From the NCBI RefSeq assembly GCF_021172045.1, contig NZ_CP087164.1:3162001-3226000 (forward strand): a stretch of DNA of 64,000 bases. Direction: 5' to 3'. The stretch is from Capillimicrobium parvum. GTDB lineage: Bacteria > Actinomycetota > Thermoleophilia > Solirubrobacterales > Solirubrobacteraceae. Each line of letters begins with the position of its first letter. Position 1 is the stretch's first letter. Position numbers and translations under genes: made by a program. This document shows, in pieces, positions 1 to 64,000 of the stretch. The notes under the pieces are model-generated. The model was given only the letters and a program-made list of their open reading frames with translations. It did not search any database and was not told where the DNA came from.

Positions 1-242
1 AGCTCCTTGGCCAGGAGGAACGGGTTGCGGCCGAGCGGGACGACGTTCGCGCCGAGGTGGCAGCGCCGGGTCCGCCCAGCGAGCACGGCGAGCCCGAGGA
101 GCGGATCGAGAACCGGAGCGAGTGGAAGGTCCGACAGCCAGATGCCGTCGAAGCCGCTCGTCTCGACCGCATCGCCGAAGCGGGCGAGCTCCTCGCCGTC
201 CAGCGGACCTGAACCAGGAGCGACGGCGAAGCGGATCTTCAT
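1..242 (-). CDS. LLM-class (luciferase-like) oxidoreductase, N-terminal part
   Basis: Runs off the left edge; only the first 80 residues are present, beginning MKIRFAVAPGSG from an ATG. The N-terminal beta strand, the FGDAVETSGFDGIWLSD segment and the later LGANVVPLGRNPF segment match the (beta/alpha)8-barrel start of luciferase-like monooxygenases, which use reduced FMN or F420. In actinobacteria this branch is mostly F420-dependent, but the cofactor cannot be read from this fragment. It lies 74 bp downstream of recX on the same strand and is probably an unrelated neighbour rather than a DNA repair gene. Confidence 0.65.
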   Translation of the reverse strand, partial: MKIRFAVAPGSGPLDGEELARFGDAVETSGFDGIWLSDLPLAPVLDPLLGLAVLAGRTRRCHLGANVVPLGRNPFLLAKE

Positions 243-316
243 CGGCGGTCCACCTCGGTGGGGCTACCCGTGCCGCGCGATCCAGAACGGCGCCATCGCG
301 AATGCGTCGGCCGGCG

Positions 317-817
317 TCAGGCCTCGCGCTCGAACGCGCGGACCGCGTCGTAGGCCAGGTCGAGGCTGTACCCGCGGCGGGCGAGCAGGCCCAGCGCGCG
401 CTCACGGCCCCGGTCGTCGCCGGGCGCCGCGCGCAGCTTCTGGCGCAGCACCTCCACGGCGGCGGCCAGCTCATCCTCGACCCCGCGCGCGGCGAGCGCC
501 GCCTCGACGGCCTCGCGGTCGACGCCCATCTGCGTGAGCCGGCGGCCGATGCGGTCAGGTCCCCACCCGTCCAGCGCCCGCCGGTCCTCCGCGAACGTGC
601 GCGCGTAGCGCGCATCGTCGAGGTAGCCCTGCTCGCACAGCTCCGCCACGGCCTGCTCGATCGCGTCGGGCTCGACGCGCCGCCCCTCGAGATGGCGGCG
701 CATCTCCAGGACGGTCCGGTCGCGACGGGCCAGGTAGCGGTACGCGGCGTCCAGCGCCCGCTGGCGCCGGACGGCGGGATCGGAGTCGGGAGCGGACACG
801 GCGGTCACCTCGCCCAT
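317..817 (-). CDS. recX: RecX regulatory protein
   Basis: A 166-residue helical protein of the RecX family, which binds RecA filaments and limits their growth. The arrangement of three-helix repeats is visible: ALDAAYRYLARRDRT, then the typical LCEQGYLDDARYARTF block, then GPDRIGRRLTQMGV. It follows recA on the same strand with a 59-bp gap, the classical recA-recX order. The ATG at 817 was chosen because the family usually begins just before the ALxxAxxxL helix; a longer form starting at a TTG overlapping the recA stop is possible but would add an unconserved leader. Confidence 0.9.
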   Translation of the reverse strand: MGEVTAVSAPDSDPAVRRQRALDAAYRYLARRDRTVLEMRRHLEGRRVEPDAIEQAVAELCEQGYLDDARYARTFAEDRRALDGWGPDRIGRRLTQMGVDREAVEAALAARGVEDELAAAVEVLRQKLRAAPGDDRGRERALGLLARRGYSLDLAYDAVRAFEREA

Positions 818-876
818 CGCGGACAGGTCGGCGAGGTCGCTCAGAGGCGAACCGCCGACGCCGCCCCACGCGAGGG

Positions 877-1971
<1,095 letters not shown>

Positions 1972-2037
1972 GTCAAAGCCTTTCCATCGTCGAGTGGACT
2001 GCACGTATCGTGAGCCTGACGCCGGACGGATCGCGGG

Positions 2038-2051
2038 GAAACACCTGTTCG
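2038..2051 (-). promoter_or_regulatory. Candidate LexA (SOS) box upstream of recA
   Basis: On the minus strand this reads CGAACAGGTGTTTC, which matches 12 of 14 positions of the Gram-positive SOS consensus CGAACRNRYGTTCG; only the last two bases of the right half-site differ. It sits 67 bp upstream of the recA ATG, between thpR and recA, where an SOS-controlled internal promoter for recA-recX would be expected. LexA itself is not in the window, so binding is inferred from the match and position only. Confidence 0.6.
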
Positions 2052-2073
2052 TGTCGATCCGCAGGCGAAACCG

Positions 2074-2613
2074 TCACAGCTCTGTGCGCGCCACGGGCTC
2101 GTAGCGCGCGCCGCGCGGCGACAGCCGCGAGCGCAAGAGCGTGAGCGCCGGCGCGGCGAAGGTCCCGGCCTCCGGCGGGCTCGCCGCCTCGACCGCCGCG
2201 CGGCGGTCCCGGCTCACGCGTCCATGCGCGCGTACGCGAGCGACCGTCGCGTGCGCCAGGAACGGCCGCGGTTCCGCCCGGAAGCCGATCGCGTCCGCCA
2301 GCGCCGCGACCACGCCGGCCTGCATCGCGCCCAGCGCGCCGTCGCCGTCGGCCACCTCGACGGCGAGCACACGCGGCCGGCCGCGCGGCAGCCACAGCAC
2401 GCCGCCCAGGGACAGCGCGCGCACCGGCCGGGCGAGCGGGCCCAGCAGCGCCGACACCGCCGCGACCTCCTCGTCCGAGCGCTCGCCGAGGAACGCCAGC
2501 GTCAGGTGCAGGGACTCGGGATCGAGGACCCGCAGCGCGTCGTCGCGGGGCGCCCACGCCACGAGGGCGACCCGCACGGCCTCGGGGAGCTCGGCGGCGA
2601 CGAAGCAGCGCAT
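2074..2613 (-). CDS. thpR: RNA 2',3'-cyclic phosphodiesterase (LigT/ThpR family)
   Basis: 179 residues of the 2H phosphoesterase family, which opens 2',3'-cyclic phosphates on RNA and can catalyse 2'-5' ligation in reverse. Both catalytic HxTx motifs are visible: HLTL in the N-terminal half and HATV in the C-terminal half; the protein opens MRCFVAAELPE, a typical ThpR start, so the ATG at 2613 is preferred over longer forms that would translate the upstream repeat array. The cinA-ligT-recA order is known from Deinococcus and Thermus. Here the five-hairpin array begins only about 25 bp upstream of the start codon. Confidence 0.9.
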   Translation of the reverse strand: MRCFVAAELPEAVRVALVAWAPRDDALRVLDPESLHLTLAFLGERSDEEVAAVSALLGPLARPVRALSLGGVLWLPRGRPRVLAVEVADGDGALGAMQAGVVAALADAIGFRAEPRPFLAHATVARVRAHGRVSRDRRAAVEAASPPEAGTFAAPALTLLRSRLSPRGARYEPVARTEL

Positions 2614-2637
2614 CGCGAGATGATCGCGCGTGCCGGT

Positions 2638-2984
2638 GTCGTCGCGTTCACGGCGTGCAGCGCCGTCGGCGCGACAGGACCCGGATCCGGTCCGGTGCGG
2701 TCCCGGCGAGCCTGTCGCGTTCACGGCGACCAGCGCCGTCAGCGCGACAGGACCCGGATCCGGTCCGGTGCGGTCCCGGCGAGCCTGTCGCGTTCACGGC
2801 GACCCGCGCCGTCAGCGCGACAGGACCCGGATCCGGTCCGGTCCGGTCCGGTCCCGGCGAGCCTGTCGCGTTCACGGCGACCCGCGCCGCCAGCGCGACA
2901 GGACCCGATCCGATCCGATCCGGTCCGGTCCGGTCCCGGCGAGCCTGTCGCGTTCACGGCGACCCGCGCCGTCGACGCGACAGG
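2638..2984. repeat. Array of five 41-nt hairpin repeats with growing spacers
   Basis: Five copies of a 41-nt inverted repeat occur at about 2638-2678 (degenerate left arm), 2711-2751, 2784-2824, 2862-2902 and 2944-2984. Each has outer arms CCTGTCGCG and CGCGACAGG (9 bp), a 3-nt internal mismatch, inner arms ACGGCG and CGCCGT, and a 5-nt loop (ACCCG in copies 3-5, ACCAG in copy 2). The spacers of the last three intervals are 32, 37 and 41 bp and differ by extra GGTCC- or GATCC-like 5-mers, so repeat and spacer are both unstable. The array fills the gap between cinA and thpR. Confidence 0.9.
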
Positions 2985-3149
2985 ACCGCGCACCGGGCGA
3001 GCGAGGCAGGCACACCACCGCGCGACCCCGCGCCGACCCCCGACCGCACCACCGCCCCCCAGCCCCGCGCCGCGCGAGCCCGCCCCGCGCCCCGCGACCC
3101 CGCCCCGCGGCGCTCCACGCCCACGCCCACGCCCCGCGCCCGCGCCGCC
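2985..3149. other. Strand-biased C-rich tract with a G-quadruplex motif
   Basis: The rest of the 536-bp gap between cinA and thpR contains no convincing gene. The plus strand is extremely C-rich, so the strand co-linear with the cinA-thpR mRNA is G-rich. At 3083-3106 the minus strand reads four runs of GGGG separated by loops of 1, 4 and 3 nt, a textbook four-tetrad quadruplex pattern, with further G runs on both sides. Nothing else is seen here apart from short imperfect repeats of GCGCC type. Confidence 0.6.
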
Positions 3150-4562
3150 CTACTCGTCCCCCACCGGGCCGCCCTCCGTCGCCGCCGGCCCATGCGTGCC
3201 GCTCGGCTCCCCGGCCGCCGCGGCCGACGGCTCCGCCGCCCGCTCGCCCGGCGCATCCGACTCCCCCATCAGCAGCCGCCGCAGCAGGTGCAGCGCCACG
3301 GTCGTCGAGCGGTCGCGGACGTCCGCGCGCCCGCCCGGCAGGTGCACCCGGCGCGTCAGCCGCGCCACCGGATCGACGTCCCCGCGCGACACCGACAGCC
3401 ACACGGTCCCCACCGGCTTGCCCTCCGTGCCGCCCCCCGGCCCGGCGATCCCGGTGATGCCGACGCCCACCTCGGCGTGCAGCGCCGCCCGCGCCCCATC
3501 CGCCAGCGCCTTGGCGACCTCCTCCGACACCGCCCCATGCTCGGCGATCAACGAGGCAGGCACCCCGGCCAGCTCCGACTTCGCCTCGTTCGCGTACGTC
3601 ACCAGCCCGCCCGGGAAGTACTCCGACGCCCCGTCGAGCTCGGTCAGCCGCGCGGCGAGCAGCCCGCCCGTGCACGACTCCGCGCAGGCGACCGAGATCC
3701 CCGACGACCGCAGCATGTCCGCGACCTGGGTGTCCACGGACCGCCCGTCGTCGGAGAACAGGACGTCCGCGTGCCGCGACCGCACGACGTCCTCGAAGGC
3801 GCGGTACACGTCATCCGCGCCGGGCTCCCACCGGCTCACGATCTCGATCTCGCCGCGCCGCAGGCAGGTCGTGATCTCGAGCGCATCGAGGTCGACCCCG
3901 CCCTCGCGCGCGACCCGCATCGTCGCCGCGATCTCCGACTCCGGAATGCCGAACAGCCGCAGCATCTTCGACCGGTACGAGCTCGCGCCCGCCAGCACGG
4001 CCCGGAACTCCGCCGTCTCCACCGCCGCCGGCCACATCGCCTGAAGCTCCCGCGGCGGCCCGGGCAGCACGACGACCACCGGGAAGCGCGAGCCCGCCGA
4101 CGACGGCGCGGGGGCCACCACCAGCCCCGGCGCGGTTCCCACCGGCGGCAGGATCGCCGCGCCCCGGGGCACGACCGCCTGCTTGCGGTTGGCGCGGCGG
4201 ATCGCGTCCTCGTCCAGATGCGGCCATCGCGTCCGCAGCCCCGACAGGATCTCCCAGATCCGCGCCTCGGTCGCCTCGTCGAGCACCATCTCGCGCCCCT
4301 GGAAGCGCCCGACGATCTCCGCCGTCCGGTCGTCCTCGGTCGGCCCGAGCCCGCCGCTGGTGATGATGAGCTCCAGGCCCTGCCGGGCGAAGAAGCCCAG
4401 CGCCGCCAGCATGTCGTCATCGCGGTCGCCGACCACGACGGTGTGGGCATGGTCGACCCCCAACGCGAACAGCTGGTCCGACAGCCACGGCCCGTTGCGG
4501 TCGACCACCCGGCCCGTCAGCACCTCCGTGCCCGTGACGACGACGCCCGCGCGGACGCTCAT
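3150..4562 (-). CDS. cinA: CinA-like protein (MoCF-like and NMN amidase-like domains)
   Basis: 470 residues. N-terminal MoaB/MogA-like domain with [17 protein letters not shown] and the [12 protein letters not shown] block (residues about 8-100), then a C-terminal CinA domain with [18 protein letters not shown] and [18 protein letters not shown]. The family hydrolyses NMN or ADP-ribose derivatives in pyridine nucleotide salvage, depending on domain. About 40 extra low-complexity Ala/Gly/Glu residues follow the C-terminal domain. The start overlaps the stop of the upstream rodZ-like gene by 4 bases (ATGA). In many bacteria cinA precedes recA, as here with thpR between. Confidence 0.95.
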
Positions 4563-5356
4563 GCCGCGCAGGTGGGCCGGCGGCTGTCGGGCAGGCTCTT
4601 GCGGCCCTTGGGCGTGATCTCGTAGCCGATCGGGTTCGAGGACTCCGGCACGTTGAATGACTTCCCGTTGATGCGCAGCACGACGGAGCCGTTACCCAGC
4701 CCGATGCGGAACCGACTCGACCGGAACGTCGCCGAATCGTTGCCCGCGACCAGGACCTGCCCGTTGACCAGCGTCCGCCCGCCCGCGGCTTCGAGGCATA
4801 CGTAGACGGGCGCGGTGGGCCGCACCTGCAGCCGCACGAGCGACGGCGCCGCCGCCTTCCTGCGCTTCTTCTTCCCGCCCGAGCCCGAGGACGGCGTGGT
4901 GCGCGGCGTCGTGCTCGTCGTCGTCGTGGTGGTGGCCGCCTCGGTCGCGCCGCCTCCGCCCCCGTCGCCCGAGCCGCCGCCTCGGCCCAGGAAGTACAGC
5001 GCCGCGACGAGCGCCACGATGGCGATCCCGACGAGCCACAGCCGGCCGCCGTACCCGCGCGACGGGCGCCGGCGGTCGCGCTGGCCCGGCGGGACGATCG
5101 GCTGCAGCTCGACGTCCGACAGCCGCTCGTACTGCAGCTTGTACTCCTCGACGAGGCGGCGCGCGTCGAGGTGGAGCGCCTCCGCGTACGTGCGCAGGAA
5201 GCTCTTGACGTACGTGGGCCCCGGCAGCAGGTCCCACTCCTCGTTCTCCAGGGCACGCAGATACTTGGCCCGGATCTTCGTCTGGGCCTCGATCTCGGAG
5301 ATGTCGATCCGGGCGCGCATGCGCGCCTCCCGGAGCGTGGCGCCGATCTCGGGCAT
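4559..5356 (-). CDS. RodZ-like HTH membrane protein
   Basis: 265 residues. Residues 1-85 form a Cro/CI-type helix-turn-helix ([19 protein letters not shown], then [21 protein letters not shown]), followed by a basic linker, a single membrane span [19 protein letters not shown] near 105-125, a Gly/Thr-rich linker with a KKKRRK run, and a C-terminal beta domain of the DUF4115 type. This is the architecture of RodZ, which links the MreB cytoskeleton to the wall machinery. It starts 10 bp after ftsK ends and overlaps cinA by 4 bp, matching the ftsK-rodZ-cinA order of many Gram-positives; pgsA, often found here, is absent. Confidence 0.85.
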
Positions 5357-5366
5357 GGGCGGCAGG

Positions 5367-7799
5367 CTACTCGTCGTCCGGTACGGGGACGGCCTGCTGC
5401 GCCGTGGCCTCCGAGGACCCGCCGCCGCCCTCCTGGCCGTCGCGCAGCGCGGCGATGAAGCGCTCCGCCTCGGTGGGTCCGACCAGCACCTGGCGGGGCT
5501 TGGAGCCCTCGTACCCGGAGATCACGTTGCGGCGCTCGAGCATGTCGATCAGCCGCCCCGCCCGGGTGTAGCCGAGCCGCAGGCGGCGCTGCAGCATCGA
5601 GGTCGAGGCCGTCCCCATCTCGGCCACGAGCCGGATCGCGTCCTCGAGCAGCGGGTCCTCGTCGGGGTCGAAGTCGTCGGGCTCGGAGGCCGCGACCTCC
5701 TCGGGCTCCTCGACCTCCTCGAGCAGGTCCTCGCGCAGCTCCGGCTCGCCCTGCCTGCGCCAGAAGTCGGTGATCGCCTCGATCTGCGGCTCGTCGATGT
5801 ACGCGCCCTGGATGCGCTGGAGCTTCGACGAGCCGACGGGCGAGTAGAGCATGTCGCCCTTGCCGAGCAGCGACTCGGCGCCGTTCTGGTCGAGGATCAC
5901 CCGCGAGTCGGTCTGCGACGACACCGAGAACGCGATGCGCGACGGCACGTTGGCCTTGATCATGCCCGTGATGACGTCCACGCGCGGCGACTGCGTGGCG
6001 AGCACGAGGTGGATTCCGACCGCGCGCGCCTTCTGGGCGAGCCGGATGATCGAGTCCTCGACGTCGGCGGGCGCCACCATCATCAGGTCGGCGAGCTCGT
6101 CGATGACGCACAGGATGTACGGCAGCGCGGTCTCGCCGCGGTCCTCGCGGCGGCGGTTGAGCTCGGGCAGCGACCGGGTCTTGGCCAGCGACATCGTCGA
6201 GTAGCGGTCCTCCATCTCCTTGACGAGGTTCTGCAGCGCGTTGGCCGCGACGCGCGGGTGCGTGATGACCGGGGTGAGGAGATGCGGGATGCCCTCGTAG
6301 TGGTTGAGCTCGACCTGCTTGGGGTCCACGAGCACCAGGCGCACGTCGTGCGGGTCGGCCTGCAGGAGGATGCTCGACAGCATCGCGTTCACGCAGGCCG
6401 ACTTGCCGGCGCCGGTGGTGCCGGCGACGAGCAGGTGCGGCATCTTCGCCAGGTCCGCGCCGATCGCGCGGCCTGCGACGTCCTTGCCGAGCCAGATCGT
6501 CAGCGGCGACCAGTCGCCGGGCTTCTCGCTCATCACGTCGCCGAGCTGGACGATCTTGCGCCGCTCGTTGGGCACCTCGACGCCGACCGCGGTCTTGCCC
6601 GGGATCGGCGCGAGGATGCGGATGTCGGTCGCGGCGAGCGCGTAGGCGAGGTCGTCCTTGAGGTTGGCGACCTTGCTCATCTTCACGCCGGGCGCGAGGC
6701 GCACCTCGTAGCGCGTGATGTGCGGTCCCGCGACGGTGCCGACGACCTTCGCCTCCACCCCGAAGTGTCCGAGCGCCTCGATCAGCGCGCGCGCCGTCTT
6801 CTCCTGTCCGGCGGTGTCGGGCCGGGCCTGCTCGGCGGTCGAGCGCGACAGCAGCCGGACGCTCGGGCGCTTCCAGATGAAGTCCGGGCTCTCGGTGACC
6901 GAGGCCCGATAGCGGCCCTGCGGCGTGAGGTCCTCCGGATCGACGGCGAGCGTCGGCGCCGGCTCCTCCTCGGGCTCCGGCTCGAGGTCGGGGTCCTCGA
7001 TCGCCTCGTGCTCGCCCGTCGGCTCGGGCTCGTCGAACAACGGCTCCGGTTCCGGCTCGGGCAGCTCGTCCGCGGTCCCGAAGACGTCGGAGAAGCGCTC
7101 CTGGAGGTCCTCGACGCGCGCGACGACGGGCTCGGAGTCCTCGGGCTCGGGGACCACGACGCGCTCCCGGCGCGAGCGGCCCGCCGCCGGCTTGGCCGGG
7201 GCGGGCTTCGGCGTGCGCAGCGAGCGAGTCGTGTCCGCCACGTGCGCGCCCGTCGCCTTCAGCACGCCGGCCAGCGACGCGCCCGTGATGAGCAGCACGC
7301 CGGCGAGCAGCAGGAACACCGAGACGATGTGGCTGCCGACCGTCCCGAGCAGCGTGCTCGTCAGCCAGTACAGCCCTTCGCCGAGCGCCCCGCCCCGCTC
7401 CTTGATCCAGGCGGCGTCCCACGAGACCCGCTCGCCGCCCGGCCCGAGGCCGAGCGTGCCGGCGGCGAGGGCGAGCGTCAGCGCGGCGAACAGGCAGACG
7501 GCGCCCGACCGAAAGGGCCGCACGGCGGGCAGCACCGGGCGCAGGATGAGGATCGCCCCCGCGGCGAACAGCGCGACCGGCGCGACGTAGCGCACGCCGC
7601 CGATGGCCAGCGCGAGCGCGTCGACGAGCGCTTCGCCCGCCTTGCCGCCCTGCCAGTCGCCGTACAACAGGAACGCGAGGAACACGCCCACGGCGATCAG
7701 CCCGAGCCCGATCAGATCGAGCTGGCGCTGGTCGAGGGTCGGGCGGCGCGGGGAGGAACGCCGCGCGCGCGTGCGCGGCTTGGGCTTCTTCTTGGCCAT
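5367..7799 (-). CDS. ftsK: DNA translocase FtsK/SpoIIIE
   Basis: 810 residues. Four membrane spans (about 28-46, 66-88, 98-117 and 155-178) anchor it at the division septum; an acidic linker follows (215-290), then the RecA-like motor with Walker A AGTTGAGKS near 459-467, and a C-terminal winged-helix gamma domain (LEDAIRLVAEMGTAST onward, last 90 residues) that reads KOPS-type polar DNA motifs. It pumps the terminus region apart during division. The ATG at 7799 gives the typical MAKKKPKPRTRARR start and has GGAG 9 nt upstream; an in-frame start 40 codons further up is not supported. Divergent from a response regulator gene with 67 bp between. Confidence 0.95.
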   Translation of the reverse strand: MAKKKPKPRTRARRSSPRRPTLDQRQLDLIGLGLIAVGVFLAFLLYGDWQGGKAGEALVDALALAIGGVRYVAPVALFAAGAILILRPVLPAVRPFRSGAVCLFAALTLALAAGTLGLGPGGERVSWDAAWIKERGGALGEGLYWLTSTLLGTVGSHIVSVFLLLAGVLLITGASLAGVLKATGAHVADTTRSLRTPKPAPAKPAAGRSRRERVVVPEPEDSEPVVARVEDLQERFSDVFGTADELPEPEPEPLFDEPEPTGEHEAIEDPDLEPEPEEEPAPTLAVDPEDLTPQGRYRASVTESPDFIWKRPSVRLLSRSTAEQARPDTAGQEKTARALIEALGHFGVEAKVVGTVAGPHITRYEVRLAPGVKMSKVANLKDDLAYALAATDIRILAPIPGKTAVGVEVPNERRKIVQLGDVMSEKPGDWSPLTIWLGKDVAGRAIGADLAKMPHLLVAGTTGAGKSACVNAMLSSILLQADPHDVRLVLVDPKQVELNHYEGIPHLLTPVITHPRVAANALQNLVKEMEDRYSTMSLAKTRSLPELNRRREDRGETALPYILCVIDELADLMMVAPADVEDSIIRLAQKARAVGIHLVLATQSPRVDVITGMIKANVPSRIAFSVSSQTDSRVILDQNGAESLLGKGDMLYSPVGSSKLQRIQGAYIDEPQIEAITDFWRRQGEPELREDLLEEVEEPEEVAASEPDDFDPDEDPLLEDAIRLVAEMGTASTSMLQRRLRLGYTRAGRLIDMLERRNVISGYEGSKPRQVLVGPTEAERFIAALRDGQEGGGGSSEATAQQAVPVPDDE

Positions 7800-7866
7800 C
7801 AGGCACGCTCCTTCGACGCGCACCCCCCATTGCCTCCCTTTAGATGCGGCCGTACCATCGGGCCTC

Positions 7867-8550
7867 ATGGTCGAAGGCCGCTCTCCCCGCGTGCTCGTCG
7901 TCGAGGACGACGAGGACATCGCCCTTGCGCTCCAGCGTTCGCTGCGCCTCGAGGGCTACGACGTCCGCATCGCACGCGATGGCGAGGTCGCGCTCGACGA
8001 CTACCGCCAGTTCCTCCCCGATCTCGTGCTGCTGGACCTGGGCCTGCCGAAGCTGGACGGGATCGAGGTCGCCCAGCGCCTGCGCTCCGACGGCGACGTG
8101 CCGATCCTCATGCTCACCGCGCGCGACGCGGTCGAGTCGCGCGTCGAGGGCCTCGACTCGGGCGCCGACGACTACCTCGTCAAGCCGTTCGAGCGCCAGG
8201 AGCTGCTGGCGCGCATGCGGTCGCTGCTGCGCCGGCGGCCGCCGCGCGGCGAGGCGAACCTCGCGGTCGGCGACCTGCTGCTCAACCCGGACACGCACGA
8301 GGTCCATCGCGGCGAGCGCTCGATCGAGCTGACCCAGCGCGAGTTCGAGCTCCTCGAGTTCCTCATGCGCAACGAGCGCATCGTGGTCTCGCGCCAGCGC
8401 CTGCTCGACGAGGTCTGGGGCTACGACCCGTTCTCGACGACGAACACCATCGAGGTGTTCGTGTCGAACCTGCGCCGCAAGCTCGAGGCCGGCGGCGAGC
8501 CGCGGCTTCTGCACACCATCCGCGGGGCGGGGTACGTGTTGCGTGCTTGA
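7867..8550 (+). CDS. OmpR/PhoB-family response regulator
   Basis: 227 residues. Receiver domain at residues 7-120 with the acidic pair EDDED, phospho-acceptor Asp in LLDLGLPKLDG, the Thr/Ser switch in LMLTARD and the Lys in YLVKPFE. A winged-helix DNA-binding domain follows (about 130-225), with LTQREFELLEFLMRNE and the closing LHTIRGAGYVLRA typical of OmpR/PhoB proteins. Its last 8 bases overlap the start of the histidine kinase gene, so the two are translated together and form a cognate pair. It resembles MprA/PrrA regulators, but the stimulus and regulon cannot be read here. Confidence 0.95.
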   Translation: MVEGRSPRVLVVEDDEDIALALQRSLRLEGYDVRIARDGEVALDDYRQFLPDLVLLDLGLPKLDGIEVAQRLRSDGDVPILMLTARDAVESRVEGLDSGADDYLVKPFERQELLARMRSLLRRRPPRGEANLAVGDLLLNPDTHEVHRGERSIELTQREFELLEFLMRNERIVVSRQRLLDEVWGYDPFSTTNTIEVFVSNLRRKLEAGGEPRLLHTIRGAGYVLRA

Positions 8551-9940
8551 GCGCATCCCCATCCGCTGGCGGCTGGCGGGGACCTCGGCCGCACTGATCT
8601 TCGTGATCCTCTGCACGTTCGCCGTCGTGGTGGGCGAGCTGACGCAGAGCCGCATCCGGTCGGACTTCCAGCACGACGTCGCGGCGGGCGCCGACGACCT
8701 CCGCGACCGCATCACCATCCGCATCGAGGGCGGGCACCTCATCCGCCCGTCGCAGAAGACGCTCGACCTCTACGCCGGCGGCGACAGCGCGACGATCCGC
8801 CTGCTGACGCCCGACGGCCGGCTCGTGCGCACGACGAGCGGCGCGCCGAACCTCGGCCCGAGCGTCGACCGCACCCAGGAGGTCAACGGCTACCGCGTCG
8901 AGACGCGCCCCGTGCAGCTGGAGCCGTTCGGCACCATGCTGGTCCAGTACGCGCGGCCGGTCTCCGACATGGAGAAGACGCTCGAGCGCGTGCGCCTCTT
9001 CCTGCTCTTCGGCGTGCTCGGCGGCACCGCGCTCGCCCTGCTCGCCGGCCTGACGATCGCCCAGCGCGCGATGTCGCCCATCGCGTCGCTGACCGCCCGC
9101 GCCGAGGAGATCCGCCGCACGCGCGACCCCGGCCGCAGCGTCCCGGTGCCCCAGGCCGACGACGAGATCTCCGAGCTCGCGCGCACGCTCGACCGGATGC
9201 TGCGCGCGCTGGACGCAGCGCAGCACGAGACCGAGGCCAGCCTCGTCCGCCAGCGCGAGTTCGTCGCCGACGCGTCACACGAGCTGCGCACGCCGCTGAC
9301 CAGCGTGCTGGCGAACCTCGAGCTGCTCGCCGACACGCTCGACGGCGAGCAGGGCGAGGCGGCGCAGTCGGCGCTGCGCTCGTCGCGGCGGATGCGGCGC
9401 CTCGTCGCCGACCTGCTCCTGCTCGCGCGGGCCGACGTCGGCCGCGAGACGCCGCGCCACCCCCTCGACCTGGGGCGCACCGTCATCGAGGCGGCGTCCG
9501 AGCTCGAGCCGGTCACCGGCGACCACGAGCTGCACGTCGACGTCGAGCCGGTGACGGTGCTCGGCGCGCGCGACGACCTGCACCGCGTCGCGCTGAACCT
9601 GATGGAGAACGCGATCCGGCACACGCCCGCGGGGACGCGCGTGCAGGTGTCGGTGCGGCGCGACGGCGGCGACGCGGTCCTCGTGGTCTCCGACGACGGC
9701 CCGGGCATCCCGGAGGCACTGCGCGAGCGCGTCTTCGAGCGTTTCGTGCGCGGCGGCGGCGAGGTGTCGGGGTCCTCAGGGCTCGGCCTGTCGATCGTGC
9801 GCGCGGTCGCCGAGGGCCATGGCGGCTCGGTCACCCTGGCGGCGGGCGCGGGCGACCGCGGCACCCGCTTCGAGGTCCGTATCCCGGCGTCGCAGCAGGC
9901 GCCGGCCGAGCGCCCGGCGCGGACGCTCGTCAGCTCGTAA
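8543..9940 (+). CDS. Membrane sensor histidine kinase, partner of the upstream regulator
   Basis: 465 residues from a GTG start that overlaps the regulator stop. Two membrane spans (about 12-32 and 151-173) flank an extracytoplasmic sensor of about 115 residues; then HAMP (174-230), a dimerisation domain with the phospho-acceptor His246 in DASHELRTPLTS, and a HATPase domain with N box LMENAIRHTP, G1 DDGPGIP and G2 GSSGLGLSIV. It autophosphorylates on ATP and passes phosphate to the receiver encoded just upstream. Its 3' end overlaps the convergent second kinase gene by 11 bp. Confidence 0.95.
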   Translation: MLERIPIRWRLAGTSAALIFVILCTFAVVVGELTQSRIRSDFQHDVAAGADDLRDRITIRIEGGHLIRPSQKTLDLYAGGDSATIRLLTPDGRLVRTTSGAPNLGPSVDRTQEVNGYRVETRPVQLEPFGTMLVQYARPVSDMEKTLERVRLFLLFGVLGGTALALLAGLTIAQRAMSPIASLTARAEEIRRTRDPGRSVPVPQADDEISELARTLDRMLRALDAAQHETEASLVRQREFVADASHELRTPLTSVLANLELLADTLDGEQGEAAQSALRSSRRMRRLVADLLLLARADVGRETPRHPLDLGRTVIEAASELEPVTGDHELHVDVEPVTVLGARDDLHRVALNLMENAIRHTPAGTRVQVSVRRDGGDAVLVVSDDGPGIPEALRERVFERFVRGGGEVSGSSGLGLSIVRAVAEGHGGSVTLAAGAGDRGTRFEVRIPASQQAPAERPARTLVSS

Positions 9941-11345
9941 GGCCCGTGGCGGCCGCGAGCGGGAGCCACACGCGGAACGTCGTGCCGCCCGCGTCGGAGT
10001 CGACGGCGATCGACCCGTCGTGGCGGTCGACGACGATCTGGCGCACGGTGTCCAGGCCGAGGCCCGTGCCGCGCCCGACCTCCTTCGTGGTGAAGAACGG
10101 GTCGAAGACGTGGCCGACGATGTCGGCCGGGATGCCCGGCCCGTCGTCCGCGATCTCGACCACCGCGCAGCGGTCCTCGCGGCGCGTGCGCACCGTGATC
10201 GTGCCGTGGTCGCCGAGCGCGTCGATCGCGTTGTCGAGCAGGTTCGTCCAGACCTGGTTGAGCTCCGCGCCGCGCATGCGCAGCGGCGGCAGGTCGCGGT
10301 CGTAGTCGCGGACGACCTCGATCTCGGTGTGCTTGAGCTTGTGGCCCATGAGGGTGAGCGTGCTCTCAAGGCCCGCGTGGACGTCGGCGTCCACGACCTC
10401 GCCGCGGTCCATGTACGCGTAGGTCTTGACCGCCGCGACGAGGCGGCTCATCTGCTCGGTGGAGGCGCGCAGCTCGTCGGCCAGGCCGCGGGCGGTCAGC
10501 GCCGCCGCGACCCAGGCGATGGCCGCGCCGGTCGCGGGCCCGGCCAGGGCGGCCACGCGGTCCAGCCACTCGCCGTCGACCCCGGCCACGGCGAGCGGCT
10601 CGGCCAGCTCCCAGGCCCGTGGGACGTCGAGGTCCTCCAGGCGCTCGAGGAGGTCCTCCTCCGCATCCGCGACGTCGAGCGCGTCGAGGGCACCGCGCTG
10701 GTCCGCCCGCGCCAGCGCCTCGCGCTGCAGCGCGACGAGCCCCTCGGCCTCGATGCGCTCGACCCCCGACTCGACGAACGCGCCGAGGGTCCGGCTGATC
10801 ACCTTCAGCGCGTCGGCGAGCTGCTCGGCGGAGCGCTGGGCGGCGGCGGCGGGGTTGTTGAGCTCGTGCGCCAGGCCGGCCGCCATCTTGCCGAGCGACT
10901 CCATCCGCTCGCGGTTCTGCTCCACGCCGGCCAGGCGGTTCATCACCGGCGAGACCGCCCGCATCACCTTGCGGTGGACGGGCGGGTTGCCGAGCGCGAG
11001 GCGGCGGAAGTCCTCCCCCGGGACGATCGCGAGGGTGACCGGCGTGAGCGCGCGCATCGACACGGGCAGCGGCTCCTCGGTGAGCGCGGCGATCGCCCCG
11101 ATCCACGTCGGGCCCTCCTGGCGGCCCGTCGGCTCGATGCGCCCGTCGATCGACATGGACGCCTGCGCCGTGCCCCGCAGCAGGCAGAGCAGGCCGCGCG
11201 GCGCGGCGCCCTGCTCGGCGAGCGCGTCGCCGGGCTCCAGCTCGCTGACCTCCGCGACCTCGGCCCAGTGCCGCAGCTGCTCGTCGTCGAGGTCGTCGAA
11301 CAGGTCGACCGGGCGCAGGTCCGCGACGGTGGCGGCCCGGGTCAT
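9930..11345 (-). CDS. Soluble histidine kinase with cyclic nucleotide-binding-type domain
   Basis: 471 residues without membrane spans. Residues about 15-120 form a cNMP-binding/Crp-like barrel (LFDDLDDEQLRHWAEVAEV, LEPGDALAEQGAAPRG), a linker follows, then phospho-acceptor His160 in AAGLAHELNNPAAA, a helical region unusually long for a dimerisation domain (165-340), and a HATPase domain with NLLDNAIDALGD, DDGPGIPADI and GRGTGLGLDTVRQI. The NNPAAA signature is typical of NtrB/soluble redox kinases. Its ATG overlaps the stop of the receiver-reductase fusion by 4 bp, so the two are almost surely partners. Whether the barrel binds cyclic nucleotide is unknown. Confidence 0.9.
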   Translation of the reverse strand: MTRAATVADLRPVDLFDDLDDEQLRHWAEVAEVSELEPGDALAEQGAAPRGLLCLLRGTAQASMSIDGRIEPTGRQEGPTWIGAIAALTEEPLPVSMRALTPVTLAIVPGEDFRRLALGNPPVHRKVMRAVSPVMNRLAGVEQNRERMESLGKMAAGLAHELNNPAAAAQRSAEQLADALKVISRTLGAFVESGVERIEAEGLVALQREALARADQRGALDALDVADAEEDLLERLEDLDVPRAWELAEPLAVAGVDGEWLDRVAALAGPATGAAIAWVAAALTARGLADELRASTEQMSRLVAAVKTYAYMDRGEVVDADVHAGLESTLTLMGHKLKHTEIEVVRDYDRDLPPLRMRGAELNQVWTNLLDNAIDALGDHGTITVRTRREDRCAVVEIADDGPGIPADIVGHVFDPFFTTKEVGRGTGLGLDTVRQIVVDRHDGSIAVDSDAGGTTFRVWLPLAAATGLTS

Positions 11346-13045
11346 GCCGTCGCGAGGTACTCGTGGATGAGGGTGACGGCCATCGAGCCCTCCCCGACCG
11401 CGCTGGCGACGCGCTTGACCGACCTCGCGCGGACGTCGCCGGCGACGAAGACGCCGGGCACGCTCGTCTCGAGCACGTACGGGTCGCGGTCGCGCTTGAG
11501 CGGCCAGCGCTCGTCCGGGACGTCCGGTCCGGCGAGGATGAACCCGCGCTCGTCGCGGGCGACGACCCCCTCCAGCCAGTCGGTATGTGGCGCCGCGCCG
11601 ATGAACACGAAGCACGCGTCGACCGGCTCGGCCGTCTCGGTGCCGTCGGGCCCCCGGATCGTGAGCTCGCGCAGCCGGCCGTCGCCGTCGGCCGCGACCG
11701 CCTGCGAGCGGGTGCGCACCTCGATGTTCGGCAGCTTCGCGATCTGCTCGATGAGGTACGTCGACATCGAGGAGGTCAGCGACTCGCCGCGCACCAGCAT
11801 GATCACCTCGGCCGCGAACGCACTGAAGTGCACGGCCGCCTGTCCGGCCGAGTTGGCCCCGCCGATGACGACGACCCGCTGCTGCTTGCACGCGCGCGCC
11901 TCGGTCATCGCGGCGCCGTAGTAGATGCCGGCGCCGGTGAGGCGCTCGAAGCCCGGCGAGTCCAGCTGACGATAGGAGACGCCCGAGGCGACGAGCACGC
12001 AGTTCGCGCTGAGCGACCCGCCGCCGCTGAGACGCACGAACCGGCCCGATCCCTCGACCTCGAGGGCGGTGGCCTCCTGGACGCTCAGCAGCTCGGCGCC
12101 CAGGCGGCGGGCCTGGGTCGTCGCGCGGGCGGCGAGCTCCGAGCCGCTCAGGCCGCGCGGGAAGCCGAGGTAGTTCTCGATGCGGCTCGACTGCCCGGCC
12201 TGGCCCCCGGCCGCCTCGCGCTCGACCATCACGGTGCGCAGGCCCTCGGAGGCGCCGTAGACCGCGGCGGCCAGCCCGGCGGGGCCGCCGCCGACGATGA
12301 CGAGGTCGTAGTGGTCGAGCGCCGGACGGGCGGCGATGCCGAGGCGCTCGGCGATCTCGAGCGTGCTGGGCCGCTCGAGCACGCTGCCGTCCTCGAGCAG
12401 CGCGACCGGCAGGCGGTCGGGCGCCACGCCGGCGACCGCGACGAGCTCGCGCGCCTCGCCGTCGCGCTCGATGTCCAGCCAGCGGGCGGGCACGCGGTTG
12501 CGGGCGAGGAAGTCGCGCAGCTCGTGGGTCTCGCGCGAGAAGCGGTGGCCGATGACGCGCACGCCGCCCGCCTCGAGCGCGGCGCCGGCCTCCCACACCG
12601 CCAGCAGATCCTCGAGGACGGGATAGAGCTCCTCCTCGGGCGGATCCCACGGCTTCAGCAGGTAGTAGTCGAGGTTGACCTCGTTGATGGCGGAGATCGC
12701 CGCCTCGGTGTCGGCGTAGGCCGTCAGCAGGACGCGCTTGGCATCCGGGACGATCTGGCGCGCCTGGACGAGGTACTCGGTACCCGCGAGCCCGGGCATC
12801 CGCTGGTCGGCGATGAGCAGGGCGACCTGATCGCCGCGGGTGCGCAGCTCGCGCAGCATCTCGAGCGCCTCCTCGCCGCCGCCGGCCCGCAGGACGCGGT
12901 AGCGGTCGCCGAAGTTGCGCCGGAGGTCGCGGGCGATGGCGGCGAGCACCGCGGGCTCGTCGTCGACGGTGACGATCGCCGCGCGGCGGCGGCGATCGGA
13001 CTCGGCCCGCTCGCCGGGGCCGGCCTCCTTGACGCTGGCGGTCAT
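11342..13045 (-). CDS. Fused response regulator / thioredoxin reductase-like flavoprotein
   Basis: 567 residues in three parts: a receiver domain (about 22-150) with Asp80 as phospho-acceptor in IADQRMPG and Lys131 in YYLLKPW; a thioredoxin-fold segment (about 162-235) ending LPVALLEDGSVLERPSTLEI but lacking a CxxC; and a class II pyridine nucleotide oxidoreductase (245-567) with FAD motif VGGGPAGLAAAVYG, NADPH motif VIGGANSAGQAA and closing GDVRARSVKRVASAVGEG. The position of the redox-active CxxC of thioredoxin reductase reads GIYYGAAMTEARAC, so the disulfide centre is missing. It is cotranscribed with the cNMP-domain kinase. Probably a phosphorylation-controlled flavoprotein acting as a redox sensor or on a non-thioredoxin substrate. 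Confidence 0.9.
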   Translation of the reverse strand: MTASVKEAGPGERAESDRRRRAAIVTVDDEPAVLAAIARDLRRNFGDRYRVLRAGGGEEALEMLRELRTRGDQVALLIADQRMPGLAGTEYLVQARQIVPDAKRVLLTAYADTEAAISAINEVNLDYYLLKPWDPPEEELYPVLEDLLAVWEAGAALEAGGVRVIGHRFSRETHELRDFLARNRVPARWLDIERDGEARELVAVAGVAPDRLPVALLEDGSVLERPSTLEIAERLGIAARPALDHYDLVIVGGGPAGLAAAVYGASEGLRTVMVEREAAGGQAGQSSRIENYLGFPRGLSGSELAARATTQARRLGAELLSVQEATALEVEGSGRFVRLSGGGSLSANCVLVASGVSYRQLDSPGFERLTGAGIYYGAAMTEARACKQQRVVVIGGANSAGQAAVHFSAFAAEVIMLVRGESLTSSMSTYLIEQIAKLPNIEVRTRSQAVAADGDGRLRELTIRGPDGTETAEPVDACFVFIGAAPHTDWLEGVVARDERGFILAGPDVPDERWPLKRDRDPYVLETSVPGVFVAGDVRARSVKRVASAVGEGSMAVTLIHEYLATA

Positions 13046-13081
13046 GGCTTGACGCTACAGGTCGCGCCAAGCCGCCCGGCG

Positions 13082-13279
13082 CTACTCGCCGCGGTCGATC
13101 CGCGCGAGCGCGATCCGCTCCTCGGCCGGGTCGACGGGCTCACCGCGCTCCAGCGCCGCGACGACCTCGTCGAGCGTGCGGCCCGACCTGCTGAACACGA
13201 GCCGTCCGTCGCGCATCACCAGTGCTGGAGCGGAGCCGCCGCACACGCCGCCGGGGTCCGATCGGTTATCCGAGTGCAT
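13082..13279 (-). CDS. Small uncharacterised protein
   Basis: 65 residues from an ATG at 13279, or 44 from an internal ATG. The sequence has GGVCGGSAPALVMRDGRL and ends in a charged helix rich in Glu and Arg (DEVVAALERGEPVDPAEER). The strand-loop-helix end resembles the tail of thioredoxin-fold proteins, but no family was recognised. It lies 36 bp upstream of the receiver-reductase gene on the same strand, and its start codon falls inside the short promoter region of the divergent Rrf2 gene. Codon position GC bias fits coding, but the call is uncertain. Confidence 0.45.
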   Translation of the reverse strand: MHSDNRSDPGGVCGGSAPALVMRDGRLVFSRSGRTLDEVVAALERGEPVDPAEERIALARIDRGE

Positions 13280-13295
13280 TGGTAGGATTATGGGC

Positions 13296-13760
13296 GTGAT
13301 CTTCACGACCAAGGCGGAGTACGGCGTGCGGCTCCTCGTGGAGCTCGGCCGCCAGGGGATCGACTCCCCCGTGTCGCTCAAGGCGATCGCCGAAGCGGAG
13401 AACCTGCCGCTCGGCTACCTCGAGCACGTCGTCGCGCTGCTGCGCAAGGCGGATCTCGTGGAGAGTACCCGCGGCGCTCGCGGGGGCTACCGGCTCGCGC
13501 GGTCGGCCGAGTCGATCACGATGGACGAGGTCGTCGTCGCCCTCGAGGGGTCGATCGCCCCGATGGACTGCTTCTTCGACGAGGCCGAGAGCCGCGTCTC
13601 GTGCTCCCATCTCAACGACCACGGCAGCGGCTGTGCAACGAAGCTGCTGTGGACGCGCGTGCAGGGCTCCGTCGTCGACGCGCTGCGGCGCACCACGCTG
13701 GCCGAGCTCGTCGTGTTCGGCCCCGCGCGCGAGCGCGAGCTCACCCCTCTCACCCACTGA
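13296..13760 (+). CDS. Rrf2-family iron-sulfur regulator of the suf operon
   Basis: 154 residues. N-terminal winged helix FTTKAEYGVRLLVELG through LPLGYLEHVVALLRKADLV, then GARGGYRLAR, the wing of Rrf2 proteins, and three cysteines in the C-terminal part (CFFDEA, VSCSHL and GCATKL) placed like the cluster ligands of IscR/SufR. It likely represses the downstream suf genes when it carries an Fe-S cluster. The GTG at 13296 was chosen because AGG lies 9 nt upstream, whereas the ATG at 13290 has a 3-nt spacing; both are in frame. sufC follows after 19 bp, so it is probably the first gene of the operon. Confidence 0.85.
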   Translation: MIFTTKAEYGVRLLVELGRQGIDSPVSLKAIAEAENLPLGYLEHVVALLRKADLVESTRGARGGYRLARSAESITMDEVVVALEGSIAPMDCFFDEAESRVSCSHLNDHGSGCATKLLWTRVQGSVVDALRRTTLAELVVFGPARERELTPLTH

Positions 13761-13779
13761 CACAGGCTTCCAGGAGACC

Positions 13780-14547
13780 ATGGCGCATCTCGAGATCAAG
13801 AACCTCCACGTCCAGGCCGGGGACAAGCAGATCCTCAAGGGCCTGGACATCGACGTCCGCAGCGGCGAGGTCCATGCCCTCATGGGCCCCAACGGCTCGG
13901 GCAAGTCGACGCTGGCCAACGCGATCATGGGCCACCCGGGGCTCGAGGTCACCGAGGGCCAGATCCTGCTCGACGGCCAGGACATCACGGAGGCCGATCC
14001 CGACGAGCGCGCGCGCCTCGGGCTGTTCATGGCGTTCCAGTATCCGGTGTCGATCCCCGGAGTGACCATCACGAAGTACCTGCGCATGGTCATGAACGCC
14101 CACCGCGAGCACCGCGGCGAGGCCGACATCTCGCTCAAGGACTTCCGCAAGACGGTCGAGTCGGCGATGGAGCTGACGAACGTCCCGAGGGAGTTCTCGG
14201 CGCGCTACCTCAACGAGGGCTTCTCCGGCGGCGAGAAGAAGCGCCTGGAGATCCTCCAGCTCGCGCTCCTGCGGCCGCAGATCGCCGTGCTCGACGAGAC
14301 CGACTCTGGCCTCGACATCGACGCCCTGAACGTCGTCGCCAACGGCGTCAACACCGTCACCAAGGGCAGCGGCATGGGCACGCTGATCATCACCCACTAC
14401 CAGCGCATCCTGCACCTGGTCCAGCCGAACCGCGTGTCGATCGTCTTCGACGGCCGGATCGTCAAGGAGGGCGGCCCCGAGCTCGTCGACGAGCTCGAGC
14501 GCCACGGGTACGGCTGGATCCGCGACGAGGTCGCCGCAGGCGCCTAG
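13780..14547 (+). CDS. sufC: Fe-S cluster assembly ATPase SufC
   Basis: 255 residues, an ABC-type ATPase that associates with SufB and SufD to form the scaffold on which Fe-S clusters are built. Walker [10 protein letters not shown] is at 36-44, the SufC-type signature [11 protein letters not shown] replaces the usual LSGGQ, and the Walker B and switch read [14 protein letters not shown] and [15 protein letters not shown] lies 4 nt upstream of the ATG. It is the second gene of the Rrf2-sufC-S-U-Rieske-B-D operon; in many actinobacteria sufB and sufD come first, so the order is shuffled. Confidence 0.97.
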
Positions 14548-14552
14548 GCACC

Positions 14553-15815
14553 ATGGAGCCCCGCGGGTTCACCCACTCCGACGTCTCGGCCCTCGTGGAC
14601 ACCTCATCGGGTGCCATCCTCGACGTCCGCCACGAGTTCCCCGTCCTCGAGCAGGAGGGGCTCGTCTACCTCGACAGCGGCGCGACCGCGCAGAAGCCGG
14701 CCGCCGTCATCGAGGCGATGGATGCGTTCATGCGCCACGAGAACGCGTCCGTGCACCGCGGCGTCTACCCGCTCGCGGTCGAGTCGACCGAGCGCTTCGA
14801 GACGGCGCGCGCCCGCGCGGCCGGCTGGCTGCGCGCGCCGGCGCGCGGCACGATCTTCACGAAGAACGCGACCGAGGCGATCAACCTCGTCGCATACGCG
14901 TGGGGTCTCGACAACGTCGGCGCCGGCGACACGATCGTCGTCACCGAGATGGAGCACCACTCCAACGTGGTGTCCTGGCAGATCCTCGCGCAGCGGGTCG
15001 GCGCACGCGTCGAGTACGTCCGGGTCGACGGCGACGGGCGCCTCGACCTCGAGACCCTCGACGCGCTGCTGGCGCGCGAGCCGAAGCTCGTCGCCGTCGC
15101 CCACGTCTCCAACGTGCTCGGCACGATCAACCCAGTGGCCGACATCGTCGCCCGGGCGAAGGCCGCGGGCGCCGTCACGGTCATCGACGGCGCGCAGGCG
15201 GTGCCCCAGATCCCGGTCGACGTCGGCGCGATCGACGCCGACTTCTACGCGTGGACCGCGCACAAGGTGTACGGGCCCACGGGGCTCGGCATCCTGCACG
15301 GCCGCCCGGCGCTGCTCGAGCGGATGTCGCCGTTCATCGGCGGCGGCCACATGATCTCGCTCGTCTCCGACCAGGAGTCGACCTGGGCGGAGATCCCGGC
15401 GAAGTTCGAGGCGGGCACGTCGCCGATCATCGAGGCGGTCGGCATGGGCGCGGCCGTCGAGTGGCTGCAGGGCATCGGCATGGACCGCGTGCGCGCGCAC
15501 GAGCTCGACCTCGTCGCCTACACGCTCGACCGGCTGTCCGAGATCCCCGGCCTGACGCTGCACGGCCCCCGCGAGCCCGAGGCCCGCGGCGCGGTGGTCT
15601 CGTTCGCGCTCGACTACGCCCACCCGCACGACGTGGCGGAGATCGTCGCGCGCCGCGGCGTCTGCGTGCGCGCCGGCCACCACTGCGCGCAGCCGCTCAT
15701 GCGCTGCCTCGGCGTCGGCGCCACCACGCGCGCGTCCTTCGCGGTGCACAACGACCGGGCCGACGTCGACGAGCTCGTCGCCGCCCTGCACGACGTCCAC
15801 GAGGTGTTCGGATAG
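14553..15815 (+). CDS. sufS: Cysteine desulfurase SufS
   Basis: 420 residues, group II PLP-dependent cysteine desulfurase that strips sulfur from L-cysteine as a persulfide. The PLP lysine is Lys238 in [12 protein letters not shown] and the persulfide cysteine is Cys378 in [11 protein letters not shown]; the [12 protein letters not shown] block near 132-143 is typical. The N-terminus has about 20 extra residues before the conserved [10 protein letters not shown]. It starts 5 bp after sufC and is followed after 2 bp by sufU, its sulfur acceptor. Confidence 0.97.
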
Positions 15816-15817
15816 CG

Positions 15818-16237
15818 ATGGACGAGCTGTACCGCGAGCAGATCCTCGAGCACTACAAGCGCCCGCACAACTGGGGCGAGATGGAGGCCCCCGATCTCGA
15901 GGCCGAGGACCACAACCCCCTGTGCGGCGACCAGCTGAAGGTCATGCTGCGCGTGAGCGACGACGGGACGATCGAGGATGTCCGCTTCGCCGGGCACGGC
16001 TGCGCGATCAGCCAGGCCGCCGCGTCGCTGTCGTCGGACGAGGTCAAGGGCATGAAGGTCGACGACCTGCTGCGCCTGGACCGCGCGTTCGTACTCGATC
16101 TGCTCGGCATCGACATCTCCGCCACGCGGATGAAGTGCGCGCTCCTGACGTTGAAGGTGCTCAAGAGCGCGGGGCTCGGCCACACCGCCGACTGGGAGTC
16201 CGAGACCCCGGCCTCCGAAGCGGAGGCGCGACCTTGA
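15818..16237 (+). CDS. sufU: Sulfur relay zinc protein SufU
   Basis: 139 residues of the SufU/IscU family. Three conserved cysteines are seen: Cys36 in NPLCGDQ, Cys62 in GHGCAISQ and Cys107 in MKCALL. In Gram-positives SufU binds zinc and takes the persulfide from SufS for delivery to SufBCD rather than acting as a scaffold. The 18-residue insertion between the second and third cysteines ([16 protein letters not shown]) is the SufU type, distinguishing it from IscU. Its stop overlaps the TTG start of the Rieske protein. Confidence 0.95.
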
Positions 16238-16551
16238 CACTGACCATCGACATCTGCCCGCTCGCGGAGCTGCCGCCGGGCGAGCGCCGGATCGTGTCCT
16301 TCGAGGACGTCGAGATCGGCGTGTTCAACTGCAACGGCGAGCTGCTGGCCATCGAGGACCGCTGCTCGCACGACGACGGGCCCCTCGCCGAGGGCGAGCT
16401 CGACGCCGCGGCATGCACCGTCGAGTGCCCGCGCCACGGATCGGTGTTCGATCTGCGCACGGGCAAGCCGATGACGCTGCCCGCCTACATGCCCGTAGAC
16501 ACCTTCCCCGTCCTCGTCGAGGACGGCCTGATCAAGCTGGAGGTCGACTGA
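16234..16551 (+). CDS. Rieske-type [2Fe-2S] ferredoxin of the suf operon
   Basis: 105 residues. The Rieske cluster ligands are present as two boxes, Cys44-x-His46 in DRCSHDDG and Cys65-x-x-His68 in ECPRHGS, with the dioxygenase-ferredoxin spacing. The TTG at 16234 is supported by GGAGG seven bases upstream and overlaps the sufU stop by 4 bases. Soluble, no signal peptide. Such proteins are frequent in actinobacterial suf operons and probably donate electrons to cluster assembly or to an unlinked oxygenase; that role is inference. Confidence 0.9.
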
Positions 16552-16554
16552 ACC

Positions 16555-17988
16555 ATGGCTACCCCTGAAGTCATCGCCGAGCAGGAGGCCCTGGCGCACA
16601 TCAACTCCGATTACACGGAGCGCTACGGCTTCCATGACGCCGAGAACTACCTGTACAAGGCCCCAAAGGGCCTGACGCGCGAGCTCGTCGAGAAGATCTC
16701 GGAGTTCAAGAGCGAGCCACAGTGGATGCGCGACTTCCGCCTGAAGGCGCTCGACCACTTCCTCGCGCGCCCGATGCCGACCTGGGGCTCGCCGATGCTG
16801 GCCGAGGTCGACTTCGACGACATCCACTACTTCGTGCGCGCCTCCGAGCGCTCCGAGCGGTCGTGGGACGACGTCCCCGAGGACGTGAAGAAGACGTTCG
16901 ACCGCCTGGGCATCCCTGAGGCCGAGCGAAAGTTCCTCTCCGGCGTCGGCGCGCAGTACGAGTCCGAGGTCGTCTACCACCAGGTCAACGAGGAGCTCGA
17001 GAAGCAGGGGGTGATCTTCACCGACATGGACACGGCGCTGCGCGAGCACGAGGACATCGTGCGCGAGTACTTCGCCACGATCATCCCGCCCAACGACAAC
17101 AAGCTCGCGGCGCTCAACAGCGCCGTGTGGTCGGGCGGCTCGTTCGTCTACGTGCCGCCGGGCGTCCACGTCGAGATGCCGCTGCAGGCCTACTTCCGCA
17201 TCAACACGGAGAACATGGGCCAGTTCGAGCGCACGCTGATCATCGCCGACGAGGGCTCCTACGTGCACTACGTCGAGGGCTGCACCGCGCCGACGTACTC
17301 GTCGTCGTCGCTGCACTCCGCGGTCGTCGAGCTGTTCGCCAAGCCGGGCGGGCGCATCCGCTATACGACGGTGCAGAACTGGTCGAACAACGTGTTCAAC
17401 CTCGTGACGAAGCGGGCGGTCGCCGAGACCGACGCGACGGTCGAGTGGGTCGACTGCAACCTCGGCTCGAAGCTGACGATGAAGTACCCGTCGGTCTACC
17501 TGATGGGCGAGCGGGCGCACGGCGAGATCCTGTCGATCGCGTTCGCCGGCACCGGCCAGCACCAGGACGCGGGCGGCAAGATCGTCCACGCCGCGCCGAA
17601 CACGACGTCGAACATCTTCGCCAAGTCGATCTCCAAGGACGGCGGGCGCTCGTCGTACCGCGGCCTGCTCGAGGTCGCCAAGGGCGCCCACGGCTCGAAG
17701 TCGAAGGTGGTCTGCGACGCGCTGCTGCTCGACGAGGCGTCGCGGTCGGACACCTACCCGACGATCCGCATCGGCGAGGACGACGTCGACGTCGGCCACG
17801 AGGCGACGGTGTCGAAGGTCGGCGAGGAGCAGCTCTTCTACCTGCAGTCGCACGGGCTCCAGGAGGAGGAGGCGTCCAAGCTGATCGTCAACGGCTTCAT
17901 CGAGCCGATCGTCAAGGAGCTCCCGATGGAGTACGCGGTCGAGATGAACCGCCTCATCGAGCTTCAGATGGAGGGCTCGATCGGATGA
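16555..17988 (+). CDS. sufB: Fe-S cluster scaffold SufB
   Basis: 477 residues. SufB family: N-terminal helices ([16 protein letters not shown] and [16 protein letters not shown]), then the long right-handed beta helix with [21 protein letters not shown] and [16 protein letters not shown], and the C-terminal [20 protein letters not shown]. SufB is the cluster-building subunit of SufBC2D; Cys in the EGC motif is a known candidate ligand region. It starts 3 bp after the Rieske gene and overlaps sufD by 4 bp (ATGA). Confidence 0.97.
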
Positions 17989-19190
17989 CCGAGACGGCCA
18001 CGGACATCATCGCCGCCCGCAGGACGCGGGCGCTCGACTCGCTCGGTGTGCTCGTCATGCCGGCGTTCCGCGGAACGCCGGGATGGGAGTTCACGCCGAT
18101 CGACAAGCTGTCGCTGGACGACTTCGAGCCCGCACCGGGTGGCGAGGGCGACGGCCTGCTGTCCCTCGGCGACGCCATCGTGCCGGGCGACGCCGACCCG
18201 GTGGCGGACGCGCCGGTCGTGCTGCCGCTCGCGATGGCGGCGGAGCGCCTGCCGGCGGTCGTCGAGCGTCACCTCGGCTCGCTGGTCGGGCCGGACTCGC
18301 CGTTCTCCGCGCGCAACGACGCGCACTGGACCGACGGCGCGCTCGTCTACGTGCCGCGCAACGTCGTCGTCGAGGAGCCGATCGTCCTGACGAACGTCCA
18401 CGAGCAGGCCGGCAGCGCCCTGCACTGGCGGACGCTGGTCGTGCTCGACGAGGGCGCGGAGGCGACGATCTTCGACCAGACGGTGTCGGCCTCCGACGGC
18501 GAGGGACTCGTCAACGGGGTCGTCGAGCTGATCGTCGGCGAGAACGCGACGCTGCGCTACGTCGGCGTGCAGGACCTCAACGAGAAGACGTGGGTGTTCG
18601 GCAACGAGCGCGCGACGATCCTGCGCGACGGCACGCTGGACTGGGTGACGCTCGGCTTCGGCGGGGCCAACGGAAAGGTGTTTCTCGAGACGACGCTGGC
18701 CGAGCCGGGCTCGAGCGCGCGCGTCACCGGCGGCTACGCGACGCGCGGGCGCCAGCACCTCGACTTCGACACCCGCCAGGAGCACGCGGCGCCGGACACG
18801 GTGAGCGATCTCGCGTTCCGCGGCATCCTCGCCGACCGCTCGAGCGCGGTGTGGCGCGGGATGATCAAGGTCGACCCGGGCGCTCAGCGCATCGACGCCT
18901 TCCAGGAGTGCCGGAACCTGCTCGTGTCGAAGAAGGCCCACGCGGACGCGATCCCGGGCCTGGAGATCCTTGCCAACGACGTGCGCTGCACGCACGCGGC
19001 GGCGATCGCCCAGATCGACCCGGACCAGGTGTTCTACCTGCGCTCCCGCGGCCTCGACGAGGACGACGCGAAGCGGCTCGTGGTCGAGGGATTCCTCGGC
19101 TCGCTCCTCGAGCGGTTCCCGGAGGGCCCGCTGCGCGACGCGCTGGCGGGCGCGCTGGACCACCGTCTCGCCGTCCTGCTCGGCGACTAG
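17985..19190 (+). CDS. sufD: Fe-S cluster assembly protein SufD
   Basis: 401 residues, paralogue of SufB that completes the SufBC2D scaffold. The beta-helix core shows [18 protein letters not shown] and [20 protein letters not shown], and the C-terminus ends with the conserved [20 protein letters not shown] helix. The N-terminal 100 residues are variable, as is usual for SufD. Its ATG overlaps the sufB stop by 4 bp and it is the last gene of the operon; a 47-bp palindrome follows 16 bp downstream and probably ends the transcript. Confidence 0.95.
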
Positions 19191-19206
19191 CTCCCCTCCG
19201 TTCGCA

Positions 19207-19253
19207 CCGAGCGTCGACGTTCTTGGCCTGAGGCTGAGCAACTCGACGCTCGG
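19207..19253. repeat. 47-bp palindrome, copy A (sufD / deacetylase convergent junction)
   Basis: Arms of CCGAGCGTCGA and TCGACGCTCGG are an exact 11-bp inverted repeat; the interior continues pairing through GTT/AAC and GGCC/GGC-type segments down to a 3-nt loop, so nearly the whole element folds as one hairpin. The same family occurs at 36049 and 59796. It lies between the ends of sufD and the convergent deacetylase gene, so a bidirectional terminator role is likely, although no T run follows. Confidence 0.85.
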
Positions 19254-19298
19254 TCGGCGTGCCCGCGTTCGGCGGGCACGAGGGCGAGGCCGGCCGCG

Positions 19299-20414
19299 CT
19301 ACGCGATGGCGGGAACGAGCTGCACGACGCGGTCGATCAGCGCCTCCTGGTGTGGTTGGAGCTCCTGCTGGCCCATGCCCGCCGGGAACGCCTGGAGGAC
19401 CGTGTCGCGCACCTCGGTCTCGATGCCGGACAGCGCCTCGACGATCGCCAGGCCGCAGAACGGGACGAGCTCTGCGGAGTAGCCGCCCTCGTGGGCGAGC
19501 ACGAGGCGGCCGCCGCACAGCCGATCGGCGGCGTCGACCATGATCTTCGCGAGCCGGCCGAAGCCGCTCGGCGAGAGCATCATCCGCCCGAGCGGGTCCA
19601 TCGCGCTGGCATCCAGGCCGGAGGCGACGATGATGAGCTCCGGGCCGAACTGCTCCAGCGCGGGGACGACGATGCGCTCGAAGGCGGCGGCGTAGGCGCC
19701 GTCGCCCGACCCCGGCGGGAGCGGGACGTTGACGTTGTAGCCCTGGCCGGGGCCTTCGCCGTTCTCCTCGACGGTGCCCGAGTTCGGCGGGAAGCAGTTG
19801 TCCTGGTGCAGCGAGATCGTCAGGACGCTCGGGTCGGCGTAGAAGGCGGCCTGCGTGCCGTTGCCGTGATGGACGTCCCAGTCGACGATCGCGACGCGCG
19901 ACAGCCCGCGCGCCTGGCGCGCGTGATGCGCGGCGACCGCGATGTTGCCGAAGAGGCAGAAGCCCATCGCCGCGTCGGGGAGCGCGTGGTGGCCGGGCGG
20001 GCGGACGAGCGCGTAGGCGGTGTCGACGGTGCCGTCGAGGACCGCGTCGACGGCGGCCATCACACCGCCCGCGGCGAGCAGCGCGACCTCGTAGGAGCCC
20101 TTGCCGATCACCGTCGAGCCGTCGATCCCCTCGCCGCCGGCGCCGGCCGAGAGCGCCCGGATCTGCTCGACGTACTCGGCCGTGTGGAAGCGGCGCAGCT
20201 CCTCGACGGTCGCCGGCCGCGGCTCGATGCTCACGAGCTGGTCGAGCAGCCCGCTGACGTCGAGCAGGTTGCGAAAGCGGCGCTTCGTGTCCGAGTTCTC
20301 GGCGTGGCGCCAATCGGGCTCGAGCCAGCCCGACGCATCGGAGAGAAACGGGCCGCTCGCGCGTCCCGTGTTGTGCCACATGTACCGCTCATGCCACACG
20401 AACCCAGTCGCCAT
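19299..20414 (-). CDS. Histone deacetylase-family amidohydrolase
   Basis: 371 residues of the HDAC/acetylpolyamine amidohydrolase superfamily, zinc hydrolases that remove acetyl groups from amines. Catalytic His pair at 142-143 in RPPGHHALPD, zinc ligands in VDWDVHHGNGTQ (Asp180, His182), and the later zinc Asp in SGLDASAMDPLGRM. The start MATGFVWHERYMWHNTG is the common N-terminus of class II bacterial members, so the ATG at 20414 is preferred over upstream starts. It is divergent from a PLP decarboxylase, suggesting acetylated amines as substrates; the true substrate is unknown. Confidence 0.9.
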   Translation of the reverse strand: MATGFVWHERYMWHNTGRASGPFLSDASGWLEPDWRHAENSDTKRRFRNLLDVSGLLDQLVSIEPRPATVEELRRFHTAEYVEQIRALSAGAGGEGIDGSTVIGKGSYEVALLAAGGVMAAVDAVLDGTVDTAYALVRPPGHHALPDAAMGFCLFGNIAVAAHHARQARGLSRVAIVDWDVHHGNGTQAAFYADPSVLTISLHQDNCFPPNSGTVEENGEGPGQGYNVNVPLPPGSGDGAYAAAFERIVVPALEQFGPELIIVASGLDASAMDPLGRMMLSPSGFGRLAKIMVDAADRLCGGRLVLAHEGGYSAELVPFCGLAIVEALSGIETEVRDTVLQAFPAGMGQQELQPHQEALIDRVVQLVPAIA

Positions 20415-20520
20415 CGCTCTCCTCCTTCGTGAGCGTCCCGCCCGTGCAGGACCGCCAACGCGCATGCTAAGGCAGGGGCAGGGGTGCCCGGCGGGATGCA
20501 CCCTGTAGCGTGCCGAGGGC

Positions 20521-21960
20521 ATGGGTCGGGGTCGCGAGCACGAGCGCGCAGCGGGTCCGGCGCTCGTCGACCGCGAGGGCATCCTGCGCGACCTCAGCCG
20601 GCACCTGGCCGCGGCGTGGGCGTCGTTCGACCGCCCGCGATCGGCGGAGCCGGAGGCCGACGCCGAGCTGATCGGGCGCCTCGGCGCCGGCCTGCCGGAG
20701 GAGCCCGGGGACGCCCAGGCCGCGCTCGGCGACGCGGTCCACGTCCTCGACGCGAGCGTGTCCCCGTCGCGGCCGCTGTTCCTCGCCTACGTCGGCTCCA
20801 GCGGCCTGGAGGTCGGCGTGCTCGGCTCCGCGCTGTCGGCGGCGTACGACGCGAACCTGGCCACGGCCGCCGGCGCCGCCGACCTCGTCGATCGCCAGGC
20901 GGTGCGCTGGGTGGCGCAGTTCGTCGGGTTCCCGCTCGGGGAGGGCACCTTCACCAGCGGCGGCCAGACGTCGAACCTCACGGCGCTGCTGGCCGCCCGG
21001 GAGCACGCGCTGCCGGGCGCCCGCGAGCACGGCATGGCCGACCGCCGCGGCGCGGTGTACTGCTCAGACGAGGCGCACCACTCCGTCGTGCGCGCGGTCG
21101 AGGCCGCCGGGCTCGGGCGCCGCTGGGTACGCCGGCTGGCCATCGACGAGCAGCGGCGGATGCGCGTCGACGCGCTCGCCGAGGCGCTGGCCCGCGACCG
21201 CGCCGACCGAGTGACGCCGGTCGCGGTGGTCGCGACGGCCGGCACGACGCTCACGGGCGCGGTCGATCCGCTCGACGCGATCGCCGACGTGTGCGCCGAG
21301 CAGGACGTGTGGCTGCACGTCGACGGCGCGTACGGCCTGCCGGCCGCCGCCACCGCCACGGCGGGCCGCCACTTCCACGGGCTCGAGCGCGCCGACTCCG
21401 CCACCGTCGACGCGCACAAGTGGCTCGGCGTCCAGAAGAGCTGCAGCCTCATCCTGATGCGCCGGTCCGGGCCGCTGCGCGCGGCGTTCGGCCACGAGGA
21501 GCGCTACATGCTTCACGAGGCGGATGTCGCCAACCCCGTCGACCTCACGCTCGAGTACACGCGGCCGTTTCGCTCGCTGCGGCTGTGGCTGGCGCTGCGC
21601 GTCCACGGCGCCGCCCAGTTCCGGACGTGGATCGAGCGCACGCTGCACAACGCCGCGCTGCTGGCCGACGCCGTCCGCGAGCATCCGCGGTTCGAGCTGC
21701 TGCACGAGCCGATGCTCTCCACCGTCTGCTTCCGCCACGTCCCCGCTGCGATGCCCGCGGACCGGATCGACGCCCACAACGAGCGGCTCGCGCACGCCAT
21801 GCAGCGCGACGGGCGGATCTTCCTCGCGCCCGCGGTCGTCGACGGGCAGACGTGCCTGCGCACGTGCTTCGTCAACTACCGCACCACGCCGGACGCCGTG
21901 CCGCTCGTGCTCGACGTCGCCGGCGAGCTCGGCGATGCGCTCAGCCGCGACGCCCGCTGA
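20521..21960 (+). CDS. Group II PLP-dependent amino acid decarboxylase
   Basis: 479 residues in the aromatic amino acid/glutamate/diaminobutyrate decarboxylase fold. PLP-binding Lys300 is in VDAHKWLGVQK, the ring-stacking His in SDEAHHSV (about 186), and the PLP-nitrogen Asp268 in LHVDGAYG; GGQTSNLTALLAARE is the phosphate-binding region. It converts an amino acid to its amine and CO2, substrate not predictable from sequence. Divergent neighbour of the deacetylase with 106 bp between; convergent with the MmcQ gene 8 bp downstream. Confidence 0.9.
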   Translation: MGRGREHERAAGPALVDREGILRDLSRHLAAAWASFDRPRSAEPEADAELIGRLGAGLPEEPGDAQAALGDAVHVLDASVSPSRPLFLAYVGSSGLEVGVLGSALSAAYDANLATAAGAADLVDRQAVRWVAQFVGFPLGEGTFTSGGQTSNLTALLAAREHALPGAREHGMADRRGAVYCSDEAHHSVVRAVEAAGLGRRWVRRLAIDEQRRMRVDALAEALARDRADRVTPVAVVATAGTTLTGAVDPLDAIADVCAEQDVWLHVDGAYGLPAAATATAGRHFHGLERADSATVDAHKWLGVQKSCSLILMRRSGPLRAAFGHEERYMLHEADVANPVDLTLEYTRPFRSLRLWLALRVHGAAQFRTWIERTLHNAALLADAVREHPRFELLHEPMLSTVCFRHVPAAMPADRIDAHNERLAHAMQRDGRIFLAPAVVDGQTCLRTCFVNYRTTPDAVPLVLDVAGELGDALSRDAR

Positions 21961-21968
21961 GGGCGCGC

Positions 21969-22337
21969 TCAGTCCGCGCCGGCCCAGCCGAGCCGGTTGC
22001 GGGTGCGCTGCGGCAGCGCGCTGACGACGAGGTCGTAGGAGTCCTCGATGAGGTCGCGGACGAGCTGGTCGGGCAGGCTGCCGTCGAGCGTGATCGTGTT
22101 CCAGTGGCGCTTGTTGAGGTGATAGCCGGGACGGATCGCGGCGTAGCTGCCCCGCAGGGCGACGGCGATCTCCGGCTCGCACTTGACGCTGACCTCGAGC
22201 GGCTCGCGGCGGTCGAGCGGCGTCAGGGCGAACATCTTCCCGGCGACCTTGAACACCGAGTGCTCGGGCCCGAACGGAAAGTCCTCGATCGCCCCGGTCC
22301 GCCCGAGGCAGTATGCGCGTAGCTCCTGGGCGTCCAC
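21969..22337 (-). CDS. MmcQ/YjbR family protein
   Basis: 122 residues, GTG start. The full MmcQ/YjbR domain is present: LRAYCLGRTGAIEDFPFG, VFKVAGKMFAL, LEVSVKCEP and the closing GYHLNKRHWNTITLDG block with the invariant HWNT. The fold resembles the CyaY-like DNA-binding proteins; function is unknown, though a DNA-binding role has been suggested. Single gene, convergent with the decarboxylase and divergent from a secreted protein gene. Confidence 0.9.
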   Translation of the reverse strand: MDAQELRAYCLGRTGAIEDFPFGPEHSVFKVAGKMFALTPLDRREPLEVSVKCEPEIAVALRGSYAAIRPGYHLNKRHWNTITLDGSLPDQLVRDLIEDSYDLVVSALPQRTRNRLGWAGAD

Positions 22338-22395
22338 CGGCGCAATCGTCGCACCTGCAGGACACGCGCGGGAGCCCGGCGATTAGGATCCGGCC

Positions 22396-22797
22396 ATGTC
22401 CCAGCACGTGCTGCGGCTCCGGCCCACCGTCCTCGCCGTGACGATGCTGATCGCCGTGGCCGTCGCGTTGGCGGCCGCGACCGGTGCCGACGCCCAGTCG
22501 GCGCGCACCTGCCGCTCGGCCGACCTGCGCTACCCCTTCATGAAGGGCGGGCCGGAGACGTTCGGCGTCTTCAGGCTGAAGATCGCGGGCGGCGGCTGCG
22601 CGACCGCGCACCGGGTCGCGAAGGGCTGGATGCAGCGCTTCGAGGCCGGCCTGCGCGCCGGGCGGGTGAAGCTGCGGCGGACGGTGTCCGGCTTCGCGTT
22701 CCGCCAGCTTCCGCCGAACGCCGCCCAGACCTACCGGCTGATCGGCCGGCGCGGGCCGGCGACCATCCGCTTCGACTACGTCGTACCAAACGGCTGA
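22396..22797 (+). CDS. Secreted protein of unknown function
   Basis: 133 residues. An N-terminal signal peptide is clear: MSQHVLRLRPTV, a hydrophobic stretch LAVTMLIAVAVALAAATG, and likely cleavage after ADA. The mature part is about 100 residues, basic, with two cysteines (RTCRSAD and GGGCATA) that could form a disulfide, and a helix AHRVAKGWMQRFEAGLR. Small secreted actinobacterial proteins of this shape are common and unassigned. Its stop TGA overlaps the probable CTG start of the O-methyltransferase. Confidence 0.75.
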   Translation: MSQHVLRLRPTVLAVTMLIAVAVALAAATGADAQSARTCRSADLRYPFMKGGPETFGVFRLKIAGGGCATAHRVAKGWMQRFEAGLRAGRVKLRRTVSGFAFRQLPPNAAQTYRLIGRRGPATIRFDYVVPNG

Positions 22798-23819
22798 CCA
22801 CGCCCTCTCCATCCGCGGCGCTGCGGCGCCTGGTCAACGGCTTCCAGGTCTCGCAGGCCATCCACGTCGCCGCCACGCTGGGCCTCGCCGACCTCCTGTC
22901 CGGCGGCCCGCGCACGAGCGGCGAGCTCGCCGACGCGACGGCGACCGACCCCGACGCCCTGTACCGGCTCTTGCGTGCGCTCGCGAGCGAGGGCGTCTTC
23001 CACGAGGAGGACGGCCGGCGCTTCGCGCTGACGCCGATCGGCGACTGCCTGCGCTCCGACGCCGAGGAGCCGGTCGGCGCCTGGGCCGCGTTCGTCGGCC
23101 GCCCCTACTACTGGCAGGCCTGGGGCGATCTCCTTCACTCGATCCGTACCGGGGAGAGCGCCTTCGCCCATCGGCACGGCATCGACCCCTGGGGCTACCG
23201 GGCCCGGAACCCCGAGGAGGCGGCGATCTTCGACCGCGCGATGGCCGACCTGGCCCGCCGCGCCTCCCGCTCGACGCTCGACGCCTACGACTTCGGGCGC
23301 CACCGCACGATCGTGGACGTCGGCGGCGGCCGCGGGGAGCTGCTGGTGAACCTCCTGAAGGCGCATCCGGCCATGCAGGGGGTGCTGTTCGACCTGCCCC
23401 ACGTCGTCGAGGCGGCGGGCGGGGAACTCGACGCCGCCGGGGTCGGGGAGCGCTGCCGAACCGTCGCCGGCAGCTTCTTCGACGAGGTGCCGCAGGGCGC
23501 TGATGCGTACGTGCTGCGCGCGGTGCTGCACGACTGGGACGACCCGGAGGCCGTCGCGATCCTCGAGACGTGCCGCCGCGCGATGGCTGCCGACGCCTCG
23601 CTCCTCGTCATCGAGCGCGACATCGGCCCGCCCAACGCGCGGCCCGACGCGAAGTTCAGCGACCTCAACATGCTGGTCGCTCCGGGCGGCCGCGAGCGCT
23701 CGATCGCCGAGTACGGCGCGCTGTTCGTCACGGCCGGCTTCCGCCTGGCCGAGAGCCCGGCCGCCGGCTTCGGGCTGCACGTCATCGTGGGCGTGCCGAT
23801 GCCGGACGGAACGCGGTAG
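22794..23819 (+). CDS. O-methyltransferase (hydroxyindole/acetylserotonin type), CTG start
   Basis: 341 residues if started at CTG 22794. N-terminal dimerisation domain with LRRLVNGFQVSQAIHVAATL and a winged helix (LADATATDPDALYRLLRALAS), then the SAM-binding VDVGGGRGEL near 174-183 and catalytic-base His246 in VLHDWDDPE. It methylates a small aromatic or polyketide hydroxyl, substrate unknown. No ATG, GTG or TTG occurs in frame upstream of TTG 22971, which would delete the dimerisation domain; the CTG overlapping the previous stop (CTGA) gives a natural length and N-terminus. Convergent with the Crp/Fnr gene. Confidence 0.8.
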   Translation: MTTPSPSAALRRLVNGFQVSQAIHVAATLGLADLLSGGPRTSGELADATATDPDALYRLLRALASEGVFHEEDGRRFALTPIGDCLRSDAEEPVGAWAAFVGRPYYWQAWGDLLHSIRTGESAFAHRHGIDPWGYRARNPEEAAIFDRAMADLARRASRSTLDAYDFGRHRTIVDVGGGRGELLVNLLKAHPAMQGVLFDLPHVVEAAGGELDAAGVGERCRTVAGSFFDEVPQGADAYVLRAVLHDWDDPEAVAILETCRRAMAADASLLVIERDIGPPNARPDAKFSDLNMLVAPGGRERSIAEYGALFVTAGFRLAESPAAGFGLHVIVGVPMPDGTR

Positions 23820-23822
23820 CGC

Positions 23823-24467
23823 TCAAACGGCCGCGCGACGGCGCAGGGCCTCGGGATCGAGGACGAGCAGGCTCCCCCGTCCCGTCCGTACGTAGCCGAG
23901 CTCGCGGAGCGTACGCAGCGCCTTGACCGTCGCCTCGCGCGACGCGCCGCACCAGCTCGCCAGCTCCTCCTGCGAGATCGGCAGGTCCACCATGACGCCG
24001 GCGTCGGTGCGACGCCCGAACCGGTCGGCGAGCTCGAGCGTGCGCATGGCGACCCGGCCGACCGTGTCGAGCGACGCGAACTCGATGCGCTTGCGGTCGG
24101 CGTCGCGCAGCCGGGCCACCACGACCTCGAGCATCTGGCGGACGACGGCGGGATCGCTCAGCGCGGCGTGCACCTCGACGGCCGGCACCACGACCGCCTG
24201 CACCCCCGTGAGCGCGATGGTGCTGGCCGACCGCGGCGCGCCGTCGAGGGTCGCCAGCTCGCCGATGACGTCCCCCGGGCCGCAGATGCCGAGCACGATC
24301 TCCTGACCGTGCACCGACGAGCAGCAGGCCTTGACGAGCCCGGACTCGAGCACGAAGACGCGATCGGAGACGTCGCCCTCCACGCACAGCGCCGAGCCGC
24401 GCTCGTAGCTGCGGCGGCGGCCACGGGCCGCGAGCCGCGCGCCCAGTGCGAGATCGGCGGCGGTCAC
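23823..24467 (-). CDS. Crp/Fnr-family transcriptional regulator
   Basis: 214 residues, GTG start. The effector barrel spans about 15-125 (YERGSALCVEGDVSDRVFVLES, GPGDVIGELATLDGAPRS) and the winged helix about 140-210 with LPISQEELASWCGASREATVKAL as recognition unit. The barrel has Arg-Ser at the phosphate cassette (GAPRSAST), as in cAMP-binding proteins, but also five cysteines (28, 48, 49, 62 and one in the recognition helix), so a redox or metal input is possible. Convergent with the O-methyltransferase, 3 bp apart, and divergent from a secreted protein. Confidence 0.9.
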   Translation of the reverse strand: MTAADLALGARLAARGRRRSYERGSALCVEGDVSDRVFVLESGLVKACCSSVHGQEIVLGICGPGDVIGELATLDGAPRSASTIALTGVQAVVVPAVEVHAALSDPAVVRQMLEVVVARLRDADRKRIEFASLDTVGRVAMRTLELADRFGRRTDAGVMVDLPISQEELASWCGASREATVKALRTLRELGYVRTGRGSLLVLDPEALRRRAAV

Positions 24468-24588
24468 CGGCCGAACCTAACGGCTGGTCCCGGAGACGAC
24501 CGCCCACATGGGTCAAAGGACGCAGACGCGGCGGCGGGGCGCTCCTACGGTCCTCCCCACGCCGTCGAAGCACGAGGAGCCGCAATCC

Positions 24589-25005
24589 ATGGGCACCAAG
24601 CTCGCATCCACGCTCGCCGTCCTGACGTGCCTGGGGTTCGCCGCTCCGGTGGCGACCGCCGCCGGACAGGTCGAGGCGCAGCTGCGGCCGACCGGCACCA
24701 CCTCGCAGGCGGGGTGGGACGTCGCCACCGGGCTCATCGACGGCGGGGCGTTCGGCCCGCTCGCGCTGGGCGCGTTGCGGACGACGGCCGGTCCCGACGG
24801 CGACGTGAGCGGCACGCTCGCGGTCTTCGGTCCGCGGGGCTGGCTGATCACGGCCGTCGCCGGCACCCGTCAGCCGGACGGCCTCCTGCGCGCCGACCTC
24901 GGCTTCGCCCGCGGGGCGGGCCGCTTCCGCAGCGTGCAGAGCGGGACCCTCGAGCAGCTCGCCGACGGGACGCTGATCATCAGGGTCCGCCGGACCCCGC
25001 GCTGA
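24589..25005 (+). CDS. Secreted protein of unknown function
   Basis: 138 residues from ATG 24589, preceded by GAGGAG about 9 nt upstream. Signal peptide MGTKLASTLAVLTCLGFAAPVATAA with probable cleavage after TAA. The mature domain has repeated beta-type segments (GGAFGPLALGALRTTAGPDG, GTLAVFGPRGWLI, GLLRADLGFARGAGRF) resembling small extracellular beta-barrel or allene-oxide-cyclase-like proteins, but no family was assigned with confidence. The upstream Crp/Fnr gene is divergent and could control it. Convergent with the DUF899 gene. Confidence 0.75.
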   Translation: MGTKLASTLAVLTCLGFAAPVATAAGQVEAQLRPTGTTSQAGWDVATGLIDGGAFGPLALGALRTTAGPDGDVSGTLAVFGPRGWLITAVAGTRQPDGLLRADLGFARGAGRFRSVQSGTLEQLADGTLIIRVRRTPR

Positions 25006-25035
25006 CCGCGAGCCCGCGGGCGCGGCGCCCGCTCG

Positions 25036-25707
25036 TCAGGCCGCGTCCGGGTACCGGTCGTGGAGGTGCCACCACTGGTACGGCGGCGTCTGCGGATAGC
25101 CCTCGGGCGAGTCCTCCCACTCCTCCTGGCGGCCGAGCGCGGTGAGGTCGAGATAGCTCCACGTGCTCCCCATCGCCTCGTCGCCGCGGTTGTTGACGAA
25201 GTACGTGCGGAAGACCTGTTCGCCGTCGCGCAGGAACGCGTTCGTGCCGTGCCACTCGTCCACGCCGAAGTCCGCGTCGAAGTCGTCGGTCAGCGAGTAC
25301 CAGGGCATGCTCCACCCCATCCGGGCCTTCCAGCGCTCGATCTCCGGCTGCGGCGCGCGCGAGACGAACACGAGGGTCGTGTCCCGGGCGTTGAGGTGCG
25401 CGAGGTGGGCGACCTGGTCGGCGAGGAACGAGCACCCGGGACAGCCGCTGTCCGGCCAGCCCTTCACGCCCGGCTCGAAGAAGAAGCGGTACACGACGAG
25501 CTGGCGGCGCCCGTCGAAGAGGTCGAGCAGGCCCGCGGGCCCATCGGGCCCCTCGAAGGAGTACGCCTTCTCGACCGCCATCCGCGGCATGCGCCGGCGG
25601 GCGGCGGCCAGGTCGTCGCGGGCACGGGTGAGCTCCTTCTCCTTGACCAGCAGCTCCTCGCGGGCGGCGTCCCACTCCTGCGCTGACACGATCGGGGGCA
25701 TCTGCAT
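25036..25707 (-). CDS. DUF899 thioredoxin-like protein
   Basis: 223 residues of the DUF899 family, which has a thioredoxin-like fold. Visible landmarks are the N-terminal WDAAREELLVKEKELTRARD coiled coil, the conserved RMPRMAVEKAYSFEGPDG, a CPGC redox-type motif in SGCPGCSFLADQV, the WSMPWYSLTDDFDADFG block and the closing GYPQTPPYQWWHLHDRYP. The CxxC suggests a redox role, which has not been established for the family. Single gene between two plus-strand units. Confidence 0.9.
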   Translation of the reverse strand: MQMPPIVSAQEWDAAREELLVKEKELTRARDDLAAARRRMPRMAVEKAYSFEGPDGPAGLLDLFDGRRQLVVYRFFFEPGVKGWPDSGCPGCSFLADQVAHLAHLNARDTTLVFVSRAPQPEIERWKARMGWSMPWYSLTDDFDADFGVDEWHGTNAFLRDGEQVFRTYFVNNRGDEAMGSTWSYLDLTALGRQEEWEDSPEGYPQTPPYQWWHLHDRYPDAA

Positions 25708-25811
25708 GGCGGTGGTCTCCTGTTCGACGTCGTCACCGGTACAGACCCCGCACGGGACCGCAACTCATCGGTCGGCGGCGGCCCTCCCCCGCGCCGGTAG
25801 CCTGGGCCGCG

Positions 25812-27266
25812 GTGAGCGACGACCCCGAGAAGCCCCCGGCCCAGGCCGGTCGACTCCCCACGGGGCGGCTGGCGCGGACCGCGCGGGTCGGCGGGCTCGT
25901 CGCCGGCCAGGGGCTGCGCTGGGCCGGCATGCACACGGCCAACCGCGTCCGCTCGCCCGAGCGGGCGCAGACGGCGCGCAACGACCGCACCGCCGCGCTC
26001 GTCGACCAGCTCGTCGGGCAGCTCGGCCAGATGCGCGGCGCGGCGATGAAGGTCGGTCAGATGCTCTCGATGGTCGACTTCGACGGCCTGCCGGAGGATC
26101 AGCGCGACGACCTGCAGCGCCGGCTCGCCGCCCTGCGCGACGGCGTCCCGCCCGTGCCGTTCGCCAAGCTCGAGAAGCTGATGCGCCAGGATCTCGGCGC
26201 GCCGATCGGCGAGGTGTTCGCGGACTTCGAGCCGCATGCGTTCGCGGCGGCATCGATCGGGCAGGTCCACCGTGCGACGACGCGCGACGGCCGCACGGTG
26301 GCGGTGAAGATCCAGTACCCGGGCGTCGCGGAGGCCGTCGAGACGGACCTGCGCAACGCGACGCTGCTGCTGCCGCTCGTCAAGCGCCTGGCTCCCGGGC
26401 TCGACGGCAGGGCGCTGGCGGCGGAGATGCGCGCGCGGATCTCCGAGGAGCTCGACTACGAGCTCGAGGCGCAGAATCAACGGCGCATCGAGCGCCTGCT
26501 GCGCGGCCATCCGGCCATCCGCATCCCGCGGGTGCTCACCGACCTGTCGACCCGGCGCGTCCTCGTGTCGGAGTACGTCGAGGGCGCGCGCTTCGAGGAG
26601 GTCCGGCGCGCCGGCGAGCCCGTACGGGACCGCTACGGCGAGATCGTCTTCCGCTTCTTCTTCGGTCTGCTGTACCGCGAGCACATCGCGCTCGGCGACC
26701 CGCACCCGGGCAACTACCTGCTGTGCTCCGACGGCCGCGTCTGCTTCCTGGACTTCGGCCTGGTGCGCGACGTCGACGCGCGCCATCTCGACGGCGAGCG
26801 GGCGCTCGCCCGGGCGGTCCGCGCCGGCGATGCGCAGGCCCTGAAGGCGGCCCTCACCGCGGTCGGCTACCTGCCCGCGGACCGGGCCGACGTGGTCGAC
26901 GCGGATTGGGCGCTGACCCTCATGCGGATGGCGACGAGCTGGTACGCGAAGCCGGGCCCGCGCCGGTTCCGCTCCGACGACGCGCGCCGCGACCACCGCC
27001 GCGAGCCGGTGGACGACGAGCAGCGCGACGCGATGCGCGACCAGATGAACCAGTTCACCCTGCCGCCGGAGTCGCTGCTCATCCGGCGCATGCACGGCAT
27101 CGTCGCGGTGGTCCTCGGGCAGCTGCGCGCCGGCGGCGACTGGGGCGCGATCGCCGCGGAGTACCTGCACGGCGAGCCGCCCGCGACGCCGCTCGGCGAG
27201 CAGGAGCGCGCGTTCCTCGACGGCGTCGGACCGAGTCCCGCCGGCGTGGCTGATGCGCGACCCTGA
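25812..27266 (+). CDS. ABC1/UbiB-family atypical kinase
   Basis: 484 residues, GTG start. Hallmarks of the ABC1 (ADCK/UbiB) family are present: KxGQ motif in AAMKVGQMLSM, the Ala-rich nucleotide loop AAASIGQVHRA, the Lys in VAVKIQYPGV, catalytic LGDPHPGNYLL and metal-binding FLDFGLV. These proteins support isoprenoid quinone synthesis in bacteria that make quinones. No C-terminal membrane segment of the UbiB type is obvious. The next gene, a flavin monooxygenase, overlaps its end by 14 bp, indicating a two-gene unit. Confidence 0.92.
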   Translation: MSDDPEKPPAQAGRLPTGRLARTARVGGLVAGQGLRWAGMHTANRVRSPERAQTARNDRTAALVDQLVGQLGQMRGAAMKVGQMLSMVDFDGLPEDQRDDLQRRLAALRDGVPPVPFAKLEKLMRQDLGAPIGEVFADFEPHAFAAASIGQVHRATTRDGRTVAVKIQYPGVAEAVETDLRNATLLLPLVKRLAPGLDGRALAAEMRARISEELDYELEAQNQRRIERLLRGHPAIRIPRVLTDLSTRRVLVSEYVEGARFEEVRRAGEPVRDRYGEIVFRFFFGLLYREHIALGDPHPGNYLLCSDGRVCFLDFGLVRDVDARHLDGERALARAVRAGDAQALKAALTAVGYLPADRADVVDADWALTLMRMATSWYAKPGPRRFRSDDARRDHRREPVDDEQRDAMRDQMNQFTLPPESLLIRRMHGIVAVVLGQLRAGGDWGAIAAEYLHGEPPATPLGEQERAFLDGVGPSPAGVADARP

Positions 27267-28863
27267 CCAGCGGACGAGCGTGCTCGTCGCCGGCGCCGGA
27301 CCGACCGGCCTGCTCCTGGCCGCCGAGCTGCGGCGGCGGGGCGTGCCGTGCCTGCTCGTCGACGCGCTCGACGCTCCGCTCGGCTGGGACCGCGCGACCG
27401 TCGTGCACTCCCGGTCGATGGAGATCTTCGAGGCGCTGGGCCTCGCCGACCGGTTCCTCGAGCTCGGCGTGAAGACCCGCGCCGCGCGCATCCGCGCCGA
27501 CGGCGAGACCCTCGGCTACCTGGACCTCGCCCTCGTCGACACGCGCTATCCGTTCGATCTCGGTCTCTCCGAGGAGGTGACGGAGTCGATCCTCCTCGGC
27601 CATCTCGAGCGCCAGGGCGGGACGGTCCAGCGCTCCACCCGCCTGGTCGGCCTGCAGCAGGGACCGGACGGCGTGCTGGCGACGATCGAGCAGCACGGCG
27701 GGCGGCGGCACGTGGCGGCGGCGTGGCTCGTCGCGTGCGACGGGTTCCACAGCACGATCCGCGACCTCGCCGGCATCGACTTCGAGGGTGCGGACATCGA
27801 ACCGGCGTGGGCGGTCTTCGACGCGTCGATCGAGGGATGCGACGACGACCCCGACGTCGCCGTCGCCTACCTCGATCGGCCGCCGCTGAACCTGACGCCG
27901 CTGCCGGGCAACCGGTGGCGCGTCTACGTAAGGCCGACCTCGGACGCGAGCGATCTCGTCGCCGACGCCGCGCCCGTGATCCACCGCTACCACCCCGGCG
28001 CCAGGTTCACCGACGTCGAGAACCCGGTGCGCTTCCACTGCCATTCGCGCGTCGCCGCCCGGTTCCGCGCCGGCCGGGTGCTGCTGGCGGGCGACGCGGC
28101 CCATGCCTGTACACCAGCGCAGGGTCACGGCATGAACACGGGGCTGCAGGACGCGTTCAACCTCGGCTGGAAGCTCGCGCTCGTCTGCGCCGGCGCCTGC
28201 GCGCCCAGCCTGCTCGACGCCTACGAGGACGAGCGCCGGCCGGTCGCGCAGCAGGTGGTGGACTCGGGCGCGTCGACGGAGGCCGCGGTCGCGCTGACCC
28301 TCGATGCCGAGCGCGCCGAGCGCAACGCGACGCTGCGCCGGACGTTCGCCGACCCGGCATCCGCGCACCACGAGGCGACCTCGGCCGCCGAGCTCGGCCG
28401 GTCCTATCGCGACTCGCGCGCGGTGACCGGCGACGATGCCGACGCGCTGCGCCCGGGCGACCGGCTGCCGGACCCGCTGGCGGCGCACCCGGCCGGTGGC
28501 GGGCGGTGCAGCCTCCACGAGCTCACGCACCGCGCCGAGCACACCGTGCTGGTGCTCGGCGGCCCACACGCCCGCCCCGCCGACGTCCTCGACCTCGCGC
28601 GCGCCGTGGAGGCCGAGCATGACGCCTCGCCGATCATCGGCGCCGTGTTCGGCCTGTCCGCCGGGCCGGCCGTCGCGGGGCTCGGGACGCTCGACGCGGA
28701 CGTCGCCGACCGGCTCGGGATCCGAGACGTGACGGTGCTCGCGATCCGTCCTGACCGGTTCGTCGGGTTCCGCCACGACGGCGGCGACCCGGGCGCGATC
28801 GCTGCCTACCTGCGCGTGTTGTCCGCGACGGCCGCCGGCGCCCGGGTCGACGTCAGCCCTTGA
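27253..28863 (+). CDS. FAD-dependent aromatic hydroxylase-type monooxygenase
   Basis: 536 residues of the class A flavoprotein monooxygenase (PheA/TfdB, UbiH) family. FAD-binding VLVAGAGPTGLLLAAEL at the N-terminus, DG motif WLVACDGFHSTIRDLAG near 160-175, and GDAAHACTPAQGHGMNTGLQDAFNLGWKL near 285-313; the last 130 residues form the thioredoxin-like domain of PheA/TfdB-type hydroxylases. It uses NAD(P)H and O2 to hydroxylate an aromatic or polyketide-like ring. Overlaps the UbiB-like gene at its start and the convergent enoyl-CoA hydratase gene by 11 bp at its end. Confidence 0.92.
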   Translation: MRDPDQRTSVLVAGAGPTGLLLAAELRRRGVPCLLVDALDAPLGWDRATVVHSRSMEIFEALGLADRFLELGVKTRAARIRADGETLGYLDLALVDTRYPFDLGLSEEVTESILLGHLERQGGTVQRSTRLVGLQQGPDGVLATIEQHGGRRHVAAAWLVACDGFHSTIRDLAGIDFEGADIEPAWAVFDASIEGCDDDPDVAVAYLDRPPLNLTPLPGNRWRVYVRPTSDASDLVADAAPVIHRYHPGARFTDVENPVRFHCHSRVAARFRAGRVLLAGDAAHACTPAQGHGMNTGLQDAFNLGWKLALVCAGACAPSLLDAYEDERRPVAQQVVDSGASTEAAVALTLDAERAERNATLRRTFADPASAHHEATSAAELGRSYRDSRAVTGDDADALRPGDRLPDPLAAHPAGGGRCSLHELTHRAEHTVLVLGGPHARPADVLDLARAVEAEHDASPIIGAVFGLSAGPAVAGLGTLDADVADRLGIRDVTVLAIRPDRFVGFRHDGGDPGAIAAYLRVLSATAAGARVDVSP

Positions 28864-29770
28864 ACGTCGACGCGCCCGCGTCGCCGAACGGCTCGTCGCG
28901 CTCGCGGACCGCCTGACGGAAGCCCGCCTCGGCCGCACGCTGCTGGAAGGCGTAGCCCTCGGCGGTGTGGCGGGTGATGCCGTCGAAGACCGTGCCGAGC
29001 AGCTGGGTCGCGTGCAGGCCCTGGCTGAACAGGCTCTGGTTGACGAGCAGCTTCATCATCTGCAGCTGGTTGAGCGGCATCCGGGCGATGCGCGCGACCA
29101 GCGCCTCCGTGCGCTCGTCGAGATCCTCGGGCGCGGGCGCCTCGATCGCCAGCCCCCATTCCAGGGCCTCGCGGCCCGACAGCGAGTCGCCGGTGAACAG
29201 CAGCCGCTTCGCGCGCTGGGGGCCGAGCCGGGGCGCCCACATCGCGGTCGTCGGCGAGCCCCAGACCCGCGCCGGCGGGTAGCCGATCTTCGCGTCCGCG
29301 GCGATGACGAGCAGGTCGCTGCACAGCGCCATGTCCGTGCCACCGGCGACGCAGAAGCCGTGGACCTTGCAGACGACCGGCGTGGTGCAGTGAAACAGCG
29401 ACATGAAGCCGCGGACGTTGCGGCGCATCATCCCGAAGTCGACCATCGGGTCCCAGACGCGCGCGGGGTCGTGGTTGGCCGCCATGACGGCCGGGTCGAG
29501 CGGCGAGCCCGCCGGGGCGGCGAGCGGTTCGTCGCCCAGCCGGCCCTGACCCTCCGCCGACTCGACCAGGTCGTAGCCGCCGCAGAACCCCTTGCCGTTC
29601 CCGGACAGCAGGATCACGCGGACGGCCGGGTCGAGGTCGGCCTGCTCGACGGTCTGTTCGAGCTCGGTGACCAGGCGGCGCGTGATGCCGTTGCCGCGAT
29701 CAGGGCGGTCGAGCGTGATGCGGCCGATCCCGTCGGCGGCCGTGTAGGTCAACGTCTGGAGGTCGGTCAT
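28853..29770 (-). CDS. Enoyl-CoA hydratase/isomerase (crotonase) family
   Basis: 305 residues. Crotonase fold with GNGKGFCGGYDL (oxyanion hole, about 56-67), the KVHGFCVAGGTDMALCSDL helix (oxyanion hole second half), and a longer-than-usual insertion of about 40 residues after VESAEGQGR, followed by VWDPMVDFGMMRRNVRGF. Such insertions occur in members acting on bulky acyl-CoA, but the reaction cannot be named. It follows the DAHP synthase gene on the same strand after 57 bp, and overlaps the convergent monooxygenase gene by 11 bp. Confidence 0.9.
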   Translation of the reverse strand: MTDLQTLTYTAADGIGRITLDRPDRGNGITRRLVTELEQTVEQADLDPAVRVILLSGNGKGFCGGYDLVESAEGQGRLGDEPLAAPAGSPLDPAVMAANHDPARVWDPMVDFGMMRRNVRGFMSLFHCTTPVVCKVHGFCVAGGTDMALCSDLLVIAADAKIGYPPARVWGSPTTAMWAPRLGPQRAKRLLFTGDSLSGREALEWGLAIEAPAPEDLDERTEALVARIARMPLNQLQMMKLLVNQSLFSQGLHATQLLGTVFDGITRHTAEGYAFQQRAAEAGFRQAVRERDEPFGDAGASTFKG

Positions 29771-29827
29771 GACCCGCGACGGTAGAGGTCCGGGCCGGCG
29801 CCGCGGCGGCGCGATGGTCGCCTCGGC

Positions 29828-31510
<1,683 letters not shown>

Positions 31511-31909
31511 ATGAGCGATCCCACGCAGGCCCCCACCACCGTCACGAACATCGGCGTCGCGATGTTCACCGTGGCCGACCAGAACGCCGCGCTGGCGTTC
31601 TACACCGAGAAGATGGGCTTTGAGGTGCGCGCCGACGTCGCGTTCGGCGAGAACGGCGAGTACCGCTGGCTGGAGGTCGCGCCGCCCGGCTCGACCGCCC
31701 GGCTGGCGCTCAACCCGCCGATGAACGACGAGCCCGGCGGCAGCGCGATCGGCATCGAGACGGCCGATGTGCACGCCGAGCACGCCCGGTTGAAGGCCCT
31801 CGGGGTCGAGGTCGAGGAGCCGATGTCGTCGCCCGGCACGCCGACCATGTTCATGATGCGCGACCCCGACGGCAACCACATCGCCGTCGTCGAGACGTCC
31901 GGCGCCTGA
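31511..31909 (+). CDS. VOC-family (glyoxalase-like) protein
   Basis: 132 residues, one vicinal-oxygen-chelate domain made of two beta-alpha-beta-beta-beta modules: VAMFTVADQNAALAFYTEKM and YRWLEVAPPG, then AIGIETADVHAEHARLKAL and FMMRDPDGNHIAVVETS. The DPDGNHIAVVE tail is typical. Metal ligands of a glyoxalase I (His/Glu pairs) are only partly present, so the catalysed reaction is open. An ATG two codons upstream (31505) is an equal start choice; no clear ribosome site separates them. Convergent with the globin gene, 12 bp apart. Confidence 0.85.
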   Translation: MSDPTQAPTTVTNIGVAMFTVADQNAALAFYTEKMGFEVRADVAFGENGEYRWLEVAPPGSTARLALNPPMNDEPGGSAIGIETADVHAEHARLKALGVEVEEPMSSPGTPTMFMMRDPDGNHIAVVETSGA

Positions 31910-31921
31910 GCGGCGAGCGTC

Positions 31922-32368
31922 CTACGCCATGGCCGGGCCGTGACGCGTCACGGCCAGGCCACCGGCCGCGTACGCGGCAACGGCCTCGCGGCGGCCTTCG
32001 AGGCGGCGGTGGAACGCGGCGGCGACGCGCAGCGCGTGCGCCTTGGCGAGCTCGGCGCGCTCACCGGCGAAGAGCTCGTCCACGGTCGTGCGCCACAGGA
32101 CGAGCCAGCGCTCGAAGTGGGCGGCGCGCAGCGGGGACTTGGCGTCGAGCGACGCGTGGGGCGCGAACGCGCCTCCCCCGTACGTCCGCGACCCGAGCAG
32201 GACCGTCTCCCAGAACGACGAGATCACGGGCACGTGCGCCTCGAGGTCGAGGTGGGCGATGTCCGTGAACAGATAGCCGATCATCGGATCGGTCAGAGCG
32301 CGCCCGTAGAAGGCGCGGACCAGGCGCTCGCAATCCTCGTGCGTCTCGATGTCGCCGCCTGCGTGCAT
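31922..32368 (-). CDS. Group III truncated haemoglobin
   Basis: 148 residues of the truncated globin group III (trHbP) family: LVRAFYGRALTDPMIGYLF (B helix), HVPVISSFWETVLLGSRTYGG (with the E-region His and Trp) and HFERWLVLWRTTVDELFAG (F-helix proximal His region). Group III globins bind O2 and NO with roles in stress protection. The C-terminal 30 residues are an extra Ala-rich helix. It lies 23 bp downstream of the dialkylglycine-decarboxylase-like gene and is probably cotranscribed. Confidence 0.9.
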   Translation of the reverse strand: MHAGGDIETHEDCERLVRAFYGRALTDPMIGYLFTDIAHLDLEAHVPVISSFWETVLLGSRTYGGGAFAPHASLDAKSPLRAAHFERWLVLWRTTVDELFAGERAELAKAHALRVAAAFHRRLEGRREAVAAYAAGGLAVTRHGPAMA

Positions 32369-32391
32369 GCCCACAGAATAGGAAATCGGGG

Positions 32392-33690
32392 TCAGCTCAC
32401 GGCCGCGCGCGCGGTGACCGTCGTCAGCGCGTCGTCGATGATCTCGAGCGCGAGGCCGACCTCCTCGGCGCCGATCGTCAGCGGCGGCGCCATGCGCACG
32501 CAGTTCGTCGCCCCGGCCGACGACCCCCGCACGAGGTTCACCGACAGCCCGCAGCGCAGGCACTCGTCGGTCAGCGCGCGGCCGAGCTCGTCGGCGGGCT
32601 CGCGGGTGTCGCGGTCGGTGACGAGCTCGAGCCCGCACAGCAGCCCGAGGCCGCGGACGTCGCCCACGACCTCGTGGCGCGCGTGCAGCTCGTGCAGCCC
32701 GGCGAGCACCTGCTCGCCGCGAGCGCGGGCCACCGCGGGCAGGTCCTCGTCCACCACCACGCCCAGCACCGCGTCCGCCGCCGCGGCGGGGAGCGGGTCG
32801 GACACGTGCGACGTGACGTGCGCGAAGCCGAGCGCGTGGCAGCGCTCCTCGAGACCGGCGCTCGTCACCATCGCCGAGATCGGCACGCCGCCGCCGAGCG
32901 TCTTCGACAGCACGAGGAAGTCTGGGACGACGTCGTAGAGCTCGAACCCGTACATCGCCCCGAGCCGTCCCAGCCCGGTCTGGCATTCGTCGAGGACGAG
33001 CAGCATCCCGCGCTCGTCGCAGAGCTCGGCCAGCCGCGCGAAGTAGCCGGGCGGAGGGACGATCACGCCGCCCGCCGACAGCACCGGCTCGGCGATCACC
33101 GCCGCCGGCGCGCCGACCGACGCCTGGTCGAACAGGTCGAAGCCCGCCTCCAGGCACGAGCAGTCGCACGTGCCGTCGCAGTGGCGGATCGGGCACCGGT
33201 ACGCGTACGGAGCCGGCAGCGCGAAGACCCCGGGCATCGCCGGCCCGTAGCCGCGGCGGCCGGCCGACATCGTCACCGAGCTCGCTCCCGCCGTCATGCC
33301 GTGCCAGCTGCGCGTCAGCGACAGCACCTCGAAGCCGCCGGTCGCCAGTTTCGCCATGCGCAGCGCCGCTTCGTTGCCCTCGGCCCCCGTCGACAGGAAC
33401 ATCGCCCGCTCGAGGCCGGGCGGCAGCGTGGCGACCAGGTGCTCCGCGAGCGACAGCACGGGCGGCGACAGCGCCCACGCGTTGAGGTGCAGCACGTCAC
33501 GGCCGGCGCGCTCGATCGCCGCCACGACCGCCGGATGGTTGTGGCCGATCGTCGCGCAGATCTGGCCCGCCGTGAAGTCGAGCACCCGGCGGCCGTCGTC
33601 GAGCTGCATCCACGATCCCGAAGCGGACGCGACGACCCCGTCCGTGAACGAGCCGCCGTAGCGGATGAGCAGGTCGCGGGGATCGGACAT
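32392..33690 (-). CDS. Class III aminotransferase, dialkylglycine decarboxylase-like
   Basis: 432 residues, fold type I PLP enzyme of class III. ICATIGHNHPAVVAAIE, STGAEGNEAALRMAK and LVLDECQTGLGRLG are conserved, and the PLP lysine is in FLVLSKTLGGGVPISAM. The GHNHP and YGPAMPGVFALPAPYAYRCP regions match 2,2-dialkylglycine decarboxylase. A Cys-rich loop with cysteines at 166, 171, 175, 177 and 179 is unusual and may bind a metal. Probably followed by the truncated globin in one transcript; the upstream region is shared with the divergent copper oxidase. Confidence 0.88.
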   Translation of the reverse strand: MSDPRDLLIRYGGSFTDGVVASASGSWMQLDDGRRVLDFTAGQICATIGHNHPAVVAAIERAGRDVLHLNAWALSPPVLSLAEHLVATLPPGLERAMFLSTGAEGNEAALRMAKLATGGFEVLSLTRSWHGMTAGASSVTMSAGRRGYGPAMPGVFALPAPYAYRCPIRHCDGTCDCSCLEAGFDLFDQASVGAPAAVIAEPVLSAGGVIVPPPGYFARLAELCDERGMLLVLDECQTGLGRLGAMYGFELYDVVPDFLVLSKTLGGGVPISAMVTSAGLEERCHALGFAHVTSHVSDPLPAAAADAVLGVVVDEDLPAVARARGEQVLAGLHELHARHEVVGDVRGLGLLCGLELVTDRDTREPADELGRALTDECLRCGLSVNLVRGSSAGATNCVRMAPPLTIGAEEVGLALEIIDDALTTVTARAAVS

Positions 33691-33727
33691 GGCCCGATCC
33701 TCCCATGGCCCGCTGCGTCCACGCCGT

Positions 33728-33743
33728 TTTAGGCCCGACTAAA
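33728..33743. promoter_or_regulatory. Candidate DtxR-family metalloregulator box
   Basis: TTTAGGCCCGACTAAA is a dyad with perfect TTTAG/CTAAA arms around six bases, similar to the TTTAGG...CTAAA sites of DtxR/SirR/MntR-type repressors. It lies 42 bp upstream of the multicopper oxidase start and 37 bp upstream of the aminotransferase start, in the 95-bp divergent region. The downstream ZIP transporter and copper protein make metal control plausible, but no regulator is encoded nearby, so this is a motif-based guess. Confidence 0.35.
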
Positions 33744-33785
33744 GTCTGAGGCCGTAGCTACCAACAATCTGCTTAGATCCGTCAT

Positions 33786-34838
33786 ATGGCCTCCGTGTCC
33801 CGCCGATCCCTGCTCGCCTCCGGAGGCGTCGCCGCGCTGGGCCTCACGGTCGCCGGCGTCCGCGGCGCCACGGCCGACGGCGCGCAGCACGACCACGGCG
33901 CCCACTCCCACGCGCATGGCGGCTCCGGCATGGCCCACGGCGGCGGCGTCAACGGCCCCATGTTCCGCGGCGGGCAGACGGTCGACCACGCGGCCAACGG
34001 CTTCGACCCGACCGAGATCCTGCGCGACTTCGACTGGGGGCGCACCACGAAGCTCCCCGGGGGGCGCACGCTGCGCGAGTGGGACGTCTGGGCGTCGGAC
34101 CACGACGTCGAGGTCGCCCCGGGGGTGACGTTCCCGGCGTGGACGTTCAACGGCCGCATCCCGGGCCCCACGCTGCGCTGCCGTGAGGGCGAGCGACTGC
34201 GCATCAACTTCCGCAACGGCTCGCATCACCCGCACACGATGCACTTCCACGGCATCCACCCGGCCGACATGGACGGCGTGGCGGGACAGGGCGCCGGGAT
34301 CATCGAGCCGGGTGCGACGACCATCTACGAGTTCGACGCCGAGCCGTTCGGGCTGCACCTCTACCACTGCCACGTCGGGCCGCTGGCCGAGCACATCGCC
34401 CGCGGCATGTACGGCACGTTCATCATCGACCCCGCCGGCGGCCGCCCCGACGCCGACGAGCTCGTGATGGTCCAGCACGGCTACAACACGACGTTCGACG
34501 GCGAGGGCAACCAGCTCTACGCGGTCAACGGCATCCCCTTCTGCTACATGAACGCGCCGGTCCAGGTGCGCCGGGGCGAGCTGGTGCGGATCTACCTCAC
34601 GAACCTGCTCGAGTACGACCCGATCAACTCGTTCCACCTGCACGGCAACTTCTTTCACTACTTCCCGACCGGGACGAGCCTGCAGCCGCTCGAGTACACG
34701 GACACGGTCGCCCAGGTGCAGGGCCAGCGCGGCATCCTCGAGATGCGCTTCCCCCACACCGGGCAGTTCATGTTCCACGCCCACAAGACGGAGTTCGCCG
34801 AGCTCGGCTGGATGGGGATGTTCGAGGTGACCGGCTGA
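33786..34838 (+). CDS. Two-domain multicopper oxidase, Tat-exported
   Basis: 350 residues. The N-terminus SVSRRSLLASGGVAALGLTV is a Tat signal with twin arginine, so it is exported folded. A His-rich stretch (HDHGAHSHAHGGSG and AHGGG) follows. Copper ligands sit in TMHFHGIHPADM, GLHLYHCHVGPLAEHIARGM, SFHLHGNFFHYF and FMFHAHKTEFAELGWMGMFEV; the last is the HxHxxxxxxxGM-like end of cupredoxin domain 2. Small laccase or nitrite-reductase-like enzymes have this layout. It is one base from the ZIP gene start (TGATG overlap). Confidence 0.88.
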   Translation: MASVSRRSLLASGGVAALGLTVAGVRGATADGAQHDHGAHSHAHGGSGMAHGGGVNGPMFRGGQTVDHAANGFDPTEILRDFDWGRTTKLPGGRTLREWDVWASDHDVEVAPGVTFPAWTFNGRIPGPTLRCREGERLRINFRNGSHHPHTMHFHGIHPADMDGVAGQGAGIIEPGATTIYEFDAEPFGLHLYHCHVGPLAEHIARGMYGTFIIDPAGGRPDADELVMVQHGYNTTFDGEGNQLYAVNGIPFCYMNAPVQVRRGELVRIYLTNLLEYDPINSFHLHGNFFHYFPTGTSLQPLEYTDTVAQVQGQRGILEMRFPHTGQFMFHAHKTEFAELGWMGMFEVTG

Positions 34839-36034
34839 TGCCGGCCCCCACGGCGACGCGGCCGGTGGTGCCCACCTGGGTGCTCGCGGCGATCCTCGTC
34901 GCGGTGATGGCGGTCGTGCTGGCCGGGCTGGCCCTCGTCGGTGGCGACGCGCTGCCCGAGCGCCAGGGTCCGCCCGTCGAGCAGCTCGCCGTCGAGCGCA
35001 CCGTGCTCGAGCCGGGCACGATCGAGCTGCGGCTGCGCAACACGGGCCCCGACGCGGTCTCCGTCGCGCAGATCTTCGTCAACGACGCCTATGCGGACTT
35101 CGCGGGGCCGGGCGACGAGATCGGCCGGCTCGCGAGCGCCTCGCTGAAGATCGACTACCCCTGGCAGGACGGCTCCCCGTACCTCGTCTCCATGCTCACC
35201 TCCACGGGCGCGGTGATCGAGCACCAGATCGCGGCCGCCGTGGAGACCCCCGCCCCCGACGCGGGCCTGTTCGGGCTCATGGCGCTGCTGGGCACGTACG
35301 TCGGGATCATCCCCGTCCTGCTGGGCATGCTGCTCCTGCCGGTCCTGCGCCGGGCGAGCCGGCCGTGGATGACCGGCCTCATGGCCTTCACGGTCGGGCT
35401 GCTCGCGTTCCTCGCGGTCGACGGGACGATCGAGGGCCTCGACATCGCCGGCGCCAGCAGCCAGGCGTTCGGCGGCGTCGAGCTGCTGTTCCTCGGAGCG
35501 GGGCTCGCGTTCCTCGCGCTCACCGCCGTCGACCGCATGGTCTCGGCGCGGCGGGCGGGCGCGGGGGCGGCCGGGCGCAGCGGATACGCGGCCGCGCTGA
35601 TGGTGGCGATCGGCATCGGGCTGCACAACCTCGGCGAGGGCCTCGCGATCGGCAGCGCCTACGCGATCGGCGAGCTCGCCCTCGGCGCCTTCCTCGTCGT
35701 CGGGTTCGCCGCGCACAACACGACCGAGGGCCTCGCGATCGCGGCGCCCCTGAGCGGCGGGCCCGGCCGGCCGCCGCTGGCCCGGCTGCTCGGCCTCGGC
35801 GTGATCGCGGGCGCGCCGGCGATCCTCGGCGGCATCCTCGGCGCGACCGTCGACAACGCCGAGCTGACGACGTTCCTGCTCGGCGTCGGCGTCGGCGCGA
35901 TCGTCCAGGTCGTCGTGCAGCTCGCGTCTACCATGCGCGACGGCAGCGGCCGGATCCTCAACCCCGTCAGCGTCGGCGGCCTGTGCGCGGGGATGATCGC
36001 GCTGTACGCGACGAGCCTGCTGGTCGCCGCCTGA
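34838..36034 (+). CDS. ZIP-family metal transporter
   Basis: 398 residues. An N-terminal signal-anchor and an extracytoplasmic domain of about 90 residues (VEQLAVERTVLEPGTIELRL onward, cupredoxin-like beta sandwich) precede eight membrane spans. Metal-binding ZIP motifs HNLGEGLAIGSAY and HNTTEGLAIAAP are at the ends of spans 4 and 5. ZIP proteins carry Zn, Fe, Mn or Cu ions into the cytoplasm. The start ATG shares its A with the copper oxidase stop, so the two are translated together. A 47-bp palindrome lies 14 bp after the stop. Confidence 0.88.
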   Translation: MPAPTATRPVVPTWVLAAILVAVMAVVLAGLALVGGDALPERQGPPVEQLAVERTVLEPGTIELRLRNTGPDAVSVAQIFVNDAYADFAGPGDEIGRLASASLKIDYPWQDGSPYLVSMLTSTGAVIEHQIAAAVETPAPDAGLFGLMALLGTYVGIIPVLLGMLLLPVLRRASRPWMTGLMAFTVGLLAFLAVDGTIEGLDIAGASSQAFGGVELLFLGAGLAFLALTAVDRMVSARRAGAGAAGRSGYAAALMVAIGIGLHNLGEGLAIGSAYAIGELALGAFLVVGFAAHNTTEGLAIAAPLSGGPGRPPLARLLGLGVIAGAPAILGGILGATVDNAELTTFLLGVGVGAIVQVVVQLASTMRDGSGRILNPVSVGGLCAGMIALYATSLLVAA

Positions 36035-36048
36035 GCGGGCGCGCGCCA

Positions 36049-36095
36049 CCGAGCGTCGAGTTCCTCAGCCTCACGCGGAGAACCTCGACGGTCGA
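36049..36095. repeat. 47-bp palindrome, copy B (ZIP / flavodoxin convergent junction)
   Basis: Starts CCGAGCGTCGAGTTCCTCAG and ends in the degraded arm CCTCGACGGTCGA; the left arm is identical to copies A and C and the right arm differs at two positions. It occupies the gap between the convergent ZIP and flavodoxin genes, as the other copies occupy other convergent gaps. Confidence 0.8.
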
Positions 36096-36112
36096 TGCCG
36101 ACGCGGGCCGCG

Positions 36113-36640
36113 CTACACGCGCTCGCCCACCCGCAGCTCGCCGGCGATCCCGGCCGCCCACTCGCCGATCTCGTCCCAGTCGCGCCGGTCGGCGGACTCG
36201 GGCGGCGTGTTCTTCGCCATGGACTTCGCGATGAACCCGCCGTCCTGCGGGACCCGCCCGCCGAACACGACGTGCGCGCGGGCGCCGAGCTCCTCGACCG
36301 TCTTGACGACCCCGGCCGGCTCCTCCCACTCCGCGTTGCGCTCGGCGTCGCCGACGTACCCGGACGAGAAGACCCAGAGCGGCAGCTGCGCCAGCTCGCG
36401 GCGGTGCCGATGCAGGAAGCGCTTGGCCTCATGGCGCCAGCGCTTCATGTAGACCGCGCTGCCGAGCACCACGGCGCCGTAGCCCTCGAGCTCCTTGACG
36501 TCGCCGGCGTCGCGGCAGTCCGCCGGCACGCCGTCCGCGCGCAGGCGCTCGGCGATCGCCTCGGCGATCTCGTGAGTCGAGCCGTGCTTGCTGGCGTACG
36601 CGACCAGCACCTTGGGGGTCGATGACGATGGCGTGCTCAT
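36113..36640 (-). CDS. Flavodoxin-domain protein (HemG-like)
   Basis: 175 residues. FMN-binding flavodoxin fold with the phosphate loop YASKHGSTHEIAEAIAERL near 12-30, VVLGSAVYMKRW (isoalloxazine-side loop) and VWVFSSGYVGD-type strand (LPLWVFSSGYVG). The long insertion with KTVEELGARAHVVFGGRV resembles menaquinone-dependent protoporphyrinogen oxidase HemG and related bacterial flavodoxins. The electron partner is unknown. ATG 36640 was chosen because MSTPSSSTPKVLVAYAS places the first strand properly. Confidence 0.85.
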   Translation of the reverse strand: MSTPSSSTPKVLVAYASKHGSTHEIAEAIAERLRADGVPADCRDAGDVKELEGYGAVVLGSAVYMKRWRHEAKRFLHRHRRELAQLPLWVFSSGYVGDAERNAEWEEPAGVVKTVEELGARAHVVFGGRVPQDGGFIAKSMAKNTPPESADRRDWDEIGEWAAGIAGELRVGERV

Positions 36641-36736
36641 GAGCCCCAGGATGCCCGCACCCGCGACGTGCGGCATCGGGGCAATGCCCGGGGCGCGACG
36701 CGGCAGACTACGGTCCGCCGCGGGCCGGACGCTTTT

Positions 36737-38401
36737 TCAGACCTCGACGACGACCGGCAGCACCATCGGCCGCCGCTTCAGGCGCTCGTAGACGAACTGG
36801 GCGAGGTCGTCGTGCAGGAGCTCCTGCAGGAGGTCGATCTCCCGGATCTCCTCCTCCGCCGCACGCTCGAGCGACGCCTCGACCGTCCCGCGGATCTCGT
36901 CGAGCAGCTCGTCGGCCTGGTCGCGGAACGGCACGCCGCGGAAGATCACCTCGGGCTCGGCGACCGACGACCCGTCCTGCTCGGAGATCGTGGCGACGAC
37001 GACGAAGATGCCGTCCGCGGAGAGCATCCGCCGGTCGCGCAGGGCGACGTCGGCCACGTCGCCAATGTCGACGCCGTCGACGAAGACCATCCCCGACTGC
37101 TCCTTGTCGCCGAAGCGCGCGCCGCGCTTGTCGATCTCCAGCGGCAGCCCGTTGACGCCCCGGAACACGCGCTGCGCCTCGATGCCCACCGCCTCGGCGA
37201 GCTGGCCGTGCATCCGGATGCGCTTGTAGTCGCCGTGGAACGGCATGACGTACTGCGGCCGCACCAGGTTCAGCATCAGCTTGACCTCCTCCGCGTAGCC
37301 GTGGCCGGAGGCATGGATCGGGGCGTCGCGCGTCGTGATGACGTCGCAGCCGATCTGGAAGAGGCGGTCCACGGTCTCGTTGACCGCGCGCTCGTTGCCG
37401 GGGATCGGGGTCGCGGAGAACACGACCGTGTCGCCGGAGTGCAGCTCGACCTGCGGGTGGTCGCGGTGGGCCATGCGGCGCAGCGCGCTCAGCGGCTCGC
37501 CCTGCGACCCGGTCGAGCAGATGACGAGCTTGTGGTCGGGGAAGTCCTCGATCTCGCGCGCGTTGATGATCAGGCCCTCGGGCGCGACGATGTGGCCGAG
37601 CGAGCGGCCGATGTTGACGTTCTTGCGCATCGAACGGCCGATGAGCGCGACCTTGCGGCCCACGGCCGCGGCGGCGCCGATGACCTGCTGGACGCGGTGG
37701 ATGTTCGACGCGAACGACGTGACGACGATCCGGCCCTCGCAGCGCGAGAACACCTCCTCCAGGCGCGGCCCGACGCCGGACTCGCTCGGGGCCCAGCCCG
37801 GGCGGTCGACGTTCGTCGAGTCGCCGCAGAGCAGCAGCAGCCCGTCCTTGCCGAGCTCCGCCAGGCGCGAGATGTCCGCCGGCCGGCCGTCGACCGGCGT
37901 CTGGTCGAACTTGTAGTCGCCGGTGACGAGCATGGTCCCCAGGTCGGTGGTCAGCGCGACCGCCCGCGAGTCCGGGATCGAGTGCGTCATGTGGACGAGC
38001 TCGATGTCGAACGGCCCCGCCTCGATGCGGACCCCGGCCTCGACGTCCTCGAGCTCGACCTCGCGCAGCTTGTGCTCGTCGAGCTTCGAGCGCGCCATCG
38101 CCATCGTCAGCCGGCTGCCGAACACGGGGATGTCCTGGCCCAGCTCGCGCAGCACGAACGGCAGCGCGCCGATGTGGTCCTCGTGGCCGTGCGTGATGAC
38201 GATCGCCTCGATGTCGTCGGCACGCTCGCGCAGGTAGCTGAAGTCCGGCAGGACGAGGTCGATGCCCATCATGTCCGCGGTCGGGAAGCGCAGCCCGGTG
38301 TCCACGACGACGATGCGGTCCTCGTACTCGACGACCGTCATGTTCTTGCCGATCTCGCCCAGCCCGCCGAGGGGCAGGACGCGCAAGGTGCTGGGACTCA
38401 C
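36737..38401 (-). CDS. rnj: Ribonuclease J
   Basis: 554 residues, GTG start. Metallo-beta-lactamase/beta-CASP nuclease: zinc motif HGHEDHIG at 71-78, LVTGDYKFDQTP, the beta-CASP part with GRIVVTSFASNIHRVQQ, and the C-terminal HASGHGYAEEVKLML and FHGDYKRIRMH blocks. It performs 5' exo- and endonucleolytic RNA decay and 16S rRNA maturation. It follows dapA after 52 bp, the dapA-rnj order found widely in actinobacteria. GTCCG/CGGAC hairpin of doubtful value lies immediately downstream. Confidence 0.95.
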   Translation of the reverse strand: MSPSTLRVLPLGGLGEIGKNMTVVEYEDRIVVVDTGLRFPTADMMGIDLVLPDFSYLRERADDIEAIVITHGHEDHIGALPFVLRELGQDIPVFGSRLTMAMARSKLDEHKLREVELEDVEAGVRIEAGPFDIELVHMTHSIPDSRAVALTTDLGTMLVTGDYKFDQTPVDGRPADISRLAELGKDGLLLLCGDSTNVDRPGWAPSESGVGPRLEEVFSRCEGRIVVTSFASNIHRVQQVIGAAAAVGRKVALIGRSMRKNVNIGRSLGHIVAPEGLIINAREIEDFPDHKLVICSTGSQGEPLSALRRMAHRDHPQVELHSGDTVVFSATPIPGNERAVNETVDRLFQIGCDVITTRDAPIHASGHGYAEEVKLMLNLVRPQYVMPFHGDYKRIRMHGQLAEAVGIEAQRVFRGVNGLPLEIDKRGARFGDKEQSGMVFVDGVDIGDVADVALRDRRMLSADGIFVVVATISEQDGSSVAEPEVIFRGVPFRDQADELLDEIRGTVEASLERAAEEEIREIDLLQELLHDDLAQFVYERLKRRPMVLPVVVEV

Positions 38402-38453
38402 GATGGAATCGTCCGCCGGGTCGAAGCGTCGCCGTGTGAGGACCCGCAGGGTC

Positions 38454-39323
38454 TCACGATGCCGACGCGCCGCTCAGCAGGCCATGGCGCTCGAGCACGG
38501 CCCGCACCGCGGCACGCTCTTCCTCGGAGACCTCGACGAGCGGCAGCCGCAGCCCACCGACGTCGTGGCCCAGGAGGTTCAGCGCGGCCTTGACCGGGAT
38601 CGGGTTCGTCGTGACCCCCATGACCGCGTAGACGTCGCGCAGCGACGCGTCGATCTCGGCGCGCCGCTCGGGCTGCTCGACCATCCGCCGCATCTCGTCG
38701 CCGACGACGTGGCTGGCGACGAGGATGCCCCCCGCGCCGCCCATGTCGAGCGTCCGGGCGAAGACGTCGTCGTTGCCGGCGTAGACCTCGAGGCCGTCGA
38801 TCGGGGCGAGGTTGTCGTTGTTGGCCTGCTTGACGCCGATGACGTGGTCGATCCCGCCCAGCTCGGCCAGGAGCTCGTTGGGGATGTCGAGCGCCGTCCG
38901 GCTGGGGATGTTGTAGAGCAGGATCGGCTTGTCGGTGGCCTTCGCGATCTCGCTGTAGTGGCCGATGAGCCCGCGCCGGTTGGGCCGCACGTAGTACGGG
39001 GTGACCGACAGCGTCCCGTCGACACCGAGCGCGGTCGCGCGCTCCGTCAGCTCGACCGCGTGGCGGGTGTCGTTGGAGCCCGTCCCGGCCACGATCTTCA
39101 CGCCGTCCGGCTTCTCGGCCACGGCGAGCTCGACGACGCGCATGTGCTCGTCATCGGTGAGGGTCGCCGCCTCGCCGGTCGATCCGCAGACGACGAACCC
39201 GTCGCTGCCGTGATCGGCGAGGTGGCGCAGAAGTGAGACGAACGCCTCCTCGTCGACGTTCAGCTCGTCGTCGAAGGGTGTGACGATCGCGGTGATGACG
39301 GTGCCGAAGGTGCCCACGGACAC
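38454..39323 (-). CDS. dapA: 4-hydroxy-tetrahydrodipicolinate synthase
   Basis: 289 residues, (beta/alpha)8 barrel aldolase of the lysine/diaminopimelate pathway that condenses pyruvate with aspartate semialdehyde. Schiff-base Lys165 in VIGVKQAN, Tyr137 in LLYNIPSRT and the GSTGEAATLT loop are in place. Initiation is at GTG 39323 (MSVGTFG); a second GTG two codons on is possible. It precedes rnj. dapB lies 5 kb away on the same strand, separated by an accessory block, so the pair has been split. Confidence 0.95.
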   Translation of the reverse strand: MSVGTFGTVITAIVTPFDDELNVDEEAFVSLLRHLADHGSDGFVVCGSTGEAATLTDDEHMRVVELAVAEKPDGVKIVAGTGSNDTRHAVELTERATALGVDGTLSVTPYYVRPNRRGLIGHYSEIAKATDKPILLYNIPSRTALDIPNELLAELGGIDHVIGVKQANNDNLAPIDGLEVYAGNDDVFARTLDMGGAGGILVASHVVGDEMRRMVEQPERRAEIDASLRDVYAVMGVTTNPIPVKAALNLLGHDVGGLRLPLVEVSEEERAAVRAVLERHGLLSGASAS

Positions 39324-39380
39324 CAGTATCTCAGCGTCAGCGGCCGAGTGACTGCCGCCCGCGCGTTACCGTCGGATTCG

Positions 39381-41507
39381 ATGACCGTCCCGGCTGATCC
39401 GGCACCCGCGCTCGCCGTCGAGGTGGCGCGCGTGCGCTACCAGGCCGACGACGGCGACTTCGCCGTGCTCGACGCGGTCACCGACGACGGCGAGGCGGTC
39501 GTGGTGTGCGGCCCGCTCGCGCACATCCACGCGGGCGACGCCATGGAGGTCCGCGGGACGTGGCGCGAGCATCCGCGGCACGGCCGCCAGTTCCACGTGA
39601 GCGCCGTGCGGGTGGCCGAGCCGAGCACCGACGCCGCGCTGCTGGCCGTGCTCGCGGCGGTCAAGCACGTCGGGCCGGCGGGCGCCGCGTACCTGCTCGA
39701 CCGCCACGGCGCGAGCGTCCTCGACGTCGTCGATGCCGACCCTCACGCCCGGCTGCGCGAGGTCCCGGGCATCGGGCCGATCCGGATCGCGCCGGCCGTC
39801 GAGTCCTGGCGCGAGGCGCGGTCGCTACGCGCGGTGCGCCTCTTCCTCGACGCCCACGGCGTGCCCGCGGCGGCGGCCAGCCGGGTGCTGCGCGCACTGG
39901 GCGCCGACGCGGTCGACGTGCTCACGGTCGACCCGTACCGCCTCTGCGAGCTCGACGGGGTCGGCTTCGCGACGGCCGACGCGCTGGCCCTCGCGCTCGG
40001 CGTCGGGCCCGACGACCCGCGCCGCCTGGCGGCGGGCGTCGCGCACGCGCTGCGCGAGGCGGAGTCCGACGGGCACTGCCACCTGCCGGCCGCCGAGCTG
40101 CGCGCTCGGGCCCGGCGGCTCCTCGACGCCGATCCGGCGGGGGCGATCGAGCAGCTCGCCGCCGCGGGCGCCGTCGTGGTGGAGGGCGACCGGGTCGCCG
40201 ACGCGCGTCTGCACCGCATCGAGCAGCGGCTCGCGCAGCGGGTGCGGGCGCTCCTGGACGCCGATCCGGCCCACGACGGCCCGGCACCCGAGCGGCCCGG
40301 CGGCGGCGCCTTCGTGCCCACCGACGCGCAGTGGGCGGCGATCCAGCGCGCGCTCGCGGGGCGCCTGTCGATCCTCACCGGCGGCCCCGGGGTCGGCAAG
40401 ACCGCGACGCTGCGCGCGCTCGTGGACGTCGTGCACGCCCGCCGGCTGTCGGCGCGCCTGTGCGCGCCGACCGGCAAGGCCGCGCGCCGGATGGCCGAGG
40501 CGACCGGCGCCGAGGCCTCGACGATCCACCGGCTGCTCGGCTGGCAGCCCGGCGCCGGCTTCGTCCACGGGCCCGAGGACCCGATCCCCGGCGCGGACGT
40601 CCTCATCGTCGACGAGGCGTCCATGCTCGACGTCCGGCTCGCCGGCGCGCTGTTCGGCGCGGTCGGCGACGCGACGCACGTCGTGCTCGTCGGCGATCCC
40701 GACCAGCTCGCCCCGGTCGGCCCCGGCCGCGTGCTCGACGACCTCATCGCCTCCGAGGAGGTCCCGCTCACCCGGCTGACCGAGGTGTTCCGCCAGGCCG
40801 CGCGGTCGCTCATCGTCCGCGCCGCGCACGCGATCAACGAGGGCCGCCCGCCCCCACGCGAGATCCCCGGCGACGTCGATCGCGACTTCTACTTCGTCGC
40901 CCGCGATCGCGCGGACGAGATCTTCGCCGAGGTCGTCTCGCTCGCCGCCGACCGCCTGCCCGGGCACCTGGGGCTCGACCCGCGCGCCGACGTGCAGGTG
41001 CTCGCGCCGATGCACCGTGGCCCCGTCGGCATCGAGGCGCTCAACGACGCGCTGCGCGCACGACTGAACCCGGACGGCGAGCCGATCCCGGGCACCGGCC
41101 TACGGGTGGGCGACCGCGTGGTGCAGACCCGCAACGACCATGAGCGCCAGCTCATGAACGGCGAGATCGGCGTGATCGCCGCCCACGACCGCGACGCCGC
41201 CGAGACGCTGCTCGCCACCGACGACGGCCGGATGATCGCCCTGCCGGCGGGCGCGCTGGAGACCCTGCGCCCGGCGCATGCGATGTCGGTGCACAAGGCG
41301 CAGGGCAGCTCGGCGCCGGCGGTCGTCGTCCCGATCTTCTCGGGCCATCACGTCATGCTCACGCGCAACCTCGTCTACACCGCACTCACCCGGGCCGAGC
41401 GCATGGCGGTCTTCGTGGGCGAGCGGCGGGCGCTCGAGCTCGCGCTGCGGCGCGTCGACGCCCGGCGCCGGCACACCCGGCTGGCCGAGCTCGTCCGCGA
41501 GGGGTGA
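39381..41507 (+). CDS. recD2: RecD2-type DNA helicase
   Basis: 708 residues. N-terminal OB/HHH region (YQADDGDFAVLDAV, and hairpin LREVPGIGPIRIAPAV) distinguishes it from RecD of RecBCD; motor domains follow with Walker A TGGPGVGKTATL near 333-343, Walker B LIVDEASMLD, VGDPDQLAPVGPGR, and motif VI-like SVHKAQGSSAP and YTALTRAERM. RecD2 is a 5'-3' helicase tied to DNA repair in bacteria lacking RecBC. ATG 39381 is preferred; a GTG 11 codons earlier would overlap the dapA promoter. The 3' end is partly duplicated downstream. Confidence 0.92.
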   Translation: MTVPADPAPALAVEVARVRYQADDGDFAVLDAVTDDGEAVVVCGPLAHIHAGDAMEVRGTWREHPRHGRQFHVSAVRVAEPSTDAALLAVLAAVKHVGPAGAAYLLDRHGASVLDVVDADPHARLREVPGIGPIRIAPAVESWREARSLRAVRLFLDAHGVPAAAASRVLRALGADAVDVLTVDPYRLCELDGVGFATADALALALGVGPDDPRRLAAGVAHALREAESDGHCHLPAAELRARARRLLDADPAGAIEQLAAAGAVVVEGDRVADARLHRIEQRLAQRVRALLDADPAHDGPAPERPGGGAFVPTDAQWAAIQRALAGRLSILTGGPGVGKTATLRALVDVVHARRLSARLCAPTGKAARRMAEATGAEASTIHRLLGWQPGAGFVHGPEDPIPGADVLIVDEASMLDVRLAGALFGAVGDATHVVLVGDPDQLAPVGPGRVLDDLIASEEVPLTRLTEVFRQAARSLIVRAAHAINEGRPPPREIPGDVDRDFYFVARDRADEIFAEVVSLAADRLPGHLGLDPRADVQVLAPMHRGPVGIEALNDALRARLNPDGEPIPGTGLRVGDRVVQTRNDHERQLMNGEIGVIAAHDRDAAETLLATDDGRMIALPAGALETLRPAHAMSVHKAQGSSAPAVVVPIFSGHHVMLTRNLVYTALTRAERMAVFVGERRALELALRRVDARRRHTRLAELVREG

Positions 41508-41583
41508 CCGCACCTCCGGCGGGAGTGGGCTCTCGCCGTCGCGTGGCCGAGCTCGTCCGCGAGGGGTGACCGCACCTCCGGCG
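41483..41583. repeat. 62-bp-spaced tandem duplication of the recD2 3' end
   Basis: A 39-bp block covering the last codons and stop of recD2 (from GGCCGAGCTCG to CCTCCGGCG) at 41483-41521 is repeated exactly at 41545-41583. The start-to-start distance is 62 bp. The second copy is outside any gene and encodes a second, useless LAELVREG-stop. It is followed by the convergent RDD gene end at 41629. Confidence 0.85.
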
Positions 41584-41628
41584 CGGGTGAGGGCCCATCC
41601 ATTCCGTGGCCCGCCCTGCCGCGCCGCT

Positions 41629-42216
41629 CTAGCGGCGGGTCCGGCGCGGGGGCGCGACGGTGCGGATCGGCGGCTCGGCCGCGACGTCGGCGACGATCGT
41701 GCCCGAGAGACGGTCGTGCAGCGCACGACGCCGCCCGTCGAACAGGATCAGGAGGAAGCCGGTGCAGAGCAGCAGCGCGGAGAGCACCAGGCCGAGCATC
41801 CGCCCGAACGCGCGCCGCGGCTTGATGGGCTGACCCGTCGCGACCTCGACGACGCGGATGCGCATGAGCCGGTTGCCCGGGGTCTGCCCGGTCGTCGACC
41901 AGAAGAAGCAGAAGTAGGACGCGGTCCAGACCAGTGCGATGCCGGCGCCGATGACGAGCAGGACGTCCTTCACGCTGCTCGGCAGGCTGAGCAGCGAGAG
42001 GCACAGCGTGACGATCGCCGCGACGAACCAGCCGACGACGTTGATGACGATCGCGTCGGCGGCAAAGGCCAGTGTGCGGGTCGCCAGCCCGGCATACGGG
42101 CCGGTCACCACCACCACGGGCTCGGCGACAGGGGGCGCACGGGTCGTCGCGAGCGCGACCGGGGCGGCGCCGGGCACCGGCTGCGCGGGCGGCACCGGAG
42201 GTACGGTCGCGCTCAT
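41629..42216 (-). CDS. RDD-family membrane protein
   Basis: 195 residues. A proline-rich cytoplasmic N-terminus, then an RDD domain of three predicted membrane spans: AGLATRTLAFAADAIVINVVG (with the Arg and Asp of the name), LLVIGAGIALVWTASYFCFF, and a span after the STTGQTPGNRLMRIRV motif (LGLVLSALLLCTGFLLILF). It ends in a basic tail with RRALHDRLSGTIV. RDD proteins are small membrane proteins of mostly unknown function. Its ATG overlaps the stop of the upstream 13-residue repeat protein by 4 bp (ATGA), so the two are translated together. Confidence 0.88.
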   Translation of the reverse strand: MSATVPPVPPAQPVPGAAPVALATTRAPPVAEPVVVVTGPYAGLATRTLAFAADAIVINVVGWFVAAIVTLCLSLLSLPSSVKDVLLVIGAGIALVWTASYFCFFWSTTGQTPGNRLMRIRVVEVATGQPIKPRRAFGRMLGLVLSALLLCTGFLLILFDGRRRALHDRLSGTIVADVAAEPPIRTVAPPRRTRR

Positions 42217-43448
42217 CCGGCCTCCGTGGTCCGGGCCCCGTCGCGCCGCCGCAGGACGCGGCGCGCCACGGCCTCCATCCAGGCGTCGGCGTTGCGAGAG
42301 CGGCCGCGAACCTCGCCGGCGACCTGGTCGGCGAAGCCCATGCCCTGCTGGGTGATCGCGGCGGTGATGGCCGGGCTGGCCGCGACCTCGTCGATCAGCG
42401 TCCACAGGCCCTGGCTCGCGGCGAGCCGGACGGTGACGTCCTCGAGGATCCGCGTCAGGAGCTCGTCGGTCAGCCGGCTCTCGAGCGCGCGGTCCAGCAG
42501 GCGCTGCATGCCCGGTGAGTCGAGCGCCTCGGCCAGCAGCCGTTCGGTGCCCGGCGAGTCGAGCGCCCCCACCACGAGACGCTGCGCGCCCGCGGACTCG
42601 AGCATCTCGGCGAGCAGCCGCTGCATGCCCGGTGAGTCGAGCGCCTCGGCCAGCAGCCGCTCGGTGCCCGGCGAGTCGAGCGCGCCCGCGACCAGACGCT
42701 GCGCGCCCGCGGATTCCAGCGTCTCGGCGAGCAGCCGCTGCATGGCCGGCGAGTCGAGGGCGTCGCACACGATTCGCTGCATGCCGGGCGAGACCAGCGC
42801 CTGCGACACCATCCGCTGCATGGCCGGCGAGTCGAGGGCGTCGGACACGATTCGCTGCACGCCCGGAGAGTCCAGCGCGCCGGCCACCATCCGCTGCACA
42901 CCCGGAGAGTCCAGCGCGTCCACGACGACCCGCTGCATCCCGGGCGAGTCCAGCGCCCCGGCCACCATCCGCTGCACACCCGGAGAGTCCAGCGCGCCGG
43001 CCACCATCCGCTGCACGCCCGGAGAGTCCAGCGCCCCCGCGACGACCCGTTCCATCCCGGGTGAGTCCAGCACCTCGGCGATCAGGCGCTGCACCGCCGG
43101 CGACTCGAGCGCGCCGCGCATGAGCCGCTCGGCCGCCGGGCTCTCGACCGCGCCGGCGAGGACCGCGTCGATCTGGTCGCTCTCGAGCGTCATCTCGACG
43201 AGCCTGCCGACCTCCGGCCCGCGCAGCAGGCGCTGGGCGCTGCGATCCACGAGCGGGCTCGACACGACGTGGTCGACGACCTCCAGAGCGAAGGACGAGG
43301 CGAGCACGCGGTCGATCGTCACGAGCGTCACGGCCCTCGTCGTCTGGACCGCGGCGTCGCCGACGTTGTCCGCCGCGCGCACGGCGGTGCGGGCCACGCT
43401 GCCCACCAGCCCGCTCCCCGGAACTCGTCTGACGATGTTTCCGACCAC
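42213..43448 (-). CDS. Protein built of tandem 13-residue repeats, unknown function
   Basis: 411 residues, GTG start with GGAGG upstream. From residue 63 to 335 the chain consists of 21 units of 13 residues with pattern [DE]SPG[MVT][QE]RL[LV]AxAL; 17 are clear (102-322), the rest degenerate. Each unit gives one short amphipathic helix capped by SP, so a solenoid or helical rod is likely. A triplet of units (39 residues) is itself duplicated (245-283 and 284-322). The N-terminal 60 residues and C-terminal 70 are not repetitive; no signal peptide or membrane segment is seen. No family was recognised. Paired with an RDD membrane protein. Confidence 0.85.
   Translation of the reverse strand: MVGNIVRRVPGSGLVGSVARTAVRAADNVGDAAVQTTRAVTLVTIDRVLASSFALEVVDHVVSSPLVDRSAQRLLRGPEVGRLVEMTLESDQIDAVLAGAVESPAAERLMRGALESPAVQRLIAEVLDSPGMERVVAGALDSPGVQRMVAGALDSPGVQRMVAGALDSPGMQRVVVDALDSPGVQRMVAGALDSPGVQRIVSDALDSPAMQRMVSQALVSPGMQRIVCDALDSPAMQRLLAETLESAGAQRLVAGALDSPGTERLLAEALDSPGMQRLLAEMLESAGAQRLVVGALDSPGTERLLAEALDSPGMQRLLDRALESRLTDELLTRILEDVTVRLAASQGLWTLIDEVAASPAITAAITQQGMGFADQVAGEVRGRSRNADAWMEAVARRVLRRRDGARTTEAG
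42444..43262. repeat. 39-bp tandem repeat inside the 13-residue-repeat gene
   Basis: The DNA period is 39 bp, 21 units, core 42483-43145. Neighbouring units are often nearly identical at DNA level (for example successive CTGGACTCTCCGGG... type units), so copy number can change by slippage or recombination. A 117-bp higher-order unit (three 39-bp units) is duplicated near the 3' half of the gene. Confidence 0.9.
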
Positions 43449-43471
43449 TCACAGCCTCCTGCCGTCACCAC

Positions 43472-43485
43472 CGACGATACCTTGC
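43472..43485 (-). promoter_or_regulatory. Shared promoter-like motif, copy 1
   Basis: Minus-strand GCAAGGTATCGTCG lies 24 bp upstream of the repeat protein gene. The near-identical GCAAGTATCGTCG occurs upstream of the Usp-like gene (44346-44358). TATCGT fits a TAnnnT -10 element; no convincing -35 is seen at 16-18 bp, so an alternative sigma factor is possible. Confidence 0.35.
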
Positions 43486-43596
43486 GCACGCGTGACAGAC
43501 GACAGGATCGATCCCAGCCTCGCTCGCTCGCCATCGCCGCGGCTCCCGCCGGCGCTGCGGACGGGTCCGTCGCCGCTCTCGATCTTCGAGGACCGA

Positions 43597-43914
43597 TCAG
43601 CTGCGGCGGCGGGGCTCGAGAGCGTCGGTGAAGCGGCGCGGGACGCGCGCCTCGTCGCCCTCCTCCCAGAGGGTGATGACGACGAGCTCGCCGCCGCGCA
43701 CGTCGTGGCGGCAGACGAACACGAGCGAGCGGTCCTCGACATCGGTCACCCGCATCGCGCCGCGCTCGCCCGGCTCGACACGGCCCGCCGCCCACCCGCG
43801 GGCGACGCGCCCCGCGACGTCCGTGCGGGCGTCGAGCGTGCCGCGCACGCGCTGGCGGTACCGGTCGGCGGCGTGGTCGGTGACCGCGACCGTCACCCCG
43901 GGTGGGCTGTTCAC
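43597..43914 (-). CDS. Uncharacterised protein, DUF4258-like
   Basis: 105 residues, GTG start overlapping the stop of the upstream Usp-like gene by 4 bp (GTGA). It opens with AVTDHAADRYRQRVRG, a His-x3-Arg-Tyr-x2-Arg helix, and has a beta-strand tail SLVFVCRHDVRGGELVVITLWEEG. This HxxxRYxxR plus strand pattern resembles the DUF4258/RelE-like RNA-binding fold, but the match is weak and no antitoxin is adjacent. Function unknown. Confidence 0.6.
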   Translation of the reverse strand: MNSPPGVTVAVTDHAADRYRQRVRGTLDARTDVAGRVARGWAAGRVEPGERGAMRVTDVEDRSLVFVCRHDVRGGELVVITLWEEGDEARVPRRFTDALEPRRRS

Positions 43915-44321
43915 CGGCGCACGGCCGCCCGCCGCTCGCTGACCTCGATGTGGCGCACGAGGGCGCCGGTGACCTGCGCGATCCGGTGCGGCAGGTCGCA
44001 GCGCAGCCAGCGCGACAGGTGCTCGGGCAGCGTCACGACGATGATCTCGTCATGGCGCTTGGGGTCGTAGACCTCGAGGACCGCGTGCAGTGGCTCCCCG
44101 TCGCCGGCCACCTGCCCGACCGCCTCGATCCCGATCTCGTGCAGCCGCGCCAGCGCGCCCTCGAGCCGCTCGCGGCCGGCGTCGCGGCCGCCCACCTCGA
44201 GCGGCACGACGAGAGTGACGTGCACGGGACCCGTCCGCGCGCGCTCGCGCAGGTACGAGATGAGCTCACTGGACTCGGCGGTCCGGCTGGCGACGACGAG
44301 CAGATGGGTCGTCCACGGCAT
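43911..44321 (-). CDS. Usp-like alpha/beta protein
   Basis: 136 residues. Starts MPWTTHLLVVASRTAESSEL and has alternating strands and helices, HVTLVVPLEVGG, LARLHEIGIEAVGQVAGD and HDEIIVVTLPEHLSRWLRCDLPHRI, matching the universal stress protein (HUP) fold; the typical ATP-binding G-x2-G-x9-G(S/T) is missing, so it may not bind nucleotide. GAGGAGG precedes the ATG by 5 bp and a promoter-like motif lies at 44346-44358. It overlaps the downstream DUF4258-like gene. Confidence 0.7.
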   Translation of the reverse strand: MPWTTHLLVVASRTAESSELISYLRERARTGPVHVTLVVPLEVGGRDAGRERLEGALARLHEIGIEAVGQVAGDGEPLHAVLEVYDPKRHDEIIVVTLPEHLSRWLRCDLPHRIAQVTGALVRHIEVSERRAAVRR

Positions 44322-44345
44322 GGTGCCTCCTCGTGACGGGCGTCA

Positions 44346-44358
44346 CGACGATACTTGC
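44346..44358 (-). promoter_or_regulatory. Shared promoter-like motif, copy 2
   Basis: Minus-strand GCAAGTATCGTCG, 25 bp upstream of the Usp-like gene start. It differs from the copy at 43472 by a single-base deletion in the run before TATCGT and is followed by the similar sequence GTGACG. The pairing of the two motifs in front of two neighbouring operons suggests shared control. Confidence 0.35.
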
Positions 44359-44423
44359 CCACCCTGTCCGCCAGCGCCACAGTTCAGGTCCTGTTCAGGA
44401 CCGGCGGGTCGCGGAGGCGCGGA

Positions 44424-45095
44424 TCACGAGTCGAACAGCAGGTGCTCGAGGCCCACGACCGGCGACTCGGTCAAGGAGCCGACGCGGCGGACGGCGAGCA
44501 GCACGCCCGGCATGAACGACTCGCGGTCGACCGAGTCGTGGCGGATCGTCAGCGTCTGGCCGACGTCGCCCAGGATGACCTCCTGGTGGGCGACGAGCCC
44601 GGGCAGCCGCACCGAGTGGATCGGGACGTCACCCTGCATCATCTCGGCCGTCCGGGCGGCGGTCCCGCTCGGGGCGTCGAGCTTGCCGTCGTGGTGCAGC
44701 TCGATGATCTCGGCCCGCTTCATCACCCGCGACGCCTCGGCGGCGTAGCGCATCATCAGCACCGCGCCGATCGCGAAGTTGGGCGCGAAGAAGACGTTCG
44801 GCGGATGGTCGAGCCCACGCAGCGGCTCGAGGTCGAAGCTCGAGGTCCCGATGACGACGTGCACGCCGGCCCGCACGCAGGCGAGCGCGTTCGCGGTCGC
44901 CGTGTCGGGCTGCGTGAAGTCGACGACCACGTCGACGTCGCCGAGGATCTCCCCCAGCTCCACGCCCAGCGCCGGGTCCGCCCGGCCGGCGAGCACCATG
45001 TCCTCGGCGCCCTCGATCGCGCGGCACACGGTCTGGCCCATGCGGCCTGCGGCGCCGGCCACGCCGACGCGGATCGGATCGCCGGCGCTGGTCAC
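44424..45095 (-). CDS. dapB: 4-hydroxy-tetrahydrodipicolinate reductase
   Basis: 223 residues, GTG start. NAD(P)H-binding GVAGAAGRMG at 11-20, VVVDFTQPD, and the substrate site ELHHDGKLDAPSGTA with catalytic His134-His135 and Lys138; QTLTIRHDSVDRESF at the C-terminal half. It reduces hydroxytetrahydrodipicolinate in lysine/peptidoglycan precursor synthesis. At 223 residues it is shorter than the E. coli enzyme but complete by motifs. It overlaps the M16 protease gene by 4 bp (GTGA). Confidence 0.95.
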   Translation of the reverse strand: MTSAGDPIRVGVAGAAGRMGQTVCRAIEGAEDMVLAGRADPALGVELGEILGDVDVVVDFTQPDTATANALACVRAGVHVVIGTSSFDLEPLRGLDHPPNVFFAPNFAIGAVLMMRYAAEASRVMKRAEIIELHHDGKLDAPSGTAARTAEMMQGDVPIHSVRLPGLVAHQEVILGDVGQTLTIRHDSVDRESFMPGVLLAVRRVGSLTESPVVGLEHLLFDS

Positions 45096-46363
45096 GCGAC
45101 CGCCAGCGGTGCGAGCGCCGCCCGGAACGCGTCCTCGTCGGGTCCGATCCCCGCCGCCGACAGCCGGCCGGGCGCGAACAGCTCGGTTGCCAGCGCGCGC
45201 ACGTCGTCGAGCGTCACCGCGTCGATGCGCTCGAGCACCTCGTCGACGTCGAGCACCGGCAGGCCGGCCAGGACGGCCGAGCCGAGCCGGTTCATGCGCG
45301 ACGCCGTCGACTCCAGCGACAGCACCAGCCGGCCCTTCGCGTTCTCCTTGGCCCGCGCGATCTCGGCCTCGGTCGCGGGCTCGTCGGCGAACCGCTCGAG
45401 CTCGGAGCCGAGGACCTTCAGCGCCTCCCGGAGGTTGTCGCCGCGGGTGCCGAGGTACAGGCCGACCTGGCCGGTGCCCCCGTACAGCGCCGTGAACGAG
45501 TAGACCGCGTAGGCCAGCCCGCGCCGCTCGCGCACCTCCTGGAACAGGCGCGACGATGACGTGCCGCCGAGGATCGTGTCGAGGACCCGCAGCGCGAAGC
45601 GGCGGTCGTCGTCGCGCGCGATCCCGCGGCCGCCGAGGCAGACGTGGACCTGCTCGGTGTCCTTGCGCGCGAAGACCGTCCGCGCCTCGAACGGGGGCAG
45701 CGGCGCGGACTGCAGGCGCGAACGGCCGCCGTTCATCCCCCGCTGCTCGGCCTCGCGCACGAGCTCGACGATGCGTTCGTGCTCGAGGGAGCCGGCGGCG
45801 GCGACCACGACCTGCGGCGGGTGGTAGTGCCGCTGGTGGAACGCCGCCAGGCCGTCACGGTCGATCGACGAGATGACCTCGGCGCGGCCGATGATCGCGC
45901 GCCCGAGCGGATGGCCCGCGAAGACCGCCTCGCCGAGCACGTCGAAGACCTTGTCCTGCGGGTCGTCCTCGTACATCGCGATCTCCTCGAGCACGACCTC
46001 GCGCTCGGTCTCCAGATCGCGCAGCGCCGGCCGCCAGACCATGTCGGCCATGACCGAGAACGCCTCGTCGAGGTGCACGTCGAGGACGCGCGAGTACACC
46101 GAGGTCGACTCCTTGCCCGTTCCCGCGTTCAGCTCCGCGCCCATCGCGTCGAACAGCTCGTCGATCTCGTGCGACTGCAGCCGGTCCGTGCCCCGGAAGA
46201 GCATGTGCTCGAGCAGGTGCGACAGGCCGGCCTCGGCCTCGGCCTCCATGCCGGAGCCGGTGCCGATGAAGAAGCCGAGGGCGGCGGATCTCACGGAGGG
46301 CATCGCCTCCGTGATGACCCGCACGCCCGACTCCAGCTCGGTGAGGGTGACCCCGTCGGTCAC
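45092..46363 (-). CDS. M16-family zinc peptidase
   Basis: 423 residues, GTG start. Inverted zinc site HLLEH at 49-53 with the downstream glutamate in EREVVLEEIAMYEDDP, and the second half-domain with GRGIARDD and the R-Y-type SYAVYSFTALYGGTGQVGLYLG segment. It belongs to the YmxG/PqqL group found between pnp and dapB in many Gram-positives; substrate unknown. 54 bp separate it from pnp upstream on the same strand. Confidence 0.93.
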   Translation of the reverse strand: MTDGVTLTELESGVRVITEAMPSVRSAALGFFIGTGSGMEAEAEAGLSHLLEHMLFRGTDRLQSHEIDELFDAMGAELNAGTGKESTSVYSRVLDVHLDEAFSVMADMVWRPALRDLETEREVVLEEIAMYEDDPQDKVFDVLGEAVFAGHPLGRAIIGRAEVISSIDRDGLAAFHQRHYHPPQVVVAAAGSLEHERIVELVREAEQRGMNGGRSRLQSAPLPPFEARTVFARKDTEQVHVCLGGRGIARDDDRRFALRVLDTILGGTSSSRLFQEVRERRGLAYAVYSFTALYGGTGQVGLYLGTRGDNLREALKVLGSELERFADEPATEAEIARAKENAKGRLVLSLESTASRMNRLGSAVLAGLPVLDVDEVLERIDAVTLDDVRALATELFAPGRLSAAGIGPDEDAFRAALAPLAVA

Positions 46364-46417
46364 CCGGCCACCGGATGCGTCATCCGTGCTCCGTCCCGCG
46401 ACCCTCGGGATGCAGCA

Positions 46418-48692
<2,275 letters not shown>

Positions 48693-48706
<14 letters not shown>

Positions 48707-49238
48707 ATGTGTTCTGCCTCTCTTCTGGCCCGCGTTCGGTAGCGGGCCGCCTCTTTGCTGCTTCTCTTTGCCGAACCACGTCATTGTAGAGGGCTTGGTC
48801 GGGGCGACCTTCGCGGAAGAAGGTCGGCGTGGTCATGGCGCCGGCGAGCACCGCCTCGTGCGTCTGGCGCCGGACGCGGTCGGCGACGGCGTCCGAGCGG
48901 CGGTCGGCCTCGAAGCGGTCGAGGTCGAGCCCGAGCCGCTCCACCAGCGCCCACAGGTGCGGGTCCTCGATGCGGCTCTGGTCGGCGTAGACGGCGTCGT
49001 GGAACGCCCAGAACGCGCCCTGCAGCGCGGCCGCCTCCGACGCGCGGGCGACCGGCACGGCGCGGGGGTGCTTGGCCTTCAGCGCCAGGTGGCGGAAGAC
49101 GCGGCGCACGTGCCGGTCGGACAGGCGCTCGTGCGCGACGGCGCAGAACGGGCACGTGAAGTCCGCATAGACGATCACGAGCGGGGCGTCCGAAGGGCCA
49201 CGGGCGTGATCGTCGTCGTGCTCGTCCTGATCGATCAT
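48693..49238 (-). CDS. DsbA-family thioredoxin-like protein
   Basis: 181 residues from ATG 49238; an ATG four codons upstream is equally possible but has its purine run (GGGAAG) directly abutting. It shows a thioredoxin fold with CPFC (Cys29, Cys32) in VIVYADFTCPFCAVAH, the long helical insertion of DsbA proteins, and the cis-Pro TTPTFFREGRPDQ. No signal peptide, so it is cytoplasmic; similar actinobacterial proteins link to mycothiol. Its stop overlaps the start of pnp, interrupting the common rpsO-pnp arrangement. Confidence 0.85.
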
Positions 49239-49389
49239 GGGCCCGTACATCTTCCCGCGTCGCCGCTCGGCGGGCCCCGCCCCCGGCGTAACGGTCTGCG
49301 CTGACCACCTGACCCCGCCGGGCGCGCTGGGGCGGCAGCCGTGACCTGCTTGCGCTTCAGGCGCCGCCCTGATGCCCGTGAGGGCGCGG

Positions 49390-49851
49390 CTACGAGTCGA
49401 GCGCTTCCAGGATCAGGTTGACGCCCGGCAGGTCGCCCGGCGAGTCGGCGACGTAGCTCCAGCGCACGACCCCGTCGGGGCCGAAGATCACGATCGCGCG
49501 GTTCGTCATGCCCGCGGGCTCGAAGTACGTGCCGAGCTTGCGCGAGGTCGCGCCCTTGGGCTCGAAGTCCGACAGCTGCGGGATCGAGACGCCGAGCTTC
49601 TCCTTGAACGCGGTCTGCGACCACGTCGCGTCGGTCGAGACCCCGTAGAGCTTGGCGTCGCGCTTGGCGAACTCGTCGCCGACCTCGTCGTAGATCTGCA
49701 GCTGGTCGGTGCAGACCGGCGAGAAGGCGAACGGGTAGAAGACCAGGACGGTCGTCTGGCCCTTGAGGCTCTCCTGCGTGAAGGTGTCGCCGTCCTCGGT
49801 GGCGAGGGAGAACTCCGGCGCCGGCGTCCCCGGCACGACGAGCTCGGTCAT
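49390..49851 (-). CDS. Peroxiredoxin, AhpE-like
   Basis: 153 residues. The peroxidatic cysteine is Cys47 in the FAFSPVCTDQLQIYDE segment, and the catalytic Thr/Ser and Arg are in PFAFSPVCTD and GMTNRAIVIFG. Only one cysteine is obvious, as in 1-Cys AhpE peroxiredoxins of actinobacteria, which reduce peroxide with an external thiol. Soluble, no signal peptide. It lies 52 bp downstream of rpsO on the same strand. Confidence 0.9.
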   Translation of the reverse strand: MTELVVPGTPAPEFSLATEDGDTFTQESLKGQTTVLVFYPFAFSPVCTDQLQIYDEVGDEFAKRDAKLYGVSTDATWSQTAFKEKLGVSIPQLSDFEPKGATSRKLGTYFEPAGMTNRAIVIFGPDGVVRWSYVADSPGDLPGVNLILEALDS

Positions 49852-49903
49852 CGAGCCGCGTCCAGCAGGGCCGGAACCGTCCGGGAGGCCGACCCGCGGG
49901 ATC

Positions 49904-50173
49904 TCACCGGCGAAGGCCGAGCTCGCGGATGAGCTCGCGGTAGCCCTCGAGGTCCTTCTTCTGCAGGTAGCCGAGCAGCCGCCGGCGCTGGCCGACGAGC
50001 ATCAGCAGGCCGCGGCGCGAGTGATGATCCTTCTTGTGCTCGCGCAGGTGCTCCGTCAGTTCGTTGATGCGGGCCGTCAGCAGGGCGACCTGGACGCGGG
50101 TGTTCCCCGTGTCCTGCGGGTTGTCGCCGAACTTCGCGACGATCTCGGCCTTGTTTTCCAGAGTTAGCGTCAT
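49904..50173 (-). CDS. rpsO: 30S ribosomal protein S15
   Basis: 89 residues, complete S15: [20 protein letters not shown], then [23 protein letters not shown], the RNA-binding [23 protein letters not shown] and the closing [15 protein letters not shown]. It binds the central domain of 16S rRNA early in assembly. Its start overlaps the end of ribF by 4 bp (ATGA). In most bacteria pnp follows directly; here two redox genes lie between. Confidence 0.97.
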
Positions 50174-51075
50174 GTGCGGCCCGACACGGTAGCAAGGGCG
50201 GCCTCCACGTCGCGATCCATCTGCGCGACGAGGTCGTCGACGGAGGGGAACCGGCGCTCGCCGCGCAGGCGCTTGTGGAAGTCCAGCGCGAGCGCCGCGC
50301 CGTACAGATCGCCGCTCCAGTCGATGAGAAACGCCTCGATGAGCTCGCCGCGACCGCTCTGGAACTGGGGCCGCACGCCGATGTTCACGGCGGCCGGCAC
50401 CGGGACCGCCTCGCCGTCCTCGAGGCCCGGCACCCACGCCACGCAGGCGTACACGCCGTGGCCGGGGATGACGTAGCCCTCGGGCGGGACGAGGTTCGCG
50501 GTCGGGAAGCCCAGCTCGCGCCCGCGCTTGTCGCCGTCGACGACCTCGCCGCGGTGGCGGAACGGCCGGTCGAGCAGCCGGCCGGCGTAGGCGACGGCGC
50601 CGCCGGTGATCAGCCCGCGGATGTGGCTGGAGGAGACGATCTCGCCGTCGATCTCCAGCAGCGAGCTGACGCGGGTCTCGAAGCGGTCGTCGGCGGCCAG
50701 CAGGTCGGCGTCGCCGCGGGCGAGGTGACCGAAGCGGAAGTTCTCCCCGACGCTCACGTGCGTCGCCTGGAGCGCGTCGACGAGGATGCGGTCGACGAAC
50801 TGCTCGGCCTCGACCGACGCGAGCTCGTCGTCGAACGTCACGACGACGAGCTCCTCGACGCCGAGCTCCGACACGAGCTGCGCCTTGCGCTCCAGCGAGG
50901 TCAGCAGGCGCGGAGCGCTGCGCGGCGCGATGACCGCCAGCGGATGCGGCTCGAACGTCACGACGGTGTCGCTGCCCTCGATCACGGCACGATGGCCGAG
51001 GTGCACGCCGTCGAAGGTGCCCAGCGCGATCTTGCGGGGGCGCGGCTCGGCGTCGGTGAGAGCGGTGATCTTCAT
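50170..51075 (-). CDS. ribF: Bifunctional riboflavin kinase / FAD synthetase
   Basis: 301 residues. N-terminal nucleotidyltransferase with [11 protein letters not shown] near 19-29 and [14 protein letters not shown]-terminal riboflavin kinase with [23 protein letters not shown] and VNIGVRP. It turns riboflavin into FMN and FAD. It overlaps both truB upstream and rpsO downstream by 4 bp each (ATGA), so truB-ribF-rpsO is one tight unit. Confidence 0.96.
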
Positions 51076-51881
51076 CCGGGCCGGAAGCCTACGATGGGCT
51101 TCAGAACACCGCCCTCCCGAGGTTCGGCGACCGCGATCGGGCCGTCGCCGTCGGCGAGCACCACGACCGGGCCCTGCGGGGCCCCGGAGGGCGCCGTCAG
51201 GGCCACGCCGTGGGCCGCCCGGCGCGCGGCCTCACCGTCCACCGCGACGACCGGCAGGATCGCCGCAAGCGCGTCGCCGAGGGGCACGACCCGCTCGGGG
51301 TCGGCGTCCTCGATCCGGAAGGGCCCGATCGCCGTGCGCCGCAGCTGAAGGCAGTACGCGTCGCCGAGGTCGCCGATCAGCGAGCGCACGTAGGTGCCGG
51401 TCGAGCACTCGATCGCGAACGTCGCGCGGTCGCCGTCGCGTCCCAGCAGCTCGAAGCGGGTGACCTCGACCTCGCGCTCGGCCAACTCGACCTCGGTGCC
51501 GGCGCGGGCGAGCTCGTAGGCGCGCCGGCCGCCGACCTTGACGGCGGAGTAGGCCGGCGGGCGCTGGCGCAGCCGCCCGGTGGGCAGCGGGCGGTCGAGG
51601 TCCGGGAGGCGGCCGGTGTGCTCGACCTCGCCCTCGGGGTCCCCGGTCGTCGACGTCCACCCCAGCCGGGCGACCGTCTCATAGGCCTTCGGCTGGCCCA
51701 TGAAGAACCGCTGCGCCCGCGTGGCGCGACCGGCGAGCACGATCAGCAGGCCCGTGGCGAAGGGGTCCAGCGTCCCGGCGTGGCCCACCCGTACGCCGCG
51801 GCCGAAGCGGCGCCGGGCGGCCGCGACGATGTCGTGCGACGTCTTGCCCGCGGGCTTGTCGATGAGCATCACTCCGTCCAT
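51072..51881 (-). CDS. truB: tRNA pseudouridine-55 synthase
   Basis: 269 residues. Catalytic Asp39 in [12 protein letters not shown]; other signatures are [11 protein letters not shown] near 7-17, [19 protein letters not shown] and [15 protein letters not shown]. It makes pseudouridine 55 in the T-loop of tRNAs. The C-terminal PUA-like part is reduced but present. ATG 51881 is preferred over longer forms that add a Ser/Arg-rich leader. In relatives truB follows nrnA on the same strand; here an inserted plus-strand gene and a palindromic element separate them. Confidence 0.95.
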
Positions 51882-51942
51882 GCCGGGCGCATTGTGGCGA
51901 CTCGAAGGCATCGGCCGTCCCCGGGACGGGCAAGATGCACCC

Positions 51943-52587
51943 GTGCCCGTCGACTCGTTCTCCGTTCTCGCGGCGGCGCCCGACGCGCCGTTGGACGAGC
52001 TCGCCCTCGCCATGGCGGCCGAGATGCGGCCCATCGACGCGGATCGGGCGCTCGAGCGCCTCGACGCGCTGGCCGGGCGGATCGACCCGGTGGCCATCGG
52101 CGCGGCCGCCGAGCTCCACGCGCTCGTGTCCGTGCTCGCACACGAGGACGGCTTCCAGGGCGACCGAGCCGCCTACGACGACCCGCGCAACTCGATGCTC
52201 GACCTGGTGCTCGAGCGCCGCCGCGGCCTGCCGATCCTGCTCAGCGTCGTCTACGTCGAGGTCGCGCGCCGGGCCGGCATCGCGATGGCGGGCTTCGGCC
52301 TGACCGGGCACTTCGTCTGCGGCCACGTCGGCGGCGACGAGGTGCTGCTCATCGACCCGTTCGACGGCGGGCGGCCCATCGCGCCCGCCTACGGCGCGCT
52401 CCGGCCCTGGACGCCGCACGAGATCGCGACGCGCATGCTCAACAACCTCGTCGGCTCCTACGAGCGGCGCGGGGACCTCACGCGCGCCATCCGCGCCGCG
52501 GACCTGCGGATGCTGCTGCCGGCCGATGAGGAGGACAGCGTGCGCCACGAGATCCAGGCGCGGGCGCTGCACGCCCGTCTCAACTGA
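51943..52587 (+). CDS. SirB1-family transglutaminase-like protein
   Basis: 214 residues, GTG start. The SirB1/transglutaminase-like core is seen: DRAAYDDPRNSMLDLVLERRRGLPI, LLSVVYVEVARRAGI, GHFVCGHVGGDEVLLIDPFDGG and the helical NNLVGSYERRGDLTRAIRAADLRM tail, which is TPR-like. Family members lack a proven enzymatic activity. It sits on the plus strand between truB and nrnA, which are otherwise adjacent on the minus strand in many genomes, so it marks an insertion. Downstream lies a short repeat and the MITE-like element. Confidence 0.85.
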   Translation: MPVDSFSVLAAAPDAPLDELALAMAAEMRPIDADRALERLDALAGRIDPVAIGAAAELHALVSVLAHEDGFQGDRAAYDDPRNSMLDLVLERRRGLPILLSVVYVEVARRAGIAMAGFGLTGHFVCGHVGGDEVLLIDPFDGGRPIAPAYGALRPWTPHEIATRMLNNLVGSYERRGDLTRAIRAADLRMLLPADEEDSVRHEIQARALHARLN

Positions 52588-52594
52588 GAGGTCG

Positions 52595-52630
52595 CACCGG
52601 GGCCCGCGTCCCGGCGACAGCGGCCAACCC
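52595..52630. repeat. Short dispersed repeat, copy 1
   Basis: CACCGGGGCCCGC followed by a variable middle and GCGGCCAACCC recurs at 59281-59319 with 13 and 11 identical bases at the ends and a middle differing by 3 bp in length. Here it follows the stop of the SirB1-family gene by 7 bp. The meaning is unknown. Confidence 0.45.
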
Positions 52631-52666
52631 TCGCACCCTGACGCGCGCGGATAGTGGTCGGCACCC

Positions 52667-52836
52667 CTAGGAGTCTGTTGATCTTTCATCCGTCGATGCG
52701 AGAGGACGTGACCGTGGATGCCGGGGGCGACCGGCCGGCCCAGCGAATGCTGGTGGCCTTTGCGGGCCGGCCGGTCGTCATCCGGCGCCGCGGACGCGTT
52801 CTCTCGCGCGGCGGGGAAAGCTCAACAGGCTCCTAG
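52667..52836. mobile_element. 170-bp palindromic MITE-like element with CTAG target duplication
   Basis: Ends CTAGGAGTCTGTTGA and TCAACAGGCTCCTAG are inverted copies (14 of 15 bases). Pairing continues: GCGAGAGGACG at 52698 with CGTTCTCTCGC at 52797 (10 of 11), and CGACCGGCCGGCCC at 52728 with GGGCCGGCCGGTCG at 52764 (14 of 14). Symmetry centres coincide within 1 bp, so the whole element folds into one long hairpin. CTAG at both edges fits a 4-bp target duplication, which IS5-type elements often make. No transposase is present. The right CTAG supplies the stop codon of nrnA. Confidence 0.85.
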
Positions 52837-53819
52837 AGGCCGAGCTGGTCGGCGACCGCGCCGCGCAGGAACGCGACGATGTCGTCGATGTCCATGTCGG
52901 TCGAGAAGCCGGCCGCGCGGCGGTGGCCGCCTCCGCCCTGGCTGCGCGCGATCGCGCTCACGTCGACGGTCCCGTCGGTCGAGCGCAGCGATGCCTTGCG
53001 TACCGGCGTCGATCCCTCGCGCTCGCGCACGAGCACCGCGACCTTCGTGCCCTCGACCGAGCGCAGGTAGTCGACGATGCCCTCCGTGTAGCTCTCCTCG
53101 GCACCGGTGGCGCGGAAGTCCTCGGCCGTGACGTGGGTGAAGGTCAGCGCACCGTCGTCGTAGCGGGCCACGCGGGTCAGCGCCCGCCCGAGCAGATCGA
53201 GCTTGGCCAGCGGCATGCCCTCGTACAGGCGGCGATACGTGCGCTCGACGTCGACGCCCTGGTCGATGAGGTCGGCGGCCATGAGGTGCGCCGTGCGCCC
53301 GGTGTTCTCGTACATGAAGCGGCCGGTGTCCGTGACGAGCCCGACGTACAGGGCGTCGGCGATCTCCCGGGTGGCGGGCACGCCGAGCGCGCCCATCATG
53401 TCCCACACGATCTCCGCCGTGCACGACGCGTCGTCGACGACGTGGTTGACCGAACCGAAGCGGGTGTTGTCGTGGTGGTGGTCGAGGTTGAGCACGTTGG
53501 CCCCGGCCGGGTCGATCGGGCTGCGATCGATGTTGCCGCAGTCGAGGAAGACGACGGTGCGCGCCAGGAGGTCAGGCGGCGGCGCCGTCACGAGGTCGTC
53601 GAAGCGGAAGAACCGGTACTCGTACGGCAGCGGGAAGTCCTGGGGCGAGAGGAACATCAGGACGTCCTTGCCGAGCGTCGTCAGGACGCCGTGCATCGCG
53701 ACCAGCGAGCCGAGCGCGTCGCCGTCGGGGTTCTCGTGCGTGACGAGCAGGAACTGGTCGCCGGAGCGCAGCTCGGCGAGCATGCGCTGCCGCGACGTCG
53801 TGGCCGCCTGGACGCTCAT
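52833..53819 (-). CDS. nrnA: NanoRNase/pAp phosphatase, DHH-DHHA1 family
   Basis: 328 residues. DHH domain with THENPDGDALGSLVA near 27-41, LDCGNIDRSPID and NLDHHHDNTRFGSVN (DHH motif), and a DHHA1 domain ending ARSQGGGGHRRAAGFS. It degrades short oligoribonucleotides and pAp in the cytoplasm. It overlaps rbfA upstream by 4 bp (ATGA). The stop TAG lies within the CTAG at the border of the MITE-like element, so the element inserted exactly at the end of this gene without changing it. Confidence 0.95.
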   Translation of the reverse strand: MSVQAATTSRQRMLAELRSGDQFLLVTHENPDGDALGSLVAMHGVLTTLGKDVLMFLSPQDFPLPYEYRFFRFDDLVTAPPPDLLARTVVFLDCGNIDRSPIDPAGANVLNLDHHHDNTRFGSVNHVVDDASCTAEIVWDMMGALGVPATREIADALYVGLVTDTGRFMYENTGRTAHLMAADLIDQGVDVERTYRRLYEGMPLAKLDLLGRALTRVARYDDGALTFTHVTAEDFRATGAEESYTEGIVDYLRSVEGTKVAVLVREREGSTPVRKASLRSTDGTVDVSAIARSQGGGGHRRAAGFSTDMDIDDIVAFLRGAVADQLGL

Positions 53820-54193
53820 TCGCGGCCTGCGTCCCCGCCGGCCTCGACGTCGTCCGACAGCTCGCGCTTGATGATCCGCTCCAGCTTGAACGCCCGTTCC
53901 GTCGTCTCGTCGAGGAGGAACTCGAGCTCCGGCGTGTGCTTCAGCCGCAGCTCGGACGCGACGCGCCGCTGCAGGAAGCCGTGCGCCGAGTCGAGGCCCG
54001 CGATGGAGGCCTCGCGCGTTCGGCGGTCGCCGAGGACGCTCACGTAGACACGCGCGCGGCGAAGGTCGGGACTGGTCTTGACGTCGGTCACGGTGACGAA
54101 CCCAACGCGTGGGTCCTTGAGATCTTGTGCAACAGCGTCGCTGACGACTTGGCGCACAGCCTCGTCGACCCGACGCATGCGGTCGGTACTCAT
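53816..54193 (-). CDS. rbfA: Ribosome-binding factor A
   Basis: 125 residues. KH-like protein that assists 16S rRNA 5' end maturation and cold adaptation: RVDEAVRQVVSDAVAQDLKDPRVGFVTVTDVKTSPDL, then ARVYVSVLGD and RVASELRLKHTPELEFLLDE. The C-terminal 20 residues are acidic, disordered. It overlaps nrnA and ylxP by 4 bp on each side, in the conserved nusA-infB-rbfA-nrnA block. Confidence 0.96.
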   Translation of the reverse strand: MSTDRMRRVDEAVRQVVSDAVAQDLKDPRVGFVTVTDVKTSPDLRRARVYVSVLGDRRTREASIAGLDSAHGFLQRRVASELRLKHTPELEFLLDETTERAFKLERIIKRELSDDVEAGGDAGRE

Positions 54194-54492
54194 CCTATGT
54201 CCTCGTCCGACGTGAAGATTCTCTGAACGCGCACATCATCTGGATAACGGTCGATCAGCCAACGTTCCACGGTGTCCGCGTGCCGCTCGAGCTGACCCAT
54301 CGAGCCGCTCGTCAGGACCACCGAGAGCTGCGAGCGCTGCCACACGTCGTGATGGTCGATCTCGGCGACGGCGGCGCCGAGGCGCCCGTGGAGCTGCGCC
54401 TTGACGGACTGCAGCTCCTTGCGCTTGGCCTTCAGCGAGCCCGCGACCGGGAAGTGCAGGTCGACCAGCAGCAGCGCGACGTAGGCCGTCAC
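54190..54492 (-). CDS. YlxP-like protein (DUF503)
   Basis: 100 residues matching the DUF503/YlxP family: YVALLLVDLHFPVAGSLKAKRKELQSVKAQL at the N-terminus, then FNVAVAEID-like region AAVAEIDHHDVWQRSQLSVV and the SMGQLERHADTVERWL helix. Found between infB and rbfA in many bacteria, suggesting a role in ribosome biogenesis; biochemistry unknown. It overlaps rbfA by 4 bp and starts 25 bp after infB. Confidence 0.93.
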   Translation of the reverse strand: MTAYVALLLVDLHFPVAGSLKAKRKELQSVKAQLHGRLGAAVAEIDHHDVWQRSQLSVVLTSGSMGQLERHADTVERWLIDRYPDDVRVQRIFTSDEDIG

Positions 54493-54517
54493 GCCGGCAC
54501 CCGGACCGGCGCGGGCA

Positions 54518-56968
54518 TCACGTCAGCTCGCGCTCGACCCGCTTCGTCTCGTAGGCCTCCAGGACGTCTCCCTCCTTGACGTCCTGGAAGTTGCGCAGCA
54601 CGATGCCGCACTCGAACCCGGTCTGGACCTCGCGTACGTCCTCCTGGAAGCGGCGCAGCGACTCGATCTCGCCGTCGTAGACCACCGTGCCGTCGCGGAC
54701 GAGGCGGCACTTGGCCCCGCGGCGGATCATGCCCTCCGTCACGTAGGAGCCAGCGATGACGCCGATCCGCGATGCGCGGAACGTCTGGCGCACCTCGGCG
54801 CGGCCGAGGGACTCCTCGACCTCCTCCGGCTCGAGCATGCCCTCCATCGCCGCGCGCAGCTCCTCGATGGCGCGGTAGATCACCGAGTACGTACGGATCT
54901 CCACGCCCTCGCGATCGGCGATGGCCGCCGCGTCGCCGACCGGGCGCACGTTGAAGCCGAGCACGACCGCGTCGGACGCGGCGGCGAGCATGATGTCGGA
55001 CTCGTTGATCCCGCCGACGCCGCGATGGATGACCTGGGCGAAGACCTCGGTCTGCGGCAGCTTGGCGATCTCGTCCTCGATGGCCTCCAGCGAGCCGGCC
55101 ACGTCGGCCTTGACGACGAGGTTGAGCTCCTTCGACGTGCCGGACTTCGCGCGGGTGAAGACGTCCTCCAGCGACACCTTGCGGCCGGAGCGCCGGGCGA
55201 TCGACTCGGTCTTCAGGCGGTTGGCGCGTTCGGCCGCCAGGACGCGGGCGCGCTTGTCGCTCTCGACGACGTGGAAGAACTCGCCGGCCTCGGGGACGCC
55301 GTCGAAGCCGAGGACCTCGACGGGATCGCCGGGGTGGGCCTCCTTGACGCGGTCGCCCTTGTAGTCGACGAGCGCGCGCACCTTGCCCCAATCGGCGCCC
55401 GCAACCACCGCGTCGCCGATCTTCAGCGTGCCGCGGTCGATGAGCAGGGTGACGACGGGGCCGCGGCCGGGATCGAGCTTGGACTCGATGACGTGCCCGG
55501 ACGCCTCGACGTTCGGGTTGGCCTTGAGCTCCTCGAGGTCGGCGACGACCTGGATCGTCTCCAGCAGGTCCTCGAGGTTCTGCTTCGTCTTGGCGGAGAC
55601 GTCGACGTACTCGATCTCGCCGCCCCACTCGGCCGGCTGGAGGTCGCGCTGCGTGAGCTCGGTGCGCACCCGGGTCGGGTCCGCGCCCTCCTTGTCGATC
55701 TTGTTGACCGCGACGACGATCGGCACGTCGGCGGCGCGCGCGTGGTCGATGGCCTCCTCGGTCTGCGGCTTGACGCCGTCGTCGGCGGCGACGACGAGCA
55801 CGACGATGTCGGTCACCTTCGCACCGCGGGCGCGCATGGCGGTGAACGCCTGGTGGCCCGGCGTGTCGAGGAAGGTGATCGCCTTGCCGTTGTGGTGGAC
55901 CTGGTAGGCGCCGATGTGCTGGGTGATGCCGCCGGCCTCGCCCGCGGTCACCTCGGTCTCGCGCACCGCGTCCAGCAGCGACGTCTTGCCGTGGTCGACG
56001 TGGCCCATGATCGTGACGACCGGCGGGCGCTCGACGAGGTCCTCGGCCGCGTCGTCGTACGTCGGCTCGATGTCCACGTCGTCGGCGGCGTGAACGATCT
56101 CGATCTCCTTGTCGAACTCGTCCGCGATGACCTGGATCGCCTCGTCGGCCAGCGTCTGCGTGAGCGTGGCCATCTCGCCCAGGGTCATGAGCTTCTTGAT
56201 GATCTCGGGGATCGGGACGCCGAGGTACTCGGCGACGTCCTTGACCGTCGAGCCGGAATTGACCTTGACCTTGTCGGTCGCGGACTGCGCCTGGACGTCG
56301 AGCGGGGCGATCGTGTCGTCGTAGGTGCCGCGACGGCGACGGCCGCGACCGCGCGGGGGACGCCGCGGCGGGCCCTGCGGGCCGCCGCCGGGACCGCCCC
56401 CGGGGCCTCCGCCGCCGGGGCCGCGGCGCGCGGCCTGGGAGTCGATGACGACGCGACGCCGTCCGCCCGCCTGGGCCGGGGCGCGCTCGCCGGTGCGCTG
56501 GTCGTCGCGCGTCGGGCGCGCCGAACGCGAGCCGCCTGCACCGGCGCCACCGCCGGAGGCACCGGCCGGCCGCGGACCGGCGCCGGCGCCCTGCGGGCGT
56601 GCGCCGGGGCCCTGCCCCTGAGGCCGGCCGCCGGGACCCTGCCCCTGAGGCCGGCCGCCGCGGGCACCGCCGGGACCGCCGCCCTGACGCTGGCCGCCAC
56701 CGCCGCCGCCCTGCCGCTGCTGACCGCCGCCCTGACGGCCGTCGGCCGGGCGCTGGCGGCGCTGCTCGGGCGGCAGGTCGCCGATGCGCTGCGGATGCGA
56801 GGCACCGTTCGTCGGCTGGTTGGCCTTGACGACGCTCAACGCGAGCTTCTCGTCGATCGTGGAGTTGGGCGACGGCACGCTGAAGCCGGCCTCCTGGAGC
56901 TGCTTGGCGAGCTCCTTGGCGTTGAGGCCGTGCGTGTCGGCGATGTCGGCGATGCGCTTCTTTGCCAT
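54518..56968 (-). CDS. infB: Translation initiation factor IF-2
   Basis: 816 residues. N-terminal IF2_N helix ([21 protein letters not shown]), a long Gly/Gln/Arg/Pro-rich disordered segment (60-215), then a second IF2_N and the GTPase with G1 GHVDHGKTS near 322-330, [13 protein letters not shown] and the C-terminal beta barrels ending [17 protein letters not shown]. It delivers initiator tRNA to the ribosome. Its start lies 3 bp after ylxR, so nusA-ylxR-infB is tightly coupled. Confidence 0.97.
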
Positions 56969-56971
56969 TGG

Positions 56972-57211
56972 CTAATCCGAGTCTAGTGCTTGGGGCGCGG
57001 ACGTCACTCGGGCGCGGAAGGCCCTTGCGAAGCCTCCGCGGCGGGACGCCCGCTCGAGGCAGGCGGGGTCGGGATGGACGTAGGCGCCGCGTCCACCGAG
57101 GCGCCGGTCGCGGTCGAAGACGGCGCGGCCCTCGACCAGGGCCAGGCGCAGGAGGTCCCGTTGCGGGGCTCGCTCGCCGCACCCCGCGCAGCGGCGGACC
57201 GGCGCCGTCAG
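56972..57211 (-). CDS. YlxR-family RNA-binding protein, CTG start
   Basis: 79 residues starting at CTG 57211. The YlxR/DUF448 hallmark RRCAGCGERAPQRDLLRLAL is at 6-25, with a GGRGAYVHPDPACLERA block (40-56) and a basic end. YlxR is a small nucleic-acid-binding protein of the nusA-infB operon; it has been tied to RNase P. No ATG, GTG or TTG exists in frame near the motif; the CTG overlaps the nusA stop (CTGA) and GGAGG lies 4 nt upstream. Most YlxR proteins start just before this motif. Confidence 0.85.
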   Translation of the reverse strand: MTAPVRRCAGCGERAPQRDLLRLALVEGRAVFDRDRRLGGRGAYVHPDPACLERASRRGGFARAFRARVTSAPQALDSD

Positions 57212-58746
57212 GATCCCTCCGCCTCGCCGGTCGGCTCGGCCGATTCGGGCGCGGGCTCGAGACCGTCGGACGGGACGGGGGCGGCCTGCGGCTCCCCGGC
57301 GTCGCCAGGACCCTCGGCCGCCGCGTCCTCGGCCAGCGCGACCTCCTCGTCGAGCAGCGCCTCCTCGGCGTCGGCCGCCTCGGCGCCGGCGTCCTCCTCG
57401 GACGCCTCCTCGACGGCTTCGACCTCGACCTCGCCCGAGACGTCGAGGTCGTGGAGCTCGCCGCTCTCGTCCTCGTCGTCGGCCGTGAGGACGGTCACGT
57501 CGTCGGTGTCGTAGTCGACGAGCGCCTGGTGGGCGAAGAGGCCGCAGTAGCGCGAGCTCGGCAGCGCCGCGTTCGGGCAGCGGCGCCCGTTGGCGAGGAT
57601 CGCGTGGCAGCGCCCGTCCAGGCCCTCCTCGCCGTCCTCGCCGCCGCCGCGGTCCTCGGTGGCGAACTCGGTCTCGGACTTGATGTCGATCCGCCAGCCG
57701 GTGAGGCGGGCGGCGAGCCGGGCGTTCTGGCCCTCGCGCCCGATCGCCAGCGACAGCTGGTCGTCGGGGACGATGACGGTCGCCTGCTTGGCCTCGTCGT
57801 CGACGAGCACCTCGCGCACCCGGGCCGGGCTCAGGGCCTTGGCGACGAACCGGGCGGGCTCGTCGTTGTAGGGGATGATGTCGATCTTCTCGCCACGCAG
57901 CTCGGAGACGACCATGCGCACGCGCGAGCCGCGCGGGCCCACGCACGCGCCGACGGGATCGACGCCGTCGGCATGCGAGACCACGGCGATCTTCGAGCGG
58001 TAGCCGGGCTCGCGCGCGACGTTCTCGATCTCGACGAGGCCGTCGGCGATCTCGGGGACCTCGAGCTCGAAGAGCTGCTTGATGAGCTCGGGGTCGCGGC
58101 GCGAGACGATGATGCTCGGCCCCTTCGTGGAGGGCGAGACCTCCTTGATGACCGCCTTGACCCGCTGGTTGTGCTCGTAGCGCTCGCCCTCGACCTGCTC
58201 GCTCTTGGGCAGCAGCGCCTCGACGCGCTCGCGCAGCTGGATGAGGGTGTAGCGCGCGTCCTTCTGCTGGACGATGCCGGTGATCAGCTCGCCGACGCGG
58301 TCGCGGTACTCCTCGTACATCATGTCGCGCTCCGCCTCGCGGATGCGCTGCAGGATGACCTGCTTGGCGGTCTGGGCGGCGATGCGGCCGAAGTCGTCGG
58401 GCGTGACGTCGCGCTCGTCGATCTGGTCCTTGTACTGCTCGAACTTGACCGGGTCGATCTCGGGGTCCTCGGGCTCGCGCATCTCCCCCGTCTCGGGGTC
58501 GATGGTCGTGCCCTCGTCGATCGTCTCGACGATCAGCTGCGCCTCGAGGCGCTCCGGGATGATCAGCTCGATGACGCGGAAGTCCGCGGTCTCGGAGTCG
58601 AGCTCCACCCGCGCGTACTTCGCCGAGCCCGGCTGCTTCTTGTAGGCGGCCAGCAGGGCGTCCTGCAGCGCGAACATGAGCTTCTCGGTGGAGATGCCCT
58701 TCTCGCGTGCGAGCACCGTCATGGCCTCAACGACTTCTCGGGACAT
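57208..58746 (-). CDS. nusA: Transcription termination/antitermination factor NusA with extended C-terminus
   Basis: 512 residues. NusA N-terminal domain (1-130), S1 domain with [25 protein letters not shown], and two KH domains including [22 protein letters not shown] and [17 protein letters not shown]. After the KH domains a Cys/His motif follows (Cys380, Cys390, Cys401, His406 in [13 protein letters not shown] and [10 protein letters not shown]), then a 95-residue acidic tail from about 417. NusA modulates pausing and termination of RNA polymerase. It starts 5 bp after rimP and overlaps ylxR by 4 bp. Confidence 0.95.
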
Positions 58747-58751
58747 GGTGG

Positions 58752-59165
58752 CTACTCCTCGACGAGGTTCGAACGGCTGATGTCGTCGTACGGGATCGCC
58801 ACCACGCCCGTGGCGGCGGCGATCGTCACCTCCTGCTCGGAGGCACCGACGAGCTCACCGGTGAAGGTCTTGTGGCCGTCTCGCGGCTCACGCGTACGGA
58901 CCCGGGCACGGCGGCCCAGGAAGCGGCGGAAGTGATCGGGCTTGGAGAGCGGGCGCTGACGGCCGGGGCTGGACACCTCGAGCGCGTGGCTCTCGCGCAC
59001 CTCGGGCAGGAGGAGGGTGACGCGCTCACACAGCTCGAGCGTGACGCCGTCGGGATGGTCGATGAAGAGCCGCACGGTCTCACCGGAGACCTCTGCGAGC
59101 AGCACCTCGACATCCGGCGCGGACTCGGCCAGACGCGTCTCGATCTGCTGCTGAATCGGATGCAC
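58752..59165 (-). CDS. rimP: Ribosome maturation factor RimP
   Basis: 137 residues, GTG start with GGAGG five to seven bases upstream; longer in-frame forms read through the leader and are rejected. Visible RimP blocks: VRLFIDHPDGVTLELCERVT, the HALEVSSPGRQRPLSKPDHFRRFLGRR motif and GELVGASEQEVTI. It helps assemble the 30S subunit. It is the first gene of the nusA-infB operon; a terminator-like hairpin lies in its leader. Confidence 0.94.
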   Translation of the reverse strand: MHPIQQQIETRLAESAPDVEVLLAEVSGETVRLFIDHPDGVTLELCERVTLLLPEVRESHALEVSSPGRQRPLSKPDHFRRFLGRRARVRTREPRDGHKTFTGELVGASEQEVTIAAATGVVAIPYDDISRSNLVEE

Positions 59166-59191
59166 CGCTCTCCCTCCCTTCTTCCGGTCCG

Positions 59192-59220
59192 ACAAACAAA
59201 AAAAGCGGGCGATCGCCCAC
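59192..59220 (-). terminator. Rho-independent terminator in the rimP leader (possible attenuator)
   Basis: Minus strand: GTGGGCGATCGCCCGC, a 6-bp stem with a GATC loop, followed directly by seven T residues and GTTTGTC. It lies about 33 bp upstream of the rimP GTG, after the probable promoter region and with no gene in between, so it would end the leader transcript of the rimP-nusA-infB operon prematurely unless overcome. A second hairpin (59234-59250) precedes it, and GGACCGGAAG occurs on both sides (59181-59190 and 59220-59229). Confidence 0.8.
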
Positions 59221-59233
59221 TTCCGGTCCTGCT

Positions 59234-59250
59234 CCGGCCTCGAAGGCCGG
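59234..59250 (-). other. Stable stem-loop in the rimP leader
   Basis: CCGGCCT-TCG-AGGCCGG is a perfect 7-bp stem with a 3-nt loop, 13 bp upstream of the terminator hairpin on the transcribed strand. It has no T run of its own. In combination with the repeated GGACCGGAAG it may be the competing structure of an attenuator; no alternative pairing was proved. Confidence 0.5.
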
Positions 59251-59280
59251 CAACGAAAGCTGTGGGATGAGCGTAGCACT

Positions 59281-59319
59281 CACCGGGGCCCGCCTCCCAC
59301 CGGCAGAGGCGGCCAACCC
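59281..59319. repeat. Short dispersed repeat, copy 2
   Basis: Second copy of the CACCGGGGCCCGC...GCGGCCAACCC repeat, 70 bp upstream of a plus-strand gene of unknown function and in the divergent region shared with rimP. Confidence 0.45.
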
Positions 59320-59388
59320 ACCTTGCACGTGGTGGCCCGGTGTCGGCGCCCCCAGCGCTTCAGGCCGTACGTGCCAGGATCCTGCCGC

Positions 59389-59760
59389 ATGCCCTCAGAC
59401 CTGATCGACGACTACCTCGCCGGCCTCGAAGCGAGCTCCCGGCGGGTGGCGCCCGGCGAGTGGGGACTCAGCATCGTCGACGTCGCGGGCTGGCCGTTGC
59501 ACGTCGGCCTCAAGCTCACCCGAACCCGCCCGCCGCTGCTTCGCGCGCAGGCCGAGGTGGTCGGGCCGGGCCGGGTCGACGACCACGAGGTGCTCTTCCG
59601 CAACCGCTCGCTGGCGATCGTCCGCTACGCCCACACGGGGGCCGGCGCGGTGTGGGTGGTGGGCGACCTCCCGGAGGCCGCGGTGACGGAGAGCGAGCTC
59701 GACCGGCTGCTCGGGCTGGTGGTCAGCGCGGCGGCGGACCTGCGGCGGCTCGCGGCGTAG
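59389..59760 (+). CDS. Small protein of unknown function, YbjN-like
   Basis: 123 residues from ATG 59389 with AGGA ten bases upstream. The sequence is an N-terminal helix (LIDDYLAGLEASSRRVAPGEW), a beta-rich middle (LSIVDVAGWPLHVGLKL, LLRAQAEVVG, VLFRNRSLAIVRYAHTGAG) and a C-terminal helix (ELDRLLGLVVSAAADLRRL). This alpha-beta-alpha order recalls the YbjN/type III chaperone-like fold. No membrane segment. The stop lies inside an 8-bp tandem repeat. Confidence 0.7.
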   Translation: MPSDLIDDYLAGLEASSRRVAPGEWGLSIVDVAGWPLHVGLKLTRTRPPLLRAQAEVVGPGRVDDHEVLFRNRSLAIVRYAHTGAGAVWVVGDLPEAAVTESELDRLLGLVVSAAADLRRLAA

Positions 59761-59784
59761 CGGCGTAGCGGCGTCGCGGCGCAC
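59753..59784. repeat. 8-bp tandem repeat over a stop codon
   Basis: Four units, CGGCGTAG, CGGCGTAG, CGGCGTCG and CGGCGCAC. The first contains the TAG stop of the preceding gene. The two exact units form the most slippage-prone part. Confidence 0.7.
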
Positions 59785-59795
59785 GCCCTCCATCA

Positions 59796-59842
59796 TCGAG
59801 CGTCGAGTTTCTTCGCCTGGGGCACAGAGACTCGACGCTCGG
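59796..59842. repeat. 47-bp palindrome, copy C (unknown / TPR convergent junction)
   Basis: Begins TCGAGCGTCGAGTTTCTTCG and ends ACTCGACGCTCGG. The arms are exact inverted copies of TCGAGCGTCGAGT over 11 of 13 bases and match copies A and B. It fills the gap between the plus-strand gene ending at 59760 and the minus-strand TPR gene ending at 59863. Confidence 0.85.
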
Positions 59843-59862
59843 CGAACCCCGGCGGCGCGCCC

Positions 59863-60234
59863 TCAGGCCGCCCGCCGCCGCGCCTGGTCGCGGTAGCGCC
59901 GGTAGTCCGGCCGCTCCGGTCGCAGCTGCGCGGCGAGCGCCAGCGGCCGGCGCGCCTCGCGGTGGCGGCCGAGCTGCTGCAGCGACCGGCCGAGGCAGAA
60001 CAGCGCGAAGTCGTTCGTGGGCGCCTGGTCGACGACGGCCTCGAACTCCGCGGCCGCGGCCTCGTAGCGCGCGCAGTGAAACAGGGCGCGGCCCAGGGCC
60101 TCGCGGATCGACGCCTTGTCCGGCTCCAGATCCCGGGCGCGCGACAGCGGAACGGCGGCCGCGTGGAAGTCGCCGTCCTCGAGCAGCTGCGTTCCGCGCT
60201 GGTAGAGGTCGTAGACGTTGTCGGGGTCAGGCAA
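59863..60234 (-). CDS. TPR-repeat protein
   Basis: 123 residues, TTG start. Three TPR-like helical pairs: YDLYQRGTQLLEDGDFHAAAVPLSRA, ASIREALGRALFHCARYEAAAAEFEA and FALFCLGRSLQQLGRHREARRPL. The end is basic (RYRDQARRRAA). It follows the transglutaminase gene by 6 bp and likely belongs to the same transcript, with a scaffolding role in the MoxR/DUF58/transglutaminase cluster. Confidence 0.88.
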   Translation of the reverse strand: MPDPDNVYDLYQRGTQLLEDGDFHAAAVPLSRARDLEPDKASIREALGRALFHCARYEAAAAEFEAVVDQAPTNDFALFCLGRSLQQLGRHREARRPLALAAQLRPERPDYRRYRDQARRRAA

Positions 60235-60240
60235 CTCGGC

Positions 60241-62472
60241 TCAGTGTAGGCCGCGCGGCGGCAGCGCCCAGAGCGCCCGCAGCCGCGCCAGCGGGCCCAT
60301 GCCCGCGGCCAGCGCCCGCCGCAGCGCGCGCCGCTGCTCGCGCGTCGGCCCGTCGGCGCGAGCCGCGTAGCGCCGGTCCCCCAGCGCCCGCACGTACGCG
60401 CGCGCGCCCGGGCTGCCCCGGAACCGCTGCTCGAGCGCGAGCAGCGTCGTGCCCGGCGCGATCGTCCGCCCCGTGCGCCGCAGCGCGCGCTCGAGCTCGG
60501 CGATCTCGAACGGCGGTCCCGCCAGCTGTGCGCGGCGCCGACGGCGGGCGACCAGCCAGCCGCCCCCGCCGGCCAGCAGCACGGCGGCGATCCCGACGGC
60601 GATGAACGGCGCCGGGTCCGTCCCACCGGATCCCGAGCCGAGGTCCGTGGGGGTGCCGCCGCCCGGCCCGAGATCCGCGCCGATCCCGCCGCGCGGCTCC
60701 GGGCCGCGCGGGACGCCGCCGATGTCTGCCGCCGCCCCGCCGCTCTCCTGGCTGCGCGCCGGCGCGTCGGCCGGCGTCGGATCGAAGGTCACCCAGCCGA
60801 GATGCACGAACCACACCTCGACCCACGAGTGCGCATCGAGGTCGCGGACGACGTACTCGCCGGACTTCGAGTCCAGCTGGCCGGGGGTGAAGCCCGCGCT
60901 CACCCGCGCCGGCACCCCGCCCATCCGCAGCAGCAGCGCCATCGCGCCGGAGTAGTGCTGGCAGTAGCCGGCGTGGGTGCGCAGGAGGAAGTCGGCGAGC
61001 GGCAGGCGCGAGTCGCGCACGTTCTCCTCGTAGACGAACTGGGAGCCGTTGAGGTAGTCCTCGACCCGCTGCACGTACTCGTACGGCGTGCTCGACTCGG
61101 AGGCGAGCCGCCGGCTGAGGGCGTAGACCGCGCCGTAGCCCGTGCGCTGCAGCACGGCGACCGCCTCGTCCTCGCCGGTCCCCGGCCCGGTGGCGATCGG
61201 CGCCAGCCCCGTGCCGAACGGCTGGAAGTGGATGAGGATGCGGCCGTTCGAGCCGTCGGGCGGCGCGAAGATCGTCGTCTCGTCGCCCAGGTAGCCGGGG
61301 TAGTCGGCCGGCGCGGCGCGCAGCTGCTGGTCGCTCGGCCGCGGGACGTAGGACTCGGCGAGGTACGCGTCGCCGGTGGAGAGGTCGTCGTGGTTCATCG
61401 CCACCGTGAAGCCGCCGGCGCGCGTGTTGACCGGCCGGGCCGGAGCGCGCGAGATCGACAGCGTCTCCCCCGGCGCGATGAACTGGCGCGTCTGCATGCC
61501 GGCGACCGTCACGCGCACGTCCTGACGCCAGCGCGGGTGCTCCGGCGCCCCCTCCGCGATCGGCGTCAGCGGATTCGCGCCCGGCTCCGACCGCCACCGC
61601 ACACCGTCGAAGAACTCGAGGTCGTCCGCCTTCCAGTACGCGGGGCGCTGCGCCTTGACCCGGAGCAGGATGCGCCCGTCGCGCGGCCAGTCCAGCGGGC
61701 CGTAGCCGTGGGTCCAGTCGAAGCGGTCGGGCTCGTCGGGCTGCAGCGCGGAGGCGATCTGCTGCACGTCGACGACCGGCCCGTCGCCGTCGAGCGCGGG
61801 CGCGACGAGCATGCCGCCCCCCACCGCGGCGAGCACCACCGCGGCGCCGGGCAGCGCGAGCCGCAGCGGCAGGCGGTCGGCGAGGACGAAGAGACAGAGC
61901 GGCAGGGCGAAGAGCGCCCCCGCCACCCACGGGTGCGCGCCCGAGCGCTGGATCGCCGGGATCGCGAACAGCACGGCCAGCGCGAACAGGCACCAGCCCC
62001 GGAATCCCGCGCGCCCACCCGACCGCGGCCACGTCGCGGCCAGCACCGCGACCATCGCCAGCATCGTCCCGCCGCAGGCGATGACGATCCTCACCCACTC
62101 GTTGACGCCGCGGTACGGGACGGTCACTCCGGGCAGCGCCGAGATGCCCTCCCCCAGCCCGCTGGCCAGCTCGTCCCAGTCGCGCGGGTCGAACATCCAC
62201 AGCGGCACGCCGGCGGCGAGGAGCCCCCCGGCGAGCAGGCCGACGCCCGCCAGCAGCGCGGCGCCGATGCGCAGACGGCCGTCGCGCGACCGGGCGGTGA
62301 ACGTCAGCGCCACCGCCGCGAGGGCGGCCGCGGCGGCGAACGCGGCGCCGCGCCCGCGCGGTGCCTCGAAGATCAGCATCCCGTCCCAGCGCACGACGCA
62401 GACCATCAGCAGGGCGGCCAGGGCGAGCAGCCGCACGGCCGTACGACCGTCGCTCTCGCGCCCGGCGGTCAC
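60241..62472 (-). CDS. Transglutaminase-domain membrane protein
   Basis: 743 residues, GTG start overlapping the DUF58 gene by 4 bp (GTGA). The N-terminal half has about six membrane spans (first ALAALLMVCVVRW, last VVLAAVGGGMLVAPAL), then a large extracytoplasmic part with the transglutaminase-like core: Cys in THAGYCQHYSGAMALLLRMGGVPARV, His in VVRDLDAHSWVEVWF and Asp in VTFDPTPAD. A Gly/Pro-rich linker and a final membrane span (about 625-645) precede a cytoplasmic helix. Such proteins accompany MoxR and DUF58 in actinobacteria; the substrate is unknown. Confidence 0.93.
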   Translation of the reverse strand: MTAGRESDGRTAVRLLALAALLMVCVVRWDGMLIFEAPRGRGAAFAAAAALAAVALTFTARSRDGRLRIGAALLAGVGLLAGGLLAAGVPLWMFDPRDWDELASGLGEGISALPGVTVPYRGVNEWVRIVIACGGTMLAMVAVLAATWPRSGGRAGFRGWCLFALAVLFAIPAIQRSGAHPWVAGALFALPLCLFVLADRLPLRLALPGAAVVLAAVGGGMLVAPALDGDGPVVDVQQIASALQPDEPDRFDWTHGYGPLDWPRDGRILLRVKAQRPAYWKADDLEFFDGVRWRSEPGANPLTPIAEGAPEHPRWRQDVRVTVAGMQTRQFIAPGETLSISRAPARPVNTRAGGFTVAMNHDDLSTGDAYLAESYVPRPSDQQLRAAPADYPGYLGDETTIFAPPDGSNGRILIHFQPFGTGLAPIATGPGTGEDEAVAVLQRTGYGAVYALSRRLASESSTPYEYVQRVEDYLNGSQFVYEENVRDSRLPLADFLLRTHAGYCQHYSGAMALLLRMGGVPARVSAGFTPGQLDSKSGEYVVRDLDAHSWVEVWFVHLGWVTFDPTPADAPARSQESGGAAADIGGVPRGPEPRGGIGADLGPGGGTPTDLGSGSGGTDPAPFIAVGIAAVLLAGGGGWLVARRRRRAQLAGPPFEIAELERALRRTGRTIAPGTTLLALEQRFRGSPGARAYVRALGDRRYAARADGPTREQRRALRRALAAGMGPLARLRALWALPPRGLH

Positions 62473-63581
62473 GCCGCCTCCCGGACCGGCGACCGCGTCA
62501 GGTCGTGGCCCGTGCACCCGGCGACGGTGAACATCGCGCGCCGGCCGGCCATCGCCCCGGGGACGACGAGCACCCGCCGCGGCGCCGAGGAGGCGATCAG
62601 CGCGCGGGGCACGCGCTCGGGCGCCTGCGCGACGACGAGCACGACCGGCCCGCGCCGCCCGTTGAGCGCTCCGAGCGCGGGCGCGCCGTCGTCGCCGAGC
62701 AGCGCCAACCGCACGTGCAGCGCCGTCCAGCCGTGCAGGTCGCCGTCCAGCGGCGTCGGCCGCCGGTCACCGGGCAGCAGCAGCCCGCAGCCGCCGTGGC
62801 GCGCCAGGTGCACGGCGAGCGACGCGGTGGCGCGCACCGCCTGGTCGAGCAGCTCGCCGTCGCCGCCGCGCGGGTCGAGCACCACGAGCGGCCGGGCGTC
62901 GGCCTCCGGCAGCAGGCGGCGCTCGACGAGCCCGTGGCCGCGGGCCAGCGCCGGCCAGTGGATCCGCGTCGCGGGCGCGCCGGGCTGCGCCGGGCGCAGC
63001 CCGTCGAGCTCCACCTCGGCCGCGCCGGCGGCGGAGTGCCGGCCGCCGAGCCCGGTGCCGTCGCCCCCGGAGCTGCGCGTCATCTTCACGGGCTCGATGC
63101 GCGGCAGGACGAGCACGGATGCCGCGGGCTGATCGGCCTCGCGCCGGACCGCCAGCAGGCCGAGCGGGTCGCCGATCATGAGCGCCGACGGCGCCAGCTC
63201 GCGCCGCCCGCGCCGCGAGAAGCGGGCCGAGACGCGCAGCCGCTCGTCGTGGCGGGCGGCGGGCAGCCGGCGCGGCTCGCCGAGCAGCGGCTCGTCGAGC
63301 GTGATGCCGATGAGCCCGAGCAGGCCGCCGCGGACCTCGAGCTGGGCGTGCAGCGGCTCCTCCTCCATGACGCGCCGCGCGTCGATGCGCCGCTGCACCC
63401 GCGCGCCGGCCGAGCTCGCCAGCACCCACGCGGCCGCCAGGAGCACGAGGACGAGCAGCGCGATGCCCGGCACGTAGAGCGACTCGGCGTCGAAGAGGAC
63501 CGCCGCGCCGAGCAGCGCGACCCCGAGCCCGAGCACGCCTGACGCCCCTCCCGCGCGAACGTCCTGGCGGCGCAGGCGCAT
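62469..63581 (-). CDS. DUF58-family protein
   Basis: 370 residues. Two N-terminal membrane spans (about 14-30 and 38-54), a beta-rich region, then the DUF58 core DGLRPAQPGAPATRIHWPALARGHGLVERRL and LVVLDPRGGDGELLDQAVRATASL, which resembles a degenerate vWA fold. The motif IHWPALAR replaces the usual IxWxxSAR. It lies between a MoxR ATPase and the transglutaminase, the standard MoxR-DUF58-TG arrangement, likely acting together in surface protein maturation or envelope stress. Confidence 0.9.
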   Translation of the reverse strand: MRLRRQDVRAGGASGVLGLGVALLGAAVLFDAESLYVPGIALLVLVLLAAAWVLASSAGARVQRRIDARRVMEEEPLHAQLEVRGGLLGLIGITLDEPLLGEPRRLPAARHDERLRVSARFSRRGRRELAPSALMIGDPLGLLAVRREADQPAASVLVLPRIEPVKMTRSSGGDGTGLGGRHSAAGAAEVELDGLRPAQPGAPATRIHWPALARGHGLVERRLLPEADARPLVVLDPRGGDGELLDQAVRATASLAVHLARHGGCGLLLPGDRRPTPLDGDLHGWTALHVRLALLGDDGAPALGALNGRRGPVVLVVAQAPERVPRALIASSAPRRVLVVPGAMAGRRAMFTVAGCTGHDLTRSPVREAA

Positions 63582-63593
63582 GGGGGCGGGGCG

Positions 63594-64000
63594 CTACAGC
63601 GCCGGGGTGGCGCTGACCGCGTCGGCGATCACGCCTTCGGCGGTCTCTCCCACCGCCTCGGGGCCGAGGAGGATGCGATGCGCGAGGATCGGCCCCGCGA
63701 GCGCCTGGACGTCGTCGGGCAGGGCGTGCGCGCGGCCGTGCAGCAGCGCCCGCGCCTTTGCCGCCCGCAGCAGCAGCAGCCCCGCGCGCGGGGACGCGCC
63801 GAGCTCCACCCGGCGGTCCTCTCGGGTGCGCGTGAGCAGCGAGACGATGTAGGAGCGCAGCGGGTCGGAGGCGTGGACCCGGCGGGCGGCGTCCTGCGCG
63901 GCGAGCACCTCGTCCGCCGTGGCGACCGGCTGGAGCGTGTCGACGGGGTCGCCGGTCTCGTGATCGGTGAGCATCGCGACCTCGGACGCGGTTGACGGGT
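63594..64000 (-). CDS. MoxR-type AAA+ ATPase, C-terminal part
   Basis: Runs off the right edge; about 134 residues are present, the C-terminal lid of a MoxR ATPase: VLAAQDAARRVHASDPLRSYIVSLLTRTRED, VELGASPRAGLLLLRAAKARALLHG and VTPDDVQ-like ALPDDVQALAGPILAHRI. The ATPase core with Walker motifs lies outside the window. MoxR proteins are chaperones that activate proteins with vWA/DUF58 domains, in line with the next gene. Confidence 0.9.
   Translation of the reverse strand, partial: PSTASEVAMLTDHETGDPVDTLQPVATADEVLAAQDAARRVHASDPLRSYIVSLLTRTREDRRVELGASPRAGLLLLRAAKARALLHGRAHALPDDVQALAGPILAHRILLGPEAVGETAEGVIADAVSATPAL

What the first reader, a model, noticed from the sequence alone, without database searches (positions are those of the whole stretch)
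42213..43448. A 13-residue tandem repeat protein with an RDD membrane partner
Twenty-one 13-residue units of the form [DE]SPGMQRLLAxAL build most of the 411-residue protein, including a duplicated 39-residue triplet; the DNA repeat is 39 bp and will vary in copy number between strains. It has no signal, membrane segment or recognised family and overlaps an RDD membrane protein by 4 bp. It may form a helical solenoid that a membrane partner tethers. This is the clearest candidate for an undescribed protein system in the window.
Basis: partly seen in the sequence, partly recalled or inferred. Interest (0 to 1): 0.65.

Follow-up and report, generated by a model that had tools for sequence, protein, structure and literature searches.

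The report
Helical-repeat partner of RDD membrane protein
A bacterium makes a protein built of about 21 short helical repeats that belongs to a family encoded directly beside, or fused to, one type of membrane protein across many actinobacteria, which points to an undescribed two-part membrane complex whose job is still unknown.

Summary
The 411-aa protein (42213-43448, minus strand) carries 15 strong and 6 degenerate 13-residue units, far beyond chance, and overlaps an RDD membrane gene by 4 bp. The protein belongs to a patchy actinobacterial family defined by a conserved C-terminal block, not by the repeats. Searches with that block, and then with a related family of 9-residue repeats, kept landing on the same pair: repeat gene upstream of, or fused to, an RDD gene (27 of 27 loci of the 9-mer family). 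Separate pairs overlap by exactly 4 bp in 25 of 31 cases. Linked RDD proteins stand apart from 13 unlinked RDDs on a tree, and fused and separate forms interchanged about five times. Array length is lineage-specific; the nearest relative lacks about 12 units. No Pfam or NCBIfam family covers it; a GerD hit is repeat-driven. Best reading: a cytosolic alpha-solenoid that binds an RDD membrane protein as an obligate complex. What the complex does is not shown. Side lead: a fold match of RDD to the peroxisomal Pex2/10/12 channel.

The parts
42213..43448 (-). Gene of the 411-aa tandem-repeat protein (GTG start, TGA stop)
   Evidence: Open frame, codon usage picks this frame, orthologues with the same C-terminal block
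43455..43460 (-). Shine-Dalgarno AGGAGG, 6 nt before the GTG
   Evidence: Sequence read upstream of the start
43071..43304 (-). Six degenerate 13-residue units (residues 49-126)
   Evidence: Unit listing in register
42486..43070 (-). Fifteen strong 13-residue units (residues 127-321), 39-bp DNA period with a 117-bp higher period
   Evidence: TRF, autocorrelation, unit statistics, one predicted helix per unit
42216..42485 (-). C-terminal region (residues 322-411) holding the conserved block and a predicted long helix 359-407
   Evidence: Conserved in orthologues and related to the C-terminus of the 9-residue-repeat family
42213..42216 (-). ATGA overlap of repeat-gene stop and RDD-gene start
   Evidence: Sequence; the same 4-bp overlap in 25 of 31 separate pairs
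42221..42225 (-). GGAGG Shine-Dalgarno for the RDD gene, inside the repeat gene
   Evidence: Sequence upstream of the ATG at 42216
41629..42216 (-). Gene of the 195-aa RDD-family membrane protein, three predicted TM segments
   Evidence: Pfam PF06271 85.1 bits; hydropathy; model

Best explanation
The two genes encode the halves of one membrane complex. The repeat protein is a cytosolic alpha-solenoid with one short helix per 13-residue unit. Its conserved C-terminal helix docks it on the cytosolic face of an RDD membrane protein, and the array projects into the cytosol as a docking surface that can change in length. I infer that it scaffolds or regulates the RDD protein, as a peripheral subunit of a membrane carrier or sensor would. 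Shown: family, gene linkage, overlap geometry, fusions, separate clade of linked RDDs, variation in repeat number. Predicted: helical fold and topology. Inferred: direct binding, regulatory or scaffold role, co-translational assembly. The substrate or signal of the RDD protein is unknown.
For: RDD lies directly downstream of or fused to the repeat protein in relatives, at 13 of 14 named loci, the last a contig end, at 16 of 17 loci fetched from C-terminal-profile hits and at 27 of 27 loci of the 9-residue-repeat family, 11 fused. 25 of 31 separate pairs overlap by 4 bp. Fused/separate changes about 5 times on the RDD tree, at least 3 forced. The 52 linked RDDs stand apart from 13 unlinked ones (SH-aLRT 94). 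The two repeat families share the C-terminal block (hhalign E 3.3e-7). One helix per unit and a long C-terminal helix are predicted. No TM segment in the repeat protein. pN/pS among units 0.49.
Against: No interaction was tested. The repeat model has only moderate confidence (pTM 0.39), and no model of the complex was made. The family is patchy: no match in same-genus G003. Orientation in the membrane is inferred from the lack of a signal. The function of RDD proteins is itself unsettled, so the role of a partner is guesswork. A7 was built from loci already seen to have RDD, so the 27 of 27 count is not wholly independent.
Confidence: 0.5

Rival explanations
1. The repeats are amphipathic helices lying flat on the inner leaflet of the membrane, as in apolipoproteins or LEA proteins, coating or protecting the membrane around the RDD protein.
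For: Units of 10-12 helical residues with a hydrophobic side; the model does not fix the overall shape (pTM 0.39). Neighbours in several other genera hint at stress.
Against: The strong array has net charge -9, unlike typical helices that bind anionic membranes; conserved S-P helix starts suggest separate packed helices.
Confidence: 0.15
2. The RDD protein is a cation/proton antiporter like that of Halobacillus andaensis, and the repeat protein is its regulatory subunit.
For: Antiport activity is reported for one RDD protein (PMC5996927). R47, D54, R135, R139 and D168 are present in the window RDD.
Against: By motif position, the counterpart of the essential D158 is G172 in the window RDD (inferred, no alignment to that protein was made). 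The related SppI showed no salt phenotype (PMC7568657).
Confidence: 0.12
3. The long array has no special function: the short ancestral protein does the work, and 39-bp slippage has merely added in-frame units in this lineage.
For: The nearest relative (about 60% identical) has about 12 fewer units and others have few; a 117-bp duplication is recent.
Against: All units are in frame, pN/pS is 0.49 and three positions are invariant; other lineages expanded a different 9-residue unit in the same place.
Confidence: 0.15
4. It is a relative of the spore germination lipoprotein GerD.
For: Pfam GerD hit of 40.6 bits over a cut-off of 29.5.
Against: The hit lies in the repeats; four orthologues and a 9-mer relative show none; NCBIfam GerD 37.8 bits against a cut-off of 100; the only Cys is residue 228, so no lipoprotein signal.
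Confidence: 0.02

Closest known systems
RDD family (Pfam PF06271)
   Same: The downstream protein is a member, with the conserved R and D of the first TM helix and the HD motif.
   Different: Described members (SppI, Halobacillus RDD, Mas1B, VanZ-RDD) have no described helical-repeat partner; the linked RDDs form their own clade here.
VanZ-RDD fusions (PMC12419801)
   Same: RDD as a module fused to a second domain, with a predicted cytoplasm-facing intramembrane site.
   Different: The partner there is a membrane lipocone domain, here a soluble-looking helical repeat protein.
SppA-SppI pair of Bacillus subtilis (PMC7568657)
   Same: Operon pair of an RDD protein with a partner it binds and controls.
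   Different: The partner there is a membrane protease; here it has no protease or any other known domain.
ARM/HEAT/PUF alpha-solenoids
   Same: The predicted arrangement of stacked short helices resembles them (VIA Z up to 10.3 with a designed repeat protein, about 7 with PP2A-B56).
   Different: One helix per 13 residues instead of two or three per 36-42; no sequence relation; the match may be only a common arrangement.

Membership tests
RDD family (PF06271), downstream gene | Profile score above the curated cut-off | tested here: met
   85.1 bits, cut-off 24.1; all 12 members of A8 match
RDD family (PF06271), downstream gene | Conserved Arg and two Asp of the family | tested here: met
   R47, D54 and D168 invariant in A8
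RDD family (PF06271), downstream gene | Three TM segments | tested here: met
   Hydropathy peaks 55-73, 85-103, 141-159
GerD (PF17898 / NF040801), repeat protein | Profile score above cut-off in the protein and in its orthologues | tested here: not met
   Pfam 40.6 over 29.5 only in the window protein's repeats; none in 5 relatives; NCBIfam 37.8 under 100
GerD (PF17898 / NF040801), repeat protein | Lipoprotein signal with N-terminal Cys | tested here: not met
   Only Cys is residue 228
DUF445 (PF04286), repeat protein | Score above curated cut-off | tested here: not met
   21.2 bits, cut-off 33.8
ARM/HEAT alpha-solenoid fold, repeat protein | Confident structural match over most of the array | tested here: inconclusive
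   Foldseek best E 0.058; VIA Z about 6-10 on a model with pTM 0.39
Pex2_Pex12 (PF04757), RDD protein | Score above curated cut-off | tested here: not met
   11.6 bits, cut-off 25.1; 4 of 12 RDDs match weakly, best E 0.057
Pex2_Pex12 (PF04757), RDD protein | Fold of the membrane domain | tested here: inconclusive
   VIA Z 9.6, rmsd 3.8 over 130 residues to 7t92_A, on a moderate model
Sodium/proton antiporter activity of an RDD protein | Cation/proton exchange | not testable with these tools
   Needs vesicle assays; see PMC5996927

The most novel reading that the evidence does not exclude
The repeat-RDD pair is an actinobacterial membrane machine in which the RDD half shares its fold with the membrane domains of the peroxisomal Pex2/10/12 retrotranslocation channel, and the repeat solenoid is the cytosolic docking arm that presents substrates or effectors to it.
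Probability: 0.08. Interest if true: 0.85.

Novelty: new variant of a known kind. Interest (0 to 1): 0.55.

Why it matters
RDD proteins are widespread and their job is disputed. A dedicated, co-encoded partner gives a handle on part of the family: pull-downs, deletions and structures of the pair, or of natural one-chain fusions, can now be designed. The two repeat families have no Pfam or NCBIfam model in the copies searched, so their members are probably filed as hypothetical. Growth of 13-residue and 9-residue arrays in the same position is also a clean natural case of repeat-number evolution in a membrane-linked protein.

Tried and rejected
GerD homology: rejected as a repeat-driven match. 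Weak hits to ribose-phosphate pyrophosphokinase, insect allergen repeat and others: not supported by orthologues or below cut-offs. No Rfam family in 41000-45000. No sigma-70-like promoter or intrinsic terminator by consensus in 41500-44700; not informative for this phylum. The C-terminal-profile hit in G271 (L112), a large protein without RDD nearby, is treated as false. Hits with E near 1e-3 in G057, G092, G115 and G136 look spurious from their frames. PDB sequence searches gave nothing useful. Long opposite-strand ORFs are high-GC mirror frames; codon usage picks the 411-aa frame. Paper searches found no description of an RDD-repeat pair; the one hit was not read.

Full report
Observation. 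The minus-strand ORF 42213-43448 encodes 411 residues from a GTG preceded by AGGAGG. Self-identity at lag 13 is 0.41 (shuffle maximum 0.146) and at lag 39 is 0.435 (shuffle maximum 0.137). Fifteen units from residue 127 to 321 fit L-D-S-P-G-x-Q-R-[LM]-V-A-x-A, with L1, S3 and R8 invariant; six weaker units precede them. TRF reports the 39-bp array and a 117-bp higher period. Among units pN/pS is 0.49, so the protein sequence is under some constraint. The next gene, 41629-42216, overlaps by ATGA and is an RDD protein.

Family. A search with the whole protein found matches in 13 of 41 genomes, the own one included; some of the weakest are doubtful. Reading the loci shows what is conserved: not the array but a C-terminal block of the form LWxLIDEVAxSPxxxxAIxQQxxGFADQVxxxVRxRSRxADxxxExxARRxLRRR, after a longer N-terminal region and a variable number of units. 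The nearest relative, of the same genus and about 60% identical, lacks about 12 units. Named loci include Solirubrobacter soli DSM 22325, S. taibaiensis, S. phytolaccae and Conexibacter and Thermoleophilaceae MAGs; two records of that list bear names of other phyla or genera, probably misassigned bins. In the class sample 14 strong hits fall in 149 genomes and same-genus G003 has no match, so the module is patchy.

Linkage. The RDD gene lies directly downstream of the repeat gene, or in the same reading frame as a fusion, in the relatives, and downstream at 13 of 14 named loci, the last being a contig end. The class and phylum searches used the C-terminal profile only; of 17 loci fetched from their hits, 16 again hold RDD next to or fused with the repeat protein. 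More distant members have a 9-residue unit such as VDVDAIIRR instead of the 13-residue one. A profile of that type (A7) found 26 of 396 genomes at E 1e-6, and 27 of 27 loci examined hold the RDD partner, 11 of them fused. The two repeat types are related through the C-terminal block (hhalign E 3.3e-7, probability 93, 50 columns). A7 was built from loci already seen to have RDD, so the 27 of 27 count is not wholly independent, but the search itself used no RDD sequence.

Gene geometry and history. Of 31 separate pairs, 25 overlap by exactly 4 bp; the script picks the start nearest the stop, which favours short distances, but not one fixed value. On an RDD tree the fused or separate label needs 5 changes, at least 3 forced by well supported branches. 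With 13 RDDs that have no repeat neighbour added, the 52 linked ones stand apart on one branch (SH-aLRT 94). These are quick trees with many open forks, so finer points should not be read from them.

Structure. AlphaFold2 on the window protein with 13 orthologues gave mean pLDDT 72.6 and pTM 0.39: one helix of 10-12 residues per unit, breaks at S-P, an N-terminal helix 13-49 and a C-terminal helix 359-407. Foldseek finds no significant PDB match (best E 0.058); the second look gives Z 10.3 to a designed repeat protein and about 7 to PP2A-B56, which may be only a common arrangement. The repeat protein has no TM segment and a net charge of -9 over the strong array. The RDD model (12 sequences, pLDDT 73.5, pTM 0.55) has long helices 44-75 and 80-108 and a third at 133-151.

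Known background. RDD proteins have been reported as a Na+(Li+,K+)/H+ antiporter in Halobacillus (PMC5996927), as the SppA-protease inhibitor SppI in B. subtilis, without a salt phenotype (PMC7568657), in Mas1B of mce operons (PMC1810536), and as frequent fusions to VanZ with a predicted intramembrane site facing the cytoplasm (PMC12419801). No paper found describes the repeat partner.

Interpretation. Linkage, overlap geometry, repeated fusions and the separate clade of linked RDDs make a physical complex the most economical reading. The repeat domain is cytosolic if fusions keep their N-terminus inside, which the lack of a signal suggests but does not prove. What the complex does is inferred only: scaffold or regulator of an RDD membrane protein. 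Genes nearby in several other genera (DUF6325, SHOCT, DUF7144, DUF1269, response regulators and others) are not the same in the window and give no firm clue.

Side lead. The RDD model's only plausible PDB matches are the three chains of the peroxisomal Pex2/10/12 channel (Foldseek best E 0.09, probability 0.96; VIA Z 9.6, rmsd 3.8 over 130 residues, 16% identity, next unrelated Z 3.2). Pfam Pex2_Pex12 weakly matches 4 of 12 linked RDDs (best E 0.057). In a search of 198 actinobacterial genomes with that family there were 8 sub-threshold hits, 6 of them inside RDD domains. The matched profile regions differ (about 21-83 in those genomes, 134-199 in the window RDD), all scores are below the cut-off, and RDD proteins have no RING finger, so this is a lead and not a shown homology.

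Verdict. The follow-up adds that the pair is a recurrent, apparently undescribed module rather than a single odd gene: a new variant of a known kind, namely an RDD membrane protein with a dedicated repeat partner.

Noticed in passing
window 41629-42216 (RDD gene); L162, L163, L164, L165, L168, L169: The RDD model matches the membrane domains of the peroxisomal Pex2/10/12 channel (VIA Z 9.6), and 6 of 8 weak hits of Pfam Pex2_Pex12 in 198 actinobacterial genomes lie inside RDD domains. All scores are below the family cut-off and the matched profile regions differ, so homology is not shown.
   Followed up: partly
L062 and L113 (genomes G015 and G070, both genus code g13): Within one genus code, one genome carries the 9-residue repeat type and the other the 13-residue type upstream of RDD, so the two repeat types can replace each other or coexist over short distances.
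   Followed up: no
window 41482-41623: A 62-bp direct duplication (2.3 copies) spans the end and stop of the convergent helicase-like gene 39348-41507, just before the RDD gene end.
   Followed up: no
window 43597-43914 and 43911-44321, minus strand: Two small genes upstream on the same strand (105 and 136 aa), overlapping by 4 bp, match no Pfam or NCBIfam family above cut-off.
   Followed up: no
L051, L108, L120, L123 and other module loci: In several genera the module lies near genes for DUF6325, SHOCT, DUF7144, DUF1269 or response-regulator-like proteins, which may hint at a stress-related setting; the window does not share these neighbours.
   Followed up: partly
L126 and L128: Records titled Chlamydiae bacterium and Bifidobacterium breve carry Solirubrobacterales-like module loci, probably misassigned metagenome bins.
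   Followed up: no
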